Below are positions 1 to 49,776 of a DNA stretch of 49,776 bases, piece by piece. The DNA is from Thiohalobacter sp. (GTDB lineage Bacteria > Pseudomonadota > Gammaproteobacteria > DSM-19610). The stretch's first letter is position 1; every line of letters begins with the position of its first letter. The stretch spans positions 1 through 49,776 of the forward strand of contig JALSRI010000146.1 of assembly GCA_026984835.1 (NCBI GenBank). The letters are read 5' to 3'. A model generated the notes under the pieces. The model was not told the DNA's origin and searched no databases. It worked only from the letters and a program-made list of their open reading frames with translations. Both the position numbers and the translations under genes were made by a program.

Positions 1-1
1 G

Positions 2-154
2 CCGGATTTCTACAAGCGGCCGGGCCGGGACATCGCGGCGGCGAAAGCGGAGCTGGCGCGGATCGACACGACGCTGGAGCAGGCGTACCAGCGCTGGCAG
101 ACACTGGAAGAGCGCGTGGACGGCGTTTCCGGGGGTGGCTGTCGGAAAACCTGA
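2..154 (+). CDS. uup: ABC-F family ATPase Uup, C-terminal end (5' truncated by window)
   Basis: These are the last 50 codons of a protein whose start lies left of the window. The tail is rich in Lys, Glu, Ala and Arg and contains a YKRPG turn followed by a helix ending LEQAYQRWQTLEERVDG. It matches the end of the C-terminal coiled coil of Uup-type ABC-F ATPases, which typically end with a similar 'ERW-x-LE' helix. Family knowledge: ABC-F proteins have two ATPase cassettes and no membrane domain, act on ribosomes, and Uup also affects precise transposon excision. The last codons (ggc tgt cgg aaa acc tga) are identical to the left end of a repeat found again at 24189, so the residues GCRKT and the stop come from the repeat. 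The natural end was probably near the VDG. Identification rests on only 50 residues. Confidence 0.7.
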   Translation, partial: PDFYKRPGRDIAAAKAELARIDTTLEQAYQRWQTLEERVDGVSGGGCRKT

Positions 155-337
155 CGCAAAGGTGTTGGTTTCATTCCGCCCTGGCGGTCTTTTCGTCTTT
201 GCACCTTGGTGTTCGAGTACAGCACCGTGGAATCGTGGTGGGGTTCCCTTCGGTCACCCCACCCTCCGGAGGCCGCGACAACCGCCAACATCCCCCGTAC
301 AAGGGTGGGGTGAACGAAGTGAACCCCACCACCACGC
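137..337 (+). repeat. Composite repeat copy 1: left module plus inverted GTGG-type REP pair
   Basis: The left module runs from GGCTGTCGGAAAACCTGACG through the TTTCATTCCGCCCTGG block to about 213, and is shared with 24189-24297. It is followed by a GTGG-type REP in forward orientation (about 234-265) and an inverted copy (301-337), which together can form a long hairpin. The left module lacks about 28 bp that copy 2 has after CCTGACGC. The element starts inside the last codons of uup. Apart from this element and a few flanking bases, nothing coding was seen between uup and 368. Confidence 0.75.
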
Positions 338-367
338 CGGGCCGGCGAATGGGTGTGGGGGGATTCG

Positions 368-661
368 TCAGCGGGTTTTCCCGTCTTTTTTCAGCCCGCT
401 CGTGTCCAGCTTGACCACCACCTCGTCGGGCCGTTCGTCGACGAAGCGCGGGCGCATGTTCATGGGCCGGCCGGCGGCCTCGGCCAGTTCGCGCTCGCGG
501 GCGGCGATCAGCGACAGGCAGTCGCGGATGCCCTGGACGGTGCGCTCGGACAGGGGATGCTTGAAACCCGGCTTGGCGTGGGTGTCCTTGGCCACGTCGG
601 TCAGCACGCGCTTCATCATGCGCATGATGCGCTCTTCCTGGGTCATTTCGTCGCTGCTCAT
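368..661 (-). CDS. Small conserved hypothetical protein, 97 aa
   Basis: I do not recognise a named family. The start was placed at ATG 661 (MSSDEMTQEER), with AGCGAGG upstream. A longer reading from 724 adds 21 residues with no support. The predicted protein is soluble, with no signal peptide or membrane segment. The N-terminal half is helical and basic (RIMRMMKRVLTDVAKDT), followed by a helix-rich stretch with an RERELAEAAGRP motif and a short polar tail (FVDERPDEVVVKLD). It lies 105 bp after the DUF2333 gene on the same strand and may be the last gene of that transcript. Function unknown. Confidence 0.6.
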   Translation of the reverse strand: MSSDEMTQEERIMRMMKRVLTDVAKDTHAKPGFKHPLSERTVQGIRDCLSLIAARERELAEAAGRPMNMRPRFVDERPDEVVVKLDTSGLKKDGKTR

Positions 662-766
662 GGCGGGCCTCGCTGGGGGTGTGATCACGCCTATTCTGCC
701 ACAGCCGGACACCATTGGACGCATTTCCGCGCCGGCTGGCCGTGATTTGGATGCCGCGGGGGCCGG

Positions 767-1831
767 TCAGCCCTGCTGCAGCAGGTCGCGCAGGTCGATG
801 ACGGCGGCGTTGGCGCGGGCGACGTAGTTGGCCATGGTGAGCGAATAGTTGGCGAACAGCCCGAAGCCGCTGCCGTTCAGGATCACCGGGCTCAGCAGCG
901 GCTGCTGGGCCTCTTCCAGCTCGCGGATGATCTGGCGCAGGGACACCAGGGCGTTCTTCTTCAGCAGGATGGACCGGAAGTCGTATTCGATGGCGTGCAG
1001 CAGTTCGCGCAGCGCCCAGGTGGCGCCGCGCGCCTCGTAGAAGACGTCGTCGAGCTGCAGCCAGGGCGTGCGGACTTCCACCACGGGCGGCGTGCCGGTG
1101 GCCTGTTGCGCATGGGAATCGCCGGCCAAGTCGGTGTTGATGCGCATCTGGCCGACGCTGGCGCTGAGCCGCTGGGACAGGCTGCCGAGGCGCTTGCCGA
1201 CGATTTCCAGGTACTGGCGCAGGTTGTCGGCGCGGGCGTAGAACTGCGCCTGCTGCCGGGCCGGGTCGGTCAGGCGCCGCAGGTAGCGCTGCAGGGCCTC
1301 GATGCCCTTGCGGTACTCGCCCTCGGTATCCGGCAGGATCCAGGAGTCGTTCTGGAAGTTGAACTGGGGCTCGGCCCGGGCCAGGTCGGCGTCCTCGACC
1401 GACTGCGACTGCGAGCGGGAGAAATGGTTGCGCAGCGCGGCGGCGCCGTCGCGCAGCATCACCAGGGCACCGAATTCCCAGTTCGGGATGTTGTCCATCC
1501 ACACGCCGGGCGGCATGATGTCGTTGGACAGGTAGCCGCCGCGCTTGTCCAGCAGGGTCTCGCCGATGCCGATCAGGGTGGAGGTGTAGACGGCGCCGAC
1601 CACCAGTCGCTCGGCGTCGCCGCCGACCTGTTGCAGCGCGAACTCGCGCACCTCGAAGGGCGCCGGCTCCTCGTTCCAGTACCAGCCGAGCACGCCGGTG
1701 ACGACCAGCAGCGCGGCCAGGATGAGCGCCGCCGACCACAGCAGCCCCTTTTCCTTCAGGTTGGCCGGGTGGTAGAGGTCGCGCAGCCACCAGAGTCCGT
1801 CGCGCAGGCGCTGGAGCAGGGATTGGAACAT
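767..1831 (-). CDS. DUF2333 family membrane-anchored protein, 354 aa
   Basis: This belongs to the DUF2333 family (PF10095), recognised from the N-terminal block with one membrane helix (about residues 30-50, GLLWSAALILAALLVVTGVLGWYW) followed by the conserved region with TLLDKRGGYLSND and PPGVWMDN-IPNWEFG. The rest is predicted periplasmic and largely helical. Length is usual for the family. No biochemical function is established. It follows the RND pump gene by 60 bp on the same strand, so co-transcription with the efflux genes is possible, although the families are not known to work together. Confidence 0.88.
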   Translation of the reverse strand: MFQSLLQRLRDGLWWLRDLYHPANLKEKGLLWSAALILAALLVVTGVLGWYWNEEPAPFEVREFALQQVGGDAERLVVGAVYTSTLIGIGETLLDKRGGYLSNDIMPPGVWMDNIPNWEFGALVMLRDGAAALRNHFSRSQSQSVEDADLARAEPQFNFQNDSWILPDTEGEYRKGIEALQRYLRRLTDPARQQAQFYARADNLRQYLEIVGKRLGSLSQRLSASVGQMRINTDLAGDSHAQQATGTPPVVEVRTPWLQLDDVFYEARGATWALRELLHAIEYDFRSILLKKNALVSLRQIIRELEEAQQPLLSPVILNGSGFGLFANYSLTMANYVARANAAVIDLRDLLQQG

Positions 1832-1891
1832 CGGCAGGTCCTTCGGGCCAGGTTGGCGAAGTCCCTAGTGTGGGGCCGGCGCCTTCGCCGA

Positions 1892-4800
1892 TCAAGCCGC
1901 CCGCGGCCCGCCGACCAGCCGCAGCAGGCTGGGCAGCAGGATGAGGGTGAACAGCGTGCTGACGGCCAGCCCGCCGACGATCACCGCCGCCAGCCCGCGG
2001 TACAGTTCGGTGCCCGCACCCGGCACCAGCAGCAGGGGCAGCATGCCGAACAGGCTGGTGAGGGTGCTCATCAGGATCGGCCGCAGGCGCAGCCGCACGG
2101 CCTGCTCGACGGCCGCGTCGCGGTCCAGGCCGCGGCGGGCGGCGGCGCGGGCCTGGTAGACCAGCAGGATGGCGTTGTTGACCACCAGGCCCAGCAGCAT
2201 GATGAAGCCGATCATGGTCAGCAGATCCATGCGCTGGAAGCTGAACAGGTCGACCAGGCGCAGGGCGATCACCCCGCCCACCGTCGCCAGCGGCAGCACC
2301 AGGATCACCAGCAGGCTGTCCAGGAAGGAGCGGAACAGCGCGCTCATCAGCAGGTACAGGATCACCACCGCCAGCAGGAAGCTGCCGCCCATGTCGTCCA
2401 GCGCCCGGGCGAGCTTCTTCGCCGTGCCCGAGTAGCGGATGCTGCCGTCTTCCGGCAGGTGTTGGCGCAGCTCGGGCACCACTTTCGTCTTCAATTCTTC
2501 CAGCAGGCGCTCCAGCGACATGCCCTCGGGCGCCCGCACCTGCAGGGTGACGGTGCGGCGCCGGTCCAGGCGCCGGATCTGGTCGGGCCCGGCCGTGCGC
2601 TGCACCGACACCAGTTCGCCGAACGGCAGCACCCCGGCCGCCGGTGTCGCCACCGGCAGCGCCGCCAGCTGCTCCGGCGTCTGCCAGCCGCGTGCCCGCA
2701 CCACGATGTCGCGACGCCGCTCACCGTCGAAGTACTCGCCCGCGAACAGGCCGGAGCCGAAGGCGCGCGCCAGCCGCGCCACCGTGCCCCGGTCCCAGCC
2801 GGCCTCGGCGATGCGTGCTTCGTCCGGCACCAGGCGCAGTTCCGGCTCCGCCAGTTCCAGGCCGGGCCGAGGCTGCACCGAGGCGCCGGGAATGCGCTCG
2901 CCGATCAGTTCGTAACCGGTGCGGGCGGCGTCCAGCAGCGGTTCGAGCTGGCGCGACTGCAGGTTGAGCTCCACCGTGCCGCCGCCGCCAAAACCCCCGA
3001 ACAGGGAATCGCGGCGTGCGAAGGCCAGGGTGTCGGGGAAGCCCTTGACCATGTCGTTCAGCACCGGCACCAGGCGGTCGACCTGGCCCGGGTCGACGGC
3101 GCGCACGCCCATGAAGGCGCCGCCGCGGTAGACGACGAAGAAATAATGCCGCACGCGCGGCCGTTTCTCGCCGTCGAGATAGGGCTGCATGCGTTTGGCG
3201 ATGACCTGGCCCATCTCTTTCTCGATGGTCGCCAGGTTGACGCCGGGCGCCACGCTGATGATGGCGGACACGCGGTTGCGGTTGCCGGTCGGCAGGTAGT
3301 CCGCCTCCGGCAGCAGCCACAGGGTGATCAGCACCGGCAGTGTGAACAGCAGCGCCACCCAGGCGAGCTGGCGGCGACGGGAGCCGGTCAGGCGCATGAT
3401 GGCGGCGCTGATGCGACGCCACAGGCCGGCGTGGCGGTCGTTCAGTTGCAGGGTGGCGGCGGACTGGCCGGCCGCGGCCGGCACCAGCGCCACCGCCACC
3501 GCGAGCGAGGCCACCACCGCCGCGGCGATGGCGATGGCCAGGTCGGCGAACAACTGGCCGGCCTCGTCGCGCAGGAACACCACCGGCAGGAACACCGCCA
3601 CGGTGGTCGCGGTGGAGGCCAGCAGCGCGCCCCACACCTGGGTGACGCCGTGCAGGGCCGCGCCGCCGGCGCCCTCGCCGCGTTCGCGCAGGCGCACGAT
3701 GTTCTCCAGCACCACGATGCCGGCATCCAGCACCATGCCGACCGCGAACGCCAGCCCGGCCAGCGAAATCACATTGAGGGTGTGGCCCGTCAGGTCGAGG
3801 ACGACGAAGGCCGCCAGCAGGCACAGGGGAATGGCGGCCGCCACGATCAGGGTGGCGCGCAGGCGGCGCAGGAACCACCACAGCACACCGACGGCCAGCA
3901 CCACGCCCGCCGCCAGATTGGTGCCGAGCATGGCGATGGAGCGATCGATGTAGACCGTCTCGTCGTAGACCTGCTCGATGCTGAGGCCGGCCTCGCGCAG
4001 CGGCCCTTCCAGCTCGGCGCGCGCCTGCCGCAGCCCGTCCATCAGCCGCAGCACGTTGACGCCGCTCTCGCGGTAGGCGTTGACGGCAACGGCGGTGGCG
4101 CCCTGATTGATGACGAAGCTCTCGCGGTCGACCGGCCGCAGTTCGACGTCCGCCACGTCGCGCAGCCGCACCGGCTTGCCTTCGCGCCAGTCCAACACCA
4201 GTTCGCCGAAACGTTCCACCGGCCAGCTGCCCGCGAACCGGATGGTGTAGCGGCGTTTGCCGACGTCGACGCTGCCGGCCGAGCTGTCCTCGTTGCCCGC
4301 CACGCGCGCCGCCAGCGCCGGCAACTGCACGCCCAGCGCCGCCAGCCGGTAGGGGTCGAAGCTGATGCGGAGTTCCTTGTCGCGGCCGCCGCGCACCTCG
4401 GAGCGGGCCACGCCGGGCACCCGCTCGAAGCGGGTCTGCACCAGGTCCTCGATCAGGGGATAGTAGGTGGAGACGTCGCGGGGGTTGCCCGGCAGGGTGC
4501 GGATGACGAACCAGGCCACCGGCCGGTTGCGGGCGCCGATGGTGGACAGGCGCGGCTCGACGGCGTCGTCGGGGTAGTCGCCGACCCGGTTGAGGCGGTT
4601 GAGCACGTCGATCAGCGCGCGCTGCAGGTCGGTACCCACCGCGAAGCTGAGCGTCACGCTGCCGCGGCCGCGCTGGGCGCGCGACAGCATCTCCACCAGA
4701 CCCGGGGTGCCGCGCAGGGCCTTCTCCTGCGGTTCGAGGATCTCCGACTCGACCTCCTGCGGCGCCGCCGCCCGCCAGGCGGTGGTGACGGTGATCTCGG

Positions 4801-4927
4801 GTCGCTCCACCTCGGGCGTCATCTGCACCGGCAGGCGCGCCAGGCTCAGGGCGCCGAACAGCGCCACCAGCAGCACCGCGACCAGCGCCGCCACCGGATT
4901 GTTCAGCGCGGCGCGGGTCAGGATCAC
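1892..4927 (-). CDS. RND-superfamily efflux permease (HAE1/AcrB-like), 1011 aa
   Basis: This is an inner-membrane proton-driven efflux pump subunit that would assemble with a membrane-fusion protein and a TolC-type channel. It has the full length and duplicated architecture of the family: an N-terminal helix (MILTRAALNNPVAALVAVLL), a first periplasmic loop with the VTVTT/QEVE-like block, a central set of helices, a second loop, and C-terminal helices ending in LVGGPRAA. The TM4 motif reads GMVLDAGIVVLEN (about residue 400), keeping the first Asp of the AcrB D407-D408 pair but with Ala in place of the second. The TM10 motif reads GLVVNNAILLV (about residue 915), with Asn where AcrB has Lys940. 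The start is GTG, overlapping the stop of the upstream fusion-protein gene by 4 bp, which indicates translational coupling. Substrate unknown. No TolC homologue is in the window. Confidence 0.93.
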   Translation of the reverse strand: MILTRAALNNPVAALVAVLLVALFGALSLARLPVQMTPEVERPEITVTTAWRAAAPQEVESEILEPQEKALRGTPGLVEMLSRAQRGRGSVTLSFAVGTDLQRALIDVLNRLNRVGDYPDDAVEPRLSTIGARNRPVAWFVIRTLPGNPRDVSTYYPLIEDLVQTRFERVPGVARSEVRGGRDKELRISFDPYRLAALGVQLPALAARVAGNEDSSAGSVDVGKRRYTIRFAGSWPVERFGELVLDWREGKPVRLRDVADVELRPVDRESFVINQGATAVAVNAYRESGVNVLRLMDGLRQARAELEGPLREAGLSIEQVYDETVYIDRSIAMLGTNLAAGVVLAVGVLWWFLRRLRATLIVAAAIPLCLLAAFVVLDLTGHTLNVISLAGLAFAVGMVLDAGIVVLENIVRLRERGEGAGGAALHGVTQVWGALLASTATTVAVFLPVVFLRDEAGQLFADLAIAIAAAVVASLAVAVALVPAAAGQSAATLQLNDRHAGLWRRISAAIMRLTGSRRRQLAWVALLFTLPVLITLWLLPEADYLPTGNRNRVSAIISVAPGVNLATIEKEMGQVIAKRMQPYLDGEKRPRVRHYFFVVYRGGAFMGVRAVDPGQVDRLVPVLNDMVKGFPDTLAFARRDSLFGGFGGGGTVELNLQSRQLEPLLDAARTGYELIGERIPGASVQPRPGLELAEPELRLVPDEARIAEAGWDRGTVARLARAFGSGLFAGEYFDGERRRDIVVRARGWQTPEQLAALPVATPAAGVLPFGELVSVQRTAGPDQIRRLDRRRTVTLQVRAPEGMSLERLLEELKTKVVPELRQHLPEDGSIRYSGTAKKLARALDDMGGSFLLAVVILYLLMSALFRSFLDSLLVILVLPLATVGGVIALRLVDLFSFQRMDLLTMIGFIMLLGLVVNNAILLVYQARAAARRGLDRDAAVEQAVRLRLRPILMSTLTSLFGMLPLLLVPGAGTELYRGLAAVIVGGLAVSTLFTLILLPSLLRLVGGPRAA

Positions 4928-5985
4928 GGCGCAGCAGACGCCTCCCGCACCTCGACCGGGTCGCCGTCGCGCAACCGCTCGCCGCCGCGCACCACCACGC
5001 GGTCACCGTCCGCCAGTGCGCCCTGCACCTCGATGTAGCGGCCCTCGGCGACGCCGGTGTGGACCTCGACCCGCTGCGCGGTGCCATCCTCGCCGATGCG
5101 GAACACGTAGATGGCCGCGCGGCGTATCACCAGCGCGTCGCGCGGCACGCTCAACACCCGGCGCGGGGCGGCCGCGGGCACGGCGATGCGCAAGGCCTCG
5201 CCGGCCGTCCAGTCGCCCGGCGGCAGGGCGACGCGCACCTCGTAGAGCCGCGAGGGCGGCTCGGCCACCGGCACCAGGGTGCGCACGCGCCCCTCGGCCC
5301 TGCCGTCCCCGCCGGCGCCCTGCACCTGCACCCCGGCGCCGGGCCGCAGCACCGCCAGCGCCGCGCGCGCCACCCGCACCTGCGCCTCCAGCCCGTCGGG
5401 GTCGACCAGCTCGACGACTGCGGCGCCGGCGTCCGCCCGTTCGCCGGGCTGCAGCAGGCGCCGCGTCACGACGGCGGCAAAAGGGGCGCGCAGCGTGGTG
5501 CGGCGCAGGCGTTCGAGGGCCTGGCGTTCGCGCGCGCGCGCCGCCTCCAGCTCTCCTTCGGCCGCCGCGCGGTCGGCGACGGTCTGTTCGAGCTGGCTCT
5601 GGGCGGCGTTGTTCTGGTGCGCCAGGCGCTGCAGGCGACCGGCTTCCTTGTCCAGGAATTCCAGCCGCGCCCGGGTGCGCGCGATGTCGGCACGGCGCTC
5701 GACCAGCGCCTGCTGCAGCAGGCTGTCGTCCAGGCGCGCCACCGCGTCGCCCGCCTGCAGCACCGTGCCGACCTCGGCCACCGACAGCAGCCGCCCCTCG
5801 ACCTCGGCGGCCAGCTTCACGGCCCGGCGGGCAACCACGGTGCCGTCGTACCAGTCCAGCGGCGCCAGCAGGCGCTGGCGGGCGACCTCCACCACCACCG
5901 GGCGGGCGGCGGCAAGGACGACGGCGGCCGGCAGCAGCGACGCCAGCAGCAGTGTCCAGCTCACAGCCTTGGAGATTCTTGTCAT
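4924..5985 (-). CDS. RND efflux periplasmic adaptor (membrane-fusion protein), 353 aa
   Basis: This is the periplasmic adaptor partner of the RND pump encoded immediately downstream. The start was set at ATG 5985 (MTRISKAVSWTLL), preceded by GGGAAG. The upstream in-frame extension to 6888 reads through the opposite-strand antiporter gene and is rejected. It has an N-terminal hydrophobic signal/anchor (about residues 7-27), a lipoyl-like beta hairpin (VKLAAEVEGRLLSVAEVGTVLQAGDAVARLDD), a long coiled coil (about 85-165, rich in Ala, Glu and Arg), the second lipoyl half (TLRAPFAAVVTRRLLQPGERADAG), then beta-barrel and membrane-proximal domains. There is no lipobox Cys. It overlaps the pump gene by 4 bp and is divergent from the antiporter gene across 147 bp. 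Confidence 0.92.
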   Translation of the reverse strand: MTRISKAVSWTLLLASLLPAAVVLAAARPVVVEVARQRLLAPLDWYDGTVVARRAVKLAAEVEGRLLSVAEVGTVLQAGDAVARLDDSLLQQALVERRADIARTRARLEFLDKEAGRLQRLAHQNNAAQSQLEQTVADRAAAEGELEAARARERQALERLRRTTLRAPFAAVVTRRLLQPGERADAGAAVVELVDPDGLEAQVRVARAALAVLRPGAGVQVQGAGGDGRAEGRVRTLVPVAEPPSRLYEVRVALPPGDWTAGEALRIAVPAAAPRRVLSVPRDALVIRRAAIYVFRIGEDGTAQRVEVHTGVAEGRYIEVQGALADGDRVVVRGGERLRDGDPVEVREASAAP

Positions 5986-6132
5986 GAGCTTCCCGTTGCA
6001 ACGCCGTTCCGCGTGACCGGCGACTTTGCCCCGCATTTCAGCATACTGCCCCGCAAACGACCAGCCGCGACCGTGCGCCCGGCGCGCCTGTGGTACGCTT
6101 GCCGGCACTGCTGCGAGCCACCCCTGCGCCCC

Positions 6133-7302
6133 ATGCCCGAACAATCCCTGGTCTTCTCCGTGTTTCTCATCTTCACCGGCGCCGCGCTGCTGGCGACCCT
6201 GGCCCTGTATGCGCGCCAGTCCATGCTGGTCGCCTACATCCTGCTCGGCATGCTGCTGGGCCCCTTCGCCCTCGGCCTGGTGCCGGACGTCGTCCTGCTG
6301 CGCGACCTGTCGCACGTGGGCATCGTGTTCCTGCTGTTCCTGCTCGGCCTCAACCTGCACCCGCAGGATCTGTGGCGGCTGTTCCGCAAGGCCACCCTGG
6401 TGACGCTGGTCAGCTCGCTGCTGTTCGCGGCGAGCGGCTATGCCGTGGCAATGGCATTCGGTTACGACACCGCCGAACGGCTGGTGATCGCCGCCACCAT
6501 GATGTTCTCCAGCACCATCATCGGCCTCAAGCTGCTGCCCAGCACCGTACTGCACCACCAGCACACCGGCGAGATCATCATCAGCGTGCTGCTGCTGCAG
6601 GACCTGATCGCCATCCTGGTCATGCTGACCCTGCACGGACTGGGGGGACACACCGACGGCTGGCAGCAGGCGGCCAAGCTGGCGCTCAGCCTGCCGGCGC
6701 TGCTCGCGTTCGCCTTCGGCTTCTCGCGCTGGGTGCTGACGCGCCTGCTGGCGCGCTTCGACACCATCCACGAATACATCTTCCTGCTCGCCATCGGCTG
6801 GTGCCTGGGCATGGCGGAGCTGTCCGAGGCCATCGGCCTGTCGCCGGAGATCGGCGCCTTCATCGCCGGCATCGCCGTCGCCACCCACCCCATTTCACGC
6901 TTCATCGCCGAGAGCCTGCGGCCGTTGCGCGACTTCTTCCTCGTGGTGTTCTTCTTCAGCCTGGGGGCCGGCTTCGACATGGGCTCGGTGCAGCAGGTGT
7001 TGCTGCCGGCGCTGGCGCTGGCGGCCATCAGCCTGCTGCTCAAGCCCCTGGTGTTCCGCCAGTTGTGGATCTACGAGGGCGAGGCGCCGGCGCTGTCGCT
7101 GGAAGTCGGCGTGCGGCTGGCGCAGATCAGCGAGTTCTCCCTGCTGATCGCGGTGCTGGCGCAGCAGACGCGGGTGATCGGCGAGCAGGCCTCCTACCTC
7201 ATCCAGCTCGCCACCCTGCTCACCTTCATCGCCTCCTCGTACTTCATCGTGCTGCGCTACCCCACCCCCATCGCCGCGTCCGACCGCCTGCGACGCGACT
7301 GA
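6133..7302 (+). CDS. CPA2-type cation:proton antiporter (KefB/Nha-like membrane domain), 389 aa
   Basis: This is a monovalent cation/proton antiporter of the CPA2 superfamily in the inner membrane. About 11-13 hydrophobic segments cover nearly the whole protein. Diagnostic pieces are the [16 protein letters not shown] motif near the N-terminus, [26 protein letters not shown] (the KefB/KefC QD motif helix) and the [14 protein letters not shown] helix. It ends shortly after the last helix, without the cytoplasmic RCK/TrkA-N domain that gates KefB and KefC, so regulation by NAD or glutathione is not expected. The start is ATG 6133. It is convergent and directly abutting (no gap) with the next gene at 7303. 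Confidence 0.88.
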
Positions 7303-7680
7303 TCAGCGGTAGGACCAGGCCCAGTCGCAGGACGACAGCGCGGCCAGGGCCGCCAGCAGGCTGTCCGCCGGCACCGCCTCGTGCGGGTACACGCCCTCGA
7401 TCTCGACCAGGCCGTCCCGGGCGGCGCCGCCGGCCACGGGCGGCAGGCGCACATGGCAGTAGGGCGCCCCGGGAGCGGCGGGATCGGGCGCCAGCCGGAG
7501 CCTGGGGGAACAACCGAGAAACACCACCTGCTGCAGGAAACGCGGCCCGGCCAGGTAGTCCGGCCCACCGCCGGGCGCGGGTTCGCCGATCAGGCCGATG
7601 CGGCGCAGGCAGTCGCGCAGCTGCCCGGGCCCGTCCGGTCGCCAGCCGGGTTCGGCCGGATGCAGCAGCAGGGCGGGCAC
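7303..7680 (-). CDS. Hypothetical protein, 125 aa, downstream of the antitoxin-like gene
   Basis: I do not recognise the family. The protein is Pro/Gly-rich, with FLGCSP in the middle, YCHVRLPP after it and a C-terminal [18 protein letters not shown] segment ending in WAWSYR. No signal peptide or membrane helix is visible. The start is the GTG at 7680, only 33 nt after the stop of the antitoxin-like gene and in the same reading frame, with a TGA between them. No strong ribosome binding site is seen, so translational coupling or a different start is possible. The arrangement (antitoxin-type gene first, this gene second) resembles toxin-antitoxin operons, but the sequence shows none of the RES-domain motifs usually paired with this antitoxin family. 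Confidence 0.55.
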
Positions 7681-7713
7681 GATGCGGGCGGGGAGAGGTT
7701 CAGGCCCCGGCGG

Positions 7714-8112
7714 TCAGCACTTGGAGCCGGTCTGGTCCCAGCTGAAGGTGCAGTCGAGGTGCGAGCGCACCGAGATCATGCCGGCCATGCCGTCCTCGAC
7801 CATGGTGGCCAGCGGCGAGCGCTGGCGGAAGCGCCGGTTGGGCTTGTGCATCCACAGCCGCCCCATGTGGCGGCTGAACGGGAAGGTGGTGCGCAGCGCG
7901 TCGGCGATGCTGATGAGATGTTCCACCCGCAGCATCACCTCCGGGTCGTCCGGCAGGGCGCGTTCGTCACGGATGCGGCGCAGCTCGCGCGGCTTGATGT
8001 CGAGACCCAGCAGGGCGACCTGGTCGCGCTCGCGGATACCCCAGTCTTCGAGCATGTTGAGGATGGCGCGCGTCAGTTGCAGGCGCTCGTCGTGTGTCAT
8101 TTCTTCGGCCAT
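7714..8112 (-). CDS. MbcA/ParS/Xre-type antitoxin family protein (DUF2384), 132 aa
   Basis: The C-terminal half shows the DUF2384 toxin-binding signature: a helix ending LRVEHLISIADALRTTFP, then WMHKPNRRFRQRSPLATMVEDGMAGMISVRSHL. This matches the 'W-x3-PN-xxF-x3-SPL' core of MbcA/ParS/Xre antitoxins. The N-terminal half (DERLQLTRAILNMLEDWGI-RERDQVALLGL) is a helical segment like the DNA-binding Xre-like region. The start was set at ATG 8112, with GAGAGGG nine bases upstream. The in-frame ATG at 8151 lacks such a site. Family members normally neutralise a RES-domain NAD-degrading toxin encoded just downstream. Here the downstream gene is not recognisably RES, so this may be an orphan regulator or belong to an uncharacterised pair. 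Confidence 0.8.
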   Translation of the reverse strand: MAEEMTHDERLQLTRAILNMLEDWGIRERDQVALLGLDIKPRELRRIRDERALPDDPEVMLRVEHLISIADALRTTFPFSRHMGRLWMHKPNRRFRQRSPLATMVEDGMAGMISVRSHLDCTFSWDQTGSKC

Positions 8113-8326
8113 GTCGGCAAACCCTCTCCCGTCTGACGGCAATAGTAGCATGCCGGCCGCCGCCCGCGCCCCGTCCGGCGCGTCCCAACACCACGCTTGG
8201 GATGTGGAATATCGCCACCGACGGCCGCTGATCGGGGCGGCGCGACTGTGCTAGTATCCGCGCCGACCCGGTGCCGCACCCGGCACTGGCCATGTGTCTA
8301 CACGCCTGATTTCAAAGAGTCGAACA

Positions 8327-9361
8327 ATGAAAAACGTGCAAAGGAAAGGCTTCCTGTTCCTGTTGGCAAGCGGATTGCTGCTGGCCACCCTGGCAGCCAG
8401 CGCCGACGTGGTGCTGCTCGACAACGGCGATCGCATCTCCGGCGAGGTGGTCGCCAAGAGCGCCGACAAGCTGGTGATCGAGACCGCCTGGGCCGGCAGG
8501 CTGGAGTTGTCCTGGTCGAAGGTGGTGGCCGTGACCACCGAAGGGCCGCTGCTGTTCCGCCTCCGGGACGGCGTCGAGATCCGCGGCACCCTGCGCAGTG
8601 AAGACGGCGGCGTCGTCCTGGTCGACCAGGACGGCGGCAGACACCCCGTCGCATCGCTGGCCGCCATCGCCGAGGCCGGCGCCATACCCTCGGAACTGCC
8701 GCCGCCGCTGGAATGGCGTGGCCATGCCAACCTGGCCGCCCAGGCGGTACGCGGCAACACGGATACCGATGCCCTGTCTCTCGACACCCGCGTGGTCGGC
8801 GAAGCGAAGGGCATCCGCCGCTACACGCTGGCGGCGGCGCTGAACAAGGAGCGCAGCGCCGGCTCGCTGACCAAGGAACAATACCTGCTGGGCGGCAAGT
8901 ACGACCACTTCTTCAGCCCGCGCTGGTTCGGCTATGTCAGCGCCGACTTCGAAAAGGACAAGTTCAAGGATCTCGACCTGCGCAGCATCTTCAGCGCCGG
9001 CTCCGGCTACCAGTTCTTCGATACGGACGAACTGCGGGTATCGCTGGAAGGCGGCCTCGCCTACACCGACGAGGATTTCATCGTCAACGACGACGACAGC
9101 TATGCCGGCCTGCAGTGGGCGCTCAACTGGGAGCAGGCCTTCTTCGACAAGCGCCTGGCCTTCTTCCACCGCCACCAGGGCAACCAGGGGCTGGACGCCG
9201 CCGACAACCTGCTGATCCGCGCCCAGACCGGCGTGACCGTGCCGATCCTGGACGGGCTGCGGGCAGTGGCCGAGTACGACATCGACTGGGACCGCTCACC
9301 GCCGGACAATACCGACAGCACGGATTCGACCTACAAGCTCGGACTCGGCTACACCTGGTAG
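8327..9361 (+). CDS. DUF481 (YdiY-like) outer-membrane protein, 344 aa
   Basis: An N-terminal signal peptide is clear (KGFLFLLASGLLLATLAASA, cleavage likely after ASA). Residues 28-110 form a small beta domain typical of these proteins (VVLLDNGDRISGEVV ... LRDGVEIRGTLRSEDGG). The rest, from WRGHANLAAQAVRGNTDTDAL onward, is the DUF481 region: alternating beta strands ending in an aromatic C-terminus (YKLGLGYTW), as in outer-membrane beta barrels. The start was set at ATG 8327. The GTG at 8294 only adds 11 non-signal residues. Function unknown; family members are salt- or stress-related in some enterobacteria. It is followed by the DUF3301 gene after 15 bp. Confidence 0.9.
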   Translation: MKNVQRKGFLFLLASGLLLATLAASADVVLLDNGDRISGEVVAKSADKLVIETAWAGRLELSWSKVVAVTTEGPLLFRLRDGVEIRGTLRSEDGGVVLVDQDGGRHPVASLAAIAEAGAIPSELPPPLEWRGHANLAAQAVRGNTDTDALSLDTRVVGEAKGIRRYTLAAALNKERSAGSLTKEQYLLGGKYDHFFSPRWFGYVSADFEKDKFKDLDLRSIFSAGSGYQFFDTDELRVSLEGGLAYTDEDFIVNDDDSYAGLQWALNWEQAFFDKRLAFFHRHQGNQGLDAADNLLIRAQTGVTVPILDGLRAVAEYDIDWDRSPPDNTDSTDSTYKLGLGYTW

Positions 9362-9376
9362 GGCGGCGATGGCGGC

Positions 9377-9664
9377 ATGAGCGTGCTGCTGTCGCTGCTG
9401 GCGCTGGCGCTGCTCGTGTGGCTGTGGCAGGACACGCTGGCGGCCCGCGAACAGGCCGAGCACGCCGCCCGCGAGGCCTGCGGCCGGCAGTCGCTGCAGT
9501 TCCTGGACGGCAGCGTGGAGCTGCGCCGCACCCGGCCGGCACGCGTCGCCGGCGGCGTCCGGCTGCGCCGCACCTTCCGCTTCGCCTACAGCCCGGAAGG
9601 GGCCAGCCGCCGCGAGGGCTTCGTCATCACCCTGGGCCGGCGGGTGGAGAACCTCGGCCTGTGA
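9377..9664 (+). CDS. DUF3301 family small membrane protein, 95 aa
   Basis: The N-terminal membrane helix (LLSLLALALLVWLWQDTL) is followed by AREQAEHAAREACGRQSLQFLDGSVELRR and the RRTFRFAYSPEGASRREG block typical of DUF3301 (YhfA/VC-type small proteins of gammaproteobacteria). The complete family length is present. It sits 15 bp after the DUF481 gene on the same strand, probably in the same transcript. Function unknown. Confidence 0.87.
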   Translation: MSVLLSLLALALLVWLWQDTLAAREQAEHAAREACGRQSLQFLDGSVELRRTRPARVAGGVRLRRTFRFAYSPEGASRREGFVITLGRRVENLGL

Positions 9665-9675
9665 GCGGCGGGCGC

Positions 9676-9701
9676 CGGACTGTTATATCGGACTGTTATA
9701 T
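9676..9701 (+). repeat. Perfect 13-bp tandem duplication (2 x CGGACTGTTATAT)
   Basis: Two adjacent identical 13-mers, 9676-9688 and 9689-9701, lie 12 bp after the DUF3301 stop and about 50 bp before the next start. They are much more A/T-rich than their surroundings and the second overlaps a TATATA string, so they may be an operator or part of the promoter of the 79-aa gene. Confidence 0.75.
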
Positions 9702-9751
9702 ACTTTTACCGCAAGACGACGCTTTTCCCGATTCACAGCCTGGATTCGACC

Positions 9752-9991
9752 ATGCCCTATTACATCTACAAGATCACGCCCGGCCCGACCGACCTGCTGA
9801 AGACCCTGGAGAAGCTGGAGCAGTACGACAGCTACAAGGAAGCCCGCAACCGCGCCCGGGAGATGCGCGCCGCCGCCCAGCCGACCGACAACCACATCAT
9901 CAAAGTGATATTCGCCGGCTCGGAACTGGAGGCCGAGGAACAGCTGATGGAAAAACGCGAGGCGCCCATCCTGCGCGAGTGGGAAAAATAA
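9752..9991 (+). CDS. Small conserved-looking hypothetical protein, 79 aa
   Basis: A compact soluble protein (MPYYIYKITPGPTDLLKTLEKLEQYDSYKEA in two pieces: a beta-strand start MPYYIYKI, then helix). It has a second amphipathic helix (NRARE-MRAAAQP), a strand (NHIIKVIFAG) and a C-terminal acidic helix ending ILREWEK. The codon use looks fully coding and the pattern is beta-alpha-alpha-beta-alpha. I have seen similar MPYYIYRI-type starts in gammaproteobacterial hypothetical proteins but know no function. It is first in a run with the Cys-rich gene 20 bp downstream and the DUF465 gene, with the 13-bp duplication upstream. Confidence 0.8.
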   Translation: MPYYIYKITPGPTDLLKTLEKLEQYDSYKEARNRAREMRAAAQPTDNHIIKVIFAGSELEAEEQLMEKREAPILREWEK

Positions 9992-10010
9992 CCGCGCCAG
10001 ACCCGCATCC

Positions 10011-10469
10011 ATGGTCGAGGAAGACGAATACCGGAGCACCTACCGGGAAGTCAACGAACACCGCTGCGTGTTCGAGAAGGCAGTGCTCAGCCATCGCTGC
10101 GCCTGCATCTGTTCCACCCGCTTCTACCTCGCCGACCGCGAGGGCATCCGCTGCGACTCGGTCACTGCACTGCAACGCTGCCGACGCCTGTCGCAACTGC
10201 TGCACGACAGCGCACGCTTCGCGCTGGGCCTGAGCAGCATCGAGGGGGAACTGCCCCACACCAAGGAGATCAAGGTCCAGACCGGCGGCCTGCTGGGCCT
10301 GCAGAAGGCGCTGCGCCCGGCGCTGGCCGAAAGCGATGAAGTCGGCGACATCGCCGGCCTGGTGGCCTGCGGGGAGAAGACCTGGGGCTCGCTGGAAGCG
10401 CTGCCCTTCAGCGAGATCGTGAAATCCATCACCGCCTTCGAGGGACGGCGACGACGCCCGCGCCGCTGA
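10011..10469 (+). CDS. Cys-rich conserved hypothetical protein, 152 aa
   Basis: Not assigned to a named family. The N-terminal third carries six cysteines at residues 19, 30, 32, 34, 48 and 57 (RCVFEKAV, RCACICSTRFYLADREG, IRCDS, QRC), a spacing that suggests a metal or iron-sulfur site. The C-terminal part is helical and soluble (ADREGIRC then LSQLLHDSARFALGL ... GLQKALRP), with a basic end (GRRRRPRR). There is no signal peptide. It starts 20 bp after the 79-aa gene and is probably co-transcribed with it. The metal-binding idea is inferred only from Cys clustering. Confidence 0.72.
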   Translation: MVEEDEYRSTYREVNEHRCVFEKAVLSHRCACICSTRFYLADREGIRCDSVTALQRCRRLSQLLHDSARFALGLSSIEGELPHTKEIKVQTGGLLGLQKALRPALAESDEVGDIAGLVACGEKTWGSLEALPFSEIVKSITAFEGRRRRPRR

Positions 10470-10554
10470 CAGGCTGGCGTTCGGTCACCAACGTGATAGG
10501 CTGAAAACAGACGCGCACCCAGGGCACGGCGGCAGGCCGGCAGGAGCCAGGACC

Positions 10555-10773
10555 ATCAACAACAGCCTAAGCGAAGAAGAGATCGAAGACCTGCGCAGGC
10601 GACTGGAAGGCCTGCGCACCGAACACCGCGACCTCGACGACGTCATCCACCACCTGACCGAATCGGCCTACCCCGATCAGCTGCAGATCCGCCGTCTCAA
10701 GAAGCGCAAGCTGCGCCTCAAGGACCTCATCATGCACATCGAGAGCCTGCTGATTCCCGACATGGACGCCTGA
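10555..10773 (+). CDS. DUF465/YdcH family small protein, apparent ATC start, 72 aa
   Basis: The reading frame from 10555 encodes NNSLSEEEIEDLRRRLEGL, then RTEHRDLDDVIHHLTES, then RRLKKRKLRLKDLIMHIESLL, the full DUF465 (YdcH/PF04325) pattern. Family members usually begin M-N-x-LSEEE, so the codon in the Met position is ATC (10555-10557). There is no ATG, GTG or TTG in frame between this codon and the previous upstream codons, and AGGAG lies eight bases upstream (10542-10546). The start is therefore read as a rare ATC initiator, as known for infC-type genes, unless a sequencing error changed ATG to ATC. The gene lies 85 bp after the Cys-rich gene and converges with the gene ending at 10788. Role unknown; members form short helical hairpins. 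Confidence 0.75.
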   Translation: MNNSLSEEEIEDLRRRLEGLRTEHRDLDDVIHHLTESAYPDQLQIRRLKKRKLRLKDLIMHIESLLIPDMDA

Positions 10774-10787
10774 GACGGGCCACCCCG

Positions 10788-11495
10788 CTAGCGCGCCTGG
10801 TAGTACAGCTTCCTGACCGGCGACAGGATCTCCAGGCTCGCACCGTTGACCTTGACGTAGCGACGCACCTGCACGTACAGGGTATGGGCGCCGCCTGCCG
10901 CCCCCAGGCGGTAGGGGACCACGGCCGCGTAGGACTGCCATTTGGCGCCCTGGAAATCGGGCCTTTCGCTGATCATGATATCGGTGGCCTTGCCGCTCAG
11001 GCGGGTCTTGACCAGCACCCGGCGCGGGTCGTCGCCGGCGCGGTCGCGCGCCACCGACACGGCCGTGATCTCCAGTCCTTCGGCCGGTGATCGGGTCGGG
11101 CCGGACCGGGCACCCGCGCAGCGCGGGCCGCCCCCGCCGGGCGCCAGCTTCATGACCACAACGCGGTTCTCATAGAGCGGCTCCAGCAGCCGCTGCTCGC
11201 CGAGGTAGCCGGCCCGGGACACCACCAGCACCAGGGGATTGGTGGGCAGGTCCCGGAAGCGGGTGACGCCACGGGCGTCGGTCAGCACGGCGCCGAACTG
11301 TGACGGACTGGCCTGGGTGCCGAGGCAGACCGCGGCACCGGCCAGCGGCCGGCCGCTGTCGCGATCCATGACATGGATTTCCAGCCAGGGATTGTCGGGC
11401 GCAACGACAGCGGCCGGCGCCACCCCCACGGCGCACAGGGCAAACAGACCGGCAAACAGGGACAGGATCTTGTTGTTGTGGATCTGGGCGTTCAT
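10788..11495 (-). CDS. Secreted protein with carboxypeptidase-regulatory-like (CarboxypepD_reg/Ig-type) beta domain, 235 aa
   Basis: An N-terminal signal peptide (ILSLFAGLFALCAVGVAPAAVVA) precedes a beta-sandwich-like segment (residues about 40-105: WLEIHVMDRDSGRPLAGAAVCLG ... TDARGVTRFRDLP, then VVSRAGYLG), the pattern of carboxypeptidase regulatory-like or Cna-B-type domains. The C-terminal half (about 140-235) is a second beta-rich region containing VARDRAGDDPRRVLVKTRLSG, split by a Gly/Pro-rich linker with one Cys pair candidate. Likely periplasmic or exported. It converges with the DUF465 gene and no partner is apparent. Function unknown. Confidence 0.7.
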   Translation of the reverse strand: MNAQIHNNKILSLFAGLFALCAVGVAPAAVVAPDNPWLEIHVMDRDSGRPLAGAAVCLGTQASPSQFGAVLTDARGVTRFRDLPTNPLVLVVSRAGYLGEQRLLEPLYENRVVVMKLAPGGGGPRCAGARSGPTRSPAEGLEITAVSVARDRAGDDPRRVLVKTRLSGKATDIMISERPDFQGAKWQSYAAVVPYRLGAAGGAHTLYVQVRRYVKVNGASLEILSPVRKLYYQAR

Positions 11496-11772
11496 ACCGA
11501 CCTCGCGGGGCTATTGTTGCTTTTGTGGCCAAGTGTACCACAGCCCCACCCCACGCCCCGGATCGCATTTTCGTGACGCCGGTCCGGTTTTTTTCAACTT
11601 GTTGATTTATATTCGTAAATCACCGGGTGCGCCAGGCAGGCCCGGGGGCCGCCTGGAACGGCCGCCCGGCAACCGCCACGGCGGCTCAACTAACGCGCCC
11701 GGCGGACGTTAACCCGGCAGCACCCGAATCCGCCCGTCCACCGGCGGGCGGCCACAGCCAGACAGGGAATCC
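11496..11772. other. Intergenic region with A/T-rich island between divergent genes
   Basis: This 277-bp gap separates the leftward gene starting at 11495 from the rightward gene at 11773. It contains a T-run (11588-11594) and a GATTTA-6-TAAATC inverted repeat (11604-11621) in otherwise GC-rich DNA, so promoters are likely here. A GC-rich 3' half has no recognised feature. Confidence 0.45.
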
Positions 11773-13035
11773 ATGAGCGAAGCAGCGGAAAAGACCAGGA
11801 GCGGAACGGGCAAGACGGCGCGGCCGGGCGGCGGCCGCATGAGCTTCAACCCGTTGCACCCTTCGTCTGAACTGCCGCCCGAGCAGCTCATCCGCCTGCT
11901 CGGCATGCACGGACGCAAGAGCCGGCGGCACAAGTCCGCCGCCGCGAAACCAGCCGGGCGCGCCATCCCGGCGGCCACGCCGGCCACACCGGCCCCGGCT
12001 GCCGCCGTCCCGGCCGCCGCCCCCGCTCACGAGCCGCGCCGCAGCCGCCCGGTCCGGGATCTCGAAACGGAAACCGGGGTATTCGGTGACAGCGGCCGCT
12101 CGCCGCTGCTGGCGGCGATGGGTGCCGGCGTACTGGTCGGTGTCGCCGTGGCCGCCTTCCTGCTGTGGCCGGCGGCCAGGACAGAGACACCGGCACCGCC
12201 ACGGACGACGCCGGCCGTAGTCGAGAAGGCACCCGCGGCGGTACCGAAGGCCGTCGAGAAGAAGGCCCCGGCACCCCACGCCACGGCACCGGCCCCCGTC
12301 CGGCGCGCCGCCCCCCGCCAGGCGGTGGAACCGGCCGAACCGCGCGCCGCGGCCGAGCGCCTGCGGCAATTGCGGAAAGAAGCCGAACAGCGCTTCGCCG
12401 AACGCCTGGCGGCCCCGACCCCGACCCCGGCCCCGACCCCGTCCCGGACCGCCCCGCAGGATGCCGCGGCGGCGGCGCCTGTCACGGAGCCGACACCGGC
12501 CGCCACCGTCGAAGCGACCGGCCCCGCGGCGCGGAGCGCCGATACCCCGGATTCCTTCCGCGAGGACACGCCGGTCCAATCCCTGCAGCCGTCACCGGCC
12601 GACTCCCCGGCAGCGGTCCCGGTCGCACCGGAACCGCTCGACGCGGCCACTGCGCCGGACTTCCCGGATCCCCTGCCCGGCGCTGAAGATGCGGACGACG
12701 CAGCCCCCCCGCCGACGGTCGAACAGCCACCCCAGGCGGCGGACACCCGGCCGGTGCCCGCACCCCCGGCCGACGCGGCGCCGCCCGCAGCAGCGCCGTC
12801 CGAAGCCCTGGAGGGGCCGGAAGAAGGACCCGGGGCCGACGCCAGTGCCTTCCCGGCCGCACCGGAAATGCCCGCCGCGGCGGAGCAGTCTGCCCCGCCA
12901 CCGGAGCCCGCCGTGGCCGAACCGGCGCCGGTCGCGGACGACACCGCCGGATCGGCACCCGGCAGCCAGGACACGACCGCGGAGCCGCCGCCGGAAGAAC
13001 TGCCGCCGCTGCCCGGTCAGGGGACGGGTTCGTAA
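11773..13035 (+). CDS. Pro/Ala-rich single-pass membrane protein, 420 aa
   Basis: The N-terminal 110 residues are polar and include MSFNPLHPSSELPPEQLIRLLGMHGRK, the part most likely to be conserved. One membrane helix follows (about 115-135, PLLAAMGAGVLVGVAVAAFLLWP), then almost 290 residues of low-complexity Pro/Ala/Glu/Thr sequence with many AP and PAP repeats and no folded domain. This resembles TonB- or FtsN-like linkers without the C-terminal functional domain. Topology inferred: N-terminus in the cytoplasm, long extended periplasmic tail. The stop codon overlaps the convergent DUF2914 gene by 19 bp. Function unknown. Such low-complexity tails evolve quickly, so homology searches should use the first 110 residues. 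Confidence 0.65.
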   Translation: MSEAAEKTRSGTGKTARPGGGRMSFNPLHPSSELPPEQLIRLLGMHGRKSRRHKSAAAKPAGRAIPAATPATPAPAAAVPAAAPAHEPRRSRPVRDLETETGVFGDSGRSPLLAAMGAGVLVGVAVAAFLLWPAARTETPAPPRTTPAVVEKAPAAVPKAVEKKAPAPHATAPAPVRRAAPRQAVEPAEPRAAAERLRQLRKEAEQRFAERLAAPTPTPAPTPSRTAPQDAAAAAPVTEPTPAATVEATGPAARSADTPDSFREDTPVQSLQPSPADSPAAVPVAPEPLDAATAPDFPDPLPGAEDADDAAPPPTVEQPPQAADTRPVPAPPADAAPPAAAPSEALEGPEEGPGADASAFPAAPEMPAAAEQSAPPPEPAVAEPAPVADDTAGSAPGSQDTTAEPPPEELPPLPGQGTGS

Positions 13036-13433
13036 CGGAACAGCTCGACCGCCAGCGGCCAGCCGCTGGAATCCAGCACCGTGACGGACCATTCGCCGGG
13101 CTGGCCCGGCTTGATCCTTTTCTTCGAGAAGACCCGCCAGCGCGGACCCTTCACCTGGAACGACACCTGCGACTGCACTTCACCGCGGTACTCCCAGCGG
13201 TGGACGACGGTGCGCCCCTCCAGGTGGCGCAGCTCGGTGAAGAAATAGACCGTATCGAGCGGCGCCTGCAGCACCACCACCCGGTCGACCGGCTCGCGGT
13301 CCACGATGGCAGTTGTAAACTGCGCCCGCGCCACGCCGGCATCGGGCGCCAGGCCGGCCGGCGGAGCCGCCGCCGCGACCTGGCCCGCCAGCAGCAGGGC
13401 ACCGACGGCCGATCCCCTCGTCATTGCATTCAT
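13017..13433 (-). CDS. DUF2914 family exported protein, 138 aa
   Basis: After a short signal peptide (TRGSAVGALLLAGQVAAAA) comes the DUF2914 core: ARAQFTTAIVDREPVDRVVV, then ELRHLEGRTVVHRWEYRGEV, and GPRWRVFSKKRIKPGQPGEWSV (all recognised family blocks). The start was placed at ATG 13433 (MNAMTRG), with AGGGAG seven to nine bases upstream. Longer in-frame reading to 13493 lacks a site. Function is unknown; family members are often periplasmic, or fused to membrane regions. It overlaps the preceding plus-strand gene tail to tail. Confidence 0.87.
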   Translation of the reverse strand: MNAMTRGSAVGALLLAGQVAAAAPPAGLAPDAGVARAQFTTAIVDREPVDRVVVLQAPLDTVYFFTELRHLEGRTVVHRWEYRGEVQSQVSFQVKGPRWRVFSKKRIKPGQPGEWSVTVLDSSGWPLAVELFRYEPVP

Positions 13434-13493
13434 GCGCATTCTCCCTGTGTCGATCGATCGGGCCGGTAGCGCACGGCGGGCGTCACACCGCAC

Positions 13494-16457
13494 TCAGAGA
13501 TGCACGATCTCCAGGCCCAGGGCGGCGCAGGCCTCCTGTTGCTGGCTGCTGGTGACCACCGCGGTGCTGGCGCGTTCCGGTTTCAGGTAGGTGTCGCCGA
13601 CCCGCTGCAGATCCTCCAGCCGGACTTCCAGCACCCGGCGACGGAAGCGCTGACGCTGCTCCGGCGTGCGGCCATAGAGGGCGTTGTAGAAGGCATCCTT
13701 TGCCTCCCCCGCCGGTGAGCCGGGCTTGTCGATGCCGCCGATGACGCCGAGGATGGCTTCCTCGACCTGGCGCCACTCGTGCTTTTCGTCCAGCAGCCAG
13801 CGCACCGCGGCGTCGAAGTCGTCCAGCGTCTCCTGCAGGCGCGGGTCGCGGTAGGAGAAGAAGCGGAACGCGGCGTTGTCGGCGTCGTGGCCGGCGCCGC
13901 CGCCGTAGGCGCCACCCTGCTCGCGGATGGCGCGGTGCAGGAAACCGTTGCGCAGGAAGCCGCCCAGCACCGCCAGCGGCGCCGCGTCCGGATGCTCGAC
14001 GGGTACCGTGGGGTAGGCGCGGGCGCAGAAGTTGACCTGGGTGTTGGTGACCCAGCACTGCTTCACCTGCTGCTGCACCGGCGCCACGCCGAAGCCGCCG
14101 CCGGCCGCCGCCGGCCGCCGGCTGTCGGCCCAGGCCTGCTGAAGCTGCGCCAGGTAGTCGTCGCGGTGCTCGGCTTCGCCGATCAACAGGAAGCGGCGCG
14201 GCGCCGCCAGCACCTGGTCGTGCAGGGTCTCGAACTGGCGCGCCAGCGCCTGCAACGCGGCCTTGTCGTCGAGGCGGTCGTCGAGTTCACGCAGGTGGCG
14301 GATGCCGGCCAGGCCGCGCAGCCGGTGCGCCAGCGCGGCGCCGGCGCTCAGGCCCGCCGAGGCCGCCATCATGGCCAGCAGGTGGCCCTGGCCGGTGACA
14401 CTCTGTTCGCGGCGCGCGCGCTGCTGCGCCAGCAGTTCGCGGATGCGGTCCAGCTCGTCGAAGCGGGCGGCCTCCAGCGTCTCGCGCAGTAGCCCGCTCA
14501 TGGGCGCGTGGTTGCGGGTCAGGGCCTTGCCCGACAGGATGAAGTGCCCGGACAGGCGCTGCACGTCGTCGATGGCGGCACGCGCCGAGTGGCTGGCGTA
14601 CACGCCGCCGGTGACGCTGGACTGCAGCGCCTGGGTCTCCAGGTAGTCGCGGCCGCCGCAGCCGAGCTGCGCCAGGCAGCGGGTGTAGTGGGGCAGCACG
14701 TCGAGCAGCCCGTCGTCCAGCGCCGGCAGTTCGGCCACCACCTGTTCGTAGACCAGGCCGTTGGTGCCCTGCTCGTAGTTGTGCACCGGCAGGCCGGCCA
14801 CGTCCAGCTCCCGACCCTCGGCGATGTGCAGGGTCTCGGGGATGTCCGAAAGCCCCACCTTGGGCAGGATGTCGGGATCGTCCTCCTGCTGCTGGCGCTC
14901 GGCCAGCGCCTGCGCCTGTTCCACGATATGGCGTATGCCGACGTCGTCCAGGCCGGCCTTGATGCGCGCCAGGCGCTGCGCCTCGGCCTGCTCGGTGCGC
15001 GCCGCCAGCCCGGTGTCCGGCTCCAGCGTCAGGCGCACCCGGTGCCAGTTGTCGAGCAACTGTTCGCGCACCAGGCGCTTGACGTAGTCCGGGTCCTCGA
15101 TGTCGCGCCGCAGGCGCTCCAGCACCGGGTCGAGATTGAGCGCCCCGACCGGGTCGCCGTAGTGGATGGCGCTGGACAGGCCGTCGAGAATGAGCTGCAG
15201 GCCGTAGGGGTAACCGTCGCCGGCGATCTCGCGCTGGCTCAGTTCCAACTGGTGCAGCACCGCCTGCACCCGTTCCAGGGGCACGCCCTCCTCGGCCACC
15301 TGGCGCAGCACCGACAGCACCAGCTCCTCCAGGGCGTCGGCGTTCTCCGGCCTGCTGCCCTCGATACCGGCCATGAAACTCATCTCGCGGTTGGAGTCCT
15401 CCAGGCCGCACAGCGGCGAGGGCGCGCTGCCCAGGTCGGTGGTCTCCAGGGCGCGGCGCAGCGGCGAAGCGCTGTCTTCCAGCAGCACGCCCTCCAGCAG
15501 ATGGGCCTCCATCTGCCGGTGCAGGTCGGTGCTGTGGCCGAGCAGCCAGCCGAGCACGATGTGGGTCTTGTCCTGCGGATCCTCCTGGGGATCCAGCGCA
15601 TAGTATTCCTGCACGCGCAGCGGCGCCTGGTAGCGCTTCTCATCCGGCACCGCGACATGCACGTCGAGACGCTCGAAACGCGACAGGGCGCGTTCGTGGA
15701 AGCGTGCCTGGTGTTCGGCGGCCGGGATGTCGCCGTAGGTCATGAAGATGGCGTTGGAGGGGTGGTAGTGCTTGCGGTAGAAGGCCAGCAGGTCCTCGTA
15801 GGCCAGGTCGGGGATGTGTTCCGGGTCGCCGCCACTGTTGTAGTGGTAGGTGGTGGTCGGGAACAGGTACCGGGTCAGTTCCTGCCACAGCACGCTGACC
15901 GGCGAGCTCATGGCGCCCTTCATTTCGTTGAACACCACGCCCTTGAACAGCAGCCCGGTGGCCGGGTCGTCCGGCACCTCGAATTCCAGGCGGTGCCCTT
16001 CCTGGGCGAAATCGAGTTCGTGCAGCCGCGCGAAGAACACCGCGTCCAGGTAGACGTCCATCAGGTTCCAGAAGTCCTTGCGGTTCTGGCTGGCGAAGGG
16101 ATAGGCGGTCCAGTCGCTGCTGGTGAAGGCGTTCATGAAGGTGTTCAGCGAACGCCGGATCATCATGAAGAAGGGGTCGCGCACCGGGTAGCGCTCGGAG
16201 CCGCACAACACCGTGTGTTCCAGGATGTGGGCGACGCCGGTGGAATCCGTGGGCACGGTGCGCAGTGCCACCAGGAACACGTTCTCCGGGTTGTCGGCGG
16301 CCAGGTGGTAGTGCATGGCGCCGGTGGCACGGTGGCGGTATTCCTCCACCACCAGCTTGAGCGAGGCGATGGATTCGCTGCGCACCCATTCGAAACTCTC
16401 GTGCGCCGAGGCGGGCGTGGAAGCCCGGCTGCCGCTGTCCGCGATGACTGTACTCAT
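13494..16457 (-). CDS. M16C-family zinc metalloprotease (PreP/insulinase-like), 987 aa
   Basis: This is a single-chain peptidase that degrades oligopeptides and small unfolded proteins. The inverted zinc motif HILEH is at residues 77-81 in the context GVAHILEHTVLCGSERYP, and the distal Glu is supplied by the FNEMKGAMSSP segment. Full length (about 970-990) fits the four-domain PreP/Cym1 organisation, with the C-terminal half containing the R/Y-type block (EQGGAYGGGAGHD) that completes the active site. The start was set at ATG 16457 (MSTVIADSG). The 1560-residue reading to 18176 runs through xthA and mlaC and is rejected. It is divergent from xthA. The DUF2914 start lies 60 bp beyond its stop on the same strand. 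Confidence 0.92.
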   Translation of the reverse strand: MSTVIADSGSRASTPASAHESFEWVRSESIASLKLVVEEYRHRATGAMHYHLAADNPENVFLVALRTVPTDSTGVAHILEHTVLCGSERYPVRDPFFMMIRRSLNTFMNAFTSSDWTAYPFASQNRKDFWNLMDVYLDAVFFARLHELDFAQEGHRLEFEVPDDPATGLLFKGVVFNEMKGAMSSPVSVLWQELTRYLFPTTTYHYNSGGDPEHIPDLAYEDLLAFYRKHYHPSNAIFMTYGDIPAAEHQARFHERALSRFERLDVHVAVPDEKRYQAPLRVQEYYALDPQEDPQDKTHIVLGWLLGHSTDLHRQMEAHLLEGVLLEDSASPLRRALETTDLGSAPSPLCGLEDSNREMSFMAGIEGSRPENADALEELVLSVLRQVAEEGVPLERVQAVLHQLELSQREIAGDGYPYGLQLILDGLSSAIHYGDPVGALNLDPVLERLRRDIEDPDYVKRLVREQLLDNWHRVRLTLEPDTGLAARTEQAEAQRLARIKAGLDDVGIRHIVEQAQALAERQQQEDDPDILPKVGLSDIPETLHIAEGRELDVAGLPVHNYEQGTNGLVYEQVVAELPALDDGLLDVLPHYTRCLAQLGCGGRDYLETQALQSSVTGGVYASHSARAAIDDVQRLSGHFILSGKALTRNHAPMSGLLRETLEAARFDELDRIRELLAQQRARREQSVTGQGHLLAMMAASAGLSAGAALAHRLRGLAGIRHLRELDDRLDDKAALQALARQFETLHDQVLAAPRRFLLIGEAEHRDDYLAQLQQAWADSRRPAAAGGGFGVAPVQQQVKQCWVTNTQVNFCARAYPTVPVEHPDAAPLAVLGGFLRNGFLHRAIREQGGAYGGGAGHDADNAAFRFFSYRDPRLQETLDDFDAAVRWLLDEKHEWRQVEEAILGVIGGIDKPGSPAGEAKDAFYNALYGRTPEQRQRFRRRVLEVRLEDLQRVGDTYLKPERASTAVVTSSQQQEACAALGLEIVHL

Positions 16458-16577
16458 GATGCAGGGTTTTCCCTTCTTCAGTGTGTCGGCACCAATTCTA
16501 GCGCGCCGGCCCGGCAATTGCCCGCACCGCCGCCGAGCCGATAGAATGCGCTCCGGCCCCGCCAGGAACGCACCCGC

Positions 16578-17402
16578 ATGAAAATCGTCTCTTTCAACGC
16601 CAACGGCATCCGCGCCCGCGCCCACCAGCTCAAGGCGCTGGTGGACCGGCACCACCCCGATATCATCGGCATCCAGGAAACCAAGGTGCGCGACGAGGAG
16701 TTTCCCGTACAGATGGTGCAGGATCTGGGCTACCGGGCCGACTTCCATGGCCAGAAGGGCCACTACGGCGTGGCGCTGCTGTCGGCGCGGCCGCCGAAGA
16801 AGGTACGCAAGGGGCTGCCCGGGGACGGCGAGGAATCGCAGCGCCGTCTCATCACCGGTTTCTATGATCTGGCCGACGGTCGTGAACTGGTGGTCATCAA
16901 CGGCTATTTCCCGCAGGGCGAGAACCGCGAACACGAGACCAAGTTCCCCGCCAAGCGCCGCTTCTACGCCGGCCTGCTCAACTACTTGCAGAAGCATTTC
17001 TCGCCCGACCAGCCGCTGGTGCTGATGGGCGACATGAACGTGGCGCCGCTGGACATCGACATCGGCATCGGCGAGGACAACGCCAGGCGCTGGCTGCGCA
17101 CCGGCAAGTGCAGCTTCCTGCCGGAAGAGCGCGAATGGCTGCAAAAGCTCATGGACTGGGGCCTGGTGGACACCTTTCGCCAGTGCCATCCGCGCGTGAA
17201 GGACCGCTTTTCCTGGTTCGACTACCGCAGCCGCGGCTTCGAGCGCGATCCGAAGCGCGGCCTGCGCATCGACCTGCTGCTGGCGACGCCGCCGCTGGCC
17301 GAACGCTGCACCGGCGCCGACATCTCCTACCGTATCCGCGCCATGGAGAAACCTTCCGACCATTGCCCGGTATGGGCCGAGTTCGACCTGAAACTGGCGT
17401 GA
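16578..17402 (+). CDS. xthA: Exodeoxyribonuclease III, 274 aa
   Basis: This is an apurinic/apyrimidinic endonuclease and 3'-exonuclease of base-excision repair. The ordered catalytic motifs of the Exo III/APE1 family are all present: FNANGIRAR at the N-terminus, IQETK with the metal-binding Glu34, NGYFPQG, GDMNVAP near residue 151 (Asp and Asn), RIDLLL, and SDHCPV near the C-terminus with the catalytic His. Length is usual. It is divergent from the M16 protease gene, and mlaC follows after 60 bp. Confidence 0.95.
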
Positions 17403-17462
17403 GACGACGCCGTCACGCCCGCATCCGTGCATCGCGCCGCCCGCCGGCGTAGAATATTCCCC

Positions 17463-18179
17463 ATGATCGGGAATGGAGTTCATCGGCTGGGCTGGATGCT
17501 GGTGGCGGCGCTGACCGCCGCGTCGGCAATGGCGGCGGCCGCGCTGGAGCAGGAGGCGCCGGTCCAGGACCCGAAGTCGCTGATCGCGCACATGACCGAG
17601 AGCCTGCTCGACGAACTGAAGACGCGGACCAGCGAGATCAAGGAGAACGAGGACGTCGCCTACCGGATCAGCGACCGCCTGGTGGTGCCCAACCTGGACT
17701 TCGACCGCATCACGCGCCTGGTCATCGGCAAGTACTGGCGCCGCGCCAGCGACGAGCAGAGGCGGAAACTCACCCACGAGCTGCGTTCGCTCATCATCCG
17801 CTCCTACGTCACCGCCATGCGCACCTATGCCGACCAGATCGTCGCCAGCGGTCCGCGCATCACCTACCTGCCGTCGCGCTACCGGCCCGGCGACAAAAAG
17901 GCCGTGGTGCGCGCCGCGTTGCAGCTCGAGGGCGGCAAGCCGGTGGAGGTGCAGTACCTGCTGTACCGCAGCGACGGGCGCTGGAAGATCTACGACATCC
18001 GCATCGAGGGCATCAGCCTCGCCATCACCTACCGCACCAGCTTCGGCGCCGAGATCCAGCGCAGCGGCATCGACGGCCTGATCGCCCAGCTCGAAGAGCG
18101 CAACCGCAACGGCGCCGTGGCCCTGCCGCCGGGCGTCAACGTGCCCCTGAAGGCCAACACCGGCATCGGCCTCCACTGA
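17463..18179 (+). CDS. mlaC: MlaC/Ttg2D-type periplasmic phospholipid-binding protein, 238 aa
   Basis: A signal peptide (LGWMLVAALTAASAMAAA) is followed by the MlaC (Tol_Tol_Ttg2) domain: RISDRLVVPNLDFDRITRLVIGKYW, then ASDEQRRKLTHELRSLIIRSY, and the YLLYRSDGRWKIYDIRIEGIS block that ends the fold. Family role: soluble carrier of lipids between the outer membrane and the MlaFEDB ABC transporter. The other mla genes are not next to it, so it is a detached copy. A stand-alone Ttg2D-like role is possible. The start was set at ATG 17463. Confidence 0.87.
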   Translation: MIGNGVHRLGWMLVAALTAASAMAAAALEQEAPVQDPKSLIAHMTESLLDELKTRTSEIKENEDVAYRISDRLVVPNLDFDRITRLVIGKYWRRASDEQRRKLTHELRSLIIRSYVTAMRTYADQIVASGPRITYLPSRYRPGDKKAVVRAALQLEGGKPVEVQYLLYRSDGRWKIYDIRIEGISLAITYRTSFGAEIQRSGIDGLIAQLEERNRNGAVALPPGVNVPLKANTGIGLH

Positions 18180-18196
18180 CCCCCGCCCTGGCCTGT

Positions 18197-18220
18197 TTCC
18201 TGCATGACGACATGCAGGAA
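18197..18220 (+). other. Perfect 10-bp stem-loop before the 81-aa gene
   Basis: TTCCTGCATG (18197-18206), a four-base loop, then CATGCAGGAA (18211-18220). It lies between mlaC and the next start, 21 bases before its ATG, and has no U-run, so it is more like a translational hairpin or a protein operator than an intrinsic terminator. Confidence 0.6.
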
Positions 18221-18241
18221 GGCACCACTCGCGGAGGGAAC

Positions 18242-18487
18242 ATGAGCCTCGTCGACCGCTGCCACGATCCGTACGGAAAGCTTTCGCCGCGCCGGCGCGG
18301 CCAGTTGAACCGCCTGCTGCAGTCCCCGGACCGGCACCTGTGGGAGCGCAGCCGCGGGCTGGTCATACGCGCCACCCCGCTGGTGACGCTGGAAATGGCG
18401 GTCCGCTCGGTCAGCCGCCGGCCGCTGGCGGACGCCCCGCCGGACCCCTTCACCCTGTACCGGGCCCTACGCTTCGCGGTCGGCTGA
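18242..18487 (+). CDS. Orphan hypothetical protein, 81 aa
   Basis: A short basic protein starting MSLVDRCHDPYGKLS with a good ribosome binding site (GGAGGG, four bases before ATG 18242). It is rich in Arg and Pro, with no membrane helix and no recognised motif. The hairpin at 18197-18220 would sit in its 5' leader. It overlaps by 21 bp the end of the convergent glycosyltransferase-like gene. The coding call rests on the start signal and the coding-like third-position GC bias. Confidence 0.5.
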   Translation: MSLVDRCHDPYGKLSPRRRGQLNRLLQSPDRHLWERSRGLVIRATPLVTLEMAVRSVSRRPLADAPPDPFTLYRALRFAVG

Positions 18488-19591
18488 GCCGTCCGCCGCC
18501 CGCATCGGCTGGCGGCGCGCCTGCGTCCCGACCAGCGCCAGAATCCTGTCGGCCGCCTGGGCGGCGCCGTCGGCTTCGACGCGCCTGACCGCCAGCGCCC
18601 GGCACCGATCCACCCGCTCGCGCATGGCGCCGTCGGCCAGCCGCGCGGCCGGCAGGGGCACGCCGGCGCGGTGCCGCGCCAGCCAGGCGGCCAGCCAGCG
18701 CTCCTCGGGCCAGTCGGGGCGCGGCACGTACAGCAGCGGCGTGCCGTTGACCACGCATTCGGCCACCGTCCCGTAGCCGCACTTGCCCAGCACGGCATCC
18801 GCCGAGGCCAACAGGTCGATGAAGGGCATGCCGGTCGCGCCCAGGGTCGACACGGCCGGGTGATCCACCCGCCAGTCGTCCGCCACCAGCCAGTGGATGC
18901 CGGCGTCCGGCGGCCAGTCCTCGACCGGGAAGCGCGCCCCCACCCCGCCCGGCGCCACCAGCACCAGGCTCGTCTGCGGTGCCAGGCCGAGCCGCTCGAC
19001 GAGCGCCGCGCGGCGGTCGCGTCCGCGCCGGGCGATGGGGCCGACCGTCCGGCACCGGGCCAGCCAGGGCATGGGCATGGACGGCTCGGGGCACAGGAAC
19101 AGGCGGGCGCCGCCGTAGGCCGCTTCCAGTTGCGCCAGCACCCCGGCCGCCTCCGGGCGGTCGGCGAAGTAATGCCGGTAGATGTCGGCCCAGTTGAGCG
19201 AGCACAGCGCCACCGCCGGCACCCCCAGCACATCGGCCGCGGCCAGGATGACGGCCGGCACGTCGGCCAGCACCAGGTCCGGCGCCAGCGCCGCCAGCCG
19301 CCGCGCCTCGGCGTCCACCCGCGCCGGCCAGTCGGCGTGCTGTTCGCGGTAGGCGCGGGCGCTGCGTTCGAGGTCGACCTCGAGCGCCGACTTCATGTGC
19401 AGGCCGAAATCCGGCGCATGGCGGTGGTACTCGAAGGGCGCGCCGATGCGCTCGCGCAGGAAGGCTTCCGGCAGGTCGGTGAGCACGCCCAGGCGCAACG
19501 CCGGGCAGCGCCGCGCCAGCGCGTCGAGCACCGGCGCCAGCTGGGCGGCGTGACCGTAGCCGTGCGGGGTGATGGCGGCGACCAGGCGCAC
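18467..19591 (-). CDS. Glycosyltransferase-like protein (GT-B fold, MGT/UGT-type), 374 aa
   Basis: This is a two-domain GT-B type sequence: an N-terminal Rossmann-like half with ITPHGYGHAAQLAPVLDALARR and PDLVLADVPAVILAAADVLGVPAVALCSLNW, and a C-terminal donor-binding half with VLVAPGGVGARFPVEDW and a VLGKCGYGTVAECVVNGTPLLYVPRPDWPEE motif resembling the UDP-sugar loop. The start is GTG 19591, 15 bp after lipA stops. The long upstream extension is a shadow over lipA. There is no strong ribosome binding site, so coupling to lipA is likely. Acceptor unknown. Confidence 0.75.
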   Translation of the reverse strand: MRLVAAITPHGYGHAAQLAPVLDALARRCPALRLGVLTDLPEAFLRERIGAPFEYHRHAPDFGLHMKSALEVDLERSARAYREQHADWPARVDAEARRLAALAPDLVLADVPAVILAAADVLGVPAVALCSLNWADIYRHYFADRPEAAGVLAQLEAAYGGARLFLCPEPSMPMPWLARCRTVGPIARRGRDRRAALVERLGLAPQTSLVLVAPGGVGARFPVEDWPPDAGIHWLVADDWRVDHPAVSTLGATGMPFIDLLASADAVLGKCGYGTVAECVVNGTPLLYVPRPDWPEERWLAAWLARHRAGVPLPAARLADGAMRERVDRCRALAVRRVEADGAAQAADRILALVGTQARRQPMRAADGSADREA

Positions 19592-19605
19592 GGCGGCGGG
19601 CAGGG

Positions 19606-20544
19606 TCAGAGGATGCCGGCCGCCTGCTGGTCCGCGTGATAGGACGACCGGACCATGGGCCCGCTGGCCACCTGCGAGAAACCCAGCGACTCGCCCAGCT
19701 CGCGCAGCCGCTCGAATTCGTCGGGGTGCACGAAGCGCTCCACCGGCAGGTGGTGCAGGCTGGGCTGCAGATACTGGCCCAGGGTGAGCATGTCGACGTC
19801 GTGGGCGCGCAGGTCGCGCATCACCTGCTCCACTTCCTCCAGGGTCTCGCCCAGGCCCAGCATCAGGCCCGACTTGGTCGGCACGCCCGGGCGGGCGGCC
19901 TTGAAGCGCTTCAGCAGGTCCAGCGACCAGGCGTAGTCGGAGCCCGGGCGCGCCTTGCGATACAGCCGCGGCACCGTCTCCAGGTTGTGGTTGAACACGT
20001 CCGGCGGCGCCGCCCGCATGATGTCCAGGGCGCGGTCCATGCGGCCGCGGAAATCCGGCACCAGGATCTCGATGCGGGTGTCGGGATTGAGGGCGCGGAT
20101 GGCCTCGATGCAGGCCACGAAATGCCCCGCCCCGCCGTCGCGCAGGTCGTCGCGGTCGACCGAGGTCACCACCACGTAGCGCAGCCCCATGGCCCGGATG
20201 GTGCGCGCCAGGCTGGCCGGCTCGTCCGGGTCGAGCGGGTCGGGGCGGCCGTGTGCCACGTCGCAGAACGGGCAGCGGCGGGTGCAGATGTCGCCCATGA
20301 TCATGAAGGTGGCCGTGCCGTGCGCGAAGCACTCGCCCAGGTTGGGACAGGAGGCCTCCTCGCAGACGGTGTGCAGGCGGTTGTCGCGCAGCACCTGCTT
20401 GAGGCGCTGCACCTCGGGGCCGGCCGGCGAGCGGGCGCGGATCCAGTGCGGCTTGCGCGGCGCGCGCGCGGTGGCTTCGATCTTCACCGGGATGCGCGCG
20501 GTCTTGGCCGCGCCGCGCTGGCGCTTGTCGGACGGTTCAGCCAT
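19606..20544 (-). CDS. lipA: Lipoyl synthase, 312 aa
   Basis: This radical SAM enzyme inserts two sulfurs into protein-bound octanoyl groups to make lipoate. Both iron-sulfur motifs are complete: the auxiliary cluster set C61, C66, C72 ([12 protein letters not shown]) and the radical SAM set C87, C91, C94 (CTRRCPFC). The C-terminal part has the RSSYHADQQ signature. It follows lipB with an 8-bp overlap, so the pair is translationally coupled. Confidence 0.97.
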
Positions 20545-21205
20545 GGGAATCCTGTCTCGGGGGCACGATAGTGTAGCCCAGAATGTCCGCCAGGTGCGAT
20601 TGCAGGGCCGCGCCGGCCCCGGCGACGTCCAGGGCGATACCCAGGTCGGCCAGCCGGGTCACCGGCAGGCCCGCGTGACCGCAGGGGTTGATGCGGGAGA
20701 AGGGTTCCAGGTCCAGGTCGACGTTCAGCGCCAGGCCGTGGTAGCAGCGGCCGCGCCGCACCCGCAGGCCCAGCGAGGCCAGCTTGGCGCCCCCGACGTA
20801 GACGCCGGGCGCATCGCGGCGGGCGACCGCCGCGATGCCCCGGGTGGCTAGCCAGTCGATCACCGACTGCTCGATGTCGCGCACCAGCCGCTGCACGCCG
20901 AGACCGCGGCGTTGCAGGTCCAGCAGCAGGTAGACCACCAGTTGCCCGGGACCGTGATAGGTCACCTGCCCGCCCCGGTCGGTCTGCACCACCGGGATGT
21001 CGCCCGGCGCCAGCAGGTGCTCGGGTCTGGCGTTCAGGCCCAGGGTGAAGACGGGCGGATGCTCCAGCAGCCACAGGCGATCGACGGTGGCGGCGTCGCG
21101 GCCGGCGCTGAACGCCTGCATGGCCCGCCAGGTCGCCTCGTAGGGACGGCGGCCGAGCGATTCCACCTGCAGCGGCAGCCGCTGCCGGCGCGGCACGGCC
21201 GGCAT
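20537..21205 (-). CDS. lipB: Octanoyl-[acyl-carrier-protein] transferase, 222 aa
   Basis: This enzyme transfers octanoate from ACP to lipoyl domains, the step before LipA. The family blocks are [36 protein letters not shown] (with the catalytic Lys) and [18 protein letters not shown] (with the catalytic Cys). The start was placed at ATG 21205, which shares the TGA of the upstream ybeD gene (ATGA overlap). An upstream start would add nine residues without support. Confidence 0.96.
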
Positions 21206-21471
21206 CAGAACACCATCATCAGGTCGTCGCAAGCGCTCAGCTCGCGGTAGAGGGCGTCGAGCTGCTCGCGGCTGGTGGCGCGCACCACGAAGGTGACGGC
21301 CAGGTAGTTGCCCCGGCGGCTGGCGTTGCTGTGCATGCGGGCGGCATCGAAGTCGGGCGCATGGCGCTTGACGATCGCCAGCGCGCGCGCCTCGAAGCCC
21401 GACGACATGCGCCCCAGCGCCTTGATGGGGAAGTCGCAGGGGAACTCCAGCAATGTCTCCCGTTCCGCCAC
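21205..21471 (-). CDS. ybeD: YbeD-like DUF493 protein, 88 aa
   Basis: This is a small ACT-like fold protein of the DUF493 family, recognised from LLEFPCDFPIKALGR, HAPDFDAARMHSNASRRGNYLAVTFVVRA and the C-terminal DALYRELSACDDLMMVF. In E. coli the gene sits just upstream of lipB, as here, and its biochemical role is not settled. It overlaps the lipB start by the ATGA motif, so the three genes ybeD-lipB-lipA form one unit. Confidence 0.93.
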   Translation of the reverse strand: MAERETLLEFPCDFPIKALGRMSSGFEARALAIVKRHAPDFDAARMHSNASRRGNYLAVTFVVRATSREQLDALYRELSACDDLMMVF

Positions 21472-21503
21472 CCCGCCATCATATCAAGCCGGGGCCGGCC
21501 CGT

Positions 21504-23006
21504 TCAGCCCCCGGGCAGGCGCACCTCGATGGCGGCCGACTGGGTGCAGCCGACCCGGGTCATGACGTGGGGCACCGGGTACTCCTCCAGGTACTCCTCC
21601 GGCAGGGCCAGCAGCTTCTCCTTGAAGGCATCGGGCGCGAACAGCATGGGAATCAGGTTGTTGTAATAGGCCGCCGCCGGCGTCATGGACAGGCTGTCGC
21701 CGTCGCGCCGCAGGTAGCCCAGTTCAGTCAGGGAACGGATGAGGTCGCCGAACACGAAATCCAGGTCGACGCCGTACTTGCGCTGGATGGCCGCCAGGTC
21801 CACCCGGGTGAAGCGCAACTGGCTGGCCACTTCGCGGATCAGCTCCAGCTCCGCGTCCAGGTGATCGACGGTGGCGATCGGCAGCCGCCCGGCGTCCAGG
21901 CTCTGGTACCAGAACTTCAGCGCACCGTGGTTCTGGTAGGGCGTGCGCGGTGCATAGCCCTGCGAGGACACCCCCAGCGCGACCAGCGGCAGGTTGTCCC
22001 AGCGCCGCACCTGGTGCCGGTAGGAACCCTTGCCCGGCAGCGTGAACACGTTCTGCAGCGCCGGCCGGTAGCCGAGCCCGTTCAGGAGGTCCGCGGCGCG
22101 CGCGAAACGCTCGATCTTGTCCCGGTATTGCGCATCCCTGGGCGGCCCGGACAGGGACTTGCCGCTGCGGCTGCGCTGGGTGTCGAGGGAATAGATGGAC
22201 AGGCTGGGAATGCCCAGTTCGTGGAACCGCCGCAGGGTTCGGATGAGGGCTTCGGCCGGCTCGTCGTCGAAGCCGTACATGGTGTCGACGTTGACGTTGC
22301 CGATGTGCTCCAGGGCGCCGTCCAGCTCGACCAGGGCCTCGTCGACGCAATAGTGGCGGTTCATGGTCGCCAGCAGGTCGGCGTCGAGGGTCTGGATGCC
22401 GTAGCTCAGGCGGTTGACGCCCAGCGAGCGCAGCAGGGCCGACTTGGCTGGCGGCAGGGTGCCGGGCGCCGCCTCCAGCGAGATCTCGGCGTCGCCGGCG
22501 ATGGCGAAATGCGCATGCAGCGCCTCGAACAGGCGTTGCAGCAGGCCGTCGTCGAGGTGACTGGGCGTGCCGCCGCCGATGTAGACCGACTCGCACAACC
22601 GGCCGCGCAGGGTCGGCGCATACAGGGCCATTTCGCGAATGAGGTAGTCGACATAGCGGGACGCCTGCTCGATGCCGCGGCCCGGCAACACGGTGTAGTA
22701 GCAGAAACTGCACAGGGTCTTGCAGAAGGGGATGTGCAGATACAGGCTGTAGCGGCCCGCCTCGACCGGGGGATGACGAAACAGCGCCTCCGCGTCCGCC
22801 GGCGGCTGGTGCCGGTTCAGCAGGGGTGGTGGGAAGGTCCAGTCGAAACAGGGAAAGAAATCGTTCTGGACGCGCAGCACCTGGCGCAGGTGGTCGGTGA
22901 GCCGCGCGGGCTCCAGCGGCCGCAGGCCGGCACCCCCGCCTTCACCGAGTTCCGGCGCGCGCAGCAGGCGCGAGCGCTTGCTGAAATGTTCACTGTATTG
23001 CTTCAT
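21504..23006 (-). CDS. HemN-like radical SAM protein, 500 aa
   Basis: This is a member of the coproporphyrinogen III oxidase-like radical SAM group. The cluster motif is C95-x3-C99-x2-C102 (HIPFCKTLCSFCYY), followed by a YIGGGTPS block (about 143) and a SYGIQTLD motif. The C-terminal region contains a helical HemN_C-like domain with ASQLRFTRVDL. The start was placed at ATG 23006, with GGAGGAGG upstream. The sequence departs from housekeeping HemN (for example a long C-terminal extension ending RLPGG), so it may be a HemN paralogue such as HemW- or HutW-type or a different substrate class. It is followed downstream by ybeD and preceded by the STAS-like gene. Confidence 0.85.
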   Translation of the reverse strand: MKQYSEHFSKRSRLLRAPELGEGGGAGLRPLEPARLTDHLRQVLRVQNDFFPCFDWTFPPPLLNRHQPPADAEALFRHPPVEAGRYSLYLHIPFCKTLCSFCYYTVLPGRGIEQASRYVDYLIREMALYAPTLRGRLCESVYIGGGTPSHLDDGLLQRLFEALHAHFAIAGDAEISLEAAPGTLPPAKSALLRSLGVNRLSYGIQTLDADLLATMNRHYCVDEALVELDGALEHIGNVNVDTMYGFDDEPAEALIRTLRRFHELGIPSLSIYSLDTQRSRSGKSLSGPPRDAQYRDKIERFARAADLLNGLGYRPALQNVFTLPGKGSYRHQVRRWDNLPLVALGVSSQGYAPRTPYQNHGALKFWYQSLDAGRLPIATVDHLDAELELIREVASQLRFTRVDLAAIQRKYGVDLDFVFGDLIRSLTELGYLRRDGDSLSMTPAAAYYNNLIPMLFAPDAFKEKLLALPEEYLEEYPVPHVMTRVGCTQSAAIEVRLPGG

Positions 23007-23080
23007 GCATCCTCCTCCGACGGGGCGCCACGGCCGCCCGGGTGGCCGTGGCGGAGACGGTGATCCAGGGGGGAATCGCG

Positions 23081-23467
23081 CTATTTCCGGACCCCGAGCG
23101 ACGGTTGGACATACTGGTCCAGCCAGGCGCGCGCCGACCGCTCGTCCTGGAACAGGCGGGTGGGATAGGCGGGCTTGTGGAACTTCAGGAACAGGTCGGC
23201 CAGGGTGCGGGCGAAGAAGGACTGCACGACGATGGCCATGGCTGAGACGACTTCGCTGACCGAGGGATCGGAAGCGAATTCCTGGGCGTCGTAGTCGGCC
23301 GCCGATACGGTCTCGACATGCAGCAGCACCGGGCTTTTGCCGGGCCGCAGGCGCCGGTGCTCGGCGTGGGCGTAGCGCACGCTCTCCAGGGTCACGTCGC
23401 AATCGGGACCGAAATCGATGCACACGATCCCCGACCCGTCCACCCAGACTCTCGGCCTGCTGTCCAT
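23081..23467 (-). CDS. STAS/SpoIIAA-like small protein, 128 aa
   Basis: The pattern is that of SpoIIAA-like/DUF7793-type proteins: an N-terminal beta strand pair (RPRVWVDGSGIVCIDFG), a middle VLLHVETVSAADYDAQEFASDPS region, a helix (VSAMAIVVQSFFARTLADLFLK) and FQDERSARAWLDQYV at the end, as in proteins in which the helix ends with 'A-x-W-L'. No signal peptide. It sits 74 bp upstream of the radical SAM gene on the same strand and may be co-transcribed. Fold assignment is by eye only. Confidence 0.6.
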   Translation of the reverse strand: MDSRPRVWVDGSGIVCIDFGPDCDVTLESVRYAHAEHRRLRPGKSPVLLHVETVSAADYDAQEFASDPSVSEVVSAMAIVVQSFFARTLADLFLKFHKPAYPTRLFQDERSARAWLDQYVQPSLGVRK

Positions 23468-23501
23468 TGCACCCCCATCCCGTGCCGGGTTGTACCCCGG
23501 C

Positions 23502-24140
23502 CTATGCCTTGTCTGCCCCCATGGCCTGCAGTTGCCGGTCGTGCCGGCCCGACAGCAGCCCCAGCGCGGCGGCCGCGCCGACCAGCGCCATCAACATGTC
23601 GGACTGGGTGTCCCAGGCATAGCCCTGGGTGCCCAGGAAGGCCTCCGCCGCCGTGCCCGTCAGCGCCGCCACCGCCCATTCGAGCAGTTCGTACGCTGCG
23701 CTCAGGGCCAGTGCAAAACATAGCACAACAAAGGCGAGCCACCCACCCCGCCGCACCACCCGCAGGCGCAGCAGCACCTCGCGCGCCAGGATGGCCGGCA
23801 CGAAGCCCTGGGCGAAATGTCCCAGCTTGTCGTAATTGTTGCGCTGCCAGCCGAACCACTCCGACAGGCGCTCGAACAGCGGTACTTCGGCGTAGGTGTA
23901 GTGGCCGCCGACCATGAGAACGACGCTGTGCAGCAGGATCAGCCAGTAGGCGAGTGGGGTGAGGGGAAAGCGCCGCCAGGTCGCCGCCAGCACTGCCAGC
24001 CCGACCCACGCCGGAAACACTTCCAGCACCCAGGTGAAGCGGTCCTTCGGCTCGATGCCCGACCACAGCAGCACGACGAAGTAGACGGCCAGCCACAGGA
24101 CGCGGGCGGCAACGGAAGGGCGGGGAAGCGCATCGGCCAT
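23502..24140 (-). CDS. DUF2238 (YjdF-like) inner-membrane protein, 212 aa
   Basis: About six membrane helices are visible (for example VLWLAVYFVVLLWSG, WVGLAVLAATW, LLHSVVLMVGGHYTYAEVP, WLAFVVLCFALALSAAYELLEW). The HYTYAEVPLFE and NNYDKLGHFAQGF motifs and the ELLEW and QGYAWDTQSDM blocks fit DUF2238/YjdF. The start was placed at ATG 24140. The in-frame extension to 24371 crosses the composite repeat and is rejected. Function unknown. The composite repeat lies 48 bp upstream. Confidence 0.9.
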   Translation of the reverse strand: MADALPRPSVAARVLWLAVYFVVLLWSGIEPKDRFTWVLEVFPAWVGLAVLAATWRRFPLTPLAYWLILLHSVVLMVGGHYTYAEVPLFERLSEWFGWQRNNYDKLGHFAQGFVPAILAREVLLRLRVVRRGGWLAFVVLCFALALSAAYELLEWAVAALTGTAAEAFLGTQGYAWDTQSDMLMALVGAAAALGLLSGRHDRQLQAMGADKA

Positions 24141-24188
24141 GCCCGAAGTGTACCAGCCGGCGTCCCGCGGGGCCGCTGTTTCCGGCGG

Positions 24189-24373
24189 GGCTGTCGGAAA
24201 ACCTGACGCTAAGGCGCGGAGAACGCAGAGGGACGCAAGGGTGTTGGTTTCATTCCGCCCTGGTGGTTCTGGTGGCTTTGTGCCTTGGTGTCGAGGGACG
24301 GCGTGGTGGAAGCATGGTGGGGTTCGCTGCGCTTGGCTCTGGTAGGGTGGGGTGAGCGCAGCGAACCCCACCA
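24189..24373 (+). repeat. Composite repeat copy 2: left module plus inverted GTGG-type REP pair
   Basis: It begins GGCTGTCGGAAAACCTGACG as in copy 1 and continues through TTTCATTCCGCCCTGG and a CTTTGTGCCTTGG block. Then come two GTGG-type arms, 24315-24333 and 24355-24373, that are perfect 19-base reverse complements. It lies between the DUF2238 gene and dnaE2 in the same orientation as copy 1, and carries about 28 bp after CCTGACGC that copy 1 lacks. The rest of the gap up to 24462 holds the LexA box. Confidence 0.75.
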
Positions 24374-24432
24374 GAACGCCGCTTCGGTGAATGCCTCCGC
24401 AGGGCTTCGTCAGCGCGCCTCGGCGTGCGATA

Positions 24433-24448
24433 CTGTATATAACTACAG
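24433..24448 (+). promoter_or_regulatory. LexA (SOS) box for dnaE2
   Basis: The 16-mer CTGTATATAACTACAG matches the gammaproteobacterial consensus CTGT-N8-ACAG exactly. It lies 14 bp before the dnaE2 ATG (24463), covering the expected promoter/leader, so LexA repression with induction after DNA damage is likely. Confidence 0.85.
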
Positions 24449-24462
24449 TTACGGAGGCCCTG

Positions 24463-27400
24463 ATGGAGATTCCCGACTACGCCGAGCTGCATTGCCTCAG
24501 CAATTTCAGCTTCCTGCGCGGCGCCTCGCACCCGCAGGAGCTGGTGGCGCGGGCGCATGCGCTCGGTTACCGGGCGCTGGCGCTCACCGACGAATGCTCG
24601 CTGGCCGGGGTGGTGCGGGCCCACCTGGCGGCGCGGGAGACCGGCCTGGCGCTGATCGTCGGCAGCGAGCTGCGGCTGGCCGACGGCCTGCAGGTGGTGC
24701 TGCTGGCCACCGACCGCGAGGCCTATGGCAACCTGTCCGAACTCATCAGCCGCGCGCGGCGGGCGGCGACCAGGGGCGGCTACCACCTGCGTCGCGAAGA
24801 CCTGCTGCGCCACGCCGGCGGCTGCCTGCTGCTGTGGCTGCCGGGCGACGCCGGCCTGGTGCGCGAGGCGCGCTGGCTGCGGGAGCACTTCGACGGCCGC
24901 GCCTGGATCGCCGTCCAGCGGCGCCTGGCGCACGGCGAGGCGCGCCGCCTGCACGGCCTGCAGCGTCTGGGACGGCGCTTCGGCCTGCCGCTGACGGCGG
25001 CCGGCGGCGCGCACATGCACCTGCGTGAACGCCGCCCGCTGGCCGACGCCCTGGCCGCCATCCGCCTCGGCGTCCCCCTGGCGGAAGCCGGCCTCGCCCT
25101 GCACCGCAACGCCGAGGGGTACCTGCGCAGCCGCACCGCCCTGGCGCGCCTCTACCCGCCGGCGCTGCTGGCCGAGACCCTGCGCATCGCCGAACGCTGC
25201 CGCTTCTCGCTCGACGAACTGCGCTACGAATACCCGGCCGAACTGGTGCCGGACGGCATCACGCCGGCCGCCCACCTGCGGTCCCTGACCGAGGCCGGCC
25301 TGCGCGAGCGCTGGCCGGAGGGTGCGCCGGAGAAGGTGCGGCGCCAGGTCGGGCACGAACTGGCGCTGATCGCCGAGCTGCGCTACGAAGCCTATTTCCT
25401 CACCGTGCACGACATCGTGCGCTTCGCGCGCTCGCGCGGCATCCTGTGCCAGGGACGCGGCTCGGCCGCCAACTCGGCGGTCTGCTACTGCCTGGGCATC
25501 ACTGCCGTGGACCCGGCGCGCGGCAACCTGCTGTTCGAACGCTTCGTATCGCGCGAGCGCGACGAGCCGCCGGACATCGACGTCGACTTCGAGCACCAGC
25601 GGCGCGAGGAAGTCATCCAGTACATCTATGGGAAATACGGCCGCGAGCGCGCCGCCCTGGCCGCCACCGTCATCCACTACCGGCCGCGCAGCGCCCTGCG
25701 CGATCTCGGCAAGGCGCTGGGCCTGGACGCCGACCAGGTGGAGCGGCTGGCCGGCGCCGCCGGCGCCTGGGGCAGCCGCCGACTGGGCGACGACGAGGGT
25801 TGGCTGCGCGAGGCCGGTTTCTCGCCCGACAACCCGGTCATCCGCCGGCTGCTGGACCTGGCCGGCCAGCTCATCGGCTTCCCGCGCCACCTGTCCCAGC
25901 ATGTCGGCGGCTTCGTCATCGCCGCCGGCTCACTGCAGCGCCTGGTGCCGGTGCAGAACGCCGCCATGCCGGAGCGCACCGTCATCCAGTGGGACAAGGA
26001 CGACCTGGACGCGCTCGGCCTGCTGAAGATCGACTGCCTGGCGCTGGGCATGCTGAGCGCCATCCGCCGCTGCTTCGACCTGCTGCGCCGGCACCACGGC
26101 GTCGACCTCGACCTGCACCGCCTGCCGGCCGAAGACCCGGACGTGTACGCCATGATCTCGCGCGCCGACACCGTCGGCGTATTCCAGATCGAGTCGCGCG
26201 CCCAGATGAGCATGCTGCCGCGCCTGAAGCCCGCCTGCTTCTACGACCTGGTGATCGAGGTCGCCATCGTGCGCCCCGGCCCCATCCAGGGCGACATGGT
26301 GCATCCCTACCTGCGCCGCCGCCAGGGCCTGGAGCCGGTCGACTACCCTTCGGAAGACGTGCGCCGGGTGCTGCAGCGCACCCTGGGCGTGCCCATCTTC
26401 CAGGAACAGGTCATCGAGCTGGCCATGGTGGCGGCCGGCTTCAGCCCCGGCGAGGCCGACGAACTGCGCCGCTGCATGGCCAGCTGGCGCCGCCACGGCC
26501 GCCTGGCGCACTTCGAGCGGCGCCTGGTCGAGGGCATGCGCGAGCGCGGCTACGATGAGTGCTTCGCGCGCCGCCTGTTCCGGCAGATCCTCGGTTTCGG
26601 CGAATACGGCTTCCCGGAATCCCATGCCGCCAGCTTCGCCCTGCTGGTCTACGTGTCGGCCTGGCTGAAACACCACTACCCGAGCGCCTTCGCCTGCGCG
26701 CTGATCAACAGCCAGCCCATGGGCTTCTACAGCCCGCGCCAGCTGGTCGACGACCTGCGCCGCCACGGCGGCGAGGTGCGGCCGGTGGACGTGTGCCACA
26801 GCGACCGGGACTGCACATTGGAGGACGGTGGCGCGCGCTTCGATGCGAAGGCGCAGGGAACGCCCTTGCAACCGCCGCTGCGGCTGGGGCTGCGACTGGT
26901 CAAGGGGCTGTCGCGCAGCGGCGCGGAACGGCTGGTGGCGGCGCGGGCGCGGCGGCCCTTCACCGACGTCGACGACCTGGCGCGGCGGGCGCGGCTGTCC
27001 CGGCGCGAGCTGGAGGCGCTGGCGGCGGCCGGAGCGCTGGCGTCGCTGGCCGGCCACCGGCACCGGGCGCGCTGGAGCTGTGCGGCGGTGGAGCGGCCGG
27101 CGCCGCTGCTGGCCGACGCCGCCCCGGCCGAGGCCGCCCCCCTGCTGCGCCCGCCCACCGAGGGCGAGGACCTGGTCGCCGACCACGCCAGCCTCGGTCT
27201 CAGCCTGGGCCGCCACCCGCTGGCACTGCTGCGTCGCCGGCTGCGGCAACTGGCGCTGCTGGAGGCCGACTGCCTGCGCCGCCGCCCGGCCGGCCAGCGG
27301 GTGCGCACTGCCGGCCTGGTCACCAACCGGCAGCGGCCCGGCAGCGCCTCGGGTGTCGTCTTCGTCACCCTGGAGGACGAGACCGGCGCCACCCAGGTCG

Positions 27401-27576
27401 TCGTCTGGCCGGACCTGGCGCAGCGCCAGCGCGCCGTGCTGCTCCGGGCGCGGCTGCTGGCGGTGGAAGGGGAACTGCAGCGCGAGGGCGAGGTGCTGCA
27501 TCTGATTGCGGCGCGGCTGGAAGACCACAGCCGGCTGTTGGGGGCATTGTTCGTTCCGTCGCGGGATTTCCGGTAG
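24463..27576 (+). CDS. dnaE2: Error-prone DNA polymerase DnaE2 (ImuC), 1037 aa
   Basis: This is a C-family polymerase that performs damage-induced mutagenic synthesis with ImuA and ImuB. The N-terminal PHP domain begins [18 protein letters not shown], the palm follows ([18 protein letters not shown]; catalytic Asp motif [11 protein letters not shown], about residue 371-380), then [15 protein letters not shown] and [19 protein letters not shown], and a C-terminal OB fold ([29 protein letters not shown]). DnaE2-type features distinguish it from DnaE1: shorter length and the SQHVGGFV block. The start was set at ATG 24463 after ACGGAGG. imuA, imuB and lexA are not adjacent, which is unlike the usual operon. 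Confidence 0.96.
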
Positions 27577-27638
27577 CGGGATTTCCCTGGCGCCACGACG
27601 CCGGTTGGCGCAACCGCCCCCGGGAACCTCGCTCCACC

Positions 27639-27878
27639 TCACTCCGGCTCGCAGCTGCCCTCGCGCATCCACACGCCGCGCTGCTCGCAGCGCAGCAGCT
27701 CGTCGCCGCTGCAGACGTAGTCGCCGATGGCGTAGGCGGTGCCGTTGAAGTAACAGGCGCCGGCCTCGAGTTCCAGGTCCAGCGACAGCTCGTCCGCGTC
27801 CGCTTCGTCGAATATCGGCGAATTCCTCATTTCCGGATCCGGCGCCCCGACCTGCCTGATATGTGAAGTCCCGGTCAT
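27639..27878 (-). CDS. DUF1496-like small Cys-containing protein, 79 aa
   Basis: The start was chosen at ATG 27878 (MTGTSHIRQ), with GGAGGAGAGG just upstream. The C-terminal half reads ACYFNGTAYAIGDYVCSGDELLRCEQRGVWMREGSCEPE. The 'CYFNG-x-Y-x-GD', 'GDELLRC' and final 'G-x-C' pattern resembles DUF1496 proteins, giving four cysteines that could form two disulfides or bind metal. The N-terminal half is acidic and without a clear signal peptide. A candidate FNR/Anr-type box with a -10 lies upstream (27959). Function unknown. Confidence 0.6.
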   Translation of the reverse strand: MTGTSHIRQVGAPDPEMRNSPIFDEADADELSLDLELEAGACYFNGTAYAIGDYVCSGDELLRCEQRGVWMREGSCEPE

Positions 27879-28494
27879 ATCCTCTCCTCCAGTCCGGTTG
27901 TCGTCATCCTGCCCTGAGGCCCTGCGGATGAATCTAGCCCGTGGAGCCGCACTTGCCAATGACGGGGATCAAGGGAGAGGTGCCGATTTTCGTCCCCCGC
28001 CACGGCGCCTGTTGCCGGCCGGCGACAGCGGACCTGCCGGTTTCGGGCACGCCGTTGCGGGCTCCGCGCCGCCTTCCCCCCGCAGGCCCCGCCACCGCCT
28101 GTCGTCAGGCGACTACGGATGCCGGCCGACCAACCCCGGCCCATGGTTGCCGCCCTTTCACAAGCCCTTGTTCCGGCATTACTTGTTCGCACTGGCACCC
28201 ATCTTGCTGATAGCCGTGTCGAGGCCCGCCGGACGGAACACGGAGTTCCCCGGGCAGCCCCGCCGCACGGGCGCCACCGCGCCGCTACGGCGCCGTTTTC
28301 AGCGAGATTGCCGGATTGTGACCGCGATCTCACCGCAGCCGTGACCGGCTGCCCAGCAAATCCCCAGGGAAAACTGAACCATACCCTTGGCCAGGAAAGG
28401 CTTCGCCGCGGGCGACCGAGCCGGGAGCCGCGCACCGCGCGCCGTCCGCACCGAAAGCGAGTCCGGACGGACCCGAAACGAAGCGAGGAACATT
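27879..28494. other. 616-bp divergent intergenic region
   Basis: The region separates the DUF1496-like gene from the large lipoprotein gene. Besides the candidate box at 27959-27972, nothing specific was recognised: no tRNA, no c-di-GMP or cobalamin riboswitch motif could be identified by eye, and no open frame looks coding. The 3' end contains the lipoprotein ribosome binding site (GCGAGGAAC before ATG 28495). Confidence 0.5.
27959..27972 (-). promoter_or_regulatory. Candidate FNR/Anr/CRP-family box before the DUF1496-like gene
   Basis: Read leftward it is TTGATCCCCGTCAT: the first half site TTGAT is perfect and the second matches three of five. A TAGATT hexamer (27936-27931) would give a start near 27924, placing the box centre at -41.5, the classic class II position. 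The match is weaker than at the 38968 site, so this is a candidate only. Confidence 0.35.
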
Positions 28495-31400
28495 ATGCGC
28501 ACCGACAAGTTGTTCACCACAGGACGTATCGTCTTCTCTGCCACCCTGCTGCTGTTGCTGTCCGCCTGCGGCGGCGGCTCCACCGGTTCCAGCGAAGGAG
28601 GACCGGTAACCAGCCAGCTCAGCGGCAGCGTGGGCGACGGGCCGGTCATCGGCGCGACCGTCGAAGTGCGTAATGCGCAGGGTGTGCTGCTGGCCAGCGC
28701 AGGCAGCGACGCCAACGCGGGCTACCGCGTCCAGGTCAGCGCCTCGCCGGACGATTTCCCGCTGGTCGTGGAAGTCAGCGGCGGCATCGACGTGGTGACC
28801 GGCCGCGCGCCCGACTTCAGCCTGAGCTCGGCCGTGTTCGCCACCGACCTCGGCAACGGCCGCGCCAACGTCAATATCAATCCCTTCACCACCTTCGTGC
28901 GCCGGGTGGCGGAATCCATGGGCGGCGGGCTGTCCCGGCGCAATGCCGACAACGCCCGCCGCGCGGTGTATGCCGCGCTGGGCTTCGGCATCGACCCGGC
29001 CGCCATTCCCGACCCGGCCGCCACTCCCATCGACGCCGGCAACATCGCCATGATGATCAAGGCCAGCGAATCGCTCGGCGAAATGATCCGGCGCACCCAC
29101 GAAGTGGCCCGCGGCCGCGACGCCAGCCTGGACACGGATGCCGTCATCGCCGCCCTGGCTGCCGACCTCGTCGACGGCGTCCTCGATGGCCTGGGTGCCC
29201 CCGGCGCCGATCCGCGCCTGGCCGCCACGGCCACCATCACCTCGGCGCAGGTACTGGTGGAGAGCCTGACCGGCAACCTGGCCGTCGATGCCGGCAATGC
29301 CGCCGGCCGTCTCGACGACGCCATCGCCCTGGCCCTGCCCGGCGCGGGCGGCGTCGGCACTGGCGGTGGCAGCGGCGGGGTGGCGCCGCGCATCGCCTCG
29401 GTGCCCAATCCGTCCGCGATGCTGGCCCAGGCGCGCATCGCCATTGCCGCCGCCCGGGCGCTGTCGCCCAGCCAGTCGCTGGCGACCCTGGCCGCCATGA
29501 TCGATGCCCTGCGCCCCGGCAGCCTGCCCGCCGAGGCGGACGCCACTCTGCCGGCGGACTCGTCGCTGAACCTCGGTGACGCCATCAACGTCATCGGCAG
29601 CGCCTCACAACCGCAGATCGACACCGTCAACCAGGCGGTCCGCGAGGCCTCGGCCGGCACCCTGCCGCCGATGCCGTCCAACACCGCACCTGTCATCAGC
29701 GGCACGCCGCAGACCCGCGTTGCCGAAGACAGCGCCTACCGCTTCACACCGGGCGCCTCGGACGCTGACGGCGACACGCTGACCTTCCGCATCGCCAACA
29801 AGCCGGCCTGGGCGAGCTTCAACCGCAACACCGGCACGCTGTCGGGCACGCCGCGCAACCAGCATGTCGGCATCACCCGCGGCATCGTCATCAGTGTCAG
29901 CGACGGCCAGGCCAGCACGCCGCTGCCGGCCTTCGATCTGCGCGTGAGCAACGTCAATGATGCGCCCACCCTCAGCGGCAACCCGGCCACGACCGTGGTG
30001 GCCGGCAACGCCTACAACTTCCAGCCTTCGGCTGCCGACGTCGACGGCGACCCGCTGACCTTCAGCATCGCCAACAAGCCGGCCTGGGCGTCCTTCGACG
30101 CCGCCACCGGCCGCCTGTCGGGGACACCGACGGAGACCCAGGTCGGCACCAGCCGCGGCGTGCAGATCTCGGTCAGCGACGGCACCGTCTCCGTCTCCCT
30201 GCCGGCCTTCGACCTCACCGTCTCCAGCGGCGGCGGGAACACGCCGCCGGCCAACCGGGCACCCACCATCAGCGGCTCGCCGGCCACCCGCGTCAACGAG
30301 GACAGCGCCTACAGCTTCCTGCCGCAGGCCGCCGACGCCGACGGGGATGCGCTGACTTTCAGCATCAGCGGCAAGCCGTCGTGGGCCAGCTTCGACACCA
30401 GCACCGGACGGCTCTCCGGCACCCCCCGCAATGGCGACGTCGGCACCACCAACGGCATCGTGATCTCGGTCTCGGACGGCCAGGCGACGGCCGCCCTGCC
30501 GGCCTTCGCCATCCAGGTCGTCAACACCAACGACGCACCCACCGTGAGCGGCACACCCGGCACCTCGGTGCAGGAGGGCGCCAGCTACGCCTTCCGGCCC
30601 ACCGCCTCGGATCCGGATGGCGACCCCCTCACCTGGAGCATCGCCGGCAAGCCGGCCTGGGCCAGCTTCGATCCGGCCACGGGCGCCCTCACCGGCACAC
30701 CGGCTGCGGGTGATGCGGGCAGCTACACGGGCATCGTCATCAGCGTAAGCGACGGCACGGCCAGCACCTCGCTGCCGGCGTTCGGCATCACGGTCACGTC
30801 TGCGCCGACAGGCAGCATGGATTGCAGTATCGCCAGCGTGCTGTGCGTCGACGACAACGCCGGCGCGAACCAGGAATACAGCAACATCCAGAACGCAGTC
30901 GACAACGCCAACCCGGGCGACACGGTGCTGGTCTTCGATGGCAACTACAACGGCTTCGTCGTCAATCGCAGCGGCACCAATGCCAACCCCATCGTGGTCA
31001 AGGCCAACGCCGGCAACGCCCGTATCACGGGTACAGCGCCCGGTTACAACGAGACCATCCGCATCAACAACTCGAGCTACGTCACCATCGAGGGGTTCAT
31101 CGTCGACCAGGGCGGCTCCGGCGGCTACGGTATCGGCGCACGCGGCGCCACCGGCAGCTCGCCGATGCGCGGCCTGGTGATCCGTAACAATACCGTGAGA
31201 AACTCGGGCTCCACCAACATCTACCTGTCCCAGGTGGCGGATTCGCTGGCCGAAGGCAATACCAGTTACAACGCCGGTGAACACGGCATCTACCTCGCCA
31301 ACGGCGGCTCCGACAACACCACTCTGAGAAACAACACCATCTACAACAACGCCGTCGATGGAATTCACTTCAATGGTGACCTCAGCGTCAGCGGCGACGG

Positions 31401-32355
31401 CCTGCACACCGGCCTGGTCATCGAAGGCAATACCATCCACGACAACGGGGTGAACGGTCTGGACATGGATGGTGTGCAGAACTCCGTGATCCGCAACAAT
31501 GTCATCTATGCCAATGGCCGCCATGCGGTGCGCGCCTTCAACATCGACTCGGCCGCCGGGCCCGCCAACTTCGTGATCGCCAACAACACCCTTCTGGCCT
31601 CGGGCGGCAACTGGCCGATCAAACTGACGCAGGACAATGGCGGCCATGTCATCTTCAACAATATCCTGCTGGGTTCCGGCGGCAGCGGCGGCTTCTCGGT
31701 GGAGAACACCAACCTGACGACCGCCAGCAACCTGCTCACCGACAACGTCGACGCCGGCGGCAGCAGCTACAGCCTGTCCTCCTGGCAGGCGCTGGGCTAC
31801 GGGAGCGGCTCGGCAGTGGCGCCGGCCAGCAGCGCGCTGTTCGTCAACGCAGCCGCCGGCGACTACCGGCCGGCGAGCGGGTCGCCCGCCATTGACGCCG
31901 GTCGAGCTTCGCTGCAGGGCGTCGCCGCGCCGCTCAACGACATCCTCGACGCCGCGCGTCCGGTCGGCGGAGGCTATGACATCGGCGCCCACGAACAGGG
32001 CGGTACGCCCGGATCGGGCGGCGGCAGCGGTGGGGATACCGGTGGCGGAAGCGGCGGCGGCGCTGGCGGTGGCTCAGGAGGCGGCGGGGGAACGACGCCC
32101 TGCACCAGCGGCTGCAGCAAGGTCCTGCAGCTGAACTGGAACCCCAACCCCGAGAGCGACGTGGCCGGCTACAACGTCTACCACGGCACCAGTCCGGGGG
32201 TGTACACCGACGTGTTCTGGGTCGGCAACAACACCAGCTACCAGTACACGGCGACCGTGGCCGGCAACCACTACTTCGCCATCTCGGCCGTTGATACCAG
32301 CCAGAACGAGTCGCCCAAGTCGGCCGAAGTGGTCATGAACGTGACCTTCCCGTAA
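28495..32355 (+). CDS. Modular surface lipoprotein: Ig-like repeats, beta-helix and Fn3-like domain, 1286 aa
   Basis: A lipobox (LLLLLSACGG) marks an N-terminal lipid anchor. Residues about 40-390 are a beta/alpha region with CarboxypepD-like SVGDGPVIGATVEVRNA. Residues about 397-772 hold four tandem Ig-like (He_PIG/cadherin-like) units of about 92 residues, each with a DADGD(T/P)LTF and KPAWASF...GTLSGTP core. Residues about 775-1165 form a right-handed parallel beta-helix (NAGDTVLVFDGNYN, then repeated NNTIYNN-type turns and a choice-of-anchor-Q-like SPAIDAG ... GGYDIGAHEQGG block). A Gly/Ser linker (about 1168-1200) precedes an Fn3-like domain (LNWNPNPESDVAGYNVYHG ... AISAVDTSQNESP). It resembles cell-surface polysaccharide-binding or lyase-type proteins, but no catalytic residues were identified. 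Delivery through a type II system is possible. Confidence 0.85.
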   Translation: MRTDKLFTTGRIVFSATLLLLLSACGGGSTGSSEGGPVTSQLSGSVGDGPVIGATVEVRNAQGVLLASAGSDANAGYRVQVSASPDDFPLVVEVSGGIDVVTGRAPDFSLSSAVFATDLGNGRANVNINPFTTFVRRVAESMGGGLSRRNADNARRAVYAALGFGIDPAAIPDPAATPIDAGNIAMMIKASESLGEMIRRTHEVARGRDASLDTDAVIAALAADLVDGVLDGLGAPGADPRLAATATITSAQVLVESLTGNLAVDAGNAAGRLDDAIALALPGAGGVGTGGGSGGVAPRIASVPNPSAMLAQARIAIAAARALSPSQSLATLAAMIDALRPGSLPAEADATLPADSSLNLGDAINVIGSASQPQIDTVNQAVREASAGTLPPMPSNTAPVISGTPQTRVAEDSAYRFTPGASDADGDTLTFRIANKPAWASFNRNTGTLSGTPRNQHVGITRGIVISVSDGQASTPLPAFDLRVSNVNDAPTLSGNPATTVVAGNAYNFQPSAADVDGDPLTFSIANKPAWASFDAATGRLSGTPTETQVGTSRGVQISVSDGTVSVSLPAFDLTVSSGGGNTPPANRAPTISGSPATRVNEDSAYSFLPQAADADGDALTFSISGKPSWASFDTSTGRLSGTPRNGDVGTTNGIVISVSDGQATAALPAFAIQVVNTNDAPTVSGTPGTSVQEGASYAFRPTASDPDGDPLTWSIAGKPAWASFDPATGALTGTPAAGDAGSYTGIVISVSDGTASTSLPAFGITVTSAPTGSMDCSIASVLCVDDNAGANQEYSNIQNAVDNANPGDTVLVFDGNYNGFVVNRSGTNANPIVVKANAGNARITGTAPGYNETIRINNSSYVTIEGFIVDQGGSGGYGIGARGATGSSPMRGLVIRNNTVRNSGSTNIYLSQVADSLAEGNTSYNAGEHGIYLANGGSDNTTLRNNTIYNNAVDGIHFNGDLSVSGDGLHTGLVIEGNTIHDNGVNGLDMDGVQNSVIRNNVIYANGRHAVRAFNIDSAAGPANFVIANNTLLASGGNWPIKLTQDNGGHVIFNNILLGSGGSGGFSVENTNLTTASNLLTDNVDAGGSSYSLSSWQALGYGSGSAVAPASSALFVNAAAGDYRPASGSPAIDAGRASLQGVAAPLNDILDAARPVGGGYDIGAHEQGGTPGSGGGSGGDTGGGSGGGAGGGSGGGGGTTPCTSGCSKVLQLNWNPNPESDVAGYNVYHGTSPGVYTDVFWVGNNTSYQYTATVAGNHYFAISAVDTSQNESPKSAEVVMNVTFP

Positions 32356-32360
32356 CCGCG

Positions 32361-32386
32361 CGGCCGCCCCGGTCCCGGGGCGGCCG
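32361..32386 (+). terminator. Strong GC hairpin between convergent genes
   Basis: CGGCCGCCCCGG (32361-32372), two bases, then CCGGGGCGGCCG (32375-32386): a perfect 12-bp stem right between the ends of the lipoprotein gene (32355) and the ribonucleotide reductase gene (32401). It has no U-run, so it would be a weak intrinsic terminator but a good barrier for both directions or for mRNA 3' ends. Confidence 0.5.
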
Positions 32387-32400
32387 TGGCGATACCGGTG

Positions 32401-34236
32401 CTAGTCTGCCTCGCGCTCGATGCTGCAGCAATGCGGGCCGGTCTGCGTGGACTCCTCCCCGGCAGCGCCTTCCGCCAGCAGCACCGCACCGCGCACCGGT
32501 ACCGGACGGTAGGTGGTGCAACCCTTCACGCCGGCCTGGTAGGCCTTCCCGTACAGGCTGCTGAATGCTTCGTAGGGATAGTCGGCCGGCACGTTGATGG
32601 TCTTGGAGATGGCGTTGTCAATGTACGGCTGCAGGGCGGCCTGCATGTCCAGATGCGCCTCGGGCGGCAGGCTGCGTGCGTCCACGAAACAGGCCGGAAC
32701 CGGCGCCTCCCCTTTCAGCCTGCGCCACAGCCGCCAGGCATAGTCTTCCACCTCGAAGCTCTCGTAGGCGCCCTCGCTGTTCAGCACCCGGCGCCGGTAG
32801 CGGAAATCGAACACCGGCTCGATGCCGCTCGACAGGTTGCCGGCCAGCAGGCTGATAGTGCCGCTGGGGGCGATGGCCGTCAGGTGGCTGTTGCGGATGC
32901 CGGAGGCGGCGATGCCGTCGCGTATGTCCGGGGGCAGACCGGCGACGAAGGCGCCGCGCAGGTAGGCATCGCGCTCGAAGAAGGGGAAACTGCCCTTCTC
33001 CGCGGCCAGGCCGATGGAGGTGCGGTAGGCGGTGTGGCAGAGGGTCTGCATGACAGCCGCCGCCTGCCGGCGCGCGGCCGCCTCGCCGTAGTGCAGACCC
33101 AGCATGATCAGGGCGTCGGCCAGCCCGGTTATGCCCAGGCCGACGCGGCGCGCCCCGCGCGCCTGCCCGGCCTGCTGCGGCAGCGGGAAGCGGGAGGCGT
33201 CGACGACGTTGTCCAGCAGGCGCACGGCGACGGCCGCGGTGTCGCGCACCGCGTCCAGATCGATGCGCGCCTGCGGCGTGAAAGGATCGCGCACGAAACG
33301 CGGCAGGTTGATCGATCCCAGGTCGCAGGCGCCATAGGGCGGCAGCGGTATCTCGCCGCAGGGATTGGTGGTGGTGATGTACTCGCGCCAGGCAAGGTTG
33401 TTCAGGGCATTGATGCGGTCGATGAACAGCACGCCGGGCTCGGCGGTGTCGTAGGCGCTGCGCATGATGCGGTCCCACAGGGCGCGAGCGCGCACCCGCT
33501 TCATGACCACACAGGGCACCTCGCCCCGGTGACCCACCCAGCGCCGCAGGACACGTTCGCCATCCGCCTCCAGGCCGGCGTCCGGGAACACCAGCGGCCA
33601 GTCGGCGTCCTGTTCGACCGCCTGCATGAAGGCGTCGGTCACCTGCACCGACAGGTTGAAGTGGGTCAGGGCGCCACGCTCGTGCTTGGCATCGACGAAG
33701 GCCTCGATGTCGGGGTGGTCGCAGCGCAGGCTGCCGAGCATGGCGCCGCGGCGTGCGCCCGTGGACATGATGGTGGCGCACATGGCGTCCCAGATGCGCA
33801 TGAAGGATACCGGGCCGGAGGCGATGCGGCCGCTGGCATGCGCGACGCTGCCGCGCGGCCGCAGGCTGGAGAAGTCGTAGCCCACGCCGCCGCCGGCCTG
33901 CATGGTCAGCGCGCCCTCCTTGAGCTGATCGAAGATGCCGTCCAGGCTGTCCTCGATCACGCCCATGACGAAGCAATTGAACAGGGTCACGCGCCGGGCG
34001 GTGCCGGCGCCGGCCAGGATGCGCCCCCCGGGCAGGAAGCGAAACCCTTCCAGGACAGCATAGAAACGCGCTTCCCAGGCATCGCGGTCGTGCGTTTCCA
34101 CGGCGGCCAGGCTGCGCGCCACCCGCCGCCAGGTGGCCTCGATGTCCGCCTCCGCCTCACCGCCGGGCGCGGTGAACCGGTACTTGGTCTCCCAGATATG
34201 GCGCGCCAGCGGCGTGTCCAGCCACTCCTCAGCCAT
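32401..34236 (-). CDS. nrdJ: Adenosylcobalamin-dependent (class II) ribonucleoside-diphosphate reductase, 611 aa
   Basis: This enzyme reduces ribonucleotides to deoxyribonucleotides using adenosylcobalamin and does not need oxygen. The N-terminal part begins IWETKYRF. The active site region contains QAGGGVGYDFSSLRPRG, TLFNCFVMG, FNLSVQVTD and the diagnostic NPCGEIPLPPYGACDLGSINL with the catalytic Cys. The C-terminus carries a CC pair (HCCSIEREAD) for redox exchange. At 611 aa it is on the short side for the family and no ATP-cone is evident. No cobalamin riboswitch was seen upstream. The start is ATG 34236. Confidence 0.9.
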   Translation of the reverse strand: MAEEWLDTPLARHIWETKYRFTAPGGEAEADIEATWRRVARSLAAVETHDRDAWEARFYAVLEGFRFLPGGRILAGAGTARRVTLFNCFVMGVIEDSLDGIFDQLKEGALTMQAGGGVGYDFSSLRPRGSVAHASGRIASGPVSFMRIWDAMCATIMSTGARRGAMLGSLRCDHPDIEAFVDAKHERGALTHFNLSVQVTDAFMQAVEQDADWPLVFPDAGLEADGERVLRRWVGHRGEVPCVVMKRVRARALWDRIMRSAYDTAEPGVLFIDRINALNNLAWREYITTTNPCGEIPLPPYGACDLGSINLPRFVRDPFTPQARIDLDAVRDTAAVAVRLLDNVVDASRFPLPQQAGQARGARRVGLGITGLADALIMLGLHYGEAAARRQAAAVMQTLCHTAYRTSIGLAAEKGSFPFFERDAYLRGAFVAGLPPDIRDGIAASGIRNSHLTAIAPSGTISLLAGNLSSGIEPVFDFRYRRRVLNSEGAYESFEVEDYAWRLWRRLKGEAPVPACFVDARSLPPEAHLDMQAALQPYIDNAISKTINVPADYPYEAFSSLYGKAYQAGVKGCTTYRPVPVRGAVLLAEGAAGEESTQTGPHCCSIEREAD

Positions 34237-34256
34237 GACGGGCTGCCGCGCGCGGT

Positions 34257-34270
34257 TTGATCCTGATCAT
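34257..34270. promoter_or_regulatory. Candidate FNR/Anr-type box between nrdJ and kinase genes
   Basis: TTGATCCTGATCAT matches TTGAT-N4-ATCAA at nine of ten positions. It is 20 bp upstream of the nrdJ start, too close to act at -41.5 for nrdJ. For the rightward kinase gene the nearest -10-like sequence (GATAGT, 34303) gives a centre near -51.5. It could repress one promoter or be chance. Confidence 0.3.
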
Positions 34271-34362
34271 GAACGACGCCTGTTTCCGGCCCCGGGACTT
34301 GAGATAGTACCGCCGGCACCTTATGGTCAAAAGCCCTTTCGACGCCCGGACACGCCCGCCCC

Positions 34363-35355
34363 GTGGATACCGAAGACAAGGTCGCCTTCCTGCGCCAGAC
34401 CGAGGCCTACCCCGACCGGCCCGCGCAGGTCGAGGTGGTCGAGACCCACATGGCCTGGGTGTTCCTGACCGACCGCCTGGTCTACAAGATGAAGAAACCG
34501 GTGCGGTACGAGTTTCTCGACTTCAGCACCCTGGAACGGCGGCGGCTGGACTGCGAGGCGGAAGTACGCCTCAACCGCCGCCTGGCGCCGGACGTCTACC
34601 TCGGCAGCGTGGCGCTGACCCGCGAGGCCGGCGGCCGGCTGCGACTGGAGGGCGACGGCGAGGTGGTCGAATGGCTGGTCAAGATGGTGCGCCTGCCCTC
34701 CGAGCGCATGCTGGACCGCATGATCGCGGCCGGCGACATCGATACGGACGCGCTGCAGGATGCCGCCGGCGTGCTGGCGAACTTCTATGCGCAGGCGCCG
34801 AGAGAACCCCTGTCACCGGATTTCCACCGGCAACGTTACGCACAGGGCATCGCCGACCATCACCGGCGACTGGCCGCCCACGGCCACGACCCGGCGCTGG
34901 CCGACAGGGTGCGCAAGGGCCTGCTGGCCTTCATCGCCAGGCGCCCGCAACTGCTGGAAGCGCGCGCCCGGGCGGGGCGCATCGTCGAGGCCCACGGCGA
35001 CCTGCGGCCTGAACACCTGTGCCTCATCGAGCCACCGGTCTTCATCGACTGCCTGGAGTTCAACCGCGCCTTCCGGCTGCTGGATCCGGCCGACGAACTC
35101 GCCTTCCTGGCCATGGAATGCGAGTTCGGGGGCGCCGCCCAGGCCGGCGATATCCTGTTCGAAACCTGTACCGCGCGCCTCCGCGACCGACCGGAGCCGG
35201 TGCTGGTGCACTTCTACAAGGCGTTCCGCGCACAACTGCGGGCGGCCCTGTCCATCGCCCATCTGGGCGACCACCCGCGCGGCCCGGAGTCGAAGTGGAT
35301 CGAAAAGACACGGCGCTACCTGCAACTGGCGATCACCCACCTGGAACACCTGTAG
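34363..35355 (+). CDS. APH-fold kinase-like protein (COG2187 type), 330 aa
   Basis: This is an aminoglycoside-phosphotransferase-fold protein. The catalytic loop reads HGDLRPEHLCL (about residue 211) and the following FIDCLEFN holds the metal-binding Asp. The N-terminal lobe has the VYKMKKPVRYEFLDFSTLERR motif. In related two-domain proteins an AAA_33 P-loop kinase domain usually follows; here the protein stops after LEHL, exactly where the REP array begins, and the TAG stop is part of the REP GTAG tetranucleotide (35352-35355). The start is GTG 34363, since no ATG fits. Function unknown; COG2187 proteins are often linked to nucleotide or sugar metabolism. Confidence 0.8.
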   Translation: MDTEDKVAFLRQTEAYPDRPAQVEVVETHMAWVFLTDRLVYKMKKPVRYEFLDFSTLERRRLDCEAEVRLNRRLAPDVYLGSVALTREAGGRLRLEGDGEVVEWLVKMVRLPSERMLDRMIAAGDIDTDALQDAAGVLANFYAQAPREPLSPDFHRQRYAQGIADHHRRLAAHGHDPALADRVRKGLLAFIARRPQLLEARARAGRIVEAHGDLRPEHLCLIEPPVFIDCLEFNRAFRLLDPADELAFLAMECEFGGAAQAGDILFETCTARLRDRPEPVLVHFYKAFRAQLRAALSIAHLGDHPRGPESKWIEKTRRYLQLAITHLEHL

Positions 35356-36036
35356 GAGCGGGCTCGCCCGCGAACCCGGTGCGGCCGGGGCGACGGGTCG
35401 GTGGCCGCCGGGCCCATCGCGGCCGGAGGCCGCTCCTACAGGGCGGTGCTGCGAACAGGGCTGGTCTCCTGTAGGAGCGGGCTTGCCCGCGATCCCGGCG
35501 CAGCCGGGGCGACCGGGCGGGGGCCACCGGACCCATCGCGGCCGGAGGCCGCTCCTACAGGGCGGTGCTGCGAACAGGGCTGGTCTCCTGTAGGAGCGGG
35601 CTTGCCCGCGATCCCGGCGCAGCCGGAGTGACCGGTCGGGGGCCGCCGGACCCATCGCGGCCGGAGGCCGCTCCTACAGGGCGGTGCTGCGAACAGGGAT
35701 GGTCTCCTGTAGGAGCGGGCTTGCCCGCGATCCCGGCGCAGCCGGGGTGACCGGTCGGGGGCCGCCGGAACCATCGCGGCCGGAGGCCGCTCCTACACGG
35801 CGGTACCGCGAACAGGGGTGGTCTCCTGTAGGAGCGGGCTTGCCCGCGATCCCGGCGCAGCCGGGGCGACGGGTCGGGGGCCACCGGACCCATCGCGGCC
35901 GGAGGCCGCTCCTACAGGGCGGTGCTGCGAACACGGGTGGTCTCTTGTAGGAGCGGGCTCGCCCGCGATGCCGGCGCAGCCGGCACCCCGCCCGGGCGGC
36001 CGCCGGCCTTCGCCGCCAGGGCCGCTCCTGCGGGAC
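35352..36036 (+). repeat. Tandem REP array 1: exact 119-bp units (six unit starts, five complete)
   Basis: Unit starts (GTAGGAGCGGGC) are at 35352, 35471, 35590, 35709, 35828 and 35947, every 119 bp. The last unit is degenerate. Each unit has three hairpins: GAGCGGGC-TT-GCCCGC, CCCGGC-GCA-GCCGGG-like, and an inverted REP GCGGCC-GGA-GGCCGC followed by TCCTAC. A linker specific to this locus follows (GGCGGTGCTGCGAACAGG then GGTCTCCT). The array fills the whole gap between two convergent genes. Long ORFs through it, on both strands, are repeat-generated and not genes. Confidence 0.92.
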
Positions 36037-36056
36037 GCGGGGACGATGCCGGAAGT

Positions 36057-37034
36057 TCAGTCGGCCATCAGCTCCACCAGCGACCCGCCCTCGTGCAGGC
36101 GGCGGATGGTCTCGGCGAACAACGGCGCCGTATCCAGCACCGTCAGCTTGCGCGCCACGAAGTCATCGGGAAGCCGGAACGGCGGTACGCTGTCGGTGAC
36201 GACCAGTGCCCGCAGCGCAGGCAGGTCCAGTTTCTGATCTGCACCGGGCATGAACAGGCCATGGGTGGCGGCGGCCAGCACGCGCCCCGCCCCCCCGGCG
36301 TGGCAGGCCTCGACCGTCCGCGCCAGGGTGGTGCCGCCGACCACCATGTCATCGATGACGACGACGGTCCGGCCGGCCACCTCACCCACCAGCGCCTCGC
36401 CGCTGACCACGCCGGCGCTGCGCTTCTTCTCCATGAAGGCCGCGCCGACCTCGCGGCCAAGCCGTTTCGCCAGGGTCTCGCGGAAACGTTCCGCGCGCTT
36501 GACGCCGCCGATGTCCGGCGACACCACCACCACATCCTGGTCACCCAGCAGTGGCACGAAATGCCCGGCGAACAGCGGCCGCGCCTCCAGGTGCTCGGTG
36601 CGGCAGCGGAAGGCGTTCTGGTAGGCGGCCAGGTTGTGCACGTCCAGGGTGACCACGGCGTCGACGCCGACCGCCTCGAACAGCGCCGCCACGTAGCGGG
36701 TCGTGACCGGATCGCGGGACTTGGTCTTGCGGTCCTTGCGCGCGTAGCACAGGTAGGGCAGCACGGCAGTGACCCGCGCCGCGGCGGCGTCGCGCAGGGC
36801 GCCGAGGAAGAACAGCAGCCGCACCAGCTTGTCGTTGACGGTCCGCCCGGCGTCGCCGTACAAGGAGCACAGGACGTAGACGTCGGCGCCGCGCACGTTC
36901 TCCAGCGGCCGCATCTTGTGCTCGCCGTCCTCGAAGGCGCGTTCCTCGAGTGCCGCGAGTTCGATGCCGAGCCGCGCGGCCACGCGCCTGCCCCGCTCGC
37001 GGTCGCCGCCGGGGGCGAACAGCCGCAGGGTCAC
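36057..37034 (-). CDS. Ribose-phosphate diphosphokinase (PRPP synthetase) homologue, 325 aa
   Basis: This forms or breaks PRPP from ribose 5-phosphate and ATP. The family blocks are [90 protein letters not shown] and the PRPP loop [17 protein letters not shown]. The canonical bacterial loop is usually written VDDMIDTAGT, so this is a divergent member, and the housekeeping prs is presumably elsewhere. The start is GTG 37034, overlapping the upstream hydrolase stop by 4 bp (GTGA). The gene belongs to a leftward unit with phosphoribosyltransferase, DUF5335 and hydrolase genes. Confidence 0.85.
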
Positions 37035-37702
37035 GCCGCCTCCGCCGGCAGGTAGTGCAGGAACCAGTCCCGCGCCAGCGCCGCCACCCGTTCCAGCGCG
37101 CCGGGCTCCTCGAACAGGTGGGTGGCGCCCGGCACGATCTCGAGTTTCCAGGGGCCACCCAAGGCGCGGCTGGCCTCGCGGTTCATCTCGATCACCGGGG
37201 TGTCCCAACCGCCGACGATGAGCAGCGTCGGCGCGCGCACCTGCGGCAGGGCCGGCATGGCCAGGTCCGGACGGCCGCCGCGCGACACCACCGCGCGCAC
37301 CCGCTGCGGCCGCGCCGCGGCGGCGTTCAGGGCCGCGGCCGCGCCGGTGCTGGCGCCGAACAGTCCCGTGCCCGGCCCGGCCAGGCCGGGCTGCTGCTCC
37401 AGCCAGTCGAGGGTGGCGACGGTGCGCTCGCTGAGCAGGCCGATATCGAAACGGAACTCGCGCGTCACGACATCGACCTCGTGTTCTTCGGGTGTGAGCA
37501 GGTCGAACAGGAGGGTGGCCAGGCCGCCCTGGTTGAGCACCTGCGCCACGTAGCGGTTGCGGGAACTGAAGCGGCTGCTGCCACTGCCGTGCACGAACAC
37601 CACCAGCCCGGCGGCCGCCTCAGGCAGCGTCAGCGTGCCGGGCAGCGATACGGTGCCGGCCTGTACCAGTACCTCGCTCACCGTCACTTCGGGTGTCGTC
37701 AT
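37031..37702 (-). CDS. Alpha/beta hydrolase (dienelactone hydrolase-like), 223 aa
   Basis: This is a small cytoplasmic hydrolase. The nucleophile elbow is [13 protein letters not shown] (GASTG, about residue 117), the acid follows in [11 protein letters not shown] and the His in [11 protein letters not shown] (about 190). The N-terminal strand pattern ([16 protein letters not shown]) fits the dienelactone hydrolase/COG1073 type. The start was placed at ATG 37702 (MTTPEVT), with CAGGG upstream. Extension to 37855 is unsupported. Substrate unknown. It overlaps the PRPP synthetase homologue by 4 bp, and DUF5335 lies 31 bp upstream. Confidence 0.85.
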
Positions 37703-37733
37703 AACACTACCCTGCCTCCCGGCTCGCGCCGGC

Positions 37734-38147
37734 CTACAGTTCGGTCTCGGCCAGCCCGTCCAGCGCCTCGGGCACGGCTGGCGCACGAAACTCCACCAGG
37801 GTGCTGGTTCCGTCGCGGGCGTCGATGCGCAGACCGAGATGGGCGCCGTTCTCACGCTCGCGGATCAGCCGCACCACGTCGGGAACGGCGAAGTCTCCCG
37901 TCTCCCCGGCCTCGCCCACCGTCACCGTCATCTGCATCTCGCCACCCTGCTCGTCGCAGGCGACCTGCCGCAGCGGCCGGTTCTCCGCCAGCAGCTCGCC
38001 CGCCGCCAGGGCGGCGGCGCGATCCTGTTCCAGCCGGCCGGTTTCCACCCGGCGCACGTTGACCAGCCAGCCGTGGTGCTCGCGGCCGAAGGTCTCGCAG
38101 CGTTGCCGCCACTGGTCGCGGGGGACTTCGATGTCGGTTTCGGTCAT
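37734..38147 (-). CDS. DUF5335 family protein, 137 aa
   Basis: The family is recognised from the first residues (EVPRDQWRQRCETFGREHHGWLVNVRRVE), where DQW-x5-F-x4-HGWLV is characteristic. The remainder is beta-rich (MTVTVGEAGETGDFAVPDVVRLI ... LVEFRAPA). Cytoplasmic, no membrane segment. It lies 31 bp upstream of the hydrolase and 114 bp downstream of the phosphoribosyltransferase gene. Function not known. Confidence 0.8.
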   Translation of the reverse strand: MTETDIEVPRDQWRQRCETFGREHHGWLVNVRRVETGRLEQDRAAALAAGELLAENRPLRQVACDEQGGEMQMTVTVGEAGETGDFAVPDVVRLIRERENGAHLGLRIDARDGTSTLVEFRAPAVPEALDGLAETEL

Positions 38148-38261
38148 GGCGCCTGTCTCCGGGAGGTGATGTGTCGGGCCGCCGCCTTCTTTCGAGCGGG
38201 GCCATCCCTGCCGTTCCGCTCCGTCCGGGTCGTGGCCGCCGGGCGGTCATGGCGGGGTTCG

Positions 38262-38912
38262 TCAGGGCTTCTTCCAGTGGTTCTCCAGAATCTGTTGCAC
38301 TTCCTGGTCGGATACCTGGCTGAAATCGACGTACCACTGGCCGATGGCCATGAAGGGTTCGGGCTGGTAGAGGCACACCACCTCGTCCACCAGCCGCGCC
38401 AGGCGGCGCACCGTGTCGGGCGGCGCCACCGGCACCGCCACCACCACGCAGGCGGGCTTCTGCGCCCGCACCGCATCGATGGCGGCGTGCATGGTCGCAC
38501 CGGTGGCCAGGCCGTCGTCCACCAGGATCACGCAGCGGCCTTCGAGATCCGGCCGGGGCCGGTCGCCGCGGTAGGCGCGCTCGCGCCTTTGCAGTTCCCG
38601 GCGTTCCTCCTCGACCACCGCTTCGATGGCGGCGGGGCCGACGCCGCTGCTGGCCACCACGTCCTCGTTCATGACCATGACATCGCCACTGGCGATGGCG
38701 CCCATGGCCAGTTCGCGGTAGCCGGGCACGCCCAGCTTGCGCACCAGCATGAGATCCAGCTCCGCGCCCAGGGCATCGGCGATCTCGGCTGCCACCGGCA
38801 CGCCACCGCGTGGCAGCGCCAGCACGACGACGTCGCCGCGCCCCCCGTAACGGGCCAGCGCCTCCGCCAGCGCCCGCCCGGCGGCCCGGCGATCCGGAAT
38901 CGGCAGTTCCAT
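38262..38912 (-). CDS. Phosphoribosyltransferase family protein, 216 aa
   Basis: The Rossmann-like PRTase core has an N-terminal hood segment (DVVVLALPRGGVPVAAEIADALGAELDLMLVRKLG) and the PRPP-binding loop CVILVDDGLATGATMHAAID (about residues 127-140). A C-terminal region ends in the FSQVSDQEVQQILENHW helix seen in COG1926-type PRTases. The start was placed at ATG 38912 with GGTGGAGAG upstream. COG1926 PRTases are often found fused or linked to dienelactone-type hydrolases, as in this operon. The substrate base is not determined. A candidate oxygen-responsive promoter lies upstream. Confidence 0.88.
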   Translation of the reverse strand: MELPIPDRRAAGRALAEALARYGGRGDVVVLALPRGGVPVAAEIADALGAELDLMLVRKLGVPGYRELAMGAIASGDVMVMNEDVVASSGVGPAAIEAVVEEERRELQRRERAYRGDRPRPDLEGRCVILVDDGLATGATMHAAIDAVRAQKPACVVVAVPVAPPDTVRRLARLVDEVVCLYQPEPFMAIGQWYVDFSQVSDQEVQQILENHWKKP

Positions 38913-38940
38913 GGCTCTCCACCCCGATGGTCGGACCCCA

Positions 38941-38981
38941 AGCATAGCAAAGCCTACGCCCCCGTCATTGACCTCCATCAA
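38941..38981 (-). promoter_or_regulatory. Candidate FNR/Anr-activated promoter of the phosphoribosyltransferase unit
   Basis: Leftward, the box TTGATGGAGGTCAA (38981-38968) matches TTGAT-N4-ATCAA at nine of ten positions. A TATGCT -10-like hexamer (38946-38941) gives a transcription start near 38934, so the box centre falls at about -40.5 to -41.5, the class II activator position. No -35 hexamer is evident between box and -10, as expected for such promoters. The start codon is about 22 bp further on. Confidence 0.5.
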
Positions 38982-39052
38982 CGCCCCGACGAACCCGACC
39001 ACGGCAGCCCGGCGGCCGCCGTCGAAACGCCGCTTCGGGGGAGACAGGCGGA

Positions 39053-40273
39053 TCAGCCCACCAGTTGGTTGAGGTTGAAGATCGGCAGCAGGATGGCCAG
39101 CACGATGACGAGCACCACGCCGCCCATGATCAGGATCAGCAGGGGCTCGAACAGGCCCATGATGGCGGAGATGAGGGTCTCGATTTCGCGTTCCTGGTTG
39201 ACGGCGGCGCGCTCCAGCATCTCTTCGAGCTTGCCGCTGGACTCGCCGCTGGCGATCAGGTGCACCATCATGGGCGGGAAGAAACCGCTCTTGTCCAGCG
39301 CGGCGTAGATGCTGGCGCCCTCGCGCACCAGGCGGATGGCGTCCTGCACCGCCTCGCGCATGGGCAGGTTGGTCATGACCTGGGCGGAGATGCGCAGGCC
39401 TTCGAGCACCGGCACGCCGCTGGCGGTGACGATGCTGAAGGTGCGCGCGAAGCGCCCGGCGTTGACGCCGCGCACCAGCCGCGCGATCAGCGGCAGGCGC
39501 AGCAGCAGCAGGTGGAAACGGCGTCGCGGCCCCTCCTGGCGCAACAGCGCGGCGAAGCCGAAGCCGGCCGCCACCAGCAGCGCCAGCAGCCACAGGCCCC
39601 AGCCGCGCAGGAAGTCGCTCATGGCGATCAGGGCCTTGGTCAGGCCCGGCAGCTCCTGGCCGATGTTGTCGAACACCTGCACCACCTGCGGCACCACGTA
39701 GGTCATCAGGCCGATGACCACGGCGATGGCCACCAGCGTCAGCAGCGCCGGGTAGAACAGCGCCAGCTGGATTTTCTGCTGCATCTGCTGGCGCGCCTCG
39801 CTGTAGTCGGCCAGCCGCTCCAGCACCACGTCGAGGTGGCCGGACTGCTCGCCGGCCGCCACCGTGGTGCGGTACAGCTCGGGAAACACGTGCGGGAAGT
39901 CACCCAGGCCGGTGGCCAGGGTGTGGCCTTCCATGACCCGCGAGCGCACCGCCAGCAGCATGCTCTTGAGGCGCGCCTTTTCGTTCTGCTGCGACGCCGC
40001 CAGCAGGGCTTCCTCCAGCGGCATGCCGGAGCGCACCAGGGTCGCGAGCTGGCGCGTGATGAGGGCCAGGTCGGTGGAGCTGACGCCGCGGCGCAGGGCG
40101 AAGCCGCGCTTGCGGCGGCCCTGCTGTTCGCGCCCGGCGGTCTCCTGCACCTCCACCGGCACCCAGCCCTGCTCGCGCAACTGCTGGCGCACCTGGCGGG
40201 CGGTGTCGCCTTCCAGGACGCCCTTCTTCTCGCGGCCGCTGGCGTCGAGGGCGACGTATTCGAAGGCGCCCAT
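39053..40273 (-). CDS. gspF: Type II secretion system inner-membrane protein GspF, 406 aa
   Basis: This is the polytopic platform protein of the type II secretion system. Two GspF domains are seen: residues about 70-195 (LALITRQLATLVRSGMPLEEALLAAS) and about 275-395 (ARTFSIVTASGVPVLEGLRISA). The membrane helices (LALFYPALLTLVAIAVVIGLMTYV; WGLWLLALLVAAGFGFAALL; LFEPLLILIMGGVVLVIVLAIL) are in the expected places. It is fourth in the gspC-D-E-F order and is separated from gspE by a 158-bp gap that contains an inserted palindromic repeat. Confidence 0.95.
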   Translation of the reverse strand: MGAFEYVALDASGREKKGVLEGDTARQVRQQLREQGWVPVEVQETAGREQQGRRKRGFALRRGVSSTDLALITRQLATLVRSGMPLEEALLAASQQNEKARLKSMLLAVRSRVMEGHTLATGLGDFPHVFPELYRTTVAAGEQSGHLDVVLERLADYSEARQQMQQKIQLALFYPALLTLVAIAVVIGLMTYVVPQVVQVFDNIGQELPGLTKALIAMSDFLRGWGLWLLALLVAAGFGFAALLRQEGPRRRFHLLLLRLPLIARLVRGVNAGRFARTFSIVTASGVPVLEGLRISAQVMTNLPMREAVQDAIRLVREGASIYAALDKSGFFPPMMVHLIASGESSGKLEEMLERAAVNQEREIETLISAIMGLFEPLLILIMGGVVLVIVLAILLPIFNLNQLVG

Positions 40274-40298
40274 GTCAGGCTTTTCTCCGAGGGGGGGT

Positions 40299-40391
40299 TA
40301 TGGCCACAGAAAGCACGGCTTCGGGGGGCGCGCTGTGCGCGCCACCCCGAAAAGGAAATTGTCCGTGCTTTCCGTGTTTTCCGTGGCTATC
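40299..40391. repeat. Palindromic MITE-like repeat in the gspE-gspF gap
   Basis: Outer arms ATGGCCAC-A-GAAAGCACGG (40300-40318) and CCGTGCTTTCCGTG plus GTGGCTAT (to 40391) face each other, with an extra TTTTCC in the right arm. The inside holds a second hairpin of about 14 bp with one bulge (TTCGGGGGGCGCGC / GCGCGCC-A-CCCCGAA). This has the look of a dispersed non-autonomous repeat; it has no coding capacity and the two gsp genes lie directly either side. Confidence 0.65.
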
Positions 40392-40431
40392 CATCCTTTC
40401 CCCGCCATGCCCCCGATACCAGACCGCCCCG

Positions 40432-41961
40432 TCAGCCTTCGCGGCTGACCCGCAGCACTTCTTCCATGGTGGTCTCGCCGGCCAGCACCCGGCGCCAGCC
40501 GTCCTGGCGCATGCTCGGCGAATACTGGCGCACGTGGGCCTCGAGCCGGTGCTCGCTGGAACCGTCGTGGATCATGGTGCGCAGCTCGTCGTCCACCTCG
40601 ATGAGCTCGTAGATGCCGGTGCGCCCCCGGTAACCGAGCTGGTTGCATTCCGGGCAGCCGACGGCGCGGTACAGCGTGGGCGGGTTGGCGGCATCGACAC
40701 CCAGCACTTCGCAATCGGTCGCCGAGGCCGTGTAGGCTTCCTTGCAACGGTCGCACAGCACCCGCACCAGGCGCTGGGCCAGCACGCCGATGAGGCTGGA
40801 CGAAAGCAGGAAGGGCTCGACGCCCATGTCGCGCAGGCGGGTGACGGCGCCGACGGCGCTGTTGGTGTGCAGGGTGGAGAACACCAGGTGGCCGGTGAGA
40901 CTGGCCTGGACGGCGATCTCGGCCGTTTCCAGGTCGCGGATCTCGCCCACCATCACCACGTCCGGATCCTGGCGCAGGATGGCGCGCAGGCCGCGCGCGA
41001 AGCTCATGTCGACCTTGGAGTTGACCTGGGTCTGGCCGATGCCGTCCAGGTAGTACTCGATGGGGTCCTCGACCGTCATGATGTTGCGACGCTTGTTGTT
41101 GAGCCGCTCCAGCGCCGCGTACAGCGTGGTGGTCTTGCCGGAGCCGGTCGGACCGGTCACCAGCATGATGCCGTGCGGCTTCTGGATGATGCGGTCCATG
41201 ACCTCGCGGGTGTCCGCCGCCATGCCCAGGTGCTCCAGGTCCAGGCGGCCGGCCTGCTTGTCCAGCAGCCGCAGCACCACCCGTTCGCCGTGGCCCGACG
41301 GCAGGGTGGAGACGCGCACGTCGACGGCGCGGCCGGCCACCCTGAGCGAGATACGGCCGTCCTGGGGCAGCCGCTTCTCGGCGATGTCGAGCCTGGCCAT
41401 GACCTTGATGCGCGACACCAGCAGCGGCGCCAGCACCCGCTGCGGCTGCAGCACCTCGCGCAGCACGCCGTCGACGCGGAAACGCACCACCAGGCGGTTC
41501 TCGAAGGGCTCGATATGGATGTCGGAAGCGTTCTCCTTCACCGCCTCGGTCAGCAAGGCATTGATGAGGCGGATGATGGGGGCGTCGTCCTCGCTCTCCA
41601 GCAGGTCCTCGGTCTGCGGCAGGGCCTGGGCGACCTCGAACAGGTCGAGGTCCTCGCCCAGGTCTTCCATCATCTGCATGGCTTCGCTGGAGCCCTGCTC
41701 GTAGGTCGAAGCCAGCAGCTCGTCGAAGCGCTCGGCGTCCACCTTCTCGAGCCGCAGCGGGCAGCCGAGGAAGCGGCGCACCTCGATCAGCGCCTCGGGG
41801 TCGGCCTGGGGGCCCAGCACCACCCGCGCGCGGCCGTCGTCGATGCCGGACACCAGCACGCCGTGGCGCTTGGCGAACACGAAGGGCGGCCGCCAGCCCT
41901 GCGCCCGGCCGGTATCGGCCTCCACCGCTTCTTCCAGGGTTTCCAGGCCGGCGTCACTCAT
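40432..41961 (-). CDS. gspE: Type II secretion ATPase GspE, 509 aa
   Basis: This ATPase powers pseudopilus assembly and extension. The Walker A motif is [10 protein letters not shown] (about residue 267). The Asp box, Walker B ([19 protein letters not shown]) and His box (VFSTLHTN) follow, then the four-Cys zinc motif CDRC ... CPEC. An N-terminal GspE_N domain is present (residues about 1-130). The start was set at ATG 41961 ([11 protein letters not shown]), which overlaps the gspD stop by 8 bp. A longer start would extend into gspD. Confidence 0.95.
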
Positions 41962-43960
41962 CGTCCGGGGGCGGCGGCGCGCTCTTGCCGGCCGGGGCTG
42001 CCGATTCGGACTCCTCGAACGGCGGCGGCAGCTCCAGCAGTTCACTCATGGACGGCAGCTTGGGCGGCCTGGCGCCGGGCAACAGCGGCACGCCCTCCTG
42101 GTGGGCCTCGAACTGGCGGGCGCGCATGAAGTTGTACTTGCTGGAGGTATAGCGGTTGCTGGTCGCCGTGTCATTGAGGATGGTCGGGTGGATGAAGACC
42201 ATCAGGTTGGACTTGTCGCGGTTGGTGGAATGGGCCCGGAACAGGTAGCCCAGCAGGGGGATGTCGCCCAGGAAGGGCACCTTCTGCTCGGTTTCGCGGA
42301 TGCGGTCCTCGATCAGGCCGCCCAGCACGATGATCTGGCCGTCCTCCACCATGACGTTGGTCTTGATGGAGCGCTTGTCGGTGATGATGTCGGCGGCGCT
42401 GGCGGAATCGGAGATGGACGACACTTCCTGCTCGATCTCCATGACGATGGCGTTGCCCTCGTTGATCTGGGGCTTGATCTTGAGGGTGATGCCGACGTCC
42501 TGGCGCTGGATGGTCTGGAAGGGGTTGGTGGCGCCCGAGGTCGCGCCGGTATTGGTGAACGAGCCGGTGACAAAGGGCACGTTCTGGCCCACCACGATCT
42601 CGGCCTCCTCGTTGTCCAGCGTGACCAGCGACGGTGTCGACAGGATATTGGTGTCGCCGTCGGCGGCCAGCGCCTGCAGCACGGCGCCGTAGTTGAGGCT
42701 GTTGCTGCCGAAACGGCCGCCGCCCAGCAGCAGGCCCGGCGCCAGGCCGCCGATGCTCTTGCTGAGCACGCCGGCGGCGATGTCGACGGCGCTGTTGCCG
42801 CTGTTGGTGAAGTTGGTGCCGCCGACCGGCGCGGTCTCGCCGGAACGGTCGAACACCAGCCACTGCACGCCCAGTTCACGCGCCTTGCGCTCGCTGACCT
42901 CGGCGATGATGGCGTCCACCAGCACCTGCTGGCGGCGGATGTCGAGCTGGCGGATGACCGATTCCAGCGCCCGCATGACGTCCGGCGGTGCCGTGATGAC
43001 CAGCGCATTGGTAGCCTCGTCGGCCTGGATGTCGAGCTGCTTGGCGGCGGCCGCCTTCGGCGCCTTGCCCTTGACCGCCTCGCCCTGGGTCTTGCCGACG
43101 CCGCGCAAGGTCTCCACGATGTCGGCCGCCTTGGCGTACTTCAGGTAGATCACCTTGGTGTTGCCGCCGCGCTCCAGCGGCGTATCGAGGTGGGAGATGA
43201 TGGCGCGCAGGCGCAGGCGGCTGGAGCGATCGCCGCCCAGCAGCACGCTGTTGGTGCGCTCGTCGGCCACCAGCGCCTGCTGGGCCACCGCCTGGCCCTT
43301 CTGGCCGGGCCGCGAACGCTCCAGGGCGGTGAGAATGCGCACCACCTCGACGGCCGAGGCATGCTGCAGGCGGATGACTTCGATCTCGGTGTCACCCACC
43401 TTGTCGATACGGCGGATAATGCTGACCAGCCGGGCCACGTTCTCGGCCCGGTCGGAGATGATCAACACGTTGGTGGAGGGATAGGCCGCCAGATGCCCCT
43501 GCTGTGGCACCAGCGGACGCAGGATGGGCACCAGCTGCGCGGCCGCCACGTTATCGATCTGCACCACGCGGGTCACCATCTGGTCTCCCCGACCCGGGTG
43601 CTGGTCGTCGACATTGGGTATGGCGTCCTGCTTGGCGCTGACATCCGGCACGATCTTGATGACCTCGCCGCTGGGCACGGCGGCGAAGCCGTGCACCTTG
43701 AGGATGGACAGGAACACCTGGTAGACCTCGTCGGCGTTCATCGGCTTGGAGGAGATGACCGTGACCTTGCCCTTGACGCGCGGGTCGACGATGAAATTCT
43801 TGCCCGTCACTTCCGCCACCGTGCCGATCAGGGCATTGATGTCCGCATCCTTGAGGTTGAGCGTGACGGTCTGCGCGGCCAGTGGCAGCGTCCAGGCCAG
43901 GCACAGCGCCACCAGCCAGGCACGCCAGCCAGCCCATTGCGCACGCATTCGATGATTCAC
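41954..43960 (-). CDS. gspD: Type II secretion system secretin GspD, 668 aa
   Basis: This is the outer-membrane secretin channel. A signal peptide ([16 protein letters not shown]) is followed by the N0 domain ([32 protein letters not shown]), the N1-N3 modules (repeating '[15 protein letters not shown] ... [21 protein letters not shown]' type blocks) and the secretin core with [16 protein letters not shown] ... [14 protein letters not shown], and an acidic/proline tail (PPPPDDE). A GTG start at 43960 was preferred since AGGGAG lies nine bases upstream; an internal ATG at 43948 is also possible. gspC ends 31 bp upstream. Confidence 0.95.
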
Positions 43961-43991
43961 TGGTTTGCGCTCCCTTGTTCCCGGTGCCGGC

Positions 43992-44873
43992 TCAGGGCCC
44001 GGGCAGTGTGAAGTTCAGTGACAACTCCTGGCCGCCGCGCATCAGCGTTACGTTGACGTCCTGTCCTTCGCCCAGCGCCCGCATGGCATCGATGCCCCTG
44101 GCGGGGTTGTCTATGGCGATGCCATTGACGCCCGTGACGATATCGCCGGGCCGCAGCCCGAGTTCCTTCAGCACGCCATGCTTCTTGCCTTCCTGCAGGC
44201 GAAAGCCGACGAACTTGCCGTTCTGGCGCGCCGGGGTCGCCCTGACGTAGTTCAGGAACGAATTCGGGTTGCGCTTTATCTCGCTGCGATAGCGCTGCAG
44301 CGCGGCGTTGCGGTCACCCGCCACAGGCCGGCCACGCCGAGCGGGTGCCGCCGACGGCGTGCGGTCCCGCGGCAGCCGCAGCGTCTCGAAGCGTCCGCTG
44401 CGTTCCAGGATGATGCGGTCGGCATAGATCTCCGACAGCTTCGCCCCGCCCGGCAGCGGATCACCGATGGCATAGGACGCTTCCTTGCCGCGCGGGTCGG
44501 CGACGATGGCGCGCGCCAGGACCTTGTCGTCCGACGAGAACACGCCGCGCAGCGTCAGCTTGAGGCGCGTCTCCGGCGCATTGACGGGCGCTTTCTTCAG
44601 CGGCTCGGCGCGACCCGCCACCCCGAACAGGTGCCAGCCGGCGATCTGGCGCGGGTCCAGCAGCGGCTGGCGGCGCGCCACCGGCTGCACCGACGGCCCG
44701 GCCTGCACCGCCGCCCGACGGGCGTCACCGCCCACCAGCGCCCAGGTCAGACCGGCCAGCAGCCAGGCCAGCCACAGCACCAGCAGCAGGTTCACTCCCT
44801 GCACCAGGACACGGCTGCCGCCGCCCGACAGCCACTGCCGCCAGTCGTTATATCGGATCGCGAAACTCACCAT
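43992..44873 (-). CDS. gspC: Type II secretion system protein GspC (with PDZ domain), 293 aa
   Basis: This is the periplasmic linker between secretin and inner-membrane platform. A short cytoplasmic segment, one membrane helix (VLVQGVNLLLVLWLAWLLAGL), a homology-region (LDPRQIAGWHLFGVAG, then TRLKLTLRGVFSSDDKVLARAIVAD) and a C-terminal PDZ-like domain (ELGLRPGDIVTGVNGIAIDNP ... VTLMRGGQELSLNFTL) fit the family. It is the first gene of the unit, reading leftward. gspG-M are not next to gspF. A sigma70-like promoter is seen upstream. Confidence 0.92.
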   Translation of the reverse strand: MVSFAIRYNDWRQWLSGGGSRVLVQGVNLLLVLWLAWLLAGLTWALVGGDARRAAVQAGPSVQPVARRQPLLDPRQIAGWHLFGVAGRAEPLKKAPVNAPETRLKLTLRGVFSSDDKVLARAIVADPRGKEASYAIGDPLPGGAKLSEIYADRIILERSGRFETLRLPRDRTPSAAPARRGRPVAGDRNAALQRYRSEIKRNPNSFLNYVRATPARQNGKFVGFRLQEGKKHGVLKELGLRPGDIVTGVNGIAIDNPARGIDAMRALGEGQDVNVTLMRGGQELSLNFTLPGP

Positions 44874-44942
44874 GAATGTTCAGCGGGCCATCCCGCCCAC
44901 TTCTTTAACCTTCCTGCCCGGCACGCTGGCGTGCAGTCTCGA

Positions 44943-44971
44943 TATATAGCTTTATCTGCCTATTTTATCAA
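44943..44971 (-). promoter_or_regulatory. Sigma70-like promoter for gspC
   Basis: Leftward, TTGATA (44971-44966), a 17-base spacer, then TATATA (44948-44943), inside an A/T-rich island that stands out from the GC-rich surroundings. It gives a leader of about 60-65 bases to the gspC ATG at 44873. The rest of the gap (44874-45002) has no other feature. Confidence 0.5.
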
Positions 44972-45002
44972 TAATTTCCTGAATTTTCGAGCCATCTGCC
45001 CT

Positions 45003-45557
45003 GTAGGCGCAGGCGTGCCCGCGATCGCGGCGCGGCCGGGATGGCCGTTCGGGGGCCGCCGTGATCGCGGCCAAAGGCCGCTCCTACGGGTGACCCTCCT
45101 CACATCCTCGCGCCGCCCTGTAGGAGCGGGCTTGCCCGCGATCCCGGCGCAGCCGGGATGGCCGTTCGGGGGCCGCCGTGATCGCGGCCAAAGGCCGCTC
45201 CTACGGGTGACCCTCCTCACATCCTCGCGCCGCCCTGTAGGAGCGGGCTTGCCCGCGATCCCGGCGCAGCCGGGATGGCCGTTCGGGGGCCGCCGTGATC
45301 GCGGCCAAAGGCCGCTCCTACAGGTGACCCTCCTCACATCCTCGCGCCGCCCTGTAGGAGCGGGCTTGCCCGCGATCCCCGCGCAGCCGGGACGACCGTC
45401 CGGTGGCCGCCGTGATCGCGGCCAAAGGCCGCTCCTACGGGTGACCCTCCGCACCTCTTCCTGCCACCCTGTAGGAGCGGGCTTGCCCGCGATCCCGGCG
45501 CAGCCGGGACGACCGTCCGGTGGCCGCCGTGATCGCGGCCAAAGCCCGCTCCTGCGT
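45003..45557 (+). repeat. Tandem REP array 2: exact 117-bp units (five unit starts)
   Basis: Unit starts (GTAGG) are at 45003, 45120, 45237, 45354 and 45471, each 117 bp apart. The last unit is incomplete (about 87 bp). The first and last units carry more substitutions. The forward hairpin, the middle CCCGGC-GCA-GCCGGG hairpin and the inverted arm (GCGGCC-AAA-GGCCGC then TCCTAC) are as in array 1, but the linker differs (GGTGACCCTCCTCACATCCT then CGCGCCGCCCT). The array fills the gap between the 3' end of rhlB and the promoter region of gspC. Confidence 0.92.
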
Positions 45558-45565
45558 ACGGGGGC

Positions 45566-46864
45566 TCAGGAGGCGGAGCGGGAGCGGCGGCCGCGACCCT
45601 CACCACGGCGGCCGCCGGATCGACCGCCCCGGCCGCGGCCGGGGCCGTCCCGGCGCGGCTTGCGCTCGCGCCGCACCGGCGGCTTCAGGTCGGTCACCAG
45701 GAGGCTGTCGTCGACCGGTTCGACGGGGACAGCGTGGCCGATATAGGCCTCGATCTCCGGCAGCGAGTAGACGTATTTCTCGCAGGCGAAGCTGATGGCG
45801 TCGCCGTCGGCGCCCAGCCGGGCGGTGCGGCCGATGCGGTGCACGTAGTCCTCGGCATCCTGCGGCAGGTCGTAATTGAAGACGTGGCTGACATCCGGAA
45901 TGTGCAGGCCGCGCGCCGCCACGTCGGTGGCCACCAGCACCGGCAGCTCGCCCTTCTGGAACTTCTCCAGCAGCGACTGGCGCTTCTTCTGCGGCACGTC
46001 ACCGGACAGGATGGCGGCCTTGTAGCCGTTGCCCTCCAGGTAGCCCCAGACGCGCTCGGCGTCGCGCTTGGTGTTGACGAACACGATGCTGCGACGCGGA
46101 TCCGTGTGGCCCAGCAGGCCCAGCAGCAAGGGGATCTTCTCCTCGTTGGCGGTATGGTAGAGCACCTGGCGCACCCGCTCGGCGGTGACCTGCTCGGGCT
46201 CGATCTGGATACTCTCGGGATTGTTCATGTGCTCGTAGGCCAGTTCGTTGACCCGGTGCGACAGGGTGGCGGAGAACAGCAGGCCCTGGCGCTGCTCGGG
46301 TGGCGGGCAGCGGCGCAGCAGGAAGCGGATGTCCTTGATGAAGCCGAGATCGAACATGCGGTCGGCCTCGTCCAGCACCACCACCTGGGCGCGGCGCAGG
46401 TCGAACACGTGCTGCTTGAAATAGTCGATGATGCGGCCCGGCGTGCCGATCAGGATGTCCACCCCCTCGGCAAGCTGCTTGCGCTGCTTGTCGTAGTCGG
46501 TGCCGCCGTAGGCCAGGCCCAGCTTCAGGCCGGTGTGTCTGCCGAGCTTCTCGGCGTCGCGGTGGATCTGGATGGCCAGCTCGCGCGTCGGCGCCAGGAT
46601 CAGCGCCCGCACCTGGTTGGGCTTGCGCGAGGCATCGGCCGGGTGCTTGAGCAGGTGATCGAAGGTCGCAACCAGGAAAGCGGCCGTCTTGCCGGTGCCG
46701 GTCTGCGCCTGGCCGGCCACGTCGCGGCCCTCGAGCGCTACCGGCAGGGTCATGGCCTGGATCGGGGTGCATTTTGAAAAACCTGCCTCTTCAATGCCTT
46801 GCATTATCTCGGCAGGGAGATTAAAGTCACTGAACGCGACGTCTGAAAGATGATCCTTTTGCAT
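45566..46864 (-). CDS. rhlB: DEAD-box RNA helicase RhlB, 432 aa
   Basis: This is an ATP-dependent RNA helicase, in E. coli a partner of RNase E in mRNA decay. The motifs in order are [13 protein letters not shown] (Q motif), [13 protein letters not shown] (I), PTRELAIQI (Ia), [12 protein letters not shown] (II), SATLSHRV (III), [37 protein letters not shown] and [10 protein letters not shown] (VI). A basic, Gly/Arg-rich tail follows ([23 protein letters not shown]). The start was placed at ATG 46864 (MQKDHLSD). It is divergent from trxA, as in enterobacteria, which supports rhlB rather than another DEAD-box gene. Confidence 0.93.
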
Positions 46865-47081
46865 AACGGCACAGCATAACGGAAACCGGCGCCGGTTTGG
46901 ACTTGCAATCTGCATTTATTTCGGATGAAATTGCACAGGCTGTCTGACAAAGGTCCCGGCCGGCGCAGGCTCCACAAGCGCCGCGACTTGTTTCAAGACC
47001 GACACCCCCTTTGATTTTTTCCGTTCGAACTCTGTTTCAACCGAGATTATTGCGTTTGATTCTGCTCAGGAGGCCTTAAGC
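46865..47081. other. Divergent promoter region of rhlB and trxA with 16-bp palindrome
   Basis: It carries a perfect palindrome AAACCGGCGCCGGTTT (46883-46898), 18 bp upstream of the rhlB start, and an A/T-rich segment upstream of trxA (about 47010-47058). The trxA ribosome binding site AGGAGG sits before the GTG at 47082. Promoter hexamers could not be assigned with confidence. Confidence 0.5.
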
Positions 47082-47408
47082 GTGAGCGACAAGATCGTGT
47101 ATCTGACCGACGATTCCTTCCAGAAAGAGGTGCTGGAATCCAGCGAGCCGGTTCTGGTCGACTACTGGGCCGAATGGTGCGGTCCCTGCAAGATGATCGC
47201 TCCCATCCTCAACGAGATCGCGGACGAATACGACGGCAGGATCAAGGTCGCCAAGCTGAATATCGACGACAACCCGCAGACGCCGCCGAAATACGGCATC
47301 CGCGGCATCCCGACCCTGATGCTGTTCAAGAACGGCAACGTGGAGGCCACCAAGGTCGGGGCCCTGTCCAAGTCCCAGCTGACGGCCTTCATCGATACCA
47401 ATATCTGA
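47082..47408 (+). CDS. trxA: Thioredoxin 1, 108 aa
   Basis: This is the small redox protein that reduces protein disulfides. The active site is W32-C33-G-P-C36 ([13 protein letters not shown]), followed by the conserved DNP-type region and [14 protein letters not shown] with the cis-Pro. GTG start at 47082 after AGGAGG. It lies upstream of rho on the same strand (gap 157 bp) and is divergent from rhlB, the order known in E. coli. Confidence 0.97.
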
Positions 47409-47410
47409 AA

Positions 47411-47440
47411 CCGCCGCCCGCGGGCCGGGCCGGGCGGCGG
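47411..47440 (+). other. Strong hairpin in the trxA-rho leader
   Basis: CCGCCGCCCG (47411-47420), ten-base loop, CGGGCGGCGG (47431-47440): a perfect 10-bp stem right after the trxA stop, lacking a U-run. The following leader to 47565 is A/C-rich and G-poor (AACAACAAGACACACAAACA, and CCAACCAGCACAGACACAAT near the end), the type of sequence Rho binds. A second imperfect hairpin is at about 47505-47530. Confidence 0.55.
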
Positions 47441-47565
47441 GGAAGCCCCCCGCCCCGAACAACAAGACACACAAACAGATCGACAAGCTGACGACCATAC
47501 ACCCACCGCGCGCGGCCCGTTCGGGCGGCGCGCCTCCAGCCAACCAGCACAGACACAATACGCCT

Positions 47566-48819
47566 ATGAACCTGACCGAACTCAAACAGAAACCCGCCGC
47601 CGAACTCATCCAGCTGGCCCAGTCCATGGGCATCGAGGGCGCGCGCTCGCGCAAGCAGGACGTCATCTTTTCCATTCTCAAGTCCCACGCCAAGAGCGGC
47701 GAGGACATCTTCGGCGACGGCGTGCTGGAGATCCTGCAGGACGGCTTCGGCTTCCTGCGGTCGGCCGACAGCTCCTATCTGGCCGGCCCCGATGACATCT
47801 ACGTGTCGCCCAGCCAGATCCGCCGCTTCGGCCTGCGCACCGGCGACACCGTGTCCGGCAAGATCCGCCCGCCCAAGGACGGCGAGCGCTACTTCGCCCT
47901 GCTCAAGGTCAGCGAAATCAACTACGAACCGCCGGAGAACGCCAAGGGCAAGGTGCTGTTCGAGAACCTCACCCCGCTGCACCCCAACGAACGCCTCAAG
48001 CTGGAACTGGGCAACGGCAGCACCGAGGACATCACCCCGCGCGTCATCGACCTGGCGGCGCCCATCGGCAAGGGCCAGCGCGGCCTGATCGTGTCGCCGC
48101 CCAAGGCCGGCAAGACCATGCTGCTGCAGAACGTGGCCCAGAGCATCACCCACAACCACCCCGAGTGCTACCTGATCGTGCTGCTCATCGACGAGCGGCC
48201 GGAGGAAGTCACGGAGATGGCGCGCTCGGTGCGCGGCGAGGTGGTGTCGTCCACCTTCGACGAGCCCGCCAGCCGCCACGTGCAGGTGGCCGAAATGGTC
48301 ATCGAGAAGGCCAAGCGCCTGGTCGAGCACAAGCGCGACGTGGTCATCCTGCTGGACTCCATCACCCGCCTGGCGCGCGCCTACAACACCGTGGTGCCCT
48401 CCTCCGGCAAGGTGCTGACCGGCGGCGTGGACGCCAACGCCCTGCACCGTCCCAAGCGCTTCTTCGGCGCCGCCCGCAACATCGAGGAAGGCGGCAGCCT
48501 CACCATCCTCGCCACCGCCCTGGTGGAGACCGGCTCGCGCATGGACGACGTCATCTACGAGGAGTTCAAGGGTACCGGCAACATGGAGATCCACCTCGAC
48601 CGCCGCATCGCCGAGAAGCGCGTCTACCCGGCCATCAACATCAACCGCTCCGGCACCCGCCGCGAGGAACTGCTGACCAAGCCCGACGAGCTGCAGAAGG
48701 TGTGGATCCTGCGCAAGCTGCTGCATCCCATGGACGAGCTGGCGGCCATGGAATTCCTGCTCGACCGCCTGAAGGGCACCAAGACCAACGAGGAGTTCTT
48801 CGATTCCATGAAGCGGTAG
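47566..48819 (+). CDS. rho: Transcription termination factor Rho, 417 aa
   Basis: This is a hexameric RNA-dependent ATPase and helicase. The N-terminal RNA-binding domain begins [19 protein letters not shown] and includes the cold-shock-like [37 protein letters not shown]. The P-loop is [12 protein letters not shown] (about residue 180), the Walker B aspartate lies in [16 protein letters not shown], and the R-loop region is [20 protein letters not shown]. The C-terminus is the natural DSMKR; the TAG stop belongs to the GTAG of an adjacent REP. Length fits E. coli Rho (419). Confidence 0.98.
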
Positions 48820-48837
48820 GAGCAGGGCTTGCCCTGC
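48816..48837 (+). repeat. Solo GTAG-type REP overlapping the rho stop codon
   Basis: GTAG at 48816-48819 (TAG is the rho stop) is followed by GAGCAGGGC-TT-GCCCTGC (stem arms GCAGGGC and GCCCTGC). This is the array-type REP core with one change in the arm. It may work as an mRNA 3' hairpin for rho. Confidence 0.8.
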
Positions 48838-48863
48838 CCGCGTCGTCGGGTTATCAATAACGT

Positions 48864-48901
48864 CGTGGTGGGGTTGGGGTTCGCTGCGCTCACCCCACCC
48901 T
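48864..48901 (+). repeat. GTGG-type REP upstream of the RAYT gene
   Basis: CGTGGTGGGGTT followed by GGGGTTCGCTGCGCTCACCC and CACCCT. A partly duplicated GGGGTT makes the left arm longer. It is 72 bp before the transposase start, in the same orientation as the copy downstream of the gene (49632). Confidence 0.8.
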
Positions 48902-48972
48902 GCGGGCTGGCGAAGACGACGCCCTGAAGCCCACCGGAACAACCGACACACCCACCACGGAAGGAGGCAAGG

Positions 48973-49533
48973 ATGCCCGACTACCGCCGCGCCCGCACGC
49001 CGGGCGGCTGTTACTTCTTCACCGTCACCCTGCAACACCGCCGCCGGGACCTCCTGACCCGCCACATAGGCCACCTCTACGCGGCCATCGGGCGGGTGCT
49101 GGCGCGCCATCCGCTGACGACCGAGGCGTTCGTGGTGCTGCCCGACCACCTGCACGCCCTGTGGCGGCTGCCCGAAGGCGACGCCGATTACCCGACCCGC
49201 TGGGCGCTGATCAAGGGCGCGTTCTCGCGCTCCCTGGCCCCGGACCGCCACAGGGGCCGGGCCAGCCGACGCCGCAGGGGCGAACGCGACATCTGGCAGC
49301 GGCGCTTCTGGGAACACGAGATCCGCAACGACCGGGACTACCGGCTGCACCTCGATTACATCCATTACAACCCGGTCAGGCACGGCCTGGTGTCCCGGGC
49401 GGCCGACTGGCCCTGGTCGAGCTTCCACAAGTACGTGGAGGACGGGCTGTACCCGGCGGACTGGGGGAGTGAGGCGTTGGAATACGACGGAGCCTTCGGC
49501 GAACGGGCGTCAGCGAAGCGCCGGCCAGGTTGA
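48973..49533 (+). CDS. REP-associated tyrosine transposase (RAYT), 186 aa
   Basis: This is a Y1 HUH-type transposase (Transposase_17, TnpA-REP). The N-terminal motif GGCYFFTVTLQHRRRDLL is typical; the metal-binding HUH motif is H59-L-H61 (LPDHLHALWRLP); the catalytic tyrosine lies in LDYIHYNP (Tyr129 or Tyr132), followed by the family HGLV and DWPWSSF motifs. The protein is full length with no frameshift. The start is ATG 48973, after GGAGGC. RAYT proteins nick and join single-stranded REP DNA and are held responsible for spreading REPs. It stands alone between rho and the window end, with REPs on both sides, the classic REPtron arrangement. Confidence 0.93.
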   Translation: MPDYRRARTPGGCYFFTVTLQHRRRDLLTRHIGHLYAAIGRVLARHPLTTEAFVVLPDHLHALWRLPEGDADYPTRWALIKGAFSRSLAPDRHRGRASRRRRGERDIWQRRFWEHEIRNDRDYRLHLDYIHYNPVRHGLVSRAADWPWSSFHKYVEDGLYPADWGSEALEYDGAFGERASAKRRPG

Positions 49534-49776
49534 AAACCGGTTGGGCGGCCCGGTTTCGACGGGATGCCACCGACCGTTCCGCCCGGACGAAGGGATCCGG
49601 AACCATGCCGCGGTGGCCGCCGGCCTGGCGTCGTGGTGGGGTTCGCTTTGCTCACCCCACCCTTGTATGTTCCAACGCTGGGGTAGAGGGGATAATTCTA
49701 TCGGTTACCGGGGAAGCCGTCCCACCCTGGAGGCAGCCTGGCTGACCTCGTCCGTAGAGGGGCTCCCCGCCTCATT
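49534..49776. other. Region downstream of the RAYT gene
   Basis: A short hairpin follows the stop (AAACCGG, nine-base loop, CCGGTTT; 49534-49556). After the REP at 49632 the last part (about 49664-49776) is less GC-rich and contains a GATAAT string but no gene or clear promoter within the window. Confidence 0.4.
49632..49663 (+). repeat. GTGG-type REP downstream of the RAYT gene
   Basis: CGTGGTGGGGTTCGCTTTG followed by CTCACCCCACCCT. It is in the same orientation and nearly the same sequence as the copy at 48864, so the transposase gene lies between direct copies. Confidence 0.8.

Follow-up and report, generated by a model that had tools for sequence, protein, structure and literature searches.

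It is not settled whether the tandem arrays formed by REPINs, a widespread class of mobile non-coding repeats in bacteria, arise by RAYT-driven copying or through ordinary recombination. Two such arrays are found in the stretch of DNA analysed here (the window; 49,776 nucleotides of contig JALSRI010000146.1, Thiohalobacter sp., assembly GCA_026984835.1), and they raise the question of whether each had grown in place from a single local REP-linker seed, as the initial annotation proposed, or whether the repeated module also occurs, and was exchanged, at other sites of the genome. Our analysis favours, with a probability of roughly 0.6, the reading that REPIN-linker modules disperse and that whole units are then gained or lost and sequence is exchanged within and between loci.

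Organization and genomic context of array 2

Array 2 consisted of five REPINs and four 32-nt linkers (45003-45555, forward strand for all elements), each unit consisting of two REPs in inverted orientation (head and tail), the loop that separates them and a linker. The GTAG REP heads were located at 45003, 45120, 45237, 45354 and 45471 with spacings of 117, 117, 117 and 117 bp, and Tandem Repeats Finder placed the array at 44998-45553 with a period of 117, 4.8 copies, 95% matches, 0% indels and a score of 958, which confirms the earlier report of five starts exactly 117 bp apart. REPIN 1 (45003-45087) began with a diverged head REP (GTAGGCGCAGGCG...) and REPIN 5 (45471-45555) ended with a diverged tail REP (...CCCGCTCCTGC), these two being the outermost REPs of the array, and a body variant was common to REPIN 4 (45354-45438) and REPIN 5. 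The linkers were not uniform, as linkers 1 (45088-45119), 2 (45205-45236) and 3 (45322-45353, with A at its first base) were of the ...TCACATCCTCGCGCC... type (sub-type TCACATCC) and linker 4 (45439-45470) belonged to a second sub-type (...GCACCTCTTCCTGCC...; GCACCTCTTCCTGCCACC) that was found elsewhere in the genome and is present in an array on contig C103. Linker 1 and REPIN 2 (45120-45204) were identical to linker 2 and REPIN 3 (45237-45321); a whole unit was duplicated within array 2. Folded as single-stranded DNA, REPIN 2 formed a hairpin of -35.7 kcal/mol (z -6.1), and 0 of 200 shuffles were as stable. Array 2 combines the REPIN trait of two inverted 5'-GTAG REPs foldable into one hairpin with the BIME trait of alternating, regularly spaced REPs in tandem. 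A CRISPR array was rejected, as the spacers of array 2 are near-identical copies and not unique, and Rfam gave no structured-RNA match in the window at the gathering score.

Array 1 (35352-36031, forward strand; 35349-35983 with a period of 119 by Tandem Repeats Finder) contained six REPINs with linkers of family A and served as the comparison array. The REP halves of the two arrays had been described as matching, which held for the head REPs and the tail stem but not for the tail loop. The linkers do differ between the arrays as proposed (32 nt in array 2 versus 31 nt in array 1), but the idea of one linker type per array did not survive the second sub-type at linker 4.

Array 2 is extragenic and is situated between the stop of an RhlE-type DEAD-box RNA helicase gene (45566-46915, reverse strand; DEAD and Helicase_C domains), which we take to be rhlE and whose stop codon at 45566 adjoins the array, and the start at 44873 of gspC (type II secretion protein C; 43992-44873, reverse strand), with the array upstream of the gspC start. 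Any influence of array 2 on the expression of gspC or on the 3' ends of rhlE is putative and would be secondary. Relatives of the GspD encoded in the window (n=11) came from Thiogranum, Thiohalobacter and Gammaproteobacteria MAGs with 55-75% identity. In the region C103:1034-1997, a further array with the linker family of array 2 (family B) is likewise close to a stretch 65% DNA-identical to the DEAD-box helicase gene, in a different arrangement. A 330-codon open reading frame (34363-35355) takes its stop codon from the opening REP of array 1 (35352), whose GTAG provides the TAG, and a Pfam search of five reading frames including this one returned no match. A perfect 13-bp repeat in two copies (CGGACTGTTATAT) was also observed at window positions 9676-9701.

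REP population and RAYT of the host genome

The assembly comprises 2.87 Mb in 259 contigs, in which the REP head had 174 + 183 = 357 matches with at most two mismatches compared to 1 + 0 for a reversed-pattern control. This high copy number, like the extragenic position established for array 2, is a trait of the REPIN class. A single RAYT was present in the genome (C233:199-516, reverse strand; PF01797, a Y1 transposase match), scoring 154 bits against NCBIfam NF047646 (REP-associated tyrosine transposase; cut-off 80). The 3' end of this gene bears a REP, and upstream of it three REPINs form an array (period 101 bp) whose linker family recurs on contig C125. A RAYT flanked by the same REPs is the cognate-RAYT trait of REPINs. 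Given the genome-wide REP heads and the RAYT with its 3' REP and upstream array, array 2 is a tandem REPIN array (a BIME or ordered REPIN cluster) with GTAG-type REPs, and as such belongs to a known kind. The RAYT reading frame, too, ends on the TAG of a REP.

Immediately 5' of the head GTAG, 98 of 141 linkers had CT, 38 had TT and 5 had CC, and the tail REP GTAG was immediately preceded by CT in 95 of 141, these being counts without background control in which linkers of one family are non-independent.

In surveys that included the own genome, the REP head (at most one mismatch) was detected in 11 of 39 relative genomes; it occurred in 9 of 20 family genomes, with 341 matches in the own genome and at most 103 in another. 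A sample of 369 genomes from the class Gammaproteobacteria, the own genome among them, contained 12 with at least one REPIN-to-REPIN junction of this REP type. Two other Gammaproteobacteria (G031 and G257) each possessed several arrays with periods of about 73-163 bp and mostly one linker each. Two linkers of G257 were found on two contigs each, and related linkers recurred about 1 kb apart on contig C22 of G031. Also on this contig (G031:C22:136799-137495) is a REPIN array that repeats about every 162 bp and has its own linker. The exact 24-base pattern of linker A had 0 matches in the contigs of other genomes, a set from which the own or a very near genome may have been left out.

Linker families are shared between loci

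At least 43 array pieces, each with at least one REPIN-linker-REPIN junction, and at least 141 linkers with a GGG-type head were parsed from the stretches around arrays among the matches listed (100 of 357 REP places and 100 of 150 linkers) and from one further stretch located with the linker A pattern; C55 was read on both strands and is counted twice in the 141, and contig overlaps duplicate a few more. These fixed-length units, together with the arrays of G031 and G257, agree with the initial proposal of a general amplification acting on inverted REP pairs. The proposed genome-wide period of about 115-120 bp was not borne out, as the main periods were 90-124 bp and varied with the linker, a range that excludes irregular clusters, for example C106 with 62. 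Unit length was constant within an array as predicted, with four spacings of 117 bp in array 2 and 117-118 bp across its linker family. REPIN junctions with gaps of 41-71 nt were sought and none was found to the exact pattern.

Linkers were grouped at 75% identity, a threshold above the maximum of 0.68 reached by shuffled linkers in 2000 trials and loose for linkers of 18-21 nt. With this grouping, the linker family of 34 of the 43 pieces recurred on at least one other piece and that of the remaining 9 did not, some pieces being halves or strain versions of one locus. Family A was represented by 17 pieces that reduced to 12 loci with distinct left flanks after merging by shared flank (C15/C108, C182/C259, C197/C199), by right edge (C36/C180) and by 127-bp overlaps (C138/C239, C8/C9), and 7 of these 12 loci had no intact head at the left edge (by eye), so that their boundaries are ragged. 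Family B occupied three loci (C146, C153 and C103+C243) without common flanks, and 17 of the 18 matches to its linker pattern were in arrays, corresponding to 16 distinct copies as the 127-bp overlap of C103 and C243 double-counts one. The last linker of C153 was identical to the first linker of array 2 and the last linker of array 2 was of the C103 sub-type, which indicates that these arrays share edge variants. Weak pattern matches were also seen for linker B at C249:25371 (1 mismatch) and for linker A at C239:20060 (3 mismatches). A search with 1356 bp of the rhlE-side flank of array 2 for a second-strain version gave no near copy.

The presence of linker A at 12 loci and linker B at 3 means that the private linker per array proposed initially is wrong for both window arrays, and the sharing of linkers between arrays, which the initial annotation had itself set against that proposal, was observed for both. 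A purely local origin, by which a REPIN and its own flanking DNA would have grown by slippage or unequal crossing-over with the linker remaining private, is therefore contradicted for both window arrays and is improbable overall. Such an origin would fit the constant period within array 2, the 9 of 43 pieces whose linker occurs at one piece only (C55 and C205 with a single linker) and genome G031, in which seven multi-unit arrays had seven different linkers (by eye); the private-linker rule is accordingly true of some arrays and of neither window array. It does not fit the 34 pieces in multi-piece families, as grouped with a threshold that is loose for the shortest linkers.

The flanks are also relevant here, since a linker of local origin would be a copy of neighbouring DNA. 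Mean identity of flank to linker was 0.364 for the own array and 0.289 for the linkers of other arrays on the left (n=18), and 0.444 versus 0.319 on the right (n=29), in both cases without a significance test. The linker ran on past the last REPIN at 5 of 29 right ends, which is in line with local growth, and at 1 of 18 left ends, this one being C138, where an inner unit was cut by the contig end; linkers of other arrays continued in the same way at 39 of 812 right and 5 of 306 left ends. The flanks of array 2 showed no linker continuation, and the notion that the linker is a copy of the local flank is weak at best.

Local growth and probable exchange among units

Complete internal units were compared, 40 from family A (16 of 17 pieces) and 13 from family B (3 of 4 pieces), with edge units dropped. 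In family B the nearest neighbour was within the same array for all 13 units (shuffles 4.3, sd 2.0), and identity was 0.946 within and 0.893 between arrays, with 0 of 5000 shuffles showing as large a difference. This grouping by locus argues for local expansion and also counts in favour of a purely local origin. Local expansion thus took place as well, but the single local seed of the initial annotation is not supported, in that the linkers occur at 12 and 3 loci.

Family A gave a different picture. The most similar unit came from the own array in 13 of 38 cases, a minority, but well above chance (3.2 in shuffles, sd 1.9, with 9 as the maximum of 300). Identity was 0.936 within arrays and 0.911 between them, a difference that none of 5000 shuffles reached. 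Mixing of family A is incomplete, and its units group by locus only partly. When variable sites were paired across the 40 units, all four combinations were displayed by 188 of the 231 pairs. Mean r2 was 0.36 for sites 1-2 bp apart, 0.07 for sites 3-7 bp apart and 0.02-0.04 at distances above 8 bp, a decay with distance that 0 of 2000 position shuffles matched. Retaining one array per allele pair (30 units) left all four combinations in 162 of 210 site pairs, with r2 values of 0.34 (1-2 bp), 0.08 (3-7 bp), 0.06 (8-19 bp) and 0.03 (>20 bp). Variable sites in the 119-bp unit are therefore close to linkage equilibrium past about 8-20 bp. The variable sites cluster at few places (linker, loops and heads), and recurrent mutation may thus account for part of this equilibrium.

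Two versions of a locus and the quality of the assembly

Three family A loci each had two versions in the assembly, with 96-99% identity between their flanks, and C36/C180 formed a fourth pair by virtue of a common right edge. The simplest reading of the doubled family A loci is that the MAG contains two strains. Allele status is less sure for C182/C259, which have a common right flank with a different very edge; C36/C180 was recognised by eye and was treated as a pair in the four-pair comparison but not yet in the nearest-neighbour counts. In the allele pairs that were complete at both ends, the edges agreed and the unit number differed, with six versus three linkers in C197/C199 and four versus three in C15/C108. 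These agreeing edges with different unit numbers, together with the four-combination site pairs and the fall of r2, point to exchange among family A units.

For the four allele pairs, mean unit identity was 0.936 within arrays, 0.923 when the two alleles of a pair were compared and 0.911 when different loci were compared, and the value of 0.923 was reached by random array pairings in 399 of 5000 trials. Taken pair by pair, identity to the other version and to other loci was 0.923/0.906, 0.923/0.909, 0.914/0.917 and 0.938/0.921. Similarity of family A arrays at the same locus thus exists but is weak, and it is absent in one of the four pairs.

It is important to consider that a short-read assembly may copy linkers into unrelated contigs or produce false mosaics, and the 259 contigs, many of which end inside arrays, as well as the loci in two versions, which are most simply two strains, could be seen in this light. 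An artefact of this sort is nevertheless very unlikely. At their ends, the contigs of the pairs C8/C9, C138/C239 and C103/C243 have exactly 127 bases in common, a length that suggests that the assembly used a k-mer of 127; this exceeds the unit of 117 or 119 bp, and combinations inside a unit with its linker should therefore be real, with the order of units deep within long arrays being uncertain. C137, C233:13402, C233:29912 and both window arrays are moreover contig-internal with sequence on both sides, and these have no flanks in common except in the overlap of two neighbouring contigs.

A proposed model of module dispersal and unit exchange

Each unit of array 2 comprises two inverted GTAG REPs and a linker, and the linker family occurs at other loci. 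We propose that what moves to new sites is a module with a minimum of two REPINs and the one linker that separates them, and that its most likely carrier is the single RAYT of the genome, which would cut next to GTAG, a role assigned by association. This step is inferred from E. coli TnpA-REP, which is described in passages of PMC8266576 as cleaving at CT dinucleotides beside the REP, and from the CT that precedes most GTAGs here. After arrival, 117-bp units would be gained or lost through recombination or slippage between near-identical units, and gene conversion may further mix units, mainly within the locus in family B and also between loci in family A. Mobility is deduced in this case from one genome of the genus, with no insertion caught in the act, and the ragged boundaries of family A stand against composite transposition, for which clean REP-to-REP ends would be expected.

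Alternatively, the REPIN-linker module may be excised by the RAYT as a circle, copied and inserted as a ready-made array, in keeping with the model of Nunvar et al. 2010 (PMC2817692), which in the passages concerned has a RAYT circularise the basic module and amplify it by rolling circle. This would account for the fixed period, for one linker per array and for the reappearance of a linker elsewhere, and a RAYT is indeed present. Newborn arrays would be expected to consist of identical units, in contrast to the within-array identity of 0.936 in family A, which under rolling-circle copying would mean that the arrays are old or that other exchange dominates, and array edges are ragged. As these ragged edges and imperfect unit identities misfit a fresh rolling-circle product, recombination must at least follow, and we consider rolling-circle insertion of whole arrays rather unlikely in comparison with dispersal of modules followed by gain, loss and exchange of units.

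Comparison with known repeat systems and implications

BIME linkers of E. coli are common to several loci. The arrays described here resemble BIMEs of E. coli (BIME-2) and Xanthomonas in the alternating, regularly spaced REPs in tandem with a variable linker, as far as these are covered in passages of PMC2817692, PMC8266576 and PMC3686654, and differ from them in REP sequence; binding of IHF or DNA gyrase is a trait of the E. coli BIMEs. The ordered REPIN clusters of Pseudomonas fluorescens SBW25 (Bertels and Rainey 2011, PMC3116915) are similar in having near-identical REPINs and flanking sequence in tandem, and passages of that paper give 16 ordered clusters, with three REPIN clusters beside RAYT genes. 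In contrast to SBW25, this genome has one linker family at 12 loci with its unit variants reshuffled; the 43 pieces per 2.87 Mb include halves and strain versions and are not directly comparable to the SBW25 counts. GTAG-tagged REPs are shared with the GTAG-1 families (Di Nocera et al. 2013, PMC3733652), where passages of the paper describe dimer spacers that are in some cases largely conserved family-wide and in others variable, so spacers common to several loci are already in print as such; one-linker tandem arrays at several loci and exchange of units are not treated in those passages, nor is the present organism mentioned in them.

In summary, tandem REPIN clusters, the RAYT rolling-circle model and spacer conservation have all been published, and this genome contributes an array linker that recurs at 12 loci and whose units are mixed to near equilibrium. 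Dispersal cannot be told from local growth where linkers are private, and linkers at 12 and 3 loci, together with doubled loci, provide a natural marker set that separates the two. We raise tentatively, as a possibility rather than an expectation, that the family A arrays behave as almost one mixing population over about a dozen sites with very short exchange tracts, in which an array would be almost as similar to distant arrays as to its same-site counterpart in the other strain. If this is true, REPIN arrays would exemplify concerted evolution between loci in bacteria, and its driver may be single-stranded modules made by the RAYT and not ordinary recombination.
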